DNA from: Phycisphaerae bacterium
GTDB lineage: Bacteria; Planctomycetota; Phycisphaerae; SM23-33
Assembly (NCBI GenBank): GCA_018335035.1
Contig: JAGXKT010000021.1
Coordinates: 3,118-39,686, forward strand
DNA length: 36,569 bases
Direction of reading: 5' to 3'
Made by a program: the position numbers and the translations under genes. Position 1 is the first letter of the stretch. The number at the start of each line of letters is the position of its first letter. The notes under the pieces are model-generated. The model was not told where the DNA came from. It saw only the letters and a list, made by a program, of their open reading frames with translations, and did no database searches. Positions 1 through 36,569 of the stretch are shown here, piece by piece.

Positions 1-57
1 GCCCGTGGTCACGGCGTTGACGCGCGGCGCGTCGGCGGCGATGATGGACCCTAAACC

Positions 58-360
58 ATGCCCGAGACCATCGACGAACAACGCGTCCGCCGCATCGGCA
101 CGCTCAGTCGCATCGCGCTGAGCGACGCGGAGGTGGCCACGTTCAGCCGCCAACTCGGCGACATCCTAGCGCATTTCGACAAGCTTCAGGAACTCGACAC
201 CGACAACGTCGAGCCGATGGCTCACGCGGTGGAACTGACCAACGTGTTGGCCGACGACACGCCGGGCGAATCGCTCAGCCGCGAGCAGGCCCTGTCCAAC
301 GCCCCGGCACACGATGACGACCTGTTCGCCGTGCCGAAGCTCATCGGCGACAGCCAGTAG
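58..360 (+). CDS. gatC: Asp-tRNA(Asn)/Glu-tRNA(Gln) amidotransferase subunit C
   Basis: GatC is the small belt subunit that wraps around GatA and GatB in the enzyme that converts misacylated Glu-tRNA(Gln) or Asp-tRNA(Asn) to the correct amide form. The 100-residue product has the family length and pattern: an N-terminal helical stretch with RRIGTLSRIALSD, then a middle helix ending in the typical D-N-V-E-P-M segment, and a C-terminal DLFAVPKLI that matches the usual F-x-V-P-K-V ending. It starts with ATG and lies 11 bp ahead of gatA, so the two are almost certainly co-transcribed. No clear Shine-Dalgarno precedes it. gatB is not in the window, as is common for genomes with a split gatCA/gatB arrangement. 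The 57 bases upstream show no convincing gene. Confidence 0.95.
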   Translation: MPETIDEQRVRRIGTLSRIALSDAEVATFSRQLGDILAHFDKLQELDTDNVEPMAHAVELTNVLADDTPGESLSREQALSNAPAHDDDLFAVPKLIGDSQ

Positions 361-371
361 GTGCAACTTCC

Positions 372-1880
372 ATGACGGATGCGCTCGACATGACGGCAAC
401 GCAGCTTCGCGACGCGATCGCGGCGGGGGACGTCTCGGCCGGCGAGGCCACGCGGGCGTGCCTGGACGCCATCGAGCGGACAGACGGGCAGTTGGCGTGT
501 TTCAACGAGGTCTACGCCGACCGCGCGACGCAGCAGGCCGACCGGATCGACCAGCGCCTCGCCGCCGGCGAGAGCGTCGGCGCGCTGGGCGGCGTTCCCG
601 TCGCCGTCAAGGACAACATGTGCACGGCCTACGGGCGGACCACGTGCGCGTCGCGGATGCTGGCCGAGTTTCGCGCGCCGTACACCGCCACGGCCGTGAC
701 GAAGCTCGAGGCCGCCGGCGCCGTCATCCTCGGCAAGACCAACATGGACGAGTTCGCCATGGGCTCCTCGACCGAACACAGTGCCGTCGCGCCGACGCGC
801 AACCCGTGGGACACGTCGCGCGTGCCGGGCGGCTCGTCCGGCGGCTCGGCGGCGGCGGTGGCGTCGCGGCAATGCCCGGCCGCGCTGGGCAGCGACACGG
901 GCGGCTCGATCCGTCAGCCGGCGGCGCTGTGCGGCGTGGTGGGCTTCAAGCCCACCTACGGGCGCGTCAGCCGCTACGGACTGGTCGCGTTCGGCTCCAG
1001 CTTGGATCAGATCGGCCCGGTCACGCGCGACGTGCGCGACGCGGCGTTGCTGTCCGCCGTCATCGCCGGTCACGACCCGCACGATTCGACGTCCATCGAC
1101 CGCCCGGTGCCCGATTACGCCGCCGACGTGCACACGCCGGTCGAGCCGTTGCGGATCGGCATGCCGCGCGAGTGGTTCACCGACGCGCTGGACGGCGAGA
1201 TCGCCGCCGCTTTGCGCCGCGCGGCCAAGACATACGAGCGCCACGGCGCCGAGCTGGTGCACGTCTCGCTGCCGCACAGCCGCATCGACGTCGCCGACGA
1301 CGGGGCGCTGAGCAGCTACGCCGTCTCGTGCTACTACATCGTGTGCATGGCCGAAGCGTCGAGCAATCTGGCGCGCTACGACGGCGTGCAGTACGGTCAC
1401 CGCACGGACCAGGCCGGCGGCGACATCGTCGAGATGCTCTGCCGCAGCCGCGCCGAGGGCTTCGGCGAGGAGGTCAAACGCCGCGTGATGCTCGGGACAT
1501 ACACCCTCTCGGCCGGGTATTACGACGCCTACTACAACAAGGCGCTGAAGGTCCGCCGGCTGATCGCGCGCGACTTCCAGCAGGCATTCGAGCGCTGCGA
1601 CGTGCTGCTGTGTCCGGCGACGCCGTCGGTCGCCTTCGAGTTGGGGTCCAAGACCGACGACCCCATGGCGATGTACCTCCAGGACATCTACACCAACTCG
1701 CTGAACCTCGCAGGCCTGCCCGGGCTGTCGCTACCGATCGCCCTGAGCGACAGCGGCCTGCCGATCGGGATGCAGCTCATCGGCCCGGCGTTGGGCGAGC
1801 AGACGGTCCTGCGAGCGGCCCGCATGTATGAGACAATCTCCGACGCCGCGGACCATAAGCCGTCCGTGACGGCAAGCTGA
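372..1880 (+). CDS. gatA: Asp-tRNA(Asn)/Glu-tRNA(Gln) amidotransferase subunit A (amidase)
   Basis: GatA hydrolyses glutamine and passes ammonia to GatB for amidation of the misacylated tRNA. The 502-residue protein is a full-length amidase-signature enzyme. The Ser-cisSer-Lys machinery is visible: the lysine in GVPVAVKDNM, the GGSSGGSAAAVA loop, and the nucleophile-bearing LGSDTGGSIRQPAA segment. The C-terminal part ends in the GLPIGMQLIGP motif typical of GatA. It follows gatC directly, which separates it from general amidases such as allophanate or indole-acetamide hydrolases. A short inverted repeat (GTGGC-AAATC-GCCAC) lies just after the stop at 1882-1896, but without a T-tract it is at best a weak terminator. 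Confidence 0.96.
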   Translation: MTDALDMTATQLRDAIAAGDVSAGEATRACLDAIERTDGQLACFNEVYADRATQQADRIDQRLAAGESVGALGGVPVAVKDNMCTAYGRTTCASRMLAEFRAPYTATAVTKLEAAGAVILGKTNMDEFAMGSSTEHSAVAPTRNPWDTSRVPGGSSGGSAAAVASRQCPAALGSDTGGSIRQPAALCGVVGFKPTYGRVSRYGLVAFGSSLDQIGPVTRDVRDAALLSAVIAGHDPHDSTSIDRPVPDYAADVHTPVEPLRIGMPREWFTDALDGEIAAALRRAAKTYERHGAELVHVSLPHSRIDVADDGALSSYAVSCYYIVCMAEASSNLARYDGVQYGHRTDQAGGDIVEMLCRSRAEGFGEEVKRRVMLGTYTLSAGYYDAYYNKALKVRRLIARDFQQAFERCDVLLCPATPSVAFELGSKTDDPMAMYLQDIYTNSLNLAGLPGLSLPIALSDSGLPIGMQLIGPALGEQTVLRAARMYETISDAADHKPSVTAS

Positions 1881-1915
1881 GGTGGCAAATCGCCACATGG
1901 ATGGTTCATGTGTGG

Positions 1916-1921
1916 TACAAT
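1916..1921 (+). promoter_or_regulatory. Possible -10 element of the PEP-CTERM protease gene
   Basis: A TACAAT hexamer, one base off the sigma-70 -10 consensus, lies about 64 bases before the protease start. No good -35 is seen at the right distance, so this is only a candidate. It would give the protease gene its own promoter independent of gatCA. Confidence 0.35.
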
Positions 1922-1984
1922 GATGCGTCCTGGCTCACCGCTCTTTCATCTAGCCGTCGGCCCCCAGGCAGGAGGATGATTGCT

Positions 1985-2809
1985 ATGTGTTCTCGTATCG
2001 GCTGTGTTGCGTTTCTCGTCGGCGTGTTTGCCGCGCCGGCCGGCGCCATCGTCACCGAAGATACGCCGACCAGCGAGGCCGATCCGACGACAGCGATCGG
2101 CCTGAACTGGGATTACGTGTACCACTACAAGGGCTCGTCCGCCGTCGCCGTCGACCCCTATTGGTTGCTGACGGCCGCTCACGTCGCCGACGACGCGCCC
2201 AGTTGGAACATGACACTCGGCGCGACGACCTACACGGAGCAGGAGGTGGTCGAGCACAAGCCATCCGCCGACCCCGACCACAGCACGACGGCTGACCTGG
2301 CGCTGGTGCGGCTGGATCGCGCCCTTCCGGGTCACTACGAGATCTACACCGGCGCGTTTCCGGCGCCGGCGGCGCTGGTCGGCTTCGGCTATGCCGGCAC
2401 CGTCGCGACGGACGGCGAATCCTACGCCTGGACGTCGGGAACGGAGGGCACGAAGCGCTGGGGAACGAACAAGGTGGACGACGAAACGACGATCACCTAC
2501 GACGGGCTCGTGCTCGGCTTCAGCACGAACACGGACGCCACGACGTACGAAGCGGGCGTCGCCGTCCACGATTCCGGCGGCGGCCTGTTCGTCCAGGACG
2601 CCGATGACGGCGACGTCTGGAAATTGGGCGGCACGATCACGACCGTCTTCGGCACGGAAGGCGCCTTCACGGGCAGCGGCGCCGTCGAGGTCGGGGCCTA
2701 CGACACGTGGATCACCAACACCGTCCCCGAGCCGGCAACGCTGATCCTTCTGGCCGGTGGCTCCGCGGGCCTGATCCTTCGACGTCGGAGAAAATCGACC
2801 GCGGCATAG
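1985..2809 (+). CDS. Secreted trypsin-like serine protease with PEP-CTERM anchor
   Basis: This is a 274-residue exported protein with a chymotrypsin-fold protease domain. Residues 1-21 form a signal peptide ending near APAGA. The catalytic residues appear in order: His66 in LLTAAH, Asp104 in TTADLALVRLD, and Ser197 in HDSGGG, where trypsins usually read GDSGGP. The C-terminus is a complete PEP-CTERM signal: V-P-E-P-A at 247-251, a hydrophobic helix with two glycines, and an RRRRK tail. Such proteins are known to be processed by an exosortase, which is not in this window. The ATG at 1985 is chosen because AGGAGG at 1970-1975 sits nine bases upstream; an in-frame ATG at 1976 touches that ribosome site, and a still earlier one would spoil the signal peptide. 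The substrate cannot be told from sequence. Confidence 0.88.
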   Translation: MCSRIGCVAFLVGVFAAPAGAIVTEDTPTSEADPTTAIGLNWDYVYHYKGSSAVAVDPYWLLTAAHVADDAPSWNMTLGATTYTEQEVVEHKPSADPDHSTTADLALVRLDRALPGHYEIYTGAFPAPAALVGFGYAGTVATDGESYAWTSGTEGTKRWGTNKVDDETTITYDGLVLGFSTNTDATTYEAGVAVHDSGGGLFVQDADDGDVWKLGGTITTVFGTEGAFTGSGAVEVGAYDTWITNTVPEPATLILLAGGSAGLILRRRRKSTAA

Positions 2810-2882
2810 ACGCACCTGCGCCGAACGGGTAGACTCTCGAGCGACACCGATCCCGCCCGCCACAGGGTGGGATCGCACAACC

Positions 2883-3794
2883 GTGGGAGTCGCCGTGAAT
2901 CCGTCGGAACAGCGCGACAATTCCGATCCGGCGCAGAGCCGACCCGCCAACGACCCGGCCGCCGGAAACACACAGCATTCTCAGCCCGCAAGCGCGCCAC
3001 GCGCCCACGCGCGATCCAAGGGCGTCAAGTACGGGTTCATCGCCCTGTTCGTCGCCGCCGCGCTGGGCATATACCTTCTTCAATTGCGTGGCCAGGAGTT
3101 CCCGGACTGGCAAGAGGACCTTGACGCCGCACTGAGGCAAGCGCGGACCCAGCAGCGCGGCGTGCTGGTGTACTTCGTCCACTCCACCAGTTCGGCAACG
3201 GTTCGAACCCAGTGGAATATCGCCTTGAGCCGGGAGCGAAACAAGCGTGCCATCGAGAACGCCAAGCTGATCCGCGTCGTCGCGGAGATCGCTCTGAATT
3301 CCGAGGCGGCCAGACGATTCAACATCGAGCGCCTCCCGACGCTGACGATCCTCTCGGACCACGGAACGCTGTGCAAGCGCAGCCAGGAACTGATCGGCCA
3401 GGTCGAGTTCCGCACGCGGTTCCTTGAGCCGACATGGTCCGGATGGACGGCAGAGCGAGACCTGAGCGGCACGTTGCCCCTGCCCATCGGCGACGCGCCG
3501 GTGGTGGCGCTGTTCACGGCCGGGCCATCCGGCGGCGTCTCGCGGCACATGGCCTACACGACGCTGGCGGCACCGGAGGTTCAGAAGGCACTGACCGAAT
3601 CAGGCGCGAAGACCATGCACGTGATCCTCGGCGACACGATGCCGGACGCCGCACCGATCGCCCGTGCTCACGATGTTACGCATCTCCCCACGCTGTTGGT
3701 GCTGCGCCGCGGGCGTACGGCCAAAGCGGAAGGATACGTCTCACCCGCGGAATTCATCGAGTTGCTCTCCGGCCGCGACGACGCTGCGCCCTAG
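2883..3794 (+). CDS. Membrane-anchored protein with two CxxC-less thioredoxin-like domains
   Basis: The 303-residue product begins with a polar, proline-rich cytoplasmic segment (about 1-47), has a single membrane helix (about 49-67, FIALFVAAALGIYLLQ), and then two thioredoxin-like domains. The first has the beta strand GVLVYFVH, a helix, and the cis-proline region FNIERLPTLTILS. The second repeats this: PVVALFTAG, a helix, and HDVTHLPTLLVLRRGR. In both domains the place of the redox CxxC is taken by other residues (STSSAT and AGPSGG), so a disulfide exchange role is unlikely; binding or scaffolding is more plausible. GTG at 2883 is assumed; a second GTG at 2895 with GGGAG five bases upstream is an equally good start. 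It is convergent with the ketosynthase gene. Confidence 0.7.
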   Translation: MGVAVNPSEQRDNSDPAQSRPANDPAAGNTQHSQPASAPRAHARSKGVKYGFIALFVAAALGIYLLQLRGQEFPDWQEDLDAALRQARTQQRGVLVYFVHSTSSATVRTQWNIALSRERNKRAIENAKLIRVVAEIALNSEAARRFNIERLPTLTILSDHGTLCKRSQELIGQVEFRTRFLEPTWSGWTAERDLSGTLPLPIGDAPVVALFTAGPSGGVSRHMAYTTLAAPEVQKALTESGAKTMHVILGDTMPDAAPIARAHDVTHLPTLLVLRRGRTAKAEGYVSPAEFIELLSGRDDAAP

Positions 3795-3819
3795 GGCCTG
3801 TCGCCTCGCGCCGCATCCC

Positions 3820-5103
3820 TTACTCCGCTCGGCGGAGTATCAGCGTGTTGTTCTGTCCGCCGAAGCCGAAGCTGTTGGACATGACGGTCTTCAACTCAGC
3901 GCGGCGCGGCTCGTTGGGGACGTAATCGAGATCGCACGCCGGGTCGGAGGTGCGATAGTTCGTCGTCGGGGGAATCACCCCGTCTCGCATCGCCAGAATG
4001 CAGGTAATCAGTTCGGTCGCCCCCGCCGCGGCAATGAGGTGCCCCAGCATGCTCTTGACGGACGAGACGGGCACGCGGTAGGCCTGCTCGCCGAAGGCCC
4101 GCTTGACTGCTCGGGTCTCGACCTCGTCGTTTTGCTTGGTGGCCGTGCCGTGTGCGGAAACGTAGTCGATGTCCTCGGGACCGAGACCCGCATCGGCCAG
4201 GGCGGCGGTCATCGCGGTCGCGGCGCCGTCGCCCTCAGGATCCTGGTCGGTAATTCGGAACGCGTCGGCGCTGGCACCGTAACCGATGACCTCGGCCAGG
4301 ATGGTCGCCCCGCGGGCCTTGGCGAACTCGTAATCCTCGAATACCAACACGCTCGCCCCTTCGCCGAGGACGAACCCGTCCCGTGTCAGATCGAAGGGGC
4401 GCGACGCCGTGGCAACCTCGTCATTGCGCGTCGACAGCGCGGTCAGGCGAATGAAGCCGCTTGTGCCCAGCGGGTGAATCATGCTGTGAGCCCCACCGGT
4501 CAACACGGCGTCGCACTCGCCGCGGCGGATGAGCCAGGTCGCCTCGCCCATCGCCTGCGTGCTGGCCGCGCAGGCCGTCAGCACGTTGAACGCCGGTCCC
4601 CGCGCGCCGAACTCGGCCGCCAGGTGCGCGCAGACCATGTTGGACTCCTGCTCGATCTCGCGCCACAGGTCCATGCGCTCGTAGGCCAGCTTGGCCCACT
4701 GGACGGCGTCCACGCCGTTGTCGGACCAGGCGTCAACCAGCAGGGACGTGAAGTTCTCGAAATCCAGCGAGCCCTCGCCGCTGCCGAGGTAGATGCCCAG
4801 GCGCTCGGGGCGCAAGGCGTCGCAGGCGTCCAGCCGCGCGTGGCGCCACGCCTGAACGCCCGCGCCGAGCGCGAATCGGCAATGCCGCCCGGCGTGGGCG
4901 TGCTTGTCGGCATCGGGCACCTGCGCGGCGAAATCGTATCCCCGCACCTGCGCGCAAAACGTCGAGGCAAACGTGGAGGCGTCGAACAACTCGTTGGGCG
5001 CGATGCCGCTGCGCCCGGCCAGCATCGCCGCCCATGTGCCTTCCACCTCGTGGGCCAGCGGGTTGACCGTTCCCATGCCCGTGATGACCACGCGTCGGTT
5101 CAT
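3820..5103 (-). CDS. fabF: Beta-ketoacyl-ACP synthase (FabF/KS-alpha type), active
   Basis: The product is a 427-residue thiolase-fold condensing enzyme that would extend an ACP-bound acyl chain by decarboxylative condensation with malonyl-ACP. All catalytic residues of FabF-type enzymes are present: Cys178 in TACAAS, His318 in SAHGTATKQND, Lys350 and His355 in SSVKSMLGHLIAAAGA, with the GFGGQN ending. It lies downstream of a second ketosynthase lacking these residues, two dehydratases and an ACP, all on the same strand, so it is probably dedicated to that pathway and not the housekeeping FabF. The ATG at 5103 has no clear Shine-Dalgarno. An inverted repeat, TACTCCGC-TCG-GCGGAGTA (3821-3839), covers its last codons and could help end transcription, but it has no T-tract. 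Confidence 0.9.
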   Translation of the reverse strand: MNRRVVITGMGTVNPLAHEVEGTWAAMLAGRSGIAPNELFDASTFASTFCAQVRGYDFAAQVPDADKHAHAGRHCRFALGAGVQAWRHARLDACDALRPERLGIYLGSGEGSLDFENFTSLLVDAWSDNGVDAVQWAKLAYERMDLWREIEQESNMVCAHLAAEFGARGPAFNVLTACAASTQAMGEATWLIRRGECDAVLTGGAHSMIHPLGTSGFIRLTALSTRNDEVATASRPFDLTRDGFVLGEGASVLVFEDYEFAKARGATILAEVIGYGASADAFRITDQDPEGDGAATAMTAALADAGLGPEDIDYVSAHGTATKQNDEVETRAVKRAFGEQAYRVPVSSVKSMLGHLIAAAGATELITCILAMRDGVIPPTTNYRTSDPACDLDYVPNEPRRAELKTVMSNSFGFGGQNNTLILRRAE

Positions 5104-5107
5104 AATT

Positions 5108-5140
5108 AAGCTATCAGCTACAAGTGATCAGCTATCAGCG
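5108..5140. repeat. Short AGCTATCAGC direct repeats between the two ketosynthase genes
   Basis: The 45-bp gap between the ketosynthase genes is AT-richer than its surroundings and holds AGCTATCAGC at 5109-5118 and again at 5130-5139. It occupies the position where the ribosome site of the downstream ketosynthase should be. Its role is unknown; it may be a remnant of a small dispersed repeat. Confidence 0.4.
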
Positions 5141-5148
5141 GCCCGTCC

Positions 5149-6462
5149 TCAGGCCTCCGGTCTTTTCAACACACAGGCGGCGCTTTGCCCGCCGATCGAA
5201 TACGCAGCGGTGACGATGCAGTTTAACTCCGCCGACCGGCCCTGGCGGCTCAGGTTCAGCGTAACGCCTTCCGCCGGGCGGGAGAAGTTCACCGTCCCCG
5301 GCACCATGTTGCGTTTCATCGCCACGGCCGCCGCCGCCAGCGCCGCGCCGCCCGCACCAGCAAACAGCGTTCCGATCGCGCCGGTCAAGGCACAGGCCGG
5401 GACGCGCTCGGCCGCGTCGCCCAGCGCAGCAGCCCACGCCTGCGCCTCGAGCCGATCCTCGCCGGGCACGCCGCTGCCCTGGCAAAAGATGGCGTCGACA
5501 TCGTCCGGGCCGACGTCCGCGTCCGCCATCGCCTTGGAAACGGCCAGGTCCAGCGAGCCGACGTTCGGGCGCGTCGCCGCGATGCCCTGCGGGTCACACG
5601 CCGCGCCGAAGCCGGCCAGTTCCGCGTACGGCGCCGCGCCGCGCTGCTGCGCCCGCTCGGCGGCTTCGAGAATCAACAGCCCGCCGCCCTCGCCAATGAC
5701 CGTGCCGCCCGCATCGGCGTCGAACGGGCGGCATGCGTCGGCCGGGGCGTCGTTGGCGTCGGTTCGCAGGCGATGCAGCAACGACTGCCGCAATACGCCC
5801 ATCGGGTTGAGCTTGCTCTCGGCGCCGCCTGCGACGACCGCGTCCACGGCGCCCCGCGCGATCCATCCGGCCGATTCGCCCACGCCGAGATGCGCTGAGG
5901 CGTCGCCGCACGTGATGTTGTTGCTGGACCCCTCGCAGCCGTGGATGATCGTCACGTGACAGGCCAGCATGTTAGGCAGGTACTTCAACAACCACAGCGG
6001 CGTGAGGTTGTCGAGCCCGTGCTCGCCCCACTGCCGCAGGTCGAACGTTCCGTCCACGACGGCCGTGTTGACCGCCGCGCCCAGCTCACTGAGGTCCGTG
6101 CAGATCAACCCCGCGCCGATGTTGCATCCGAGCCGCTTGCAGTCGACGTCGACGTTGTCGGGGTCGATGCCGCGCGTGGTGAGCCCCGCGTCGCGAAACG
6201 CCAGGTCCGCGGCCGCAACGGCGATCTCGATGTCGCGCGCCATGACCTTGACGGACTTGCGATAGCTCTTGGGGACGAATTTTCGTGCGGAGAAGCTCTC
6301 CAACTCGCCACCGATGCGGCAGGGGAAGCCGGACGCGTCGAACAGGGAGATGTCGCGCACGGCCGACCGGCCCGATTCCAGCGCATCGGCGAACGCCTGG
6401 ACGCCGACGCCGACCGGCGTGACCACGCCGACGCCGGTGATCACCGCGCGTCGGTCATGCAT
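5149..6462 (-). CDS. Degenerate ketosynthase (KS-beta / chain-length-factor-like)
   Basis: The 437-residue product has the ketosynthase fold (RRAVITGVGVVTPVG start, AGGAES core, FDADAGGTVIGEGGG loop, GGQSAA end) but not the catalytic residues. Aligning by eye with the neighbouring enzyme, the active Cys position falls at Asp187 in TCGDAS (a Cys lies two residues earlier), the first His is Gln328 in FCQGSG, and the second His is Thr366 in AIGTLFAGAGG. This resembles the chain-length factor of type II polyketide synthases or the second ketosynthase of aryl-polyene-type clusters, which pair with an active ketosynthase. It overlaps the upstream dehydratase gene by 8 bp and the active ketosynthase follows 45 bp later, supporting a heterodimer. 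That partnership is an inference. Confidence 0.82.
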   Translation of the reverse strand: MHDRRAVITGVGVVTPVGVGVQAFADALESGRSAVRDISLFDASGFPCRIGGELESFSARKFVPKSYRKSVKVMARDIEIAVAAADLAFRDAGLTTRGIDPDNVDVDCKRLGCNIGAGLICTDLSELGAAVNTAVVDGTFDLRQWGEHGLDNLTPLWLLKYLPNMLACHVTIIHGCEGSSNNITCGDASAHLGVGESAGWIARGAVDAVVAGGAESKLNPMGVLRQSLLHRLRTDANDAPADACRPFDADAGGTVIGEGGGLLILEAAERAQQRGAAPYAELAGFGAACDPQGIAATRPNVGSLDLAVSKAMADADVGPDDVDAIFCQGSGVPGEDRLEAQAWAAALGDAAERVPACALTGAIGTLFAGAGGAALAAAAVAMKRNMVPGTVNFSRPAEGVTLNLSRQGRSAELNCIVTAAYSIGGQSAACVLKRPEA

Positions 6463-6931
6463 CGGCGTTCTCCACGAACGGCGCGATGAGGCGTTCGAAT
6501 TGCCCGGTGAACACGAAGTTCTCTTCGGGAAACTTGACGCCCCCGAGATTCTGATCGATGTGGCTGAACATCAGGTCCACGCGCCCGATGAGGTCGCCGT
6601 TACGCAGCACGGTGCCGCTGGTGGCGGCAGCGGCGTCGCTGATCGTCTCGATCTGCGCCTGGAAGGTCACCTGGTCGCCCGGCGTGACGACGTCTTCGAA
6701 GGTAGCGCGGGAAATCTTCGCCAGGATCACCTTCTCCTTGAAGCCGCGTGCCTGTCCGACCAGGATACCCGCCGTCTGCGCCATGCCTTCGATCATCAGC
6801 GCCGCCGGATGGACGGGGTACGCCTCCCAGTGGTCGTGCACGTGCTCCTCGGCGAGGGAGACGTTCTTGACGGCCTCGGCCCGCTTTCCGGGCTCGAAGG
6901 CGGTGAATCGATCAATCCAGATCCATCGCAT
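6455..6931 (-). CDS. FabZ-like hotdog-fold 3-hydroxyacyl-ACP dehydratase
   Basis: This is a 158-residue single hotdog-fold protein. The central helix region DHWEAYPVHPAALMIEGMAQ corresponds to the FabZ motif (H-F-P-G-x-P-x-x-P-G), with candidate catalytic His34 and Glu48 retained although the FPG and PG residues are altered. It would remove water from 3-hydroxyacyl-ACP or bind the acyl chain. The ATG at 6931 is preferred because the family typically begins M-R-W-I-W-I-D; a TTG at 6961 directly after the ACP stop would add ten residues. It is 30 bp downstream of the ACP gene and overlaps the degenerate ketosynthase gene by 8 bp. The altered motif could reflect a different substrate. Confidence 0.82.
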   Translation of the reverse strand: MRWIWIDRFTAFEPGKRAEAVKNVSLAEEHVHDHWEAYPVHPAALMIEGMAQTAGILVGQARGFKEKVILAKISRATFEDVVTPGDQVTFQAQIETISDAAAATSGTVLRNGDLIGRVDLMFSHIDQNLGGVKFPEENFVFTGQFERLIAPFVENADA

Positions 6932-6961
6932 GATGCGGGCGCACGACGGCTCGCGCGGCAA

Positions 6962-7351
6962 CTAGGCGGCGAGCTTGGTCTTGATGTAGTTGACGATCGT
7001 CTGAACCTTGAACAGTTCGCCCATCTTGTTGATGTCCGGGTCCTGTTCAAAGTCACTGAAGTCCGCGTGGGGCATGCGCTGCTTGAGCTCGGCGAGCCCC
7101 TTGTCGGTCAGCTTGCCGTCCTGAGCGAATTCCGGATTGTTGAGGATGTTCTCCGGGAACAGCTCGCCGCGCGGGATCTTGATATCGAATGCCTTCTCCA
7201 GGCGGAAGACGATATCGAGGAAGTCGATGGACTCCGCCCCGAGATCGCCCGTCAGCGTCGCTTCCGGGGTGACCTCGTCATCGTCGACACCCAGCGCCTC
7301 GACCAGGGTTTCCTGAACCTTCTCGAAGACTTCCGCGTCGCTCATCGCCAT
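6962..7351 (-). CDS. Long acyl carrier protein (phosphopantetheine-binding)
   Basis: The 129-residue protein carries an acyl carrier domain: helix 1 (VFEKVQETLVEALGV), the attachment site L-G-A-E-S41-I-D in place of the usual D-S-L-D, and helix 2 (FLDIVFRLEKAFDI). After this comes an insertion of roughly 45 residues rich in charged residues (about 62-110) before the closing helix FKVQTIVNYIKTKLA. Housekeeping ACPs are about 78 residues, so this is a specialised carrier for the adjacent ketosynthases and dehydratases. AGGAGA sits nine bases before the ATG at 7351, and a strong sigma-70-like promoter lies upstream (7435-7463), so transcription of the ACP-dehydratase-ketosynthase genes can start here. 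Confidence 0.9.
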   Translation of the reverse strand: MAMSDAEVFEKVQETLVEALGVDDDEVTPEATLTGDLGAESIDFLDIVFRLEKAFDIKIPRGELFPENILNNPEFAQDGKLTDKGLAELKQRMPHADFSDFEQDPDINKMGELFKVQTIVNYIKTKLAA

Positions 7352-7434
7352 GGGCCTGTTTCTCCTACTGCCGTTTCGTGCCCCGCCTGTTCAAGGCGGT
7401 CGAAGCCCCCGCCGCGGATGCGGCACGGGGTGTA

Positions 7435-7463
7435 TGTATAGGAACTTTCCGTCTCGTCGTCAA
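7435..7463 (-). promoter_or_regulatory. Promoter of the ACP-dehydratase-ketosynthase operon
   Basis: On the minus strand, TTGACG (7458-7463) and TATACA (7435-7440) are separated by exactly 17 bases. This is a good sigma-70-type promoter and sits in the 137-bp gap before the ACP gene, giving a leader of about 77 bases. Confidence 0.65.
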
Positions 7464-7488
7464 TGTTCGCGCCCTCCGGCACGCCGGC

Positions 7489-8010
7489 TCAGCCGGGCGC
7501 GGTGGACGCGGCCGTCAGCGCCTCCGGACCCCGCGCCAGCTTGAACCGCTCGCGCAGGTCCGCCACGATACGCTCGTCCGCCTCGGCCAGATACCCCTGC
7601 CGATCGCGCAGGTTGAAACTCCGCAGCGCCAGACGTGCCGAGACCGCCTGCGCCTCGTCGATCATCGCGGTTGCCTGGAACTTCGATATATCGTCGCCGA
7701 TGCTCTTGGCCGTCACCTCGCACCGCAGCATCTGCCCCGGACGGACGAAGCTTGCGTACCGAACGTTCCGCGCCTCGCCGAGAACCACCATCGACCGTGC
7801 CCAGTTCTGCTCCAGACGCACCAACCACGCCGCTGACTGCACCATCGCCTCCAGCATCAGCACGCCCGGAAGCACCGGAAACGCCGGAAAGTGGTCCGCC
7901 AGATACTCCTCGGCCAACGACAACGCCTTGACCGTGACGATCCGCTGGTGGCGGGGCGCGTCCTCGGACGTCTCAATCGAGTTAATCTTGTCAACAAGGC
8001 AGAACTTCAT
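7489..8010 (-). CDS. FabZ-like 3-hydroxyacyl-ACP dehydratase (hotdog fold)
   Basis: This is a 173-residue FabZ-type dehydratase with a nearly canonical motif, DHFPAFPVLPGVLMLEAMVQ, holding the catalytic His40 and Glu54. It should dehydrate 3-hydroxyacyl-ACP to the trans-2-enoyl form. It is closer to standard FabZ than the second hotdog gene at 6455-6931, which suggests the two have different substrates or that one is structural. GGAGAG lies a few bases before the ATG, and a promoter candidate is seen at 8041-8069. It is the first gene of the lipid-like set, 137 bp ahead of the ACP gene. The last 25 residues after the hotdog fold are variable and low in complexity. Confidence 0.85.
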   Translation of the reverse strand: MKFCLVDKINSIETSEDAPRHQRIVTVKALSLAEEYLADHFPAFPVLPGVLMLEAMVQSAAWLVRLEQNWARSMVVLGEARNVRYASFVRPGQMLRCEVTAKSIGDDISKFQATAMIDEAQAVSARLALRSFNLRDRQGYLAEADERIVADLRERFKLARGPEALTAASTAPG

Positions 8011-8040
8011 CGCCTCTCCGACCGCAACCCAAAACGCTGG

Positions 8041-8069
8041 CTTCTAGCGGTTCACTGGGCACTTTGCAA
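8041..8069 (-). promoter_or_regulatory. Candidate promoter of the first dehydratase gene
   Basis: On the minus strand TTGCAA (8064-8069) and TAGAAG (8041-8046) are 17 bases apart, about 30 bases before the dehydratase start. The match is moderate (four of six at the -10). Confidence 0.4.
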
Positions 8070-8101
8070 GGGTTTTCGCACGAGAGGCCCGCCCAGCGTG
8101 C

Positions 8102-9115
8102 TTACGCCTCCAGGCCGCTGCCGACCGCGGCCAGAACGGCCGAGACCACCTCGTCGGGATCGATGCCGTCGGCCTGGCCTTCAAACGAGAGAATCAGCCG
8201 GTGCCGCAGCGCCGGCGCCGCAAACGGGGCGATGTCCTCGAACGCGACGTGGGCCCGCCCGCACCGCAGCGCGCGGACCTTGCCCGCCAACAGAAGCGCC
8301 TGGGCCGCCCGCGGCGAGGCGCCGTAGCGGACATACTGCCGCACCCGTTCGGGCGCCGCGTCCGTCGGGTGTGTCGCGCCGACCAGGCGTGCGATGTACT
8401 CCTTGACATGCCCGGCCGCGTGCACGGCACGCACGCACTGCCGCATCTGCTCGAGCCGCGCCCCATCGATCGCCGCCGAAGCCGTCGGCATGTCGGCGCC
8501 CGTGGTGCGGTCCATGATCTCCACAAGCTGTTCGGCCGAGGACGGCCGAATCAGGATCTTCAGCAGGAACCGGTCCACCTGCGCCTCGGGCAGCGGATAC
8601 GTGCCCTCCATCTCGAGGGGATTCTGCGTGGCGAGTACGAGAAACGGCGCCGGCAATTCGTGGGTGGTCCGCGCGACGGTGACGGTCCGCTCCTGCATCG
8701 CCTCCAGCACGGCCGACTGGGTCTTCGGCGTGGCGCGGTTGATTTCGTCGGCCAGGACGATGTTGGCGAAGATCGGCCCGGGCTGGAAATCGAACCGCCG
8801 GGCGCCGTCACCGTCGACGACGATGTTCGTGCCCGTGATGTCGGCGGGCATCAGGTCGGGCGTGAACTGGATGCGGCTGAAGCTCAACTCCAGCGCGTCG
8901 GCCAACGTGCGGACCAGCAGCGTCTTGCCCAATCCGGGGACGCCCTCGATCAATCCGTGCCCGCCGCACAGCAGGCACGTCAATACCTGCTCCACGACGT
9001 CGTCATGCCCGACGATCACGCGCCGAATCTGTGCAACGACGGCGTCCCAGCTTTCGCAAAACGTCTTGATCCGCCGTTCGAACGTCTCCGTGTCCGCGTG
9101 CTCAGCCATGGGCAC
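8102..9115 (-). CDS. MoxR-family AAA+ ATPase
   Basis: The 337-residue protein is a MoxR-type AAA+ ATPase, a family that acts as chaperones for maturation of enzyme complexes, often with vWA-domain partners. Walker A (GVPGLGKT, 58-65), Walker B (IVLADEIN, 119-126), sensor 1 (LATQNPLEMEGTYPLPEAQVDRF) and the C-terminal lid are all intact. The start is GTG at 9115 with a G-rich stretch eight bases upstream; ATG at 9109, two codons later, is an alternative. MoxR genes usually sit beside DUF58 and vWA genes. None is next to this one, and the only vWA gene in the window is 24 kb away, so the target is unknown. A 91-bp gap separates it from the dehydratase gene. Confidence 0.92.
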   Translation of the reverse strand: MPMAEHADTETFERRIKTFCESWDAVVAQIRRVIVGHDDVVEQVLTCLLCGGHGLIEGVPGLGKTLLVRTLADALELSFSRIQFTPDLMPADITGTNIVVDGDGARRFDFQPGPIFANIVLADEINRATPKTQSAVLEAMQERTVTVARTTHELPAPFLVLATQNPLEMEGTYPLPEAQVDRFLLKILIRPSSAEQLVEIMDRTTGADMPTASAAIDGARLEQMRQCVRAVHAAGHVKEYIARLVGATHPTDAAPERVRQYVRYGASPRAAQALLLAGKVRALRCGRAHVAFEDIAPFAAPALRHRLILSFEGQADGIDPDEVVSAVLAAVGSGLEA

Positions 9116-9157
9116 ATTCTACGCCCCCCGCCGGGCGGGCACAATTCCAACGTGGCA

Positions 9158-9874
9158 CTACGAATCGTCGATCAGCGCCCGCTCGCGGTCATGGAGGATC
9201 GCTCGCAGTGCCTCGGCGCCGGCGGCCGCCAGAAGTTGCCGCCGCGTCGGCGCGTGTCGGACCATCCGCGCCAGCCGGGCCAGCACGTGCAACTGCGTGC
9301 GCTCCTCCTTGCAGCAGACCAGGGCGAACAGGTGCGTCAGCGACCCGTCCGGCGCGCCGAAGGGGATGCCAGCCGGCGACAGCCCGCAGACCACGAAGCT
9401 CTCGGATATGTCGTACGGCAGCGGACCGGGCGGATGCGGCAGCGCCACGCCCGGCGCCACCGCCGTCGAGTGCAAATCCTCCCGCCCGCGGACGTCCTCG
9501 ATCACGTCGTCCGGCGCATAGACGCACCCGCACGCCTCGCCCAGCGCCACCAGGCGACGGATCGCCGCGTCGCACGTCCGGGCGCCCAGCGGCACCTCCA
9601 CCCCGCCGTCGGGGATCAGCGCGGCGACCTCCAGCTCGCCGGCCGCCATGCCGTGATGCGCCCGCACGCCCCGCTCGATCCGCTCCAGCCGGTCGGCGTC
9701 CAGCTCGTGAATCTCCCGCTCGACCCACCGGTCGACCTCGGCCTTGGTGAAGATGAACCGCTCGCCGACCTTGCGAGCGGGCATCTGCCCGCGCGACGCG
9801 AGCTTGCGCACCTCGCGAAGGTCGAGATGCACGTACGCCGCGACCTGCTGTGCGTCCATTTTCTCATGCGGCAT
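9158..9874 (-). CDS. Excisionase-type HTH fused to a PTS IIA (PtsN-like) domain
   Basis: The 238-residue protein joins two domains. Residues 6-53 are a winged excisionase/MerR-like DNA-binding domain (MDAQQVAAYVHLDLREVRKL, then ARKVGERFIFTKAEVDRWV). Residues about 95-238 are a fructose/nitrogen-type PTS EIIA domain with the phospho-acceptor His147 in PGVALPHP and the REDLHST segment before it. Phosphorylation from a PTS phosphocarrier would be expected to modulate DNA binding or a partner, but no PTS EI, HPr or permease is in the window. ATG at 9874 is used; ATG at 9859 is also possible. Reading further upstream gives only composition-driven sequence. It is divergent from hisF across a 147-bp gap. 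The target genes are unknown. Confidence 0.82.
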   Translation of the reverse strand: MPHEKMDAQQVAAYVHLDLREVRKLASRGQMPARKVGERFIFTKAEVDRWVEREIHELDADRLERIERGVRAHHGMAAGELEVAALIPDGGVEVPLGARTCDAAIRRLVALGEACGCVYAPDDVIEDVRGREDLHSTAVAPGVALPHPPGPLPYDISESFVVCGLSPAGIPFGAPDGSLTHLFALVCCKEERTQLHVLARLARMVRHAPTRRQLLAAAGAEALRAILHDRERALIDDS

Positions 9875-9943
9875 GGCGGGATTTATGCTACCGCCGGACG
9901 ACACGGACAACAACCAAGACCGGCGGCATGCCGTCCGCGATGA

Positions 9944-9972
9944 TTGACAGTGCCGCGGCGCGGGCCTACAGT
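9944..9972 (+). promoter_or_regulatory. Sigma-70-type promoter of hisF
   Basis: A perfect -35 TTGACA (9944-9949) and TACAGT (9967-9972) are separated by exactly 17 bases. It is the best promoter match in the window and gives a leader of about 43 bases to the hisF start. Confidence 0.7.
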
Positions 9973-10021
9973 GCCCGGCCATGCGGCCGCCCGTCACGGG
10001 CGCGCCGCCCGGAGACCAAGC

Positions 10022-10792
10022 ATGAAGACCGACTACGCCGGCGTCATTCCGTGTCTCGATACCCGTGACGGCAAGCTCGTCAAGGGCGTGCACTTCGTCG
10101 ACATCAAGGAACTCGGCGACCCCGCCGACGCCGCGGGCGCCTACAGCGACGCCGGCGCCGACGAGCTGGTCGTGCTGGACATCACCGCCTCAGCGGAGGG
10201 ACGCAAGACGTTCATGGACGTGGTCCAGCGGACCGCCCGGGCGTGCCGTGTGCCGCTGACCGTCGGCGGCGGCATCGGCTCGGTCGAGGACATGCAGCGC
10301 ATGATCGACGCCGGCGCCGCGAAGGTTTCGATCAACACCGCCGCCGTGCGCGATCCGGACCTCATCCGCCGCGGCGCCGAGCAGTTCGGCTCGGACAGGG
10401 TCACCGTCGCCATCGACACGCGCGGCAACGACCAGATGCCCTCGGGCTTCGAGGTGATGGTCAGGGGCGGTCGCGAAGGCGCCGGGATCGACGCGGTCGA
10501 ATGGGGCGCCCGGGCGGCCAAGCTTGGCGCCGGCGCGCTGCTGCCGACCAGCATGGACACCGACGGCGTGCAGACGGGTTACGACATCGCCATGACCCGC
10601 GCGATCGCCGACGCCGCCGACGTGCCGGTCATCGCCTCCGGCGGCGCCGGGACGCTGGACCACCTCGTCGAGGCGATCCGGGACGGACACGCCGACGCCG
10701 TGCTGGTCGCGTCCATCGCCCACTACGGCACGTTCACGATCCAGCAGATGAAGGACCACCTCGCCGCGGCCGGGATTGCCGTACGCACCTAA
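10022..10792 (+). CDS. hisF: Imidazole glycerol phosphate synthase, cyclase subunit
   Basis: HisF closes the imidazole ring using ammonia delivered by HisH, yielding imidazole glycerol phosphate for histidine synthesis and AICAR. The 256-residue TIM barrel starts with VIPCLDTRDGKLVKGVHF, where the Asp in CLD is catalytic, and has the second catalytic Asp in LPTSMDTDG. The phosphate-binding loops VGGGIGS and ASGGAGT are in place. ATG at 10022 is chosen for homology and GGAG seven bases upstream; the longer open frame upstream covers the promoter. No other his gene is in the window, so it stands alone, transcribed from its own promoter. Confidence 0.96.
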   Translation: MKTDYAGVIPCLDTRDGKLVKGVHFVDIKELGDPADAAGAYSDAGADELVVLDITASAEGRKTFMDVVQRTARACRVPLTVGGGIGSVEDMQRMIDAGAAKVSINTAAVRDPDLIRRGAEQFGSDRVTVAIDTRGNDQMPSGFEVMVRGGREGAGIDAVEWGARAAKLGAGALLPTSMDTDGVQTGYDIAMTRAIADAADVPVIASGGAGTLDHLVEAIRDGHADAVLVASIAHYGTFTIQQMKDHLAAAGIAVRT

Positions 10793-10865
10793 GCCCGCCG
10801 GATGCAACAGCAGGCGCTACCGGAAAAAACTTTCACTTTTTCTTGAACACGGCGGACGTGGGTGG

Positions 10866-10889
10866 CAAAGTACTTTGTAGCACAAAGTA
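10866..10889 (+). promoter_or_regulatory. Palindromic operator ahead of the membrane protein/regulator/CreD-like cassette
   Basis: Three half-sites of the same sequence are packed here. CAAAGTACTTTG (10866-10877) is a perfect 12-bp palindrome. TACTTTGTAGCACAAAGTA (10871-10889) is a 19-bp palindrome with 8-bp arms around AGC, sharing the middle half-site. The block ends 25 bases before the first gene of a cassette that includes a winged-helix regulator, the natural candidate to bind it. It is strikingly AT-rich against its surroundings. Confidence 0.7.
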
Positions 10890-10914
10890 TTCGGCACGAA
10901 ACGGGAGACCGCCC

Positions 10915-11613
10915 ATGGGCACAGAGCCGATACCGTCCGAAGCCGGGCACAACGCCGACGCGGACCGCGCCGATACCCCCCACCCGCCGGCGAACGCACG
11001 CAAGGCGGCCGAGAACCTCGCCGTCATCCGCCAGCTCATGGAGCGGCCGATACGCTACTCGACCATGAGCGGGCTGTCGGGCATCGTCGCCGGTGCCGCC
11101 GCCGTCGGCGGCTTGCTGCTGGACTGGCACGTCAGCGCCGCCTACGCGGATCATCCCCGACTGGCGATGTGGTGCAACGTCGTGGTCTGGGGCGTCGTGT
11201 TCCTGATCGCCCTGGCGGGCGTCGGGGTCATGACGACCATCCGCGAGCGGCGGCAGGGGCTGCCCTTCTGGTCGCCCGCCAAGCGGCGTATCCTGGCGAC
11301 GATCCTGCCGCCGTTCGTCGCCGCCGTCGGGCTGACCGTCGCCATCGTGTATCGCTGGTACGTGCACGTCGGCCCGAACGAGTGGGGACTGATCCCGCCG
11401 ATCTGGATGGCGTTTTACGGCGTGGCGTGCTGGCACGTCGGGGGCATGTCCATCCCCGAAATCCGCGTGCTCGGCGTGGCCTTTATCGCCGCCGCCCTGC
11501 CCTCGGCCGCCTTCTTTCAAAGCTGGACCTACCCCTACTGGACGCTCGGCGTGACCTTCGGCGGCTTCCACGTGGTCTACGGACTGGTCGTCCTGAAGCG
11601 TTACGGGGGCTGA
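10915..11613 (+). CDS. Six-helix integral membrane protein of unknown function
   Basis: The 232-residue protein has a hydrophilic, alanine/proline-rich N-terminus and an N-terminal helix (NLAVIRQLMERPIRYST), then about six membrane segments (roughly 52-70, 85-107, 127-146, 158-178, 185-201 and 209-226). I do not assign it to an enzyme or transporter family. It is the first gene of a cassette with a winged-helix regulator 25 bp downstream and a CreD-like protein after that. GGGAG lies seven bases before the ATG at 10915. The palindrome at 10866-10889 immediately upstream suggests that all three genes are repressed by the regulator. Likely roles are signal sensing or envelope stress, by association only. 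Confidence 0.75.
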   Translation: MGTEPIPSEAGHNADADRADTPHPPANARKAAENLAVIRQLMERPIRYSTMSGLSGIVAGAAAVGGLLLDWHVSAAYADHPRLAMWCNVVVWGVVFLIALAGVGVMTTIRERRQGLPFWSPAKRRILATILPPFVAAVGLTVAIVYRWYVHVGPNEWGLIPPIWMAFYGVACWHVGGMSIPEIRVLGVAFIAAALPSAAFFQSWTYPYWTLGVTFGGFHVVYGLVVLKRYGG

Positions 11614-11638
11614 CGCCGTCGCCGGCGGCGGGAGTTCC

Positions 11639-11944
11639 ATGCGCCACAGCAAGCCGCACAACCTGATCGACGAGACGATCCACCAGCGGACGCGGCTGGC
11701 GATCATGGCCGCGCTGGCGGGCGTGGCGTCGCTGGAGTTCACCGACCTCAAGGCCGAGTTGGGCCTGACCGACGGCAACCTCTCAACGCATCTGACGGCG
11801 TTGGAGCGTGCGGGGTATGTCAAGCTGACCAAGCGCTTCCGAAAACGCAAGCCCCAGACGACGGTTCGTCAAACCGCCAAGGGGCGCAAGGCCCTTACCG
11901 CATACGTGGACCTGCTGGAGAACATCCTGAACAAGGCCCGCTAG
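11639..11944 (+). CDS. Winged-helix transcriptional regulator (MarR/ArsR-like, HTH_34 type)
   Basis: The 101-residue protein is a single winged-helix domain. It shows a first helix RTRLAIMAALAG, a helix-turn-helix FTDLKAELGLTDGNLSTHLTALERAGYV, a basic wing (KLTKRFRKRKPQTTVRQT) and a C-terminal dimer helix (GRKALTAYVDLLENILNK). This matches the small autoregulating winged-helix proteins that are often encoded beside membrane proteins. GGGAG precedes the ATG at 11639. It sits between the membrane protein and the CreD-like gene and most likely binds the palindrome at 10866-10889. There is no sensor domain or obvious metal ligands, so the signal is unknown. Confidence 0.88.
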   Translation: MRHSKPHNLIDETIHQRTRLAIMAALAGVASLEFTDLKAELGLTDGNLSTHLTALERAGYVKLTKRFRKRKPQTTVRQTAKGRKALTAYVDLLENILNKAR

Positions 11945-11962
11945 CCCCGCGGGCGCGAGACG

Positions 11963-13786
11963 ATGCCGATGCTGATGCCTTACATCATCGCCGAAGGAAT
12001 CACGGGCGTGTGCCTGCTCGCGGCCCTGCTGCAACGGGCGCCGGGAGGTGCCGGTTGGCGCTGGGCCGGGGGACTCGGCGCCGCCGCCCTCCCGACACCC
12101 CTTTTCCTCATGGCTTTGGCGGCCTTCGGGTCGCCGCTGAGCGATGCGATCCACCCGGCCGTGGTGCTGGCGGCCTGGGGCGCGGCGGCGTTGGTGCTGG
12201 TGCTGTCACTGGGCAAGGAGGCCAACGCGTCCAGCACGCAGGCGCTGGCGGCTGTGGCGGTTCTGGCGGTGCTGGCGGCGGCGTATACGGCCGATGCGTT
12301 GTTGCGATCGGAGATTCCCCCCGAACTGGCGGGTTTCCCCGCGGCCGCGCTGGTCAACCAGGTGTTGCTTTGGTGCGTGATGCTTCGCATTCGCGGATAC
12401 GTGCGGGCGCCGCAACCGGCGTGGCGTGTGCCCGCCTGGATAAGGAGATGGAACATGAGCGTGCTACGGTTTTTCGCAATCGCGTTGATCTTCGGCGCGG
12501 TCACGGTGGCGTGGATGATCCTCGGCGGGACGGTCTGGTTCCGCACCGAATCGCTCGACCGCAGACTCGGCGCCGAGATGAAGGGGCTCTGGGGCCCCGA
12601 GGTGCTCGTCCAGCGGGCGCCGCATTGGCGACCGGCCGGTGCCGCAAACGACGCCGAGGCGCATCACCTGGCCCCATCGGCAAGCGACGTCGCCGTCGCG
12701 ATCCGCCACGAGCATCGCTATAAGGGGCTGCTGTGGTACAGCACTTTCACGGCCGACTTCGACGCGACCTACAGCTTCGCGCCCCGCGATGACGCCGGGT
12801 CGGGCCACGTCGTTTTCGACCTGCCGCCCGGTGTGAACACGTACGACGCCATGCTCGTCGCGCTGGACGGGCGGCGCATTCGCCCCTCCGAGGGCGACAT
12901 CGCCGCCGGGCGGCTGACCGTACCGGTCGGTGCCGGCGCCGAGCACACGGTGCGCATCCGCTACGTCACGCAGGGACGCAATGCGTGGGTTTATGCGCCG
13001 AGCGGCGCCGAGGACGCCACGGCGCCCGCGTACGATGACGTCACGGGGCGCTGCGGCACGGTCGACACGCTGGGCGAGGGCCCGATGGGGCGGTTGCGCA
13101 ACTTCCGCCTGACCGTGCAGACGGACTTCGACGCGATCGACTACCCGGACGGGACGCGCAGCCCCTCGCGCCCGGCCCAGTCCGCCGACGGCGGCATGCG
13201 GGCGACCTGGCATTACGACAACGCCCTGACGCGCCAGCCGATGGGTGTGTCCATGCCGCAGCGGACCAACGCCGGGCCCATCGTCGCGCGGATGAGCTTC
13301 TTCGCGCCGGTCAGCTTGTTGTTCTTCTTCACCGTACTGTTCACGCTCGTGGTGCGTAAGGGCATCGCCCTCCACCCCATGCACTACCTGTTCATCGCGG
13401 CGGGGTTCTTCGCCTTCCACATCCTGCTGGCCTATCTCGCCGACGTCATGCCCGCCCAGCCGGCGTTTTGGATCGCCGCGGGCGTCAGCACGCTGCTGGT
13501 CGTCAGCTACATGCGCCTGGTCGCGGGCATACGCTTCGCCGTCGCCGGCGTGGGGCTGGTGCAGCTCGTGTACCTGGTGGGCTTCAGCTACGCGTTCTTC
13601 TGGCAAGGCAACACGGGGCTGACCGTGACCGTCGGCGCCGTCGTGACACTGTTCCTGCTGATGCAGGCGACCGGGCGCATTAACTGGCACGAGGTGTTCG
13701 GGCGCGCGACCGCGAACCGCCCGCCCGTCCAGCCGCCCGCCAACGCCCCCACCGGCGACGCCACGCCGCCGGCGCCGCCGCAGTAA
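11963..13786 (+). CDS. CreD-like inner membrane protein with extra N-terminal membrane region
   Basis: This 607-residue protein has two parts. Residues 1-145 hold about four hydrophobic segments not found in classical CreD. From about 168 it follows the CreD plan: a membrane helix (FFAIALIFGAVTVAWMIL), a large extracytoplasmic domain (about 190-430, with paired beta-type segments and the QRAPHWRP and NALTRQPMG regions), then about six C-terminal helices including LHPMHYLFIAAGFFAFHILL, which matches the CreD signature. CreD is a CreBC-regulon protein linked to envelope integrity and beta-lactam tolerance in gamma-proteobacteria; its biochemical role is not settled. It follows the regulator by 18 bp. 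The last 20 residues are a proline/alanine-rich tail. It converges with tatD with only 13 bp between. Confidence 0.75.
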   Translation: MPMLMPYIIAEGITGVCLLAALLQRAPGGAGWRWAGGLGAAALPTPLFLMALAAFGSPLSDAIHPAVVLAAWGAAALVLVLSLGKEANASSTQALAAVAVLAVLAAAYTADALLRSEIPPELAGFPAAALVNQVLLWCVMLRIRGYVRAPQPAWRVPAWIRRWNMSVLRFFAIALIFGAVTVAWMILGGTVWFRTESLDRRLGAEMKGLWGPEVLVQRAPHWRPAGAANDAEAHHLAPSASDVAVAIRHEHRYKGLLWYSTFTADFDATYSFAPRDDAGSGHVVFDLPPGVNTYDAMLVALDGRRIRPSEGDIAAGRLTVPVGAGAEHTVRIRYVTQGRNAWVYAPSGAEDATAPAYDDVTGRCGTVDTLGEGPMGRLRNFRLTVQTDFDAIDYPDGTRSPSRPAQSADGGMRATWHYDNALTRQPMGVSMPQRTNAGPIVARMSFFAPVSLLFFFTVLFTLVVRKGIALHPMHYLFIAAGFFAFHILLAYLADVMPAQPAFWIAAGVSTLLVVSYMRLVAGIRFAVAGVGLVQLVYLVGFSYAFFWQGNTGLTVTVGAVVTLFLLMQATGRINWHEVFGRATANRPPVQPPANAPTGDATPPAPPQ

Positions 13787-13799
13787 GGCGCACAACGGG

Positions 13800-14582
13800 C
13801 TACAACCCGAAGAAGCCCGCCGCGTTGGCCGAGGTTCGTTCGGCGAGGGCGCCGACCGACACACCGCGGACCTCGGCCAGCCGGGCGGCAACGTGCGCCA
13901 CGTTCGCCGGCTCGTTTGTCTTGTGCTTTCGCACCGGCTCGGGCGACAGGTACGGCGCGTCGGTCTCGATCAGCAGGCGGTCGTCGGGGACCGTCGCGGC
14001 CGCCGCGCGCAGCGTGTCGGCCTTCTTGAACGTCACGATGCCCGAGTAGCTGACCATCGCGCCGCAATCGAGCACGCGGCGCGTCTCCTCGACGCCCCCC
14101 GTGAAGGAATGAAACACGACGTCCGCCCCGTCGACGTCCGATTCGTCGAGAATCGCCAAGGTGTCGTCGAACGCCTCGCGCGTGTGGATCACGACCCGCT
14201 TGCTTAGCCGCCCGGCCAGGGCGAGCTGCGCCGCGAAGACCTCCCGCTGGGCGTCGCGCGGGGAGAAGTCGTAGTGATAGTCCAGCCCGATCTCGCCGAT
14301 CGCGACGTTCCGCTCGCCGGCGGCCAGCCGCTCCAGCCGGTCGAGAAAGTCGTCCGGCGCCTCGGCCGCATCGTGCGGGTGAATGCCCGCCAGCGCGCAG
14401 ACGTCGCCATGGGCCCGCGCCAGGCCCAGCGCGGCCTTGGAATCGGTCACATTCCCGGCCGCACAGACCATCGCCACCACGCCGGCCTCGCGGGCTCGGG
14501 CGAGCACCGCCTCGACCTGCGGGCGCAGGCGTCCGTGGGCGAGATGACAATGCGTGTCGATCAGGGGCGGCGTGTCGCTCAT
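13800..14582 (-). CDS. tatD: TatD-family metal-dependent hydrolase (DNase)
   Basis: The 260-residue protein is a complete TatD-family TIM-barrel hydrolase. Metal and catalytic motifs are in order: DTHCHL near the start, GIHPHD, GEIGLDYHYD, VIHTREA, FHSFTGG and ETDAPYLSPEP. TatD proteins act as 3'-5' exonucleases on DNA/RNA or in D-aminoacyl-tRNA quality control (paralogues). The ATG at 14582 gives an N-terminus matching the family. It is alone on its strand, converging with the CreD-like gene. Its upstream region carries a palindrome and octamer repeats with no clear promoter. Confidence 0.94.
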   Translation of the reverse strand: MSDTPPLIDTHCHLAHGRLRPQVEAVLARAREAGVVAMVCAAGNVTDSKAALGLARAHGDVCALAGIHPHDAAEAPDDFLDRLERLAAGERNVAIGEIGLDYHYDFSPRDAQREVFAAQLALAGRLSKRVVIHTREAFDDTLAILDESDVDGADVVFHSFTGGVEETRRVLDCGAMVSYSGIVTFKKADTLRAAAATVPDDRLLIETDAPYLSPEPVRKHKTNEPANVAHVAARLAEVRGVSVGALAERTSANAAGFFGL

Positions 14583-14658
14583 GGCGGCAGGGTAGACGCC
14601 CCGGCCGCACAGGGCAAGCGCGGCCGGGATCAGACGAGCGTGGCCCGTACGGGTGTAT

Positions 14659-14677
14659 CACGGGCGTCCCGCCCGTG
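14659..14677. repeat. REP-like perfect palindrome
   Basis: CACGGGCGTCCCGCCCGTG forms a perfect 8-bp stem with a TCC loop in the non-coding region upstream of tatD. It begins the 440-bp gap (14583-15022) between tatD and the serpin gene, which otherwise holds octamer repeats and no gene. The form is that of a small extragenic palindrome. Confidence 0.5.
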
Positions 14678-14683
14678 TTCCGG

Positions 14684-14945
14684 CCGATTGACCGAGTGAC
14701 CAATCGACGAGTCAACCCGGCTTCGTCAGACGACGGCTACGCCGTGGCAAGCGAGTCAACGGGTCAACGAATGAACGCGTCGGCGAGGCATGGTTGCTCG
14801 CTTCGCCCTGCGGGCGAATCTCGCAGCCCATGGCACCCGCCGAGAACCAATGGACTGATTGACTAGTTGACCAGTTGACCAATTGACCCATTGACCGATT
14901 GACCAATCGACGAGTCAACGAGTTCACGAATCAACGGGTCAACGG
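14684..14945. repeat. Octamer repeat array between tatD and the serpin gene
   Basis: This stretch holds degenerate 8-bp units built on TTGACC/GTCAAC. One block (14684-14780) contains AATCGACGAGTCAAC and related units. A second (14845-14945) runs as TTGACC-type units and then flips to GAGTCAAC-type units near 14906, so the two halves are inverted with respect to each other and could fold into an imperfect hairpin. Bases 14707-14760 recur inverted at 29900-29953 with four differences, and 14841-14906 recur inverted at 36328-36393 with about seven. No coding frame is convincing. Confidence 0.8.
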
Positions 14946-14976
14946 ATTATCGGAACTCACGGCCGCCCTGAGCGTC

Positions 14977-14982
14977 TACAAT
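14977..14982 (+). promoter_or_regulatory. Candidate -10 element of the serpin gene
   Basis: TACAAT, five of six bases of the -10 consensus, lies 40 bases before the serpin ATG. No strong -35 is visible at 16-18 bases. Confidence 0.35.
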
Positions 14983-15022
14983 ACCGGCGAACCTTCGCCG
15001 CGAACCGGACAAGGAGCCGACC

Positions 15023-16333
15023 ATGAACCGCCGAATCACCGCCGCCGCATGCATTCTGCTGCTGTTGGCCGCCTTGACGCCCGCCAGTGAGCCGCAGACG
15101 CCCCCTGCCGAGACCGAATCGCCAGCCGACAAGGCGCCCGACGCCGCCGGCGCCGACGCCGTCGTGGCGGCCGGGAATGCCTTTGCGATCGACACGTACG
15201 CCCGCCTGCGCGGCGAGGCGGAGGGCAATCTGTTCTTCTCGCCGACGAGCATCCACACCGCCCTGGCGATGACGTACGCCGGCGCCCGCGGCACCACGGC
15301 CGAGCAGATGGAGACAGCGCTGCATCTGCCCGAGGATGCGGACGACATCCACGCCGGCTTCGCCAAGCTGATCGCCGACCTCAACGACCCGGCCACGATC
15401 CACATCGCCAGGCGGGAGGAGGACGGGAAGGTAATGTGGCAGAAGGTTCCCGCCTACCAACTCCATGTCGCCAACGCCCTCTGGCCGCAGGCGGGATACC
15501 CGTTCAAGGAGGCCTTCACCGGCCTGGTGCGCACGCAGTACGCCGCCGCGCTGGAGCAACTGGATTACAAGGCCCCCGCCAAGGCCCGCACGCGGATCAA
15601 CGCCTGGGTCGAGGACAAAACGAACGAGAAGATCAAGAACCTGATCCCCGCCGGCGTGCTGGACCCGCTGACGCGCCTCGTGTTGACCAACGCGGTGTAC
15701 TTCAAGAGCAACTGGTCGGAGGACTTCTCAAAGCACGCCACGAAGGACGGCGACTTCCACGTCTCGCCCGAGAAGACCGTCACGGCGCCGCTGATGCACC
15801 AGACCGAATCGTTCGGCTACGCCGAGACGGACGCGCTGCAAGTCCTCTCGCTGCCCTACAAGGCGAATGAGCTGGACATGGTCGTCCTGCTACCGCGGGA
15901 GGTTGACGGCCTGGCCGCACTGGAGGACGCCCTGACCGCCGAAAAACTGGCCGGGTGGCTCGAGGCGCTGCAGCGGCAACGCGTCCGCGTGACGTTGCCC
16001 AAGTGGGAGTTTACAAGCAAGTTCCGCCTGAAGAGCGTACTCAGCGCCATGGGCATGCCGGACGCCTTCGACCCCGAGAAGGCCGACTTTTCCGGCATGA
16101 CGGACGCGGAGAAACTGTTCATCTCGGCCGTGCTGCACAAGGCCTTCGTGGCCGTGGACGAGGAAGGCACCGAGGCGGCGGCCGCCACGGCCGTGGTGAT
16201 GGACACCAGAGCCATGCCGCCGGCGACCGAGCCGAAGGTCTTCACGGCCGATCATCCGTTCGTGTTCTGCATCCGCCACCGCCCCACCGGCGCGATCCTG
16301 TTCATGGGCCGGGTGGCGAACCCGGCCAAATGA
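15023..16333 (+). CDS. Secreted serpin (serine protease inhibitor), P1 Arg
   Basis: Serpins trap serine (or cysteine) proteases by cleavage of a reactive loop. The 436-residue protein has a signal peptide (residues 1-22), a low-complexity linker (about 23-45) and a full serpin domain (NLFFSPTSIHTALAMTYAGARG, LVLTNAVYFKSNW, HPFVFCIRHRPTGAILFMGRV). The hinge EEGTEAAAATA (380-390) has the small residues needed for loop insertion, so it should be inhibitory. Counting from P15 Gly and the P3'-P4' prolines puts P1 at Arg396 and P1' at Ala397, predicting trypsin-like targets. AAGGAG precedes the ATG by eight bases. No lipobox is seen, so the protein is periplasmic or released. Octamer repeats flank the gene on both sides. 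Confidence 0.93.
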   Translation: MNRRITAAACILLLLAALTPASEPQTPPAETESPADKAPDAAGADAVVAAGNAFAIDTYARLRGEAEGNLFFSPTSIHTALAMTYAGARGTTAEQMETALHLPEDADDIHAGFAKLIADLNDPATIHIARREEDGKVMWQKVPAYQLHVANALWPQAGYPFKEAFTGLVRTQYAAALEQLDYKAPAKARTRINAWVEDKTNEKIKNLIPAGVLDPLTRLVLTNAVYFKSNWSEDFSKHATKDGDFHVSPEKTVTAPLMHQTESFGYAETDALQVLSLPYKANELDMVVLLPREVDGLAALEDALTAEKLAGWLEALQRQRVRVTLPKWEFTSKFRLKSVLSAMGMPDAFDPEKADFSGMTDAEKLFISAVLHKAFVAVDEEGTEAAAATAVVMDTRAMPPATEPKVFTADHPFVFCIRHRPTGAILFMGRVANPAK

Positions 16334-16378
16334 GCGGCGCCAAACGACGGCGGGAATACGCCCCGTGGCGTTGCGCCG

Positions 16379-16488
16379 TCGGCGCGTCAGCCATTCATTC
16401 AGTCGACCAGTCGGATTGGTCTCGCATGTCAGGCGCCCGCCGCGCCCTGCTGGCGATCGACCAGGCACGTCATCGACGAGTCAACGAA
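16379..16488. repeat. Degenerate octamer repeat block after the serpin gene
   Basis: The gap between the serpin and yraN contains weaker copies of the octamer family: CATTCATTCAGTCGACCAGTCG near 16392 and CGACGAGTCAACGAATCACC near 16474. The yraN stop codon lies inside the latter, so the repeat abuts the end of the gene. Nothing else is seen in this gap. Confidence 0.5.
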
Positions 16489-16890
16489 TCACCGGAACGC
16501 GTCGGGAAGGTGGCGGACCGACGGCTCGGCGTCCGGGCGGAGCACGACGGCGACGATATCGAAGCGGAGGTTGAGCCCCTCGGTCGCGACGCGCGAGAGG
16601 CGGTAGTAGTCGGCGACCTTCCGGATGCGGCGTTGCTTGTCTGGGTTGACGGCCGCCTCGGGGGACGTGTAGGCGTCGGACGTACGGGTCTTGACCTCGA
16701 CGAAGCACAGCGTCTCGGCGCCGGTTTCGCGCCGCGTGGAACGGTCCAGCGCGATCAGGTCCACCTCGCCGCGCGGACAGCGGTAGTTGGTCGCGAGAAT
16801 CTTGAGCCCCCGGCGCTTGAGGTGCCCGCGCGCGAGGCGTTCGCCCCGCCGGCCGATATCGTCACGCGTTCGCCTGCCGAACGGCCACAC
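16489..16890 (-). CDS. yraN: YraN/UPF0102 family endonuclease-like protein
   Basis: The 133-residue protein is a compact restriction-endonuclease-fold protein of the UPF0102 family. It shows the family order: GRRGERLARGHLKRRG, then NYRCPRGEVDLIALD with the putative active-site E-V-D, then FVEVKTRT with the E-x-K, and the PDKQRRIRKVADYYL-like helix. Members occur widely beside trmD/rplS and are thought to act in DNA processing, but their substrate is not established. The start is GTG at 16890, supported by GGGAGG six bases upstream. It is the last gene of the rpsP-trmD-rplS run, 26 bp after rplS. Its stop codon overlaps an octamer repeat. Confidence 0.9.
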   Translation of the reverse strand: MWPFGRRTRDDIGRRGERLARGHLKRRGLKILATNYRCPRGEVDLIALDRSTRRETGAETLCFVEVKTRTSDAYTSPEAAVNPDKQRRIRKVADYYRLSRVATEGLNLRFDIVAVVLRPDAEPSVRHLPDAFR

Positions 16891-16916
16891 GCCAACCCTC
16901 CCGCTTGTGCCACGCC

Positions 16917-17333
16917 TCAGGCGTCCGACTCCGCGTCGGCCGGGGCGTCGGCGCCGAGCGCCTGCGGACGCTGGCGCTTGGACGCGCCCTGGCGGCCCTT
17001 GACGCGCGTGGCCTTGCCGACGCGGTCGCGGAGGTAGTAGAGCTTCGCGCGGCGCACGTCGCCCTCGCGGACGACCTCGATGTCGGCGACCTTCGGGCTG
17101 TGGATCGGGAAGACCCGCTCGACGCCCTCGTTGCCGACCATCCGCCGGACGGTGACGGTCTCGGATATGCCGCTGCCGCGACGGCCGATGACCACGCCGC
17201 GAAAGACCTGGATGCGCTGCTTGTCGCCCTCGATGATCCGCACGGAGACGTTGACCGTATCGCCGATGCCGAAATCCGGCACGTGGTCCTTCATGCTCGA
17301 CCGGGCGGCTTTATTGAGTAGTTCCTGGCTCAC
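16917..17333 (-). CDS. rplS: 50S ribosomal protein L19
   Basis: L19 sits at the interface of the 30S and 50S subunits. The 138-residue product contains the complete family core: [35 protein letters not shown], then [18 protein letters not shown] and the basic [20 protein letters not shown]-terminal tail of about 25 residues is rich in Ala and Asp, longer than usual. The start GTG at 17333 overlaps the trmD stop (GTGA), so the genes are translationally coupled. Confidence 0.97.
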
Positions 17334-18067
17334 GGTGAAGCTCCCGTCTGTTCGTTCTCGCGGTCGTCGCCGCGTTGCCTGTTTCGTGCCATCATGTCCG
17401 GGCGTCGCTGGGCGGTTCGCAGCCGGGCCTGTTCGGTCCGCCAGTCGGCGATCCGCCGATGGTCGCCGCTGAGAAGCACGTCCGGCACGCTCAGCCCGCG
17501 AAACGTCTGCGGGCGCGTGTACTGCGGATACTCCAGCAGCCCGTCGGCGAAGGATTCTTCAACGGGCGATTCGTCTTTTCCAAGCGCGCCGGGCAGCAAG
17601 CGCGTCACGGCGTCGATCACGACCATGGCGGGCACCTCGCCACCGCTGAGCACGAAGTCGCCAATGCTGACTTCCATGTCCGCCAGGTGCGTCCGGATCC
17701 GCTCGTCGAATCCCTCGTAGTGTCCGGCCAGCAGGATCAACCGCTGCTCGCCGGCCAGTTCGCCAACAAGGGCCTGACTCAGCGGGCGTCCCTGGGGGGT
17801 CAGCAGGATCACCTTTCCCTGCGGCTCGGTCTGTTTTCGGACGGCCTCGACAGCGTCGAGGACCGGCCGGCACATCAGCACCATGCCGGGCCCGCCGCCA
17901 TAGGGCTTGTCGTCGACGGTTCCGTAGGTGTCCGTGGCGAATTGGCGGATGTCGGTCCGGTGGACCTCGATCAACCCGTTGCGTACGGCCCGGCCGACGA
18001 TGCTCGCCGAGAGGAAGCCATCGAACATCTCGCAAAACAGCGTGAGGATGTCGATGCGCAGCGCCAT
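17330..18067 (-). CDS. trmD: tRNA (guanine-N1)-methyltransferase TrmD
   Basis: TrmD methylates G37 next to the anticodon using S-adenosylmethionine and prevents frameshifting. The 245-residue SPOUT-fold protein has the trefoil-knot motifs [25 protein letters not shown] and [20 protein letters not shown], followed by the C-terminal tRNA-binding part with [19 protein letters not shown]. It follows rpsP by 8 bp and overlaps rplS by 4 bp, the conserved ribosomal arrangement. rimM, usually between rpsP and trmD, is missing here. Confidence 0.97.
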
Positions 18068-18075
18068 CCCGGGCC

Positions 18076-18333
18076 CTAGCGCCCGGCGCCGATCCCGTGC
18101 CGCCGCAGCAGATCGCTGACCGTCTTGCTCGGCACGGCGCCGACGCTCAGCCAGTGCTCGATCCGTTCGCGGTTCAGCGAACTGGCGCTTTCCGGGTGCG
18201 ACGCCTCCGGATCGTACCAGCCCAACTGCTCGATCACGCGACCATCACGCGGGTTGCGCGACTCGATCGCGTTGAGCCGGTAGAAGCTGCGATGCCGCCG
18301 GCCGAACCTCTTCAGTCTCAACTTGACTGCCAC
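18076..18333 (-). CDS. rpsP: 30S ribosomal protein S16
   Basis: S16 is a primary-binding protein of the small subunit. The 85-residue product reads [19 protein letters not shown] then [19 protein letters not shown], the family hallmark, and ends in [19 protein letters not shown]. The start is GTG at 18333, because the family begins (M)AVKLRL and a GGAGAG ribosome site is seven bases upstream; longer in-frame starts have no such support. It heads the rpsP-trmD-rplS-yraN operon. Confidence 0.96.
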
Positions 18334-18396
18334 GAATACGCTCTCCACGCCCTCTGGGGGCACACCGTCTCTGTTTGCACATTCCGTAAGCCGACT

Positions 18397-18424
18397 ATCA
18401 TACCACGCCCGCAAGGGCCTGCAA
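18397..18424 (-). promoter_or_regulatory. Promoter of the rpsP-trmD-rplS operon
   Basis: On the minus strand TATGAT (18397-18402, five of six to consensus) follows TTGCAG (18419-18424) by 16 bases. It lies in the 147-bp gap between murG and rpsP and gives a leader of about 57 bases. This separates the ribosomal operon from the upstream dcw genes. Confidence 0.55.
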
Positions 18425-18480
18425 GTGCTTTTTCGCCCCTGCGGACAACCAACAACCCCGTCGGCGGACAAGCCCACGCC

Positions 18481-19590
18481 TCAGGCGCCCGACAGCCATG
18501 CCGCCACAATGTCCGCGGCGCCCGGACGGTCGCAGCGACCGGCCGCCTCTCGCATCGACCGCCGGCGCGCCTCATCGTCCAGCAGGCCCAGCAGCACAGC
18601 GCCGAGGCGGTCGGCGTTGACGGCTGCGTCGACGGCGTCCTCACAGATCACCGCCCCGCCGGACGTAACCAGCTCCGCGGCGTTGTGGTGCTGCTGGCGG
18701 TCGCGATGGTGCGGATACGGCATGAGCACGGCCGGCGTGGACGTCGCGGCCAGTTCGGCGACCGTCACGGCTCCGGCGCGGCACAGAACCACGTCCGCCG
18801 CCGCGTAGGCCAGGTCCATTCGCTCGCAGTAATGACGGGCGAAGATGGGCGCGTCTGGCGGCGGGTAGGCGTCCGCCAGCCCGGCCCGCCGTGGACCGGT
18901 CACGTGCAGAACCTGCCACTGGCCGGCCCGTTGCGTCAGCGCGTCACCCAGGGCCGCGACGACAGCGTTGACGCTCGCCGCCCCGCTGCTGCCGCCGAGG
19001 ACGACCAGCGTGCGCCGATCGGCGTCCAACCCGAAATGCGCCATCGCCTCATCGCGCCTGCCGGCAGCGATGCCCGCGCGTAACGGGCAGCCGACGGCGC
19101 GAACCTTGCCCCGAGCCGGCGCGGGAAAACACTCGGCCGCAGCGGGGAACCCGGCGAAGATCGCCTCGGCGCGGCGGGCGAGGTAGCGGTTGGCCCGTCC
19201 GGGAACGGCATCCGGGTTCAGCAGCGCCGCGCGCACGCCGCGACGAGCCGCCTCGCGCACGACCGGACCGGCCGCGAACCCCCCGAGGCCCAGCACGGCC
19301 GCCGGACGAAGGTCGGCGAGCATCTCGCCCGCCAGGCGTCGCGACGCCCGCCAGGCGCGGAGAAAGCCGGGCACCTCGCCCGCCCGCCGCGGTAGCGGAC
19401 GAACCGGCTGGCGCACCACGCCCAGGTCGGCTCGCGGCGCGAGAATCCGCTCATCCAGCGAGCGGTCGGAGCAGGCGAAGACGATTTGCCCCGCGGGTTC
19501 GGCGCGCCGCAGCGCCTCGGCCACGGCCAGCCCCGGGTACAGATGCCCCCCCGTGCCCCCGCCGGCGAGAATGTACAGGGCACCGGTCAT
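18481..19590 (-). CDS. murG: UDP-GlcNAc:lipid I N-acetylglucosaminyltransferase MurG
   Basis: MurG adds GlcNAc to lipid I on the inner face of the membrane to make lipid II. The 369-residue GT-B enzyme has the N-terminal glycine loop AGGGTGGHLYPGLAVAEAL, the second domain VVLGGSSGAASVNAVV, and the nucleotide-sugar region ADVVLCRAGAVTVAELAATSTPAVLMPYPHHRDRQQHHNA, in which the expected R-x-G, E and D-x-Q/H residues are visible. It overlaps ftsW by 4 bp (ATGA). It is the last gene of the dcw cluster in this window; murC does not follow. Confidence 0.95.
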   Translation of the reverse strand: MTGALYILAGGGTGGHLYPGLAVAEALRRAEPAGQIVFACSDRSLDERILAPRADLGVVRQPVRPLPRRAGEVPGFLRAWRASRRLAGEMLADLRPAAVLGLGGFAAGPVVREAARRGVRAALLNPDAVPGRANRYLARRAEAIFAGFPAAAECFPAPARGKVRAVGCPLRAGIAAGRRDEAMAHFGLDADRRTLVVLGGSSGAASVNAVVAALGDALTQRAGQWQVLHVTGPRRAGLADAYPPPDAPIFARHYCERMDLAYAAADVVLCRAGAVTVAELAATSTPAVLMPYPHHRDRQQHHNAAELVTSGGAVICEDAVDAAVNADRLGAVLLGLLDDEARRRSMREAAGRCDRPGAADIVAAWLSGA

Positions 19591-20771
19591 GACGTCTCGT
19601 CGTCCGGCGCGGCGCTGTCCGGCGGTCCGTGGGCGGTGACTGAGACCATCAGCCCGACCGCCGCGGCCATGATCGCCAGGGCCGTGCCCCCGGCGGAGAT
19701 GAACGGAAACGCCATGCCGGTCGGCGGCGCGACGACCAGATCAACGGCGACGTGCAGCACGGCCTGGGCGGCGATGACGAAGCCCAGAGACCCGGCCAGC
19801 ACGCGTCCGAAACGGTCGGGCGAGCGCACGGCGGCGCGGCGGGCGACGACGATCCACAACGCCACCAACCCGAACAGCAACATCGCCCCTACGAAGCCCC
19901 ACTCCTCGCAGAAGACGGAGAAGATGAAGTCGGTGGACCGCTCGGGCAAGAAGAGCTTCTGCATGCCGGCGCCGGGGCCTTTGCCCGTCCACCCGCCGGA
20001 GACGATCCCCGTCAGCGACTGCCGCGGCTGGTAGCTGCTGGCGTGGGTGGACGACCATGGGTCGACCATCGCCAACACGCGATTCCAGCGATACGGCACG
20101 CGGTAGACCAGCGCGTAGAAGCCGGCTGCCCCGGCGACAACCAGCCCGAGCAGATAGGTGATCGGCACACCGGACAGCAGCATCGTCACGCCGGCAGCCA
20201 GGACGATGACGGCCGCCGTGCCAAAATCCTCAGTGACCACCGGCGCCACGGCCGCCGCCACGGCAAGCAGACCGACCCCGAAGGCCCGTCCGGAGCGCCG
20301 CGCGGTGTCCGAACGACCGAACCACGCCGCCAGAAACACGATCAGCGCCAGCTTGATCACCTCCGATGGCTGGAAGCCGATGCCATATTGCGGCGGACCG
20401 AATTGCAGCCACCGCCGGTGACCGTTGATTGACTTGCCCAGCGGCGTGAAGACGAGAACCCCGCAGCCGATCGCCAGAAGCAGTCCCGCCGCGGCCAGGA
20501 CCGGCATGTGCCGCCCCCGTGCCAGCCAGCGGTAGTCGAACCGCCAGGCCAGCAACAGCACCACGGCCGCCACAACCGCGAACAGCGTGTGACGGACCTC
20601 GCGACGGGCATACCACGCGCCGGGCTCATCGACGGAGACGCCCGCACTGTGTACCAGCACCACGCCGAGCGCCAGCAGCGACAACGTCGCCAGCATCAGC
20701 GCCTGGCCCGAGGCGTTGTGCCGCAACGGCAGCTTGTCCGGCGTCCTGGGCATCCGTGCCTCATTCGTCAT
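19587..20771 (-). CDS. ftsW: SEDS-family peptidoglycan glycosyltransferase FtsW
   Basis: FtsW polymerises lipid II at the division site together with FtsI. The 394-residue polytopic protein has about ten membrane helices and SEDS motifs: SINGHRRWLQFGPPQYGIGFQPSE, the TEDFGTAAVIVL segment holding the conserved Asp, the long extracellular loop with QSLTGIVSGGWTGKGPG and LPERSTDFIFSVFCEEWGFVG, and the PPTGMAFPFISAGGTA near the end. ATG at 20771 is used; an adjacent GTG at 20774 is possible. FtsW rather than RodA is inferred from its place between mraY and murG. The murD gene that often separates mraY and ftsW is absent. Confidence 0.93.
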   Translation of the reverse strand: MTNEARMPRTPDKLPLRHNASGQALMLATLSLLALGVVLVHSAGVSVDEPGAWYARREVRHTLFAVVAAVVLLLAWRFDYRWLARGRHMPVLAAAGLLLAIGCGVLVFTPLGKSINGHRRWLQFGPPQYGIGFQPSEVIKLALIVFLAAWFGRSDTARRSGRAFGVGLLAVAAAVAPVVTEDFGTAAVIVLAAGVTMLLSGVPITYLLGLVVAGAAGFYALVYRVPYRWNRVLAMVDPWSSTHASSYQPRQSLTGIVSGGWTGKGPGAGMQKLFLPERSTDFIFSVFCEEWGFVGAMLLFGLVALWIVVARRAAVRSPDRFGRVLAGSLGFVIAAQAVLHVAVDLVVAPPTGMAFPFISAGGTALAIMAAAVGLMVSVTAHGPPDSAAPDDETS

Positions 20772-20829
20772 CACACAACGTCAGCCGCAGATTGCGCACC
20801 CGGACGGGTGCGTAATCCGCGGGTCCTCT

Positions 20830-21927
20830 TTACCGCAGTTTCAGCGTCGCCAGCGCCAGGGCGGCACAGATCAGCCCCAGCAGCCAGAAGCGAACCACCA
20901 CCTTCGTCTCGGCCCATCCGCCGAGGTGGAAGTGATGGTGAATCGGCGCGCAGCGCAGGAGGCGCTTGCCTTCCATGCCGCTGCGCGGCTTGGTGAGCTT
21001 GAAGTAGCTGATCTGCAGCATCACGCTGACCGACTCCATCACGAACACGCCGCCCGCGATCAGCAGCAGCAGCTCCTGGCGCGTGACCAGGGCAATGTAA
21101 GCGATAATGCCGCCCAGCGGTAGCGAGCCCGTATCGCCCATGAACACCTGCGCGGGCGGCGCATTGTACCAGAGGAAACCCAGCAGGGCGCCGATCATGG
21201 CCGAGCAGATGACGGTCATCTCCGCGGCCTCCTGTCCGATCAGCGGCAGGTGAAGCAGCATCGCCCACTCGCGAACACCGACGAGCCACGAGACCAGCAG
21301 AAACACCCCGGCGACGATCGCCGTGCACCCGGCCGCCAGGCCGTCCATCCCGTCGGTCAGGTTCACCGCGTTCGTCGAGCCGACGAGCGTGACGACCATA
21401 ATCATCACGTACGCCAGCGCGGGCAGGTACACGCCCTCGGCGACGAAGGGAAAGTAGAACTGCTGCGCCTCCTCGACGTACCGCCCGTAGGATCGCGTAA
21501 ACACCGCAAGCAGGACGGCGATGCCGATCTGGAAGACGAGCTTCTCCCACATCTTCAGCCCATCGCGCGAACCGGCTCCCGCGGCGTAGCGCAGCTTGAG
21601 CCAGTCGTCGACGGCGCCGAGCCCGCCCAACCACAGCAGCGCGACCATGGCCATCCGCATGTACCCGTTGTCCAGATCGGCAAACAGCACGGTAGCAACG
21701 AAGATGGCGATGACGATCAGCGCCCCGCCCATCGTGGGCGTGTTCGATTTGTACTGCGCCAGACGGTTGAGATCGGCGTGATTGAACTCCGGGCGGTCGC
21801 CCAGCTTGCGCTTGACCAAAAAGCGGATCATCCGCGGGCCGAGCACGAGCACGACGAGGAAGCTCACCACGGCCGCCCCGGAGACGCGCAGGAGCAGATT
21901 CTCTCCGCCGAGAAGCCAGTGAATCAC
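20830..21927 (-). CDS. mraY: Phospho-MurNAc-pentapeptide transferase MraY
   Basis: MraY transfers phospho-MurNAc-pentapeptide to undecaprenyl phosphate, forming lipid I. The 365-residue protein has ten membrane segments and the family motifs: KSNTPTMGGALIV, the aspartate-rich GGLGAVDDWLKL, STNAVNLTDGMDGLAAG, FLWYNAPPAQVFMGDTGSL, and the histidine loop RCAPIHHHFHLGGWAETKVV. The start is GTG at 21927, overlapping the murF stop (GTGA), which also places the first helix correctly; longer in-frame starts fall inside murF. The gap to ftsW is about 58 bp. Confidence 0.96.
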   Translation of the reverse strand: MIHWLLGGENLLLRVSGAAVVSFLVVLVLGPRMIRFLVKRKLGDRPEFNHADLNRLAQYKSNTPTMGGALIVIAIFVATVLFADLDNGYMRMAMVALLWLGGLGAVDDWLKLRYAAGAGSRDGLKMWEKLVFQIGIAVLLAVFTRSYGRYVEEAQQFYFPFVAEGVYLPALAYVMIMVVTLVGSTNAVNLTDGMDGLAAGCTAIVAGVFLLVSWLVGVREWAMLLHLPLIGQEAAEMTVICSAMIGALLGFLWYNAPPAQVFMGDTGSLPLGGIIAYIALVTRQELLLLIAGGVFVMESVSVMLQISYFKLTKPRSGMEGKRLLRCAPIHHHFHLGGWAETKVVVRFWLLGLICAALALATLKLR

Positions 21928-23375
21928 CGGTCCGCTTCCTCGTGCATGGGGGTTTCGCTCGGCGCGTCGGCGCCGCCGAAGGCGCGACGGATCGCATCGA
22001 CAACGCGCTCCAGGCGCATACGACGCGAGCCCTTGACCAATACGACGTCGCCGGCTCGGAGCAACGAGGGCACCGCCTCGACGGCGCTGTCCGTGTCTTC
22101 GACACATTCGATCGCCGCGCCGCCCTGACGCGCCCCCTCGGCGATGTATCGGCCCAGCGGACCGACACCGATGAGCAAATCGAGCTCGCGCGCGGCCACG
22201 TCGCGCCCGGTCTGGCGGTGCATCGCGACCGCGTCGTCACCGAGCTCCAGCATGTCGCCGACGACGAGGACCCGCCGACGGGCGGGCAATTCGCCGAGCA
22301 CGTCCGCCGCGGCCGAGACGCTCGCCGGGTTGGCGTTGTACGCGTCGTTGATGATCACCACGTCACCGGCGTCGACGCGCTGCAGTCGCATCGTCACGGC
22401 CGGCATGTCCGACAGCGCCGCGGCAGCGTCGGCCTGGTCCCAACCGAATCGCTGCGCCACGGCAATCGCCGCCAGGGCGTTCAGCGCGTTGTGCCGCCCG
22501 GCCAGCGGCAGGTCCGCCCAGAGGCGCCCGTTGATTTGAAACCGCGCGCACCCGCGTCCGTCGGCCGCCGGTTGGTAATCGGTCAGGCGCAGCGCCGCGG
22601 CCTCCGACAGCCCGAAGCCGATAATCCTCGGCGGCACAGGGGCGTCTGAGGCGGCCACCTCTACGGCGCGCCGCAACGCGGGGTTGTCGGCCCAGATCAC
22701 GCCGAGCCCGCCCGGCGCCAGGCAACTCAGCAGGGAGGCCTTCTCCACGGCGACGCGCTCGACGCTGCCGAGCTTCTCGGTGTGGGCGGCGCTGACGGAC
22801 GTAACCACGGCCACGTCCGGGCGGACCAGTCGCCCCAGTGCGGCAATCTCGCCGGGCGCGTTCGTCCCCACTTCGCAGACGGCATACGCGTCCGACGGCT
22901 CGACGCTCAAAAGCGTCAGCGGCACGCCGACGTCGTTGTTGAAGCTCTTCGGCGAGCACCGCCCCGCCAGGCGCCGCGAGAGAATGTGCTCGATCATCCG
23001 CTTGACGGTGGTCTTACCATTGGAGCCGGTCACGGCCACCATCGTTGCGGCGACCAGTCCACGGTAGTACGCCGCGAGCTCGCCCAGCGCTCGCCGCGGA
23101 TCGCCGACCAGCAGCAGTCCCATGGCGCCGATATCATCCAGGGCCGTCAGCTGCGGCGCGTCGCGCGCGACGACGGCGGCGGCGCAATCGGCCGCGGCGG
23201 CTCGGGGCAGAAAGTCGTGCGCGTCGAAGGTTTCGCCGCGCAGCGCGAACCACAAATCGCCCGGCCGCGCCGTGCGCGTATCGGTGCTCAGGCCGCTCAA
23301 CGAGGGGTCGCGCGGCGGACGCAACCAACGCCCGCGTACCGCAGCGGCAACCTCGTCGGCCGTCAGCGGCTTCAT
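21924..23375 (-). CDS. murF: UDP-MurNAc-tripeptide:D-Ala-D-Ala ligase MurF
   Basis: MurF adds D-Ala-D-Ala to UDP-MurNAc-tripeptide, using ATP. The 483-residue Mur ligase has an N-terminal domain (STDTRTARPGDLWFALRGETFDAHDF), the ATP loop VTGSNGKTTVKRM, the central ICEVGTNAPGEI-type segment (CEVGTNAPGEIAALG), the GRHNALNALAAIAVAQ segment, and the C-terminal domain with NDAYNANPAS and GDMLELGDDA, all typical of MurF rather than MurE or MurC. It overlaps both murE and mraY by 4 bp. Confidence 0.96.
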   Translation of the reverse strand: MKPLTADEVAAAVRGRWLRPPRDPSLSGLSTDTRTARPGDLWFALRGETFDAHDFLPRAAAADCAAAVVARDAPQLTALDDIGAMGLLLVGDPRRALGELAAYYRGLVAATMVAVTGSNGKTTVKRMIEHILSRRLAGRCSPKSFNNDVGVPLTLLSVEPSDAYAVCEVGTNAPGEIAALGRLVRPDVAVVTSVSAAHTEKLGSVERVAVEKASLLSCLAPGGLGVIWADNPALRRAVEVAASDAPVPPRIIGFGLSEAAALRLTDYQPAADGRGCARFQINGRLWADLPLAGRHNALNALAAIAVAQRFGWDQADAAAALSDMPAVTMRLQRVDAGDVVIINDAYNANPASVSAAADVLGELPARRRVLVVGDMLELGDDAVAMHRQTGRDVAARELDLLIGVGPLGRYIAEGARQGGAAIECVEDTDSAVEAVPSLLRAGDVVLVKGSRRMRLERVVDAIRRAFGGADAPSETPMHEEADR

Positions 23376-24841
23376 GCGCTCACCCCCCGCCGGCGGAGCG
23401 ACGCGTCGGCGACCGCCACGTCGTCGAAATCCACGCGGTGCGAGCCGAGGTCCTGATAGGTCTCGTGGCCCTTGCCGGCGATCAGCACGATGTCGCCCGG
23501 TTCGGCCTCATCGATGGCGCCCGAGATGGCGGCGCGACGGTCCGGCTCGATGGTCGTCCGCGCCCGCCCCGACTCATCCAGGCCGGCGACGATCTCGTCA
23601 ATGATCGCCTGTGGGCTCTCGCTGCGCGGATTGTCCGACGTGATGAACATCCGATCAGCCAGCTCCTGGGCGATGCGGGCCATGCGCGGGCGCTTGGCGC
23701 GGTCGCGATCGCCACCGCAGCCGAAAACCAGGATCAGCCGGCGATGCTCCAGCGGCTTCAAAGCGGTCAGCACGTTCTTCAACGCGTCGTCGGTGTGGGC
23801 GTAATCGACAAACACTTGGAACCCCGCGTCGGCGGCAACGCGCTGTAGCCGCCCCGGGACACGCTGCACACAGGCCAACCCCTCGGCCACGACGTCGAGT
23901 TCAATGCCCAGCGCCAAGCCGGCCGCCCCGGCCGCGACGCAGTTCAGTACGTTGTGGCGCCCGATCAGCGGCGTGGTGACCGGCACCTCACGATCGTCGT
24001 AACATAGTGCGAAGCGCGAGCCACTCGCATCGAGCCGCTCGATCCGCGCCCAGACGTCCGAGGCCGGACTGAGCCCGAACCACAGCACCTCGGCCCGCGT
24101 CGCCGCAGCCATCGTCTCACCGGCGGGGTCGTCGCGGTTGATGATCGCGCGGGCCTCGGGCGCAAGGCCTTCGAAAAGGCGCCGCTTGGCCGCGACGTAG
24201 GCGCCCATCGTGCCGTGATAGTCGAGATGGTCGCCCGAGAGATTCGTGAACACGCCGACGACGAACGCCAGCCCGGCCGTGCGACGCTGATCCAGCGCGT
24301 GCGAAGAAACCTCCATTACCAGGTGCGTGCATCCGGCGCCGGTCATTTCCGCGGTCAACTCGGCCAGGGCGATCGGTCCGGGGGTGGTGGTTGCGGCCGG
24401 GCGGGTGCCGTGCGGCGTTTCGTATCGAATCGTCCCGAGCAAACCGGCCGAGCGGCCCGCACGTGTCAGCACGGCGCGAATGAGCTGCGCCACGGTGGTC
24501 TTGCCGTTTGTTCCCGTGACGGCCGCGGCCGTCAGACGGCGCGCCGGCCAGCCGCGAATCGCCTGTGCCAGCCGCCCCGCCGCGTTGCGCGTGTCATCCA
24601 CCGTTGCGTGCGGAACGTCGGTATTGACGGCGCGGGCGTTCTCGCAGACCACGGCCGAGCAGCCCGCATCGACGGCGCCGGCGACGTAGTCATGCCCGTC
24701 GTGCTGCGCGCCGCGAACCGCCACAAAACACGACCCCGCGCCGCAGCGGCGCGAGTCGATCTGCACGTCCGTCACGTCCGCCTCCCCGGTACGGTCCGCG
24801 ACCGCGACGCCGGCCTGGTTGAGCAACTCCGAGAACTTCAT
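23372..24841 (-). CDS. murE: UDP-MurNAc-dipeptide:meso-diaminopimelate ligase MurE
   Basis: MurE adds the third stem-peptide residue. The 489-residue protein carries the ATP loop TGTNGKTTVAQ (109-119), the VMEVSSHALDQRR and NLSGDHLDYHGTM segments, the VDYAHTDDALKN region, and D403-N404-P405-R406 in TSDNPRSESP. The DNPR box is the known determinant of meso-diaminopimelate specificity (lysine enzymes differ here), so the wall should be the DAP type. ATG at 24841 is chosen on homology; the open frame continues upstream without family sequence. It follows ftsI by 80 bp and overlaps murF by 4 bp. Confidence 0.96.
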   Translation of the reverse strand: MKFSELLNQAGVAVADRTGEADVTDVQIDSRRCGAGSCFVAVRGAQHDGHDYVAGAVDAGCSAVVCENARAVNTDVPHATVDDTRNAAGRLAQAIRGWPARRLTAAAVTGTNGKTTVAQLIRAVLTRAGRSAGLLGTIRYETPHGTRPAATTTPGPIALAELTAEMTGAGCTHLVMEVSSHALDQRRTAGLAFVVGVFTNLSGDHLDYHGTMGAYVAAKRRLFEGLAPEARAIINRDDPAGETMAAATRAEVLWFGLSPASDVWARIERLDASGSRFALCYDDREVPVTTPLIGRHNVLNCVAAGAAGLALGIELDVVAEGLACVQRVPGRLQRVAADAGFQVFVDYAHTDDALKNVLTALKPLEHRRLILVFGCGGDRDRAKRPRMARIAQELADRMFITSDNPRSESPQAIIDEIVAGLDESGRARTTIEPDRRAAISGAIDEAEPGDIVLIAGKGHETYQDLGSHRVDFDDVAVADASLRRRGVSA

Positions 24842-24921
24842 GGTTTCGCACGGCGCCGAACGCCCAGCGCCGCCTGCAGTATGGCACGTCCGCGGCGGCG
24901 AATCAAAGCGCCGGCGGCGGC

Positions 24922-26697
24922 TCAGCGTCGGGCGACGGCCTCGGCGGGCCTGGCGGTCGGGCGGGGGCAGAAGCGTCCCTCGCCGGGCACGTCCAGGTAC
25001 TCCAGCGACTGCTCCAACACGCGGCGCACGTACGGCGCGGCGACCGTCGAGCCGTAGTAGCCCTTTTTCGGGTCCGGCCAGTAGACGCTGATGACGCACA
25101 GCAGGCGCGGGCGATCGGCCGGCGCGGCGCCGGCGAACGTCGCCGTGTACGCCCCGTCGACGTATCCGCCGCGTCCGGGTATCTGCGCCGTGCCCGTCTT
25201 GCCCAGCGACGACCACCGCGAGAGCTTGCAGCTCTTGCCCGTGCCGCGCTCGACGACCTGCCGAAGCACCTCGCGCGTGGCGGCTGAGGTCCGCTCGGAA
25301 ATCACGCGTCGCACCACGCGGCGCGGCGTGCGCAAGACGACCTGCCCGTCCGGCGCACGGATGTGATCGACCAGCCGTGGCGCCAGAAGCTCGCCGCCGT
25401 TGATCAGCGCGGAAAACGCCATGGCAAGCTGCAGCGACGTCACGGCCATCTCCTGGCCGAACGGAATGCGCGGCGTGCTATAGGTATCCCACCGGTCGAG
25501 ATCGCGGAGGATGCCGGCGTCCTCGCCGGGCAGCGCGATGCCCGTGGGCTCGCCGAGCCCGAACCGCCGCGCGATCGCGTACAGCCGGGCGTTGCCGAGC
25601 ATGAGCCCGATCTTGGCCATGCCGATGTTGCTGGAGTGAACCACGATGTCCATGACGGACAGAGCGGCGAAGCAGTGCCCATGGTCGCCGATCGTCCCGC
25701 CGCGCGGCACGCGAAACGTGCCGTTCTCGCAGAAGATGTCGGTATCGTAGCCAACGACCCCGGCGTCGACGGCGGCCGCGGCAAAGATCGGCTTCATCAC
25801 GCTGCCCGGCTCGAACGGCATGCTGATGACGCGGTTGACGGCGTTGGACAGGTCCTCCGGGCCGACGTCGGACGCCTCGAAGCTCGGCACGGAGCCCATC
25901 GCCAGCACGTTGCCGGTGTGCGGCTCGACGACGACCCCCGCCGCCCAGGTTCTTCCCGGAAGATTGAACCGGCGGACCGTCTCGCGGAGGGCTTCGCTCA
26001 GGTAGCGCTGGATATACACGTCGAGGCACAAGTAGATGCTGCGCCCGTCGCGCGCGGGGCGGCTTTCGGCATCCACGGCGTACAGTGGGCGGCGACGGTT
26101 GTCGGCCAGCACGACGCGGCGTCCGTCGCGCGCGGCCAGGTGCGTATTCAGCGCCAGCTCGAGCCCGCCGCCGGGCGCGCCGTCGCGGCGACGAAAGCCC
26201 AGAAGCGTCGACGCCAGCGGACCGTTTGGGTAGTAACGCCGCCACTCCTTGACGATGCCCACCGCACGCAGGTCCAACGCGCGAATCGCACGTGCCTGCT
26301 CGGCAGGGATCTCCCGCGCCAGCCAGGCGAAGCGTTTGCGCCGCCGGGCGAGCAAGTCCTCCAGCACGTCGCGCGGATGCCGCCCCAACGCGCGACCGAC
26401 GGCAACGGCCGTCTCGTACATCCGGTCGTCCGGAATGATCGCCGGGTCGGCGAAGCAGCTCGGCACGCGCTCGCTGCCGGCCAGCACGACGTACGCGCCC
26501 CGCGTTCTGGCGAAGACGTGCCCGGGGCGCGCGGGCAGCCGAAAGATGCGGCGCTGCTGACGCCGGGCACGCTGAACCGCCCGCGGCCGGTCGTGACGCA
26601 CCAGCAGAAACAGGCGAACGGACAGACACGCCAGCGCCACCAGCAAAAGCCCGAAGACCAAGTCATATCGCCATGTGCCCGGGGCCCTGCGGCTCAT
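24922..26697 (-). CDS. ftsI: Septal class B penicillin-binding protein (FtsI/PBP3)
   Basis: FtsI is the transpeptidase that crosslinks septal peptidoglycan alongside FtsW. The 591-residue protein has one N-terminal membrane helix (about 13-33), a pedestal domain that includes RYYPNGPLASTLLGF, and a transpeptidase domain with the three active-site motifs: S299-V-M-K302 in FEPGSVMKP, S355-S-N357, and K500-T-G in LGKTGTAQ. No PASTA domains are present at the C-terminus. The ATG at 26697 overlaps the stop of the ftsL-like gene by 4 bp, the classic ftsL-ftsI coupling. Confidence 0.95.
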   Translation of the reverse strand: MSRRAPGTWRYDLVFGLLLVALACLSVRLFLLVRHDRPRAVQRARRQQRRIFRLPARPGHVFARTRGAYVVLAGSERVPSCFADPAIIPDDRMYETAVAVGRALGRHPRDVLEDLLARRRKRFAWLAREIPAEQARAIRALDLRAVGIVKEWRRYYPNGPLASTLLGFRRRDGAPGGGLELALNTHLAARDGRRVVLADNRRRPLYAVDAESRPARDGRSIYLCLDVYIQRYLSEALRETVRRFNLPGRTWAAGVVVEPHTGNVLAMGSVPSFEASDVGPEDLSNAVNRVISMPFEPGSVMKPIFAAAAVDAGVVGYDTDIFCENGTFRVPRGGTIGDHGHCFAALSVMDIVVHSSNIGMAKIGLMLGNARLYAIARRFGLGEPTGIALPGEDAGILRDLDRWDTYSTPRIPFGQEMAVTSLQLAMAFSALINGGELLAPRLVDHIRAPDGQVVLRTPRRVVRRVISERTSAATREVLRQVVERGTGKSCKLSRWSSLGKTGTAQIPGRGGYVDGAYTATFAGAAPADRPRLLCVISVYWPDPKKGYYGSTVAAPYVRRVLEQSLEYLDVPGEGRFCPRPTARPAEAVARR

Positions 26698-26972
26698 CGT
26701 CGGCTGCGCGTCCTGTGTTCGGTGCCGTACACCAGCGGCCGGCGACGATCGCCCTGCCGATACAGCCCCATCGCGACGGCACGGTTGTTGACGGCCTCGG
26801 CGGCGACCAGCCGGCGAATACGCGCCTCGTGCCGCCAGATCGCCGGGCGAAGCGCCCGCCGGCGCATCTCAAGCTGCTGGGCCTGATGACGGTAGCGAAG
26901 CTCCCGGCCGCGCAGCGTCACCAGCCCCACGGCAATGCTCGTCAACGCCAGAATAATCACGGCAATTCGCAT
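26694..26972 (-). CDS. FtsL-like small bitopic division protein
   Basis: The 92-residue product has a very short N-terminus, one membrane helix (about 3-21, IAVIILALTSIAVGLVTLR) and an outer helical segment rich in Arg, Glu and Gln (about 24-70) that looks coiled-coil-forming. Sequence alone would not identify it, but size, topology and position directly before ftsI with a 4-bp overlap fit FtsL, which links FtsQ-like proteins to FtsW-FtsI. FtsL proteins diverge strongly, so position carries most of the weight. Confidence 0.7.
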   Translation of the reverse strand: MRIAVIILALTSIAVGLVTLRGRELRYRHQAQQLEMRRRALRPAIWRHEARIRRLVAAEAVNNRAVAMGLYRQGDRRRPLVYGTEHRTRSRR

Positions 26973-26994
26973 GACGCGCGATCCTACGTGCCCG

Positions 26995-27813
26995 TCAGTT
27001 CGGAATCGTCAGTATCGCCCCGACCGACAGCTCGTCCGGGCTGGTCAGTTTGTCCCGGTTGGCCTGGAAGAGACGCTCGACCGCCGCTCGACTGCCGCTG
27101 CCCAGGAAGCGCCGCGCGATCTTCGTAAGGGTGTCGTCCGGGCGGACCCTGTACGTGCGCGGGCGCTGTGGGCGGCGGGGCTCGCGCGACGGCTTGCGCG
27201 ACCGGCCGGACAGGTCCATTGAGACGCCGCCCTTGCTCAGCTCGCGGCGGGTGACAGACGCTGCGTTCGACGCCGCGTCGTCCAACGGCGGGATGATCAG
27301 CACCTGGCCGATCTTGAGCGTGTCCGGATCCGGAAGCTTGTCGCGATTGGCCGCATAGATGCGGCGGTACTGATGTTCATGCCCCGCACCGTACACGCGC
27401 CGCGCGATGCGGCGCAAGTTGTCGCCCGCCTGCACGCGATGGGTGCGCTGTTGCGACGTCACCGCGCGGGTTGCCTTCACCGACGGCCGCGCGCGATACG
27501 TCCGGCGCGACGGCTCGTCCCGTTGCGCCGTCTGCGTGCGGCGTTGCGGCCGGGCGCGCTCGCGCGCCTGCCGCCGCGCCGACAACTGCGTCAGGCCGCG
27601 TCCGTCGCCGTGCTGCGCGTGGCGCGTTGGCGACTCGGCGCGATCTTCGACCGGCGTGACCACGTCGGTCGCGGCCGATTCCTCGTTGCCCGAAGCCGGC
27701 GCCGGCGTCGTCGGGGGCGAGGCGTCCGTGCCCACCAACTCCGTGAGCACCAACCCGAACATGACGATAAAGGCCAACCCCACCAGCAGACCGATGCGTG
27801 CTTGCTTTGTCAT
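26995..27813 (-). CDS. Membrane-anchored protein with two LysM domains
   Basis: The 272-residue protein has an N-terminal membrane helix (about 7-27, IGLLVGLAFIVMFGLVLTEL), an Arg/Gln/Pro-rich linker (about 30-120), and two LysM repeats: THRVQAGDNLRRIARRVYG to GQVLIIPP, and TYRVRPDDTLTKIARRFLG to GAILTIPN. LysM binds GlcNAc-containing glycans, so it probably holds peptidoglycan near the membrane. It replaces the position often taken by other genes between rsmH and ftsL. ATG at 27813 is supported by GGAG eight bases upstream; a longer frame overlaps rsmH. It has no catalytic domain. Confidence 0.82.
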   Translation of the reverse strand: MTKQARIGLLVGLAFIVMFGLVLTELVGTDASPPTTPAPASGNEESAATDVVTPVEDRAESPTRHAQHGDGRGLTQLSARRQARERARPQRRTQTAQRDEPSRRTYRARPSVKATRAVTSQQRTHRVQAGDNLRRIARRVYGAGHEHQYRRIYAANRDKLPDPDTLKIGQVLIIPPLDDAASNAASVTRRELSKGGVSMDLSGRSRKPSREPRRPQRPRTYRVRPDDTLTKIARRFLGSGSRAAVERLFQANRDKLTSPDELSVGAILTIPN

Positions 27814-27869
27814 GGCGACAGCTCCATCCGTCCCTGCCGCTCCGCCCCGGCCTCGGACGAAGCGCGTCC

Positions 27870-28775
27870 TCAGGCGATCCATCGCACCCCGCGGAGCTTG
27901 GCCGATCGGCTGCGCGGGTTCTGTTGTATTTCCGTCTCGCCGGGAACGATCGGCTTCTTCGTCAGCCGCTCAGCCCGGCCCATATCGGCCCATTCGCGAA
28001 ACGCCCGCTTGACCCGCCGGTCCTCGAGCGAATGGAAGCTGATCACCGCGACGCGCGCCCCGCTGGCGAGTACCGCCGGCAACATCCTCAACAGCGTCTC
28101 CAGCGAGCCCAGCTCGTCGTTGACCGCGATGCGAAGGGCCTGGAACGTCCGCGTCGCCGGATGCACGCCGCGGCGTCGCCGGCGTGCCGGCGCCGGTACC
28201 GCCTCGGACACGATCCGCGCCAACTCACTCGTCCGCTCGATCCGACCGTTACGGCGGGACCGCACAATCGCCCGCGCGATCCGCCGGCTGTACCGCTCGT
28301 TGCTGTTGCGGTAGATCAGGTCCGCCAGCTCCCGCTCGCCCAGAGCGTTGACCAGCGTCTCGGCCGTCGTCTGCTGCCCGCGATCCAGACGCATGTCCAA
28401 CGGGCCGTCCGTCGCGAAGCTCAAACCGCGCGCCGGGTCGTCCAACTGCCGGCTCGCCACGCCCAGATCGGCCAGCACCACGTCCGCGGTCGCTTCGCCC
28501 GCGACGGACAACACCTCGCCGATATCGGCGAAGTTGCCCGCGAACAGGCGTACCCGATCGCCGAAGCGCTCCAGCCGGCACTTGGCCTGGCGGATGCCGT
28601 TCTCGTCGCGATCGATTCCGATCAGCCGCACGCCCGGCCCGCCCGCGGCGAGCAGCGCCTCCGCGTGCCCGCCGCAGCCCACCGTGCAGTCGACAATGAG
28701 TTGCCCGCCTGCCGGGTCGAGTAGATCAACGACCTCGTCACGCAGGACGGGAATATGGGCAGCGAAGCGTTCCAT
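27870..28775 (-). CDS. rsmH: 16S rRNA (cytosine-N4) methyltransferase RsmH
   Basis: RsmH (MraW) methylates C1402 of 16S rRNA with S-adenosylmethionine. The 301-residue protein has HIPVLRDEVVDLLDP at the start, the SAM-binding DCTVGCGGHAEALL and GIDRDENGI segments, VLADLGVASRQLDDPARGLSF, DGPLDMRLD, the TFQALRIAVNDEL helix, and VISFHSLEDRRVKRAF near the end. All are hallmarks of the family. It follows a small unknown gene by 17 bp and precedes the LysM gene by 56 bp, where ftsL would normally sit. Confidence 0.96.
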   Translation of the reverse strand: MERFAAHIPVLRDEVVDLLDPAGGQLIVDCTVGCGGHAEALLAAGGPGVRLIGIDRDENGIRQAKCRLERFGDRVRLFAGNFADIGEVLSVAGEATADVVLADLGVASRQLDDPARGLSFATDGPLDMRLDRGQQTTAETLVNALGERELADLIYRNSNERYSRRIARAIVRSRRNGRIERTSELARIVSEAVPAPARRRRRGVHPATRTFQALRIAVNDELGSLETLLRMLPAVLASGARVAVISFHSLEDRRVKRAFREWADMGRAERLTKKPIVPGETEIQQNPRSRSAKLRGVRWIA

Positions 28776-28792
28776 CGCGCCGCTGCCCGCGT

Positions 28793-29032
28793 CTACACGG
28801 CGGCCTGGCGATCCGTCGCGGCCGGTACGTATTCGGAAAAACTGATCCCGGTGTACTCGCCTCCCAGGGCCCGGATGCGGGCCAGTCTCGCCGCCAGGTG
28901 TTGCAGGCGCTGCCGGTGCCTGTTTTCCAATCGCTCAGGCGCTGCGAGACGGTTCCGCAATTCCGCCAGAGACACGCGAGGGCTTCCCTGCCGCTTGCGT
29001 GCCCCGACATCGGCCTGCTGGGAGACGAGCAT
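28793..29032 (-). CDS. Small helical protein of unknown function between mraZ and rsmH
   Basis: The 79-residue product is not recognised. It is strongly basic and helical in its centre (residues about 20-55, with VSLAELRNRLAAPERLENRH and QRLQHLAARLARIRALG), with no membrane segment and no cysteine. AAAGGA sits seven bases before the ATG at 29032, the best ribosome site nearby, and the gene lies 23 bp after mraZ and 17 bp before rsmH on the same strand, so it is very likely real. A longer upstream frame overlaps mraZ and is a shadow. A nucleic-acid-binding or coiled-coil accessory role is possible, but there is no motif to prove it. Confidence 0.7.
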   Translation of the reverse strand: MLVSQQADVGARKRQGSPRVSLAELRNRLAAPERLENRHRQRLQHLAARLARIRALGGEYTGISFSEYVPAATDRQAAV

Positions 29033-29055
29033 AATCGAATCCTTTCTCACCGGGG

Positions 29056-29565
29056 TCATTCCATTCCGCCGCCGGAGCCCGTATCCGCCCGGCGGGGCAT
29101 TTCGGATGTGGTCGCCGCGGCGAGTCGATCCGCCGCGTCGTAAAGCATCTCGCCATAAGTCGCCAGGCCCGCGTCGACACGTGTATTCCATTGGTCCGCA
29201 GGCCAAATCTCGATGTGATCCCGCATGCCCACCAGCGTCACCCTCTCGGCGATGTCCGCCCGACCAGCGGACCGTTCCGGAATCACGATGCGCCCCTGGC
29301 CGTCCGGCTTGACCAGCCGCGCCATCGCAAACAGCAGGTCGATCTTGCGCTGCTCGCGACTCGGCAGCGGCGAACGTCGCATCGTCGCCATCAACCGACG
29401 GTAATAGGCATCCGGATACAGCCACAGGTGTCGCTCCGGTCCCAAGATCAGAATGAAGTTCGTGCCGTCTTCGTCCGGTTCGATCGACTCGCGAAGCCCG
29501 GAGCTGATCGCCAGGCGCCGCTTGCCATCTATCGTCTGCTCGAACTCTCCGACAAAGAACGCCAT
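29056..29565 (-). CDS. mraZ: Transcriptional regulator MraZ
   Basis: MraZ is the dcw-cluster regulator, a ring-forming DNA-binding protein with two swapped-hairpin AbrB-like domains. The 169-residue product shows both signatures: FVGEFEQTIDGKRRLAISSGLRE in the first half and LVKPDGQGRIVIPERSAGRA in the second. The last 20 residues are extra compared with the usual ~145. It is the first gene of the cluster; GGGAG and GAGG lie before the ATG. Repeats of a GGGA motif every ten bases upstream (29590-29624) look like its own operator, which would imply autoregulation. Confidence 0.94.
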   Translation of the reverse strand: MAFFVGEFEQTIDGKRRLAISSGLRESIEPDEDGTNFILILGPERHLWLYPDAYYRRLMATMRRSPLPSREQRKIDLLFAMARLVKPDGQGRIVIPERSAGRADIAERVTLVGMRDHIEIWPADQWNTRVDAGLATYGEMLYDAADRLAAATTSEMPRRADTGSGGGME

Positions 29566-29589
29566 AACCGGGCCTCAGCTCCCATTGCC

Positions 29590-29633
29590 TGGGACTGACA
29601 GGGAATCTATGCCAATGTTAGGGACGGCTGCAA
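29590..29633 (+). promoter_or_regulatory. Candidate MraZ boxes over the mraZ promoter
   Basis: Reading the plus strand, TGGGA (29590), AGGGA (29600), TGCCA (29610) and AGGGA (29620) recur at exact 10-bp spacing, with three matching or nearly matching the known TGGGN-N5 MraZ box pattern. On the minus strand a promoter candidate, TTGCAG (29628-29633) and TAGATT (29604-29609) with an 18-base gap, is overlapped by the boxes. The boxes are reversed relative to the direction usual in Escherichia coli. Confidence 0.45.
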
Positions 29634-29899
29634 GAAAAAAATGCCGCTTCCTCACATCGCGTCGAAGGCACGGATTGCCATACAAATCGCAAACTCATCA
29701 CCGTATCGCGCCGCCCGAGGTCTGTAGCCACGACATCTTGGGGCCACGTTCGGGGAAACTTTTTTCGGATCCAAGAAGACGGCGGCTAAACAGCGCCGTC
29801 GCGGCGATCCGGCATGCTCATCGCGCCACAGCGCACCACTATCCAATCGTCCATCTCACGCCGACGCGATAAGGGAAACTGAGGGTTTCGTCGCGCCCC

Positions 29900-29953
29900 G
29901 TTGACTCGCCTGCCGCGGCGTAGTCGTCGTCTGACGAAGCCGGGTTGATTCGT
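29900..29953. repeat. Inverted copy of the 14707-14760 repeat
   Basis: These 54 bases match the reverse complement of 14707-14760 with four differences, all transitions. Both copies begin GTTGACTCGC when read in the same sense and include CGTCGTCTGACGAAGCCGGG. The copy lies in the non-coding gap upstream of mraZ. Confidence 0.8.
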
Positions 29954-30193
29954 GAACTCGTAGCGCGTCTGTCGGTCGATGGGTAACGAAACGCGCCAGC
30001 GCCTGACACGCGAGACTCAAGTGACCGATTGGGCGATCGACCCACTGACCCTTCGACGAAACGAGCCATATGACCACAGCCCGTAAGGCCGCCGGCAAAA
30101 ACGTCAAGCGACTCCTTCCGCCGGCACGGGGCACACAACGCCGCGTCTCGGCCCTGCATCCCGGCAGAACGCAACGGTCGACCGTGAGAACGG

Positions 30194-31660
30194 CTACGCG
30201 AACTCGCGCGGGTGGCGGCGTTTGAGTTCGGCGATCGCGCGATCCCGGCCGGTCTGCTTGAGGCGCTCACAATACGTCGCCAGATGCCCGCGCGCATGCT
30301 GCGGGCCGCCTTCGGCAATCACCGTCCGTAGCGGATCGGTCTGATACCCGTCCGGTTGCGTGGCCATCATCGCATCGTGCCACCCGGCCAGCTTGCAGGC
30401 GGCTGCGCGACAGACGTCCGGCCGCTCTCCCGCCAGGTCCGTCTGTTCGTGCGGGTCGTTTTCCACGTCGAACAGCATCTCATCGGGAAACAGGTGGTAC
30501 CCGTCGTGATAGGTTCGCACGTACATCCACGGCCCGAAGCGCACGCCCCGCTGACAGACGTGACAGCACTGGCTGACGACGAGATGCTCGCGCCCTGCGT
30601 CGACCCCGCGCAGCAGTGCCGGCGCGTAGCTTTGTCCGTCCCAGCTTGCCGGCGGCTCGATGCTCCAGATATCGCACAGCGTGGGACCCAGGTCGAGCTG
30701 GTAGTGCAGCCCGGTGTCCACGTGCCCGGCCGCGGCGCCGGGCCAGCGGACGATCATCGGGATGCGACACGTAATGACGTCGGCCGTAGCATGCTCGGCA
30801 TAGATGCCCAGCTCGCCGTGGTTCTCGCCGTGGTCGGCCGTGATGATGATTGCCAGGTCGTCCATCACGCCCTGTTCGCTCAACGCGTCCAGCAGCCGCC
30901 CGATGTGCCGGTCCATGTAGGCAATGCCGCAGTCGTACCCGTCGATGATCCGCCGCACGTCACCCAGGTCGCGCAGCTCGCCCGGCTGCCGCGGATACTG
31001 CGGGTCCGTGCGGTCGTCGTACATGCTGATCTCGCGGGCGGTGTGCGGACCGACGTATTGGCGATGCTGCTGGACGAGTTCCTCGCTGAACCAGTCCGGC
31101 AGCGGCGCGTCGGCGAAGGGATTGCCGAAGTCCTCCGGCGCGCGGTACGGCGTGTGCGGGTCCCAGTAGTTGACGTGAAGGAACCAGTTATCCTTCTTGG
31201 CATTTCGCTCGATCCAGTCCAGTGCGATCGGCGTGACGTCCTCGGCCGATTCGTTGCCGTACTTGCCGGGATTGTGCACCTCGCGGAAGCCGGCGTTGAA
31301 CGTCCACGAGCCGTGCCGCTCGGCGAAGGGGCTGATCGAGCAGGTGTGCAGGCCGCTGTCCCGCAGCACCGCCCAGAGGCCTTCGCGCGCCAAGCGCCCG
31401 TGGAAGCCCCGCTCGGCGCCTTCCAGCCGAACGTCCGCCGCCGTCCCGCCGTGCCCGACCACGCCGGTGTGAATGCCGAAGCGCCCGGTCATCAGCGCCG
31501 TCCGCGACGGTAGACACGGCGCGTCGGAGCAGTAGTACTGGTCGAACCGCACGCCCTCCGCTGCAACGCGGTCAATGTTCGGCGACGTGTTCCGCTTGTA
31601 CCCGTAACAACCCAGGTGATCGGGGCGCAGCGTATCAAGATCGAGAAACAGAATCCGCAT
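30194..31660 (-). CDS. Formylglycine-dependent sulfatase
   Basis: The 488-residue protein is an alkaline-phosphatase-fold sulfatase. Residues FLDLDTLRPDHLGCYGY (5-21) supply metal-binding aspartates. Cys49 in the C-L-P-S-R signature is the residue oxidised to formylglycine. TADHGENHGELG gives the second half of the metal site. Planctomycetes are known to carry many such enzymes for sulfated polysaccharides. There is no signal peptide, so the product seems cytoplasmic, unlike many relatives. AGGAGAG before the ATG at 31660 fixes the start, and a good promoter lies at 31714-31742. No sulfatase-maturing enzyme is in the window; the GT4 gene upstream is the only sugar-related neighbour. Substrate unknown. 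Confidence 0.9.
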   Translation of the reverse strand: MRILFLDLDTLRPDHLGCYGYKRNTSPNIDRVAAEGVRFDQYYCSDAPCLPSRTALMTGRFGIHTGVVGHGGTAADVRLEGAERGFHGRLAREGLWAVLRDSGLHTCSISPFAERHGSWTFNAGFREVHNPGKYGNESAEDVTPIALDWIERNAKKDNWFLHVNYWDPHTPYRAPEDFGNPFADAPLPDWFSEELVQQHRQYVGPHTAREISMYDDRTDPQYPRQPGELRDLGDVRRIIDGYDCGIAYMDRHIGRLLDALSEQGVMDDLAIIITADHGENHGELGIYAEHATADVITCRIPMIVRWPGAAAGHVDTGLHYQLDLGPTLCDIWSIEPPASWDGQSYAPALLRGVDAGREHLVVSQCCHVCQRGVRFGPWMYVRTYHDGYHLFPDEMLFDVENDPHEQTDLAGERPDVCRAAACKLAGWHDAMMATQPDGYQTDPLRTVIAEGGPQHARGHLATYCERLKQTGRDRAIAELKRRHPREFA

Positions 31661-31713
31661 GCATGCTCTCCTGACGGGGCACAGGGGCGCGGCGCTTTCC
31701 GGCGCGAATGCCA

Positions 31714-31750
31714 AGTCTATGCCTCCCGGCACGCTGCGTCAACGTGCCGG
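31714..31750 (-). promoter_or_regulatory. Sulfatase promoter with overlapping inverted repeat
   Basis: On the minus strand TTGACG (31737-31742) and TAGACT (31714-31719) are exactly 17 bases apart, a good sigma-70-type promoter about 54 bases before the sulfatase ATG. A perfect inverted repeat, CCGGCACG (31726-31733) and CGTGCCGG (31743-31750), straddles the -35. It could be an operator, or the terminator hairpin of the upstream glycosyltransferase gene, though it lacks a T-tract. Confidence 0.55.
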
Positions 31751-31773
31751 CCGCAGGAGCGGACGGCCTGGTG

Positions 31774-32898
31774 CTACCGTCGGAGTATCTCGGCGGCAAC
31801 CTGCTGATAGAGGCACTCGTGGGCTTGGACGTGGGAGTCGATGTCACACTGCTGCGTGACGTATTGCCGTCCGGCCTGTCCGAGACGGCGGCGCAAATCG
31901 GCGTCGCCGCCAAGGCGCTCGATCGCCTCGGCCAGGGCGACCACGTCAGCCGGCTCGACCAGCAGGCCCGTCTGTTCCGGCTCGACCAGTTCGGACAATC
32001 CCGGCACGTCCGTCGCGACGACGGGCAAGCCCGCTGCCATCGCCTCGGCCAGCGCCAACCCGACGCCCTCCCAGCGGCTCGGCATGGCGAACACGTCGGC
32101 CGCACTGAGAATCGATCCCACGTCGCGACGGAAGTCCACCCACCGGCAGTGCCCGCCGCCCTCTCCATGGGCCACGAACGTGCGGACCATCTCGCGTTGC
32201 GGGCCGTCACCGACAATCACCAGGCGGCACGGGTTTCCGCGTGCGGCGAGATGACTCATCGCCGCCAGAAGCGTGTCCACGCCGCGCTGGCGCTCGAGTC
32301 GCCCGACATAGGCGACCAGCAGCGCGTTGTCTTCTACGTTCCATTCGGCGCGAAGCCGGCGGCGGGCCTGCTCGTCACGCACGTACGCCGCGGCCTCGAT
32401 GCCGTTGGGGATGACCGTATACCGCCACGGGGGAAGCCCGCTCCGCTCCGCGTGCCACCGCCGAACCGACTCGGACACGCAGATCAGCCGGTCGCACCCC
32501 GCCGCCAGAAGACGCGTGAAGGCCAGGCGCCATGGGCGGAACCGTCCCTCGGCCATGTGAAGCGTGTGCACCAGGTGCGGCACGGCCGCCAGCGAGCGTG
32601 CGGGGCGCCCGGCCAGGTCGGCGTGAAACAAGTGCGTATGCAACAGATCGATCCGCTCGCGCCGCAGCAACTCCACGAGCCGCGGCAGGCGCAGCACGTC
32701 CCATGTGCAGCGGACGTCGAGCGCTTTGACGGGAACGCCGTCGTCGGCGAGCCAGTCCGCCACAGGCCCGCCGCGGAGCGCCACCACACGCACGTCAAAG
32801 CGCCGGCGGTCCAGTCGCCGGGCCAGTTCGTAGACACATCGCTCTGCCCCACCCGGCACCAACTCCGTAATCAATTGGCAAACGCGCAATCGACGCAT
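31774..32898 (-). CDS. Family 4 glycosyltransferase
   Basis: The 374-residue GT-B enzyme resembles GT4 glycosyltransferases that add sugars from nucleotide donors to lipid or polysaccharide acceptors. The N-terminal domain starts VCQLITELVPGGAERCVYELA, with the glycine-rich acceptor loop, and contains LLHTHLFHADLAGR and ICVSESVRRWH. The C-terminal donor domain has VIPNGIE, AYVGRLERQRGVDTLL, LVIVGDGPQREM, and the E-x7-E motif in SRWEGVGLALAEAMAAGLPVVATDV. The ATG at 32898 fits the family. It is on the same strand as the sulfatase gene but ends 113 bp before it, and the sulfatase has its own promoter. The acceptor cannot be deduced. Confidence 0.92.
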   Translation of the reverse strand: MRRLRVCQLITELVPGGAERCVYELARRLDRRRFDVRVVALRGGPVADWLADDGVPVKALDVRCTWDVLRLPRLVELLRRERIDLLHTHLFHADLAGRPARSLAAVPHLVHTLHMAEGRFRPWRLAFTRLLAAGCDRLICVSESVRRWHAERSGLPPWRYTVIPNGIEAAAYVRDEQARRRLRAEWNVEDNALLVAYVGRLERQRGVDTLLAAMSHLAARGNPCRLVIVGDGPQREMVRTFVAHGEGGGHCRWVDFRRDVGSILSAADVFAMPSRWEGVGLALAEAMAAGLPVVATDVPGLSELVEPEQTGLLVEPADVVALAEAIERLGGDADLRRRLGQAGRQYVTQQCDIDSHVQAHECLYQQVAAEILRR

Positions 32899-33260
32899 TC
32901 AATGCCCGCTTCTGACCAGATGAGACCATCATAAAGGTCCCGACGCCGCCTGCAAGCCCCGGGCATACGTCTGCGCCGACCACAGGCAATCGCCCCCGAC
33001 GCAATGGTGCGCACGAACGCGGCGCCAAAGGGGAATTATCTGACCTTGGGCGGCGTGTGTGCGTGCGGCCCCTCCCACCTGCCGGCAGCGCGCGGCGCCG
33101 GCAGGGCCCAGCGCCGCAACGCGCGCCCCGGCCGTCACTTGAGCCCACGCCCGCAGGCCGGTGCGCACACAATGCTGCGCAGCAGTCGCGCCGGCCCGCA
33201 CAAATGTTCCACGTGGAACAATCGCATTTGTCGGCGCCGACGCGCTCCCGGCGCGCCGGG
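32899..33260. other. Non-coding region holding a parS-like site
   Basis: This 362-bp gap between the glycosyltransferase and VIT/vWA genes has no convincing gene. Frames on both strands are Ala/Arg/Gly-rich with no family resemblance. Its only clear element is the perfect palindrome at 33205-33220. A GC-rich stretch near 33078-33105 can fold on itself (TGCCGG and CCGGCA) but has no T-tract. Confidence 0.6.
33205..33220. promoter_or_regulatory. parS: Candidate parS centromere site
   Basis: TGTTCCACGTGGAACA is a perfect 16-bp palindrome. It differs by one base from the Bacillus subtilis parS consensus and matches the form described in pseudomonads. It is the site bound by ParB to segregate the chromosome origin. 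The site lies in a non-coding gap and is flanked by CAAATG and CATTTG in inverted orientation at 33201-33206 and 33225-33230. No parA, parB or dnaA gene is in the window. Confidence 0.7.
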
Positions 33261-35573
33261 TCAGCGAATGCGATACGCCTGCCCGCGCAGAACGATCAGC
33301 AGTTCCTCGTCATCGCGCTGATCGGCGAGGATCTGATTCTCCGCGGCCGAGTTCTCGCGGACCAACTCGAAGTAGTCGTCGGAGTACCGCTCGACGTCCT
33401 CGATCTTCTCGGCGTCTTCGTCCGGGTCGAGGTGCGCGGCGTTGGCGACGACCCAAAGCTTGCCGCGGCGATACGCCGCCTGCTCGGCATACTGACGGAC
33501 GCCCTCGGCGCGCTTGGCGGATTTCTCTTCGGCCTCGGCGGCGTCCTCGTATGCCTCACCATCACTGTGTCCGATCATCGTCCCGGCCGGGGCGCCGCCG
33601 GGCTCGCCGGTCGCCGCGGGCGCTTCGGAGGGCGCGACGCGATCGGCCTGGTTGAGCTTCTGGCGATTCGTCGCGTGCATCTGTCCGGCTCGGCCGGTGG
33701 TTTCCTCTGTTAGCGACTCCGTCGCGCGAAGCCCCCTCGTGCGCAATTCATCGCGCCGGCTCAGTTCGGTACCCTCGTCGGCCAGGAAGCTCGTGTACGG
33801 CGTCATGATCCCGTGGGCCATGCTCAGCCGGACGATCTCGTCGACGACCTCCTCGCTCTTTCCGTGGAGCTGAATCTGATCGAGCAGGTATCCGATCCGC
33901 CGCGCCGCCCAGAGCTTCTCGACGAAGGCGTAGCGGATGTCCCGCCCCGCCGCGCGCAGCGTCACGCCGTACTCGAAGCCGCGCCGCTTGCCGCGGTACA
34001 TGCCGGTGACCACGAGTTGGGTCGCCATCACGCCGCGTTCGCGCGTCGGCAGCTTGCGGGCATCCTCGGCGTCGTACCGCCCGGCCATGAGTATCTGGTC
34101 GCCGTCGAACAAGTCGCCGAGCTCGCGTGGGTAGGTCTGGCGGAGCGTCACGCCGTCGATCTCCACGGCCAGGTCCGTCATCACCGGGTTCTTGATCTTG
34201 TTGTACAGCGACGTGACCTTCTCGTCGATCGGCTCGCTGGGGCGGGCGTAGTCGCTGCGTCCGCCGTTGCCCGCCGCGAGCGTGTCCAGCAGGCGGACGT
34301 TCGGCTTGTAGCCCACGCCGAACGCGAACAGCCGCGCGCCGCGCGCGTTGGCCTTGTGCGTCGCGGCGAGGATGTCCTTCTCGTTCGTCTTGCCGACGGT
34401 CGGTTTTCCGTCGGTCAGGAACAGCACATAGGCCGGGCGGCCATCACCGTCGTCGCCCAGCGCCCCCATCGCCGCCTGCAGCGCGGCGTGGATGTCCGTC
34501 GCGCCGCTCGCGTCGACGGCGTCGATCTTGTCGGTCGCGGTGGCGATCGCGCCCGCCTCGGCCGGGACGAGCCCGTCGGTCAGCGGCGTGACGCTGTCGT
34601 TGTAGGCGAGCACGCAGAAGCGATCGTCCACGTTGAGGTTCCGGATCACGCGCGTCGCGGCGCGCTTGGCCTGGGTGATCTTGTCGTCCGTGCGCATCGA
34701 GCCGCTGTGGTCCAGCACGACGGCGAGGTCCTTGGCGACGGGCTTGCCCTCGTCGCGCGGGTTCGGGCCGACCAGCAGCAGGAAGTACCCGTCCTCGTCC
34801 GCGACCGGCTGATGCGAAATCAGCGTCGCGCCGACGGCCTCGTTGGCGGCCTTGTAGAACACCTGGAAGTCCGTCACCGGAAGCGTCTTCGTCGCCGCGT
34901 AGCGCGCCAGCACGTGGCGCGGACCCTGGCGCGTCACGTCCAGGTCGTGCGTCGGCGAGTAGACGGCCGTGATGTCCGCCGCCGACATGATGTCCACCGC
35001 AACCTTGACCGACTCGATCGGACGCGACGAGAACTTCTCCGTGTTCAGCGGGTACCACACCTCGACGCGGTCGCGGTCCTTGTCGCAGACGTCCTTGTAG
35101 GTCACCAGCACCTTGACCGGCTTGCCCGGCTCCAGCGGAAACGCGCTGGTCTTGTACAGACCGGCCCCGGCATACTCCAGCAGCGCCGGGTCCTTCAGCC
35201 GCCGGACCGTGTTCTCGTAGATCTCGCGGGCCTTGTCGGCCTCGAGCAGGCGCGCGGCGTACTCCTTGCCGTCGACCCGAAGCGTCATCGCGTCGATCGC
35301 CGCGTGCGGCGGCACGGGGAAGTAGTACTCCACCTCCATCGCGCGCTTGGACGTGTTGACGAACGCCTGGTCGATGCTGACCGAGGCGACCTGGTCACGC
35401 ACGCGGATATCCACGTGGTGATACTTCACCGCCCACGAGCCGCGGAACGGAATCGGTCGCGACTCGGGGCGCGCCTCTTCGACCGGGACGACGAAGCCGT
35501 CGCCCGCGGCCGGTGCGGCGAGCAGAACGATCCAGACCAAACCGACAATGCGTTTGCGTTGCGTGCGTCTCAT
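33261..35573 (-). CDS. Secreted VIT and von Willebrand factor A domain protein
   Basis: The 770-residue protein starts with a signal peptide (about 1-24, IVGLVWIVLLAAPAAG), then a VIT domain (about 45-165, with VDIRVRDQVASVSIDQAFVN and MEVEYYFPVPPHAAI), then a vWA domain whose metal-adhesion (MIDAS) motif D288-H-S290-G-S292 is intact, with later FLTDGKPTVG. The C-terminal 200 residues are charged and rich in Ala and Glu, and end in a basic segment. VIT-vWA proteins are related to inter-alpha-trypsin inhibitor heavy chains and bind ligands through a metal ion. GAGAGGAG seven bases before the ATG fixes the start. It is adjacent to no MoxR gene, so a link to the MoxR at 8102-9115 is not supported. 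Confidence 0.9.
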   Translation of the reverse strand: MRRTQRKRIVGLVWIVLLAAPAAGDGFVVPVEEARPESRPIPFRGSWAVKYHHVDIRVRDQVASVSIDQAFVNTSKRAMEVEYYFPVPPHAAIDAMTLRVDGKEYAARLLEADKAREIYENTVRRLKDPALLEYAGAGLYKTSAFPLEPGKPVKVLVTYKDVCDKDRDRVEVWYPLNTEKFSSRPIESVKVAVDIMSAADITAVYSPTHDLDVTRQGPRHVLARYAATKTLPVTDFQVFYKAANEAVGATLISHQPVADEDGYFLLLVGPNPRDEGKPVAKDLAVVLDHSGSMRTDDKITQAKRAATRVIRNLNVDDRFCVLAYNDSVTPLTDGLVPAEAGAIATATDKIDAVDASGATDIHAALQAAMGALGDDGDGRPAYVLFLTDGKPTVGKTNEKDILAATHKANARGARLFAFGVGYKPNVRLLDTLAAGNGGRSDYARPSEPIDEKVTSLYNKIKNPVMTDLAVEIDGVTLRQTYPRELGDLFDGDQILMAGRYDAEDARKLPTRERGVMATQLVVTGMYRGKRRGFEYGVTLRAAGRDIRYAFVEKLWAARRIGYLLDQIQLHGKSEEVVDEIVRLSMAHGIMTPYTSFLADEGTELSRRDELRTRGLRATESLTEETTGRAGQMHATNRQKLNQADRVAPSEAPAATGEPGGAPAGTMIGHSDGEAYEDAAEAEEKSAKRAEGVRQYAEQAAYRRGKLWVVANAAHLDPDEDAEKIEDVERYSDDYFELVRENSAAENQILADQRDDEELLIVLRGQAYRIR

Positions 35574-35621
35574 GGCGTCGCTCCTCTCGGCGGCGCGATC
35601 CCGGCCGCCTGCACCCCCTTC

Positions 35622-35646
35622 GACGCTCGCGGGCCCCCGAAGTTCC
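35622..35646 (-). promoter_or_regulatory. Possible ECF-sigma-type promoter of the VIT/vWA gene
   Basis: On the minus strand GGAAC (35642-35646) and CGTC (35622-35625) are 16 bases apart, the common ECF sigma pattern, about 50 bases before the VIT/vWA start. No sigma-70-like pair is seen. Short motifs in GC-rich DNA can arise by chance. Confidence 0.35.
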
Positions 35647-35703
35647 CGACGACTCGCGTCCGCCGGACGGGCGCCGACGCGGCCGCGCGACACGTTTCTG
35701 CGC

Positions 35704-35731
35704 AAAAAAACGCCGCCTCGAAAGGCGGCGT
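35704..35731 (-). terminator. Rho-independent terminator of the cold-shock gene
   Basis: On the minus strand a perfect 9-bp stem, ACGCCGCCT and AGGCGGCGT with a TTCG tetraloop (35710-35731), is followed by a run of seven T residues. It lies 24 bp after the cold-shock stop codon and separates it from the VIT/vWA gene. Confidence 0.93.
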
Positions 35732-35755
35732 CTGTCTCAGCGTTTTCAGGGGCCT

Positions 35756-35959
35756 CTAGTCGGCCTTGAGGACGTTGGACGCCCGGGGGCCCTTCTCGCT
35801 CTGGACGACCTCGAAGGTCACCGACTCGCCTTCCTTCAGCGAGCGGAAGCCCTCTTCCTGGATGTCCTTGTGGTGGACGAACACATCGCCGCCCTCGTCG
35901 GACTCGATGAACCCGTAACCCTTGGCATCATTGAACCATTTGACTTTGCCCGTTGGCAT
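35756..35959 (-). CDS. Cold-shock protein (CspA family)
   Basis: Csp proteins are small RNA chaperones that bind single-stranded nucleic acid. The 67-residue product has both RNA-binding motifs, GYGFIES (RNP1-like KGYGFI) and DVFVHHKDI (RNP2-like VFVHH), in the standard order after GKVKWFNDAKG. AAGGAG eight bases before the ATG fixes the start. It is monocistronic, with a strong terminator at 35704-35731. Upstream, a promoter candidate near 36154-36182 would leave a leader of about 190 bases, long like those known for cold-induced csp mRNAs. Confidence 0.96.
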   Translation of the reverse strand: MPTGKVKWFNDAKGYGFIESDEGGDVFVHHKDIQEEGFRSLKEGESVTFEVVQSEKGPRASNVLKAD

Positions 35960-36252
35960 CTCGCTAACTCCTTACGACATTACGTCATGGATCTGCCGAC
36001 ATTCGTCGCCCGAGCGGACTGAACCCCACCGTGACACTGCGCACTGACGTGGCCATACGCCGGGAACATGCTGCAAACGAATACGGTCGCAAACCCTTTC
36101 CGTCGGCACGGCGGGGAACCGTTCCCCGGCCGGCGCCGACTCAAACCGTAGCTATTGTTGGCACCGCAATCAGAAAAGTCAAGGCAAATTCAAAATCCGG
36201 CGCGGCCGCTTGCCCTGCGAAACCCCAAGCGCGCCCCGGGACGAAGGCACGC
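35960..36252. other. Leader and upstream region of the cold-shock gene
   Basis: This stretch carries no gene that can be supported. It includes the probable long 5' untranslated leader of the cold-shock mRNA (about 35960-36147) and its promoter. The segment around 36150-36200 is AT-richer than the rest of the window. Confidence 0.5.
36154..36182 (-). promoter_or_regulatory. Candidate promoter of the cold-shock gene
   Basis: On the minus strand TTGACT (36177-36182) is followed after 17 bases by AACAAT (36154-36159). It is a fair sigma-70-type match in an AT-richer segment and predicts a leader near 190 bases. Confidence 0.45.
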
Positions 36253-36393
36253 TGATTCGTTGATCCGATCACTCGTTGACTCGTTCATTCGTTCACTCGT
36301 TGATTCGTTGACTCGGCACGAGGTCGTTTGGTCAATCGGTCAACTGGTCAACTGGTCAATTGGTCAATTGGTCAATCAGTCAATTGGTTCTCG
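36253..36393. repeat. Bipartite octamer repeat array at the right edge
   Basis: Bases 36253-36316 are eight units of consensus [G/C]A[T/C]TCGTT at an 8-bp period. After a 12-base break, 36328-36393 are units of GGTCAA[T/C]T at the same period, ending AGTCAATTGGTTCTCG. The two halves are inverted relative to each other (TTGACTC against GGTCAA), so the element could form an imperfect hairpin. The right half (36328-36393) recurs as the reverse complement of 14841-14906 at about 90% identity. Confidence 0.8.
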
Positions 36394-36569
36394 CCCGTCG
36401 GGCGCCGGCCGCGTGTCGTTACGCCCGACCAGACGTGGTGTCGCGAATCCAGCCCGATAAGCGGGGCCAACTCTTCAGCCGCGGCCTGGCGTATCGTGTC
36501 CCACTCGCCGGGCCGCAGCAAAATTGCCTCGATCACGACGACCTGCCCCAGCGTGGGAAACACGTAATT
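36372..36569 (-). CDS. 3' end of an unidentified gene, cut by the window edge
   Basis: On the minus strand an open frame enters from the right edge and ends at a TGA inside the octamer array. The visible C-terminus includes FPTLGQVVVIEAILLRPGEW and then TIRQAAAEELAPLIGL. Codon use is GC-rich at third positions, like neighbours, and no stop breaks it. I do not recognise the family. The last seven residues (GENQLTD) are encoded by the repeat, so the array supplies the stop codon. Confidence 0.4.
   Translation of the reverse strand, partial: NYVFPTLGQVVVIEAILLRPGEWDTIRQAAAEELAPLIGLDSRHHVWSGVTTRGRRPTGENQLTD

Follow-up and report, generated by a model that had tools for sequence, protein, structure and literature searches.

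Convergent octamer arrays and palindromic modules in the intergenic regions of a Phycisphaerae genome

Octamer arrays and modules in the window

The window analysed here, a 36,569-nucleotide stretch of contig JAGXKT010000021.1, is part of the 2.74-Mb draft genome of a Phycisphaerae bacterium and carries elements built from degenerate 8-nt words, together with a full-length serpin gene (15023–16333; PF00079, 411 bits) that adjoins the first array (Table 1). A sequence-only reading of this DNA had described period-8 arrays at 14684–14945 and 36253–36393, and these are real: TRF, which reports period-8/16/24 arrays at 14846–14944 and 36253–36388, concurs with a trained, two-orientation, period-8 HMM, and the first array extends to 14954. 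The HMM scored 14752–14781 at 15.7 bits, 14846–14954 at 96 bits, and 36253–36388 at 117 bits; when it was run on 400 kb of shuffled or reversed sequence, no score exceeded 8 bits. The phasing of TTGAC/GTCAA over four units gave 20 of 20 matches, versus 13–15 in Markov controls.

The internal inversion and the kinship proposed for the two strong arrays were also recovered. The HMM places one flip in unit orientation within each, and 14841–14906 differs from the reverse complement of 36328–36393 at 7 of 66 bases. Two palindromic modules lie between the octamer blocks of the first array (14684–14954). A further copy, absent from the earlier description, was found at about 29898–30060; it includes a 38-bp module that is 97% identical to the consensus of the module also present at 14712–14751, and its neighbours are what we take, from their sequence, to be mraZ and a sulfatase gene. 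The weak array reported at 16379–16488 fares less simply: its HMM score is below threshold, but it is a decayed member of the family, because the array-end module TCTCGCATGTCAGGCGCCCGCCGCGC is present there (E 6e-7).

Table 1. Parts of the repeat elements in the window
Feature	Position	Strand	Basis
Degenerate octamer arm (GATTGACCGAGTGACCAATCGACGAGTC...)	14684..14711		Sequence; 2-mismatch pattern match
H2 hairpin module (CTTGCCACGGCGTAGCCGTCGTCTGACGAAGCCGGGTTGA), 6 genome copies	14712..14751	-	Module comparison
T-type octamer array (CGAGTCAA units)	14752..14781	-	HMM, 15.7 bits
REP-like hairpin H1 of the A/T subfamily, homologous to the RAYT-gene-flanking repeats on contig C58	14787..14849	-	
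C-type octamer array (TTGACCAR units)	14846..14905	+	TRF, HMM, end alignment
T-type octamer array, opposite in orientation to C array	14906..14954	-	HMM
Decayed copy: degenerate octamers and H4 end module at 16420–16445	16379..16490		Sequence, module match
Extra copy: octamer words, H2 module (29911–29948), degenerate C-type words	29898..30060		
T-type octamer array (TTGAYTCG units)	36253..36315	+	TRF, HMM
Linker GGCACGAGGTCGTTTGGTCAATCGGTCAA, common to C8 and C73 copies	36315..36343	+	Module comparison
C-type octamer array (TTGACCAR units)	36328..36388	-	TRF, HMM, end alignment
H4 end module (TGGTTCTCG and CGGGCGCC palindrome)	36385..36413	+	Module comparison

Units are of a T type (TTGACTCG and TTGATTCG) or a C type (TTGACCAA, TTGACCAG, and TTGACCGA), and the arrays are convergent, a left-hand TTGAC array facing a right-hand GTCAA array. 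A T+/C− layout is found at window position 36253 and in copies C73, C76, and C8, with its reverse complement at window position 14846, while groES–groEL, nusG–rplK, and L039 have a T+/T− layout.

Distribution and copy-to-copy differences

The suggestion that the arrays belong to a dispersed family is borne out by the genome search, which extends it beyond the window copies. With up to two mismatches, TTGACNNNTTGACNNNTTGAC gave 70 matches, spread over about 20 loci, versus 8 for the reversed control, and the family is put at about 20–25 loci on the basis of pattern searches plus a 400-kb sample of the genome; in the 400-kb sample of other sequence, the HMM found only two further arrays. All 37 HMM-scored arrays in the loci examined are intergenic, at a coding fraction of 0.90 (codon-usage gene finder), and one apparent 80-bp overlap between array and gene reflects a mis-set start codon. 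The elements contain no internal ORF. This intergenic location, together with a period that is not a multiple of three, rules out the remnant of a coding gene. At L050:2907–4053, a T array is open on the reverse strand (RVNESTNE-like), and gene callers run the neighbouring ORF through it. Rfam gave no match in the window at the gathering score, searches of the literature for the sequence strings returned none, and the HMM recognised no array among six pattern matches in viral contigs.

The same genome holds a second class of word array: about eight degenerate, intergenic heptamer arrays (of words such as TTCGACG, CATTCGT, and GTAGTCG) were seen in its sample L146–L165, for example at L151:16176–16281, L159:17509–17545, and L165:16212–16263.

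The C arrays at window positions 14841 and 36321 and in C73 and C8 have both ends in common (CGAGAACCAAT ... CGATTGACCA). Relative to the array at 36321, that of C73 is longer by one octamer and that of C8 shorter by four, so that the four loci range over −4, 0, and +1 octamers, always in whole octamers; these differences are between copies in one genome. Variant units in three C arrays are collinear, agreeing at 88–89% at zero offset versus 73–84% when shifted. The T–C linker, H1, and H2 are 95–100% identical across contigs (H4 is less conserved), C8 carries the composite in tandem with a 110-bp period, and the junction between C array and H1 occurs five times, with the same 28 bp in every case, and is absent from the 59 relatives searched. 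These shared linkers, modules, tandem copies, and junctions show composites that are dispersed and, among the genomes searched, specific to this one. Since unique linkers and ends are common to the copies, and differences come in whole octamers, the copies are related to one another, dispersed, and subject to gain and loss of units.

Whole-octamer differences could also be expected if polymerase slippage had expanded a microsatellite independently at every locus, without dispersal, and short words of the same type do occur in many phyla. Such an origin is nonetheless scarcely probable for the family, given the high identity of unique linkers, ends, and hairpin modules and the collinearity of the three C arrays. 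It is disfavoured for the C-type composites and possible for the arrays that are T/T only.

Hairpin potential and the RAYT gene

H1 folds as a hairpin and gave 43 matches in the genome, versus 3 in the control (three mismatches allowed). On contig C58, copies of H1 lie on both sides of the gene for a 184-aa RAYT protein, which scores 96.5 bits against the NCBIfam REP-associated tyrosine transposase model (NF047646, REP_Tyr_transpos; cut-off 80). H1 is therefore a multicopy, palindromic, intergenic repeat and, as REP/BIME elements do, flanks a RAYT gene of its own genome, and the H1 of the octamer composites is homologous to those RAYT-flanking repeats. It is termed REP-like only, outside the two tagged superfamilies, because no recognisable GTAG or CGTC tag was found at its foot by eye in 12 aligned copies. 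A paired change at the foot separates two types: G–C in the RAYT-flanking type and A–T in the octamer-joined type. Octamer words adjoin the A/T type at all six loci (C4, C6, C8, C9, C73, and C76, the words at C6 being recognisable by eye and under the HMM threshold) and the G/C type at none of the six loci read.

At L304:145–330 (G000:C48), a G/C-type H1 hairpin lies directly beside a heptamer array of CCGATTT words, which suggests that octamer arrays are not the only word arrays to which REP-like hairpins are joined. A 428-aa frame at L271:290–1576 (G000:C18) matches an RAYT-like Y1 transposase in its N-terminal part and an IS30/IS481-type transposase in its C-terminal part, and is either a fusion or an in-frame IS insertion.

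RAYT-domain genes are common across the class, being present in 53 of 60 genomes. Octamer-like arrays lie some distance away at two relatives' RAYT loci; in the RAYT-gene flanks scanned, no octamer array of this family was found beside the gene. On that ground a direct linkage between RAYT and array was rejected, and the link to RAYT runs through H1 only, in this genome. Nor does every array contain a REP module: groES–groEL, nusG–rplK, and L039 are among many loci with neither H1 nor H2, and RAYT is thus unable to explain the spread of all loci.

The strong arrays had been credited with hairpin potential, and they do fold better than dinucleotide shuffles (z of −5.4 for 14684–14954 and about −2.8 for 36253), as do the other two-armed elements tested, L039 (−6.2), groES–groEL (−4.3), and, at −1.8, L050; the copy at 29890–30060 and one C8 segment show no such advantage over shuffles. 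Compensatory coevolution of the arms was looked for and is absent: an element's own arms gave no better pairing than arms taken from different elements (−43.0 versus −40.9 and −31.9 versus −31.0 kcal/mol). Hairpin potential therefore follows from the common words, with no pair-by-pair constraint visible, which argues against a finely tuned RNA structure.

It is unlikely that the arrays are kept for the sake of a hairpin in the transcript that would protect operon mRNA or attenuate it. Most complete elements fold more stably than shuffles, the groES–groEL and nusG–rplK spacers are filled by arrays to within 0–2 bp of the genes, and elements lie somewhat closer to gene ends than random (p about 0.016, with gene ends approximate); among known repeats, a hairpin-forming cyanobacterial STRR is described ahead of hoxW and in the hupS–hupL gap (PMC2670836). 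Against such a role stand, besides the indifferent pairing of arms, the flanking genes, which in 24 gaps (one counted twice) are co-directional in 15, convergent in 5, and divergent in 4, with no clear preference of context (80/16/45 co-directional/convergent/divergent among sampled gaps 100 bp or longer). Moreover, among the spacers read, the nusG–rplK array is present in this genome only, and groES–groEL holds octamers in four genomes, with different words.

Word arrays in relatives and known repeat classes

In other relatives, the groES–groEL gap either has no array or holds inverted arrays of heptamers, such as GTAGCCN, or of nonamers; arrays other than octamers were read by eye. Inverted nonamer arrays of the CACAAAGGA / ACGCAGAGG types were seen in the groES–groEL gaps L195, L201, L203, L212, and L213. 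A generic period scan found intergenic 7- to 11-mer arrays in most sampled relatives, and the words and even the unit length vary between related genera. Relative G058 has its own dispersed family of inverted octamers with a different common linker, GGGCCGAATATCATCTGATTGACCAG, and the opposite array order (GTCAA, then TTGAC), an order also seen in G035. Exact TTGACCRR arrays occur in scattered phyla. Of 294 genomes sampled from the phylum, only 8 carry a four-unit TTGAC array, so that this pattern was rejected as a general phylum feature. In relative G008, the intergenic regions L285:320–705 and L245:11856–12184 are packed with successive arrays of periods 7, 8, 10, and 11, including a long 10-mer array (GTTCCCAATC) whose inverse occurs elsewhere.

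In related genera, one intergenic slot can thus be occupied by inverted arrays whose 7-, 8-, or 9-mers are unrelated, a new finding and the least explained point here. Since orthologous gaps such as groES–groEL do so in different genera, it is conceivable, and we advance it tentatively, that some general process in these genomes gives rise, time and again, to convergent intergenic arrays whose short degenerate words are 7, 8, 9, or 10 nt long. The architecture would then arise afresh, and not by inheritance of a single sequence family, through an undescribed mechanism such as hairpin-primed templated synthesis.

Arrays of paired short words are known from several bacteria. Geobacter metallireducens carries multicopy, paired octanucleotide arrays with the consensus TWGTTGAY, and opposite-strand pairs of class 1, GTTGCTYN; the latter are read there as regulator sites and TWGTTGAY is left as miscellaneous (PMC2700814). 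The TTGAYTCG/TTGACCAR units described here share with them the 8-nt length, a nearly identical core (TTGAY), pairing on opposite strands, dispersal, and a genome rich in intergenic repeats, a likeness of word and layout. Units number two to four per strand in Geobacter and 2–9 here, and the text of PMC2700814 consulted reports none of the REP/RAYT modules present here. By analogy with the Geobacter pairs, in which layout is the same and the word nearly so, the arrays might be paired binding sites of a global DNA-binding regulator. We consider this very unlikely: the neighbouring genes (gyrB, carB, infC, nusG, serpin, and csp) have no common function, words and unit lengths differ between related genera, and the context is not promoter-specific.

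GGGAATC-type heptamers of Xanthomonas and Nostoc likewise form short-word arrays, mostly intergenic and often as two close convergent sites; unlike the present family, their word is 7 nt, G-rich, and quadruplex-forming, in near-perfect units without hairpin modules (PMC4692102). Cyanobacterial STRR are also intergenic, hairpin-capable tandem arrays of short words, but of 7-nt units rather than period 8, and no composite with REP is reported in the available part of PMC2670836. The TAACTGA repeats of Beggiatoaceae, too, are short, direct, intergenic, and patchy across phyla; they differ in being 7 nt, almost never inverted, and mostly just upstream of start codons (PMC4679880). With REP/BIME elements and the RAYT-flanking repeats treated in PMC3733652, the family has in common intergenic palindromic mosaics, a flanked RAYT gene (H1), and tandem composites, and it departs from them in its octamer-array arms, the lack of a GTAG/CGTC tag, and the many array loci without a REP module (PMC3733652, PMC2817692).

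The sequence-only reading had held that the family was not explained by CRISPR, an IS, or a simple microsatellite. CRISPR and a perfect microsatellite do not explain it, nor, it seems, does an IS, yet it fits a known kind, the REP/BIME-type interspersed palindromic mosaic combined with STRR-like short-word arrays. CRISPR was rejected since the 8-nt units are contiguous and without spacers, rather than repeats of 20–50 nt with unique spacers of similar length. An IS or MITE with target duplication seems improbable, no duplication being recognised by eye and no ORF lying inside the elements; common ends do exist for the C arrays. Neither a target-site duplication nor a clean empty site was found, the orthologous intergenic regions of relatives being too diverged. 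The family is thus of a kind already reported, as octamer or heptamer pairs, from Geobacter, Xanthomonas, and cyanobacteria, and its mosaic make-up is new.

The family is probably a non-coding, intergenic, BIME-like mosaic with octamer-array arms. Its arms are convergent, degenerate octamer arrays, with (TTGAYTCG)n facing (TTGGTCAA)n or (CGAGTCAA)n, and are linked to the palindromic modules H1, H2, and H4. Slippage on single strands that form hairpins may add and remove units, and H1-bearing composites may be, or may formerly have been, mobilised in trans by the RAYT acting on the H1 hairpin, with plain T/T arrays having presumably spread or arisen without RAYT. The family would be mostly tolerated rather than needed, persisting where no gene is broken, and its effects on operon mRNA, as at groES–groEL and nusG–rplK, would be occasional and incidental. 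This mosaic links two repeat classes usually treated apart, namely STRR-like short-word arrays and RAYT-associated REP/BIME palindromes, and orthologous slots whose arrays differ in word by genus provide material for studying array origin.

Follow-up and report, generated by a model that had tools for sequence, protein, structure and literature searches.

A predicted parS site of a Phycisphaerae bacterium and its multiple copies with partly shared flanks

The perfect 16-bp palindrome TGTTCCACGTGGAACA at 33205-33220 of the window (i.e. the whole stretch of 36,569 nucleotides analysed here) is very probably a genuine chromosomal parS and the predicted docking site for the ParB protein of the same genome. 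The window belongs to contig C9 of genome G000 (the study genome, a draft of 2.74 Mb in 82 contigs), and the palindrome corresponds to the unstranded position G000:C9:36322-36337. With 12 exact copies, the parS number of this genome is raised in a lineage-specific manner. The explanation that we regard as probable combines a genuine parS serving a single ParB, copying of short parS-bearing units, loading of ParB clamps, and a broad origin domain. The extra parS copies would have arisen, at least partly, by copying of an intergenic unit (ca. 65-170 bp) rather than through independent point mutations. Each copy would load ParB-CTP clamps, as at the copies next to parB, and these would slide into nearby DNA and widen the region on which ParA and SMC act; the copies would most likely occupy a broad origin domain. 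Loading of ParB-CTP clamps at parS and their sliding into neighbouring DNA are established for ParB generally, according to PMC7333895. One genome with 12 sites, compared with 34 relatives having at most three, and with flanks shared among some of the copies, offers a testable route to parS multiplication.

The palindrome and its surroundings

As originally predicted, the perfect parS-like palindrome is present in a 362-bp intergenic gap (32899-33260, unstranded). The gap is bordered by a gene for a VIT and VWA domain protein (33261-35705, minus strand, 814 aa, TTG start as listed), with its stop 40 bp from parS, and by a gene for a GT4-type glycosyltransferase (31774-32898, minus strand, 374 aa), with its start 306 bp from parS. 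The context outside the parS unit includes mraZ (29056-29565, minus strand), 3.6 kb from parS, at the start of the dcw (division/cell-wall) cluster, in which mraW, a LysM protein gene, and ftsI-like and murE-like genes follow. Another dispersed intergenic repeat, devoid of parS, was observed at 29898-29961 of the window (54-64 bp, 87-89% identity), and is also present on contig C4 (locus L016, 3364-3426, 3551-3612 and 7648-7700).

Chromosomal parS sites of ParABS systems are mainly TGTTNCACGTGAAACA, as given in PMC7022226. The palindrome TGTTCCACGTGGAACA differs from this form by one mismatch, and has the same letters as the copies proximal to parB. Allowing up to three mismatches to TGTTNCACGTGAAACA, four rows were obtained in the window (two sites, each on both strands) against 0.26 expected, and none of 100 shuffles of the window attained four rows. 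From base composition, the expected number of exact TGTTCCACGTGGAACA matches was ca. 3e-6 in the window and ca. 2e-4 in the genome. The improbability by chance claimed for the motif was borne out by the 12 exact genome copies, with zero matches in the reversed control.

An outer CAAATG/CATTTG pair had been claimed as well. Both words exist (33201-33206 and 33225-33230), but they are asymmetric about the palindrome, CAAATG overlapping it by two bases and CATTTG being four bases away, and they are absent from the flanks of the other copies. Being off-centre and without recurrence beside other parS copies, the pair was dropped as a feature and looks incidental. Rfam yielded no match for 32700-33500, and positions 32850-33300 contained no consensus resembling a promoter or terminator. 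Folded as single-stranded DNA, the parS site was only mildly better than shuffles (z -1.9), with 8 out of 200 shuffles equally good.

ParB and the identity of the site

The sole gene with a ParB N-terminal domain in the study genome (one PF02195 match) was located at C17:3190-4284. The encoded protein exceeded the cut-offs for ParB_N, HTH_ParB and ParB_C, its best structural matches were solved ParB and Spo0J structures (best E-value 1.5e-46), and its N-terminus retains the stretch LGRGLSSLI, which we take to be of the ParA-contact type. The lack of a ParB homologue, which would have spoken against the original prediction, was therefore not observed.

The region of ca. 900 bp between asnB and parB on contig C17 contains three exact and one 1-mismatch copy of the parS 16-mer, the nearest being 20 bp before the parB start. 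The order asnB-parS-parB was retained in all six of the closest loci. When up to one mismatch from TGTTYCACGTGRAACA was accepted as parS-like, 56 of the 62 named parB loci examined, out of 80 fetched, had such a site no more than 1.5 kb upstream of the gene; the 18 left out were mostly from Bacteroidales. The palindrome is tied to ParB because the same 16-mer is found upstream of the only parB and this arrangement recurs in relatives. The site accordingly combines three of the features by which a chromosomal parS was to be recognised: a 16-bp palindrome fitting the consensus, a canonical ParB in the genome, and a parB-linked motif conserved in relatives.

The parB gene on C17 stands without parA, and the best match to a ParA-type ATPase was found elsewhere (C2:44296-44817). 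In genome G107, a parB-like gene beside three parS copies (C16:87175-87448) was split over two frames, due to either a sequencing error or a broken gene.

Dispersed sites of this kind could alternatively be used in the manner of Noc, i.e. mainly for nucleoid occlusion or division control, with ParB replacing Noc. Such use would fit the presence of copies on nine contigs, the distance of 3.6 kb from mraZ, and the best NCBIfam score of ParB, which was for the Noc model and below cut-off (184.9 vs 315 bits). According to PMC7333895, the Noc-binding site differs from parS by two bases. We nevertheless hold a Noc-like role to be very improbable, as the sequence has the parS form and not that of the Noc-binding site (compared by eye), and the N-terminus of ParB bears LGRGLSSLI with no amphipathic helix obvious by eye.

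Number and location of parS copies

A genome-wide count of the motif, as suggested with the original prediction, gave 12 exact copies on nine contigs, more than in relatives; three further copies had one mismatch. The copies were found on C1, C4, C9, C18, C38, C82, C7 (one exact, two variant), C17 (three exact, one variant) and C44 (two). All of the exact copies were intergenic according to gene calls made at the fetched loci with a simple frame-composition script, with the start codons after the C1, C38 and C82 copies picked by eye; the intergenic share of the same fetched DNA was ca. 15% (14.6 of 94.4 kb).

This intergenic location, upstream of genes in several cases (ilvD, thrS, GH2) and in the window possibly targeting the GT4 gene, would also suit an operator of a different regulator that equals parS by chance and controls the adjoining genes. 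That reading appears scarcely credible, however, considering that relatives, too, have this 16-mer linked to parB, that the window site is 306 bp from the nearest start with no promoter-like site found, and that the neighbouring genes lack a common theme.

Among the relatives of the same family, three copies at most were detected in all 34 genomes searched, also with one mismatch allowed; the family draw lists no genome of the same genus. In the class draw, 143 of 397 genomes (the study genome included) had the exact 16-mer, which is one form of parS, so that genomes with other parS spellings score zero. The highest counts were in G055 (82), the study genome (12), G046 (11), G068 (8), G107 and G278 (7 each), and G208 and G255 (6 each). 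Genome G046, with its 11 exact sites, gave no strong canonical ParB match (best 41 bits) in a draft called 96% complete, which is most simply explained by a contig missing from the draft.

Of the 34 genomes searched in the family draw (the study genome included), 28 had relatives of the VIT/VWA gene. Within ca. 1.5 kb of these relatives, no parS with up to two mismatches was found in the 11 loci fetched from other genomes of the family, for which reason the window parS looks gained in the lineage of the study genome. The GT4 neighbour was not kept in orthologous form at those loci, where two weak matches (21-26%) to other glycosyltransferases were seen.

Shared flanks and the partner motif

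In BLAST comparisons among the loci of the study genome, matches extended past the 16-mer. The C1 and C38 copies aligned over ca. 170 bp, with 80% identity over 116 bp, and are followed by unrelated genes, i.e. an MmeI-type methylase and a member of glycoside hydrolase family 2, respectively. The C7 and C82 copies aligned over ca. 200 bp at lower identity, and the C17 copies upstream of parB had little flank in common with the others. After masking of the core plus 4 bp to either side, and with each arm compared on its own, 62 flank pairs had a mean score of 11.28, compared with 10.11 (sd 0.22) in 200 dinucleotide shuffles; pairs scoring at least 13 numbered 11, against 10 at most in any of the shuffles. 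Removal of C1/C38 left the mean at 11.04, still above the largest shuffle mean of 10.70. The site flanks were also more alike than 66 control intergenic stretches (13.1 vs 9.5), in a comparison that permits bridging over the core and in which the controls hold a repeat family of their own (one control pair scoring 32.3). Flank 12-mers were shared between contigs at 4 of 12 sites, and at none of the controls.

A partner motif, GCGCACACAATGCTGCGCAG, is situated at 33163-33182 of the window (plus strand), 22 bp from parS. It forms with this 22-bp spacer and parS an approximate shared unit (33155-33230, plus strand), the extent of which was estimated visually by aligning it with the C82, C7, C1 and C38 copies. 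The arrangement GCGCAC-N8-GCGCAG occurs 22-34 bp from parS at five copies (C1, C7, C9, C38 and C82), among unrelated neighbouring genes. Its pattern GCGCACNSNNTKYYGCGCAG had five exact matches in the whole 2.74 Mb genome, all five beside parS; as the pattern was derived from these five copies, the informative part is that the genome has no other exact match. The one-mismatch matches were four, none of them beside parS, which equals the control level (two forward and two reverse).

At four of the nine contigs (C4, C17, C18 and C44) the full partner motif was missing and TGCGCA alone was found nearby. In the window, the partner motif overlaps two TGCGCA words that could pair into a small hairpin. 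This word, which was chosen after looking at the data, had 11 occurrences in 2,540 nt of parS flanks against 11 in 12,052 nt of the remaining intergenic DNA at those loci, a 4.8-fold higher density, and lay at most 50 bp from a parS copy on eight of the nine contigs (all except C7). Sharing of sequence outside the functional core, one of the marks of a dispersed intergenic repeat, was observed as the partner motif at five places and as flank similarity above 200 shuffles.

The strongest competing explanation is an ordinary multi-site parS produced by repeated point mutation under selection for ParB loading, in which the likeness of flanks would come from GC-rich composition and extended recognition. 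Core neighbours are alike in unrelated genomes (often A/T, then GC-rich), as would fit a wider recognition sequence; repeats such as the high-scoring control pair occur between control intergenic stretches too; and the genomes G068 and G107 have reached 7-8 sites without shared flanks. This explanation is nonetheless considered unlikely, because the masked flank similarity exceeded all 200 dinucleotide shuffles, the C1/C38 alignment runs for ca. 170 bp before unrelated genes, and the exact partner motif is confined to parS neighbourhoods. Copying of a parS-bearing unit remains our preferred reading for part of the copies.

An open reading frame on C18 (L018 290-1576), 3.3 kb from a parS copy, combines a start resembling a REP-associated tyrosine transposase with an IS30-like end. 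Its transposase match was below the family cut-off (54.7 vs 80 bits), and the REP-type transposase-like stretch is only a lead to a copying mechanism.

Flanks in other genomes

In G055, 46 of the 82 exact sites (21 loci) were examined, and 36 of these 46 shared a flank 20-mer with a site on another contig (controls 0/46); the result was alike with 14-mers (36/46). In most of the copies examined, the G055 sites (loci L122-L141 and L182) were inside dispersed hairpin-bearing repeats, often ca. 100 bp apart. The G055 draft comprises 4.7 Mb in 720 contigs, and has three genes with ParB domains. Flank 12-mers common between contigs were detected at three of seven sites in G278 and at two of the eight sites examined (out of 11) in G046, with controls at zero. 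No flank 12-mer was shared between contigs in G068 (0/8 sites) or G107 (0/7), where the controls were likewise zero, and these two genomes led us to reject copying as the general explanation for a high parS count. Since flank sharing varies by genome and is nil in G068 and G107, copying accounts for part of the parS expansions but not for all.

Tentatively, and with more doubt than confidence, these counts may be taken further: the Phycisphaerae centromere could act as a mobile repeat, in which parS and a hairpin-like partner would be copied as a unit up to dozens of times (82 in G055), so that ParB-loading sites might extend over a third or more of the chromosome and not form one origin-proximal cluster.

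Chromosomal position

The original prediction would place the site near the replication origin, or in a ParB-loaded domain far from it. Its identification as parS agrees with the same 16-mer at the sole parB and the like arrangement in relatives, but nearness to the origin does not follow, as a single copy cannot by itself locate the origin when there are 12 exact copies on nine contigs. As a lower bound in this unordered draft, the nine parS contigs need to span only 277 kb (10%). GC skew was negative in 32 of the 35 two-kb bins of the window, without a lasting switch, and therefore gave no sign of an origin or terminus inside the window.

Two dnaA genes were identified in the study genome (C63:1339-2580 and C59:171056-172327), both above the DnaA family cut-off, and no parS copies were found on these contigs. 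At least two matches to the DnaA model were also obtained in nine out of nine other class genomes searched. BLAST gave no end-to-end joins among the fetched contigs of the study genome, and synteny around parB in relatives was limited to asnB-parB, with no parS contig linked to a dnaA contig. One gene on the dnaA contig C63 is similar (29-38% identity over ca. 280 residues) to a gene found close to asnB in three relatives; the latter was rejected as a link owing to the wrong orientation for adjacency.

In all five class genomes with both genes on one contig (G160, G180, G200, G239 and G361), parB was located 51-154 kb from the higher-scoring dnaA, each genome also having a second dnaA-like gene. 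On the basis of these distances, a broad origin domain is the most likely location of the copies. Such placement is also the default expectation, since two species are reported in PMC7333895 to tolerate extra parS sites only within ca. 600 kb around their native site or the origin. In G068, one parS is 2.5 kb from dnaA, and the stretch needed to hold all eight sites is at least 1.03 Mb out of ca. 3.0 Mb (34%) if the assembly is right, exceeding the 20% origin domain quoted in PMC7022226.

Comparison with known systems

Among the literature matches listed, no paper was found on parS in Planctomycetes; nor was a paper found joining parS sites, ParB and repetitive extragenic elements. The drivers of variation in parS number, multiplication and clustering are stated as open in the review PMC7333895. 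The same review quotes 20-23 parS near the origin in Streptomyces coelicolor and Listeria innocua as high, and the 82 sites of G055 are several times that number, which bears on the tolerance of a chromosome for ParB-loading sites. Many parS in one genome are a feature common to these two species and the genomes described here. Unlike their origin-near sites, those of G068 span at least 1.03 Mb, and most of the examined exact sites of G055 are in dispersed repeats.

The likeness to Noc-binding sites consists in dispersed sites for a protein of the ParB family, whereas the sequence differs and the ParB keeps an N-terminus that resembles the ParA-contact type.

Repeats of the REP/BIME type are dispersed, short, intergenic, palindromic and present in several copies. 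The parS copies of the study genome are likewise short, intergenic, palindromic and multicopy, and a REP-transposase-like fragment is on C18 together with one of them. They differ from REP/BIME in that the C18 match is below cut-off and has an IS30-like end, with no demonstrated link to the parS copies.

The likeness to the parS of ParABS systems consists in a 16-bp palindrome, a genome-encoded ParB, copies located upstream of the parB gene, intergenic location, and more than one copy. In contrast to the usual ParABS arrangement, parA is not next to parB (its best candidate being on C2), the copy number is raised in this lineage only, and five copies share the partner motif and flanks. Taken singly, the window site is very probably a parS of known kind; what is new is a multiplied parS of which some copies have flanks and a partner motif in common.
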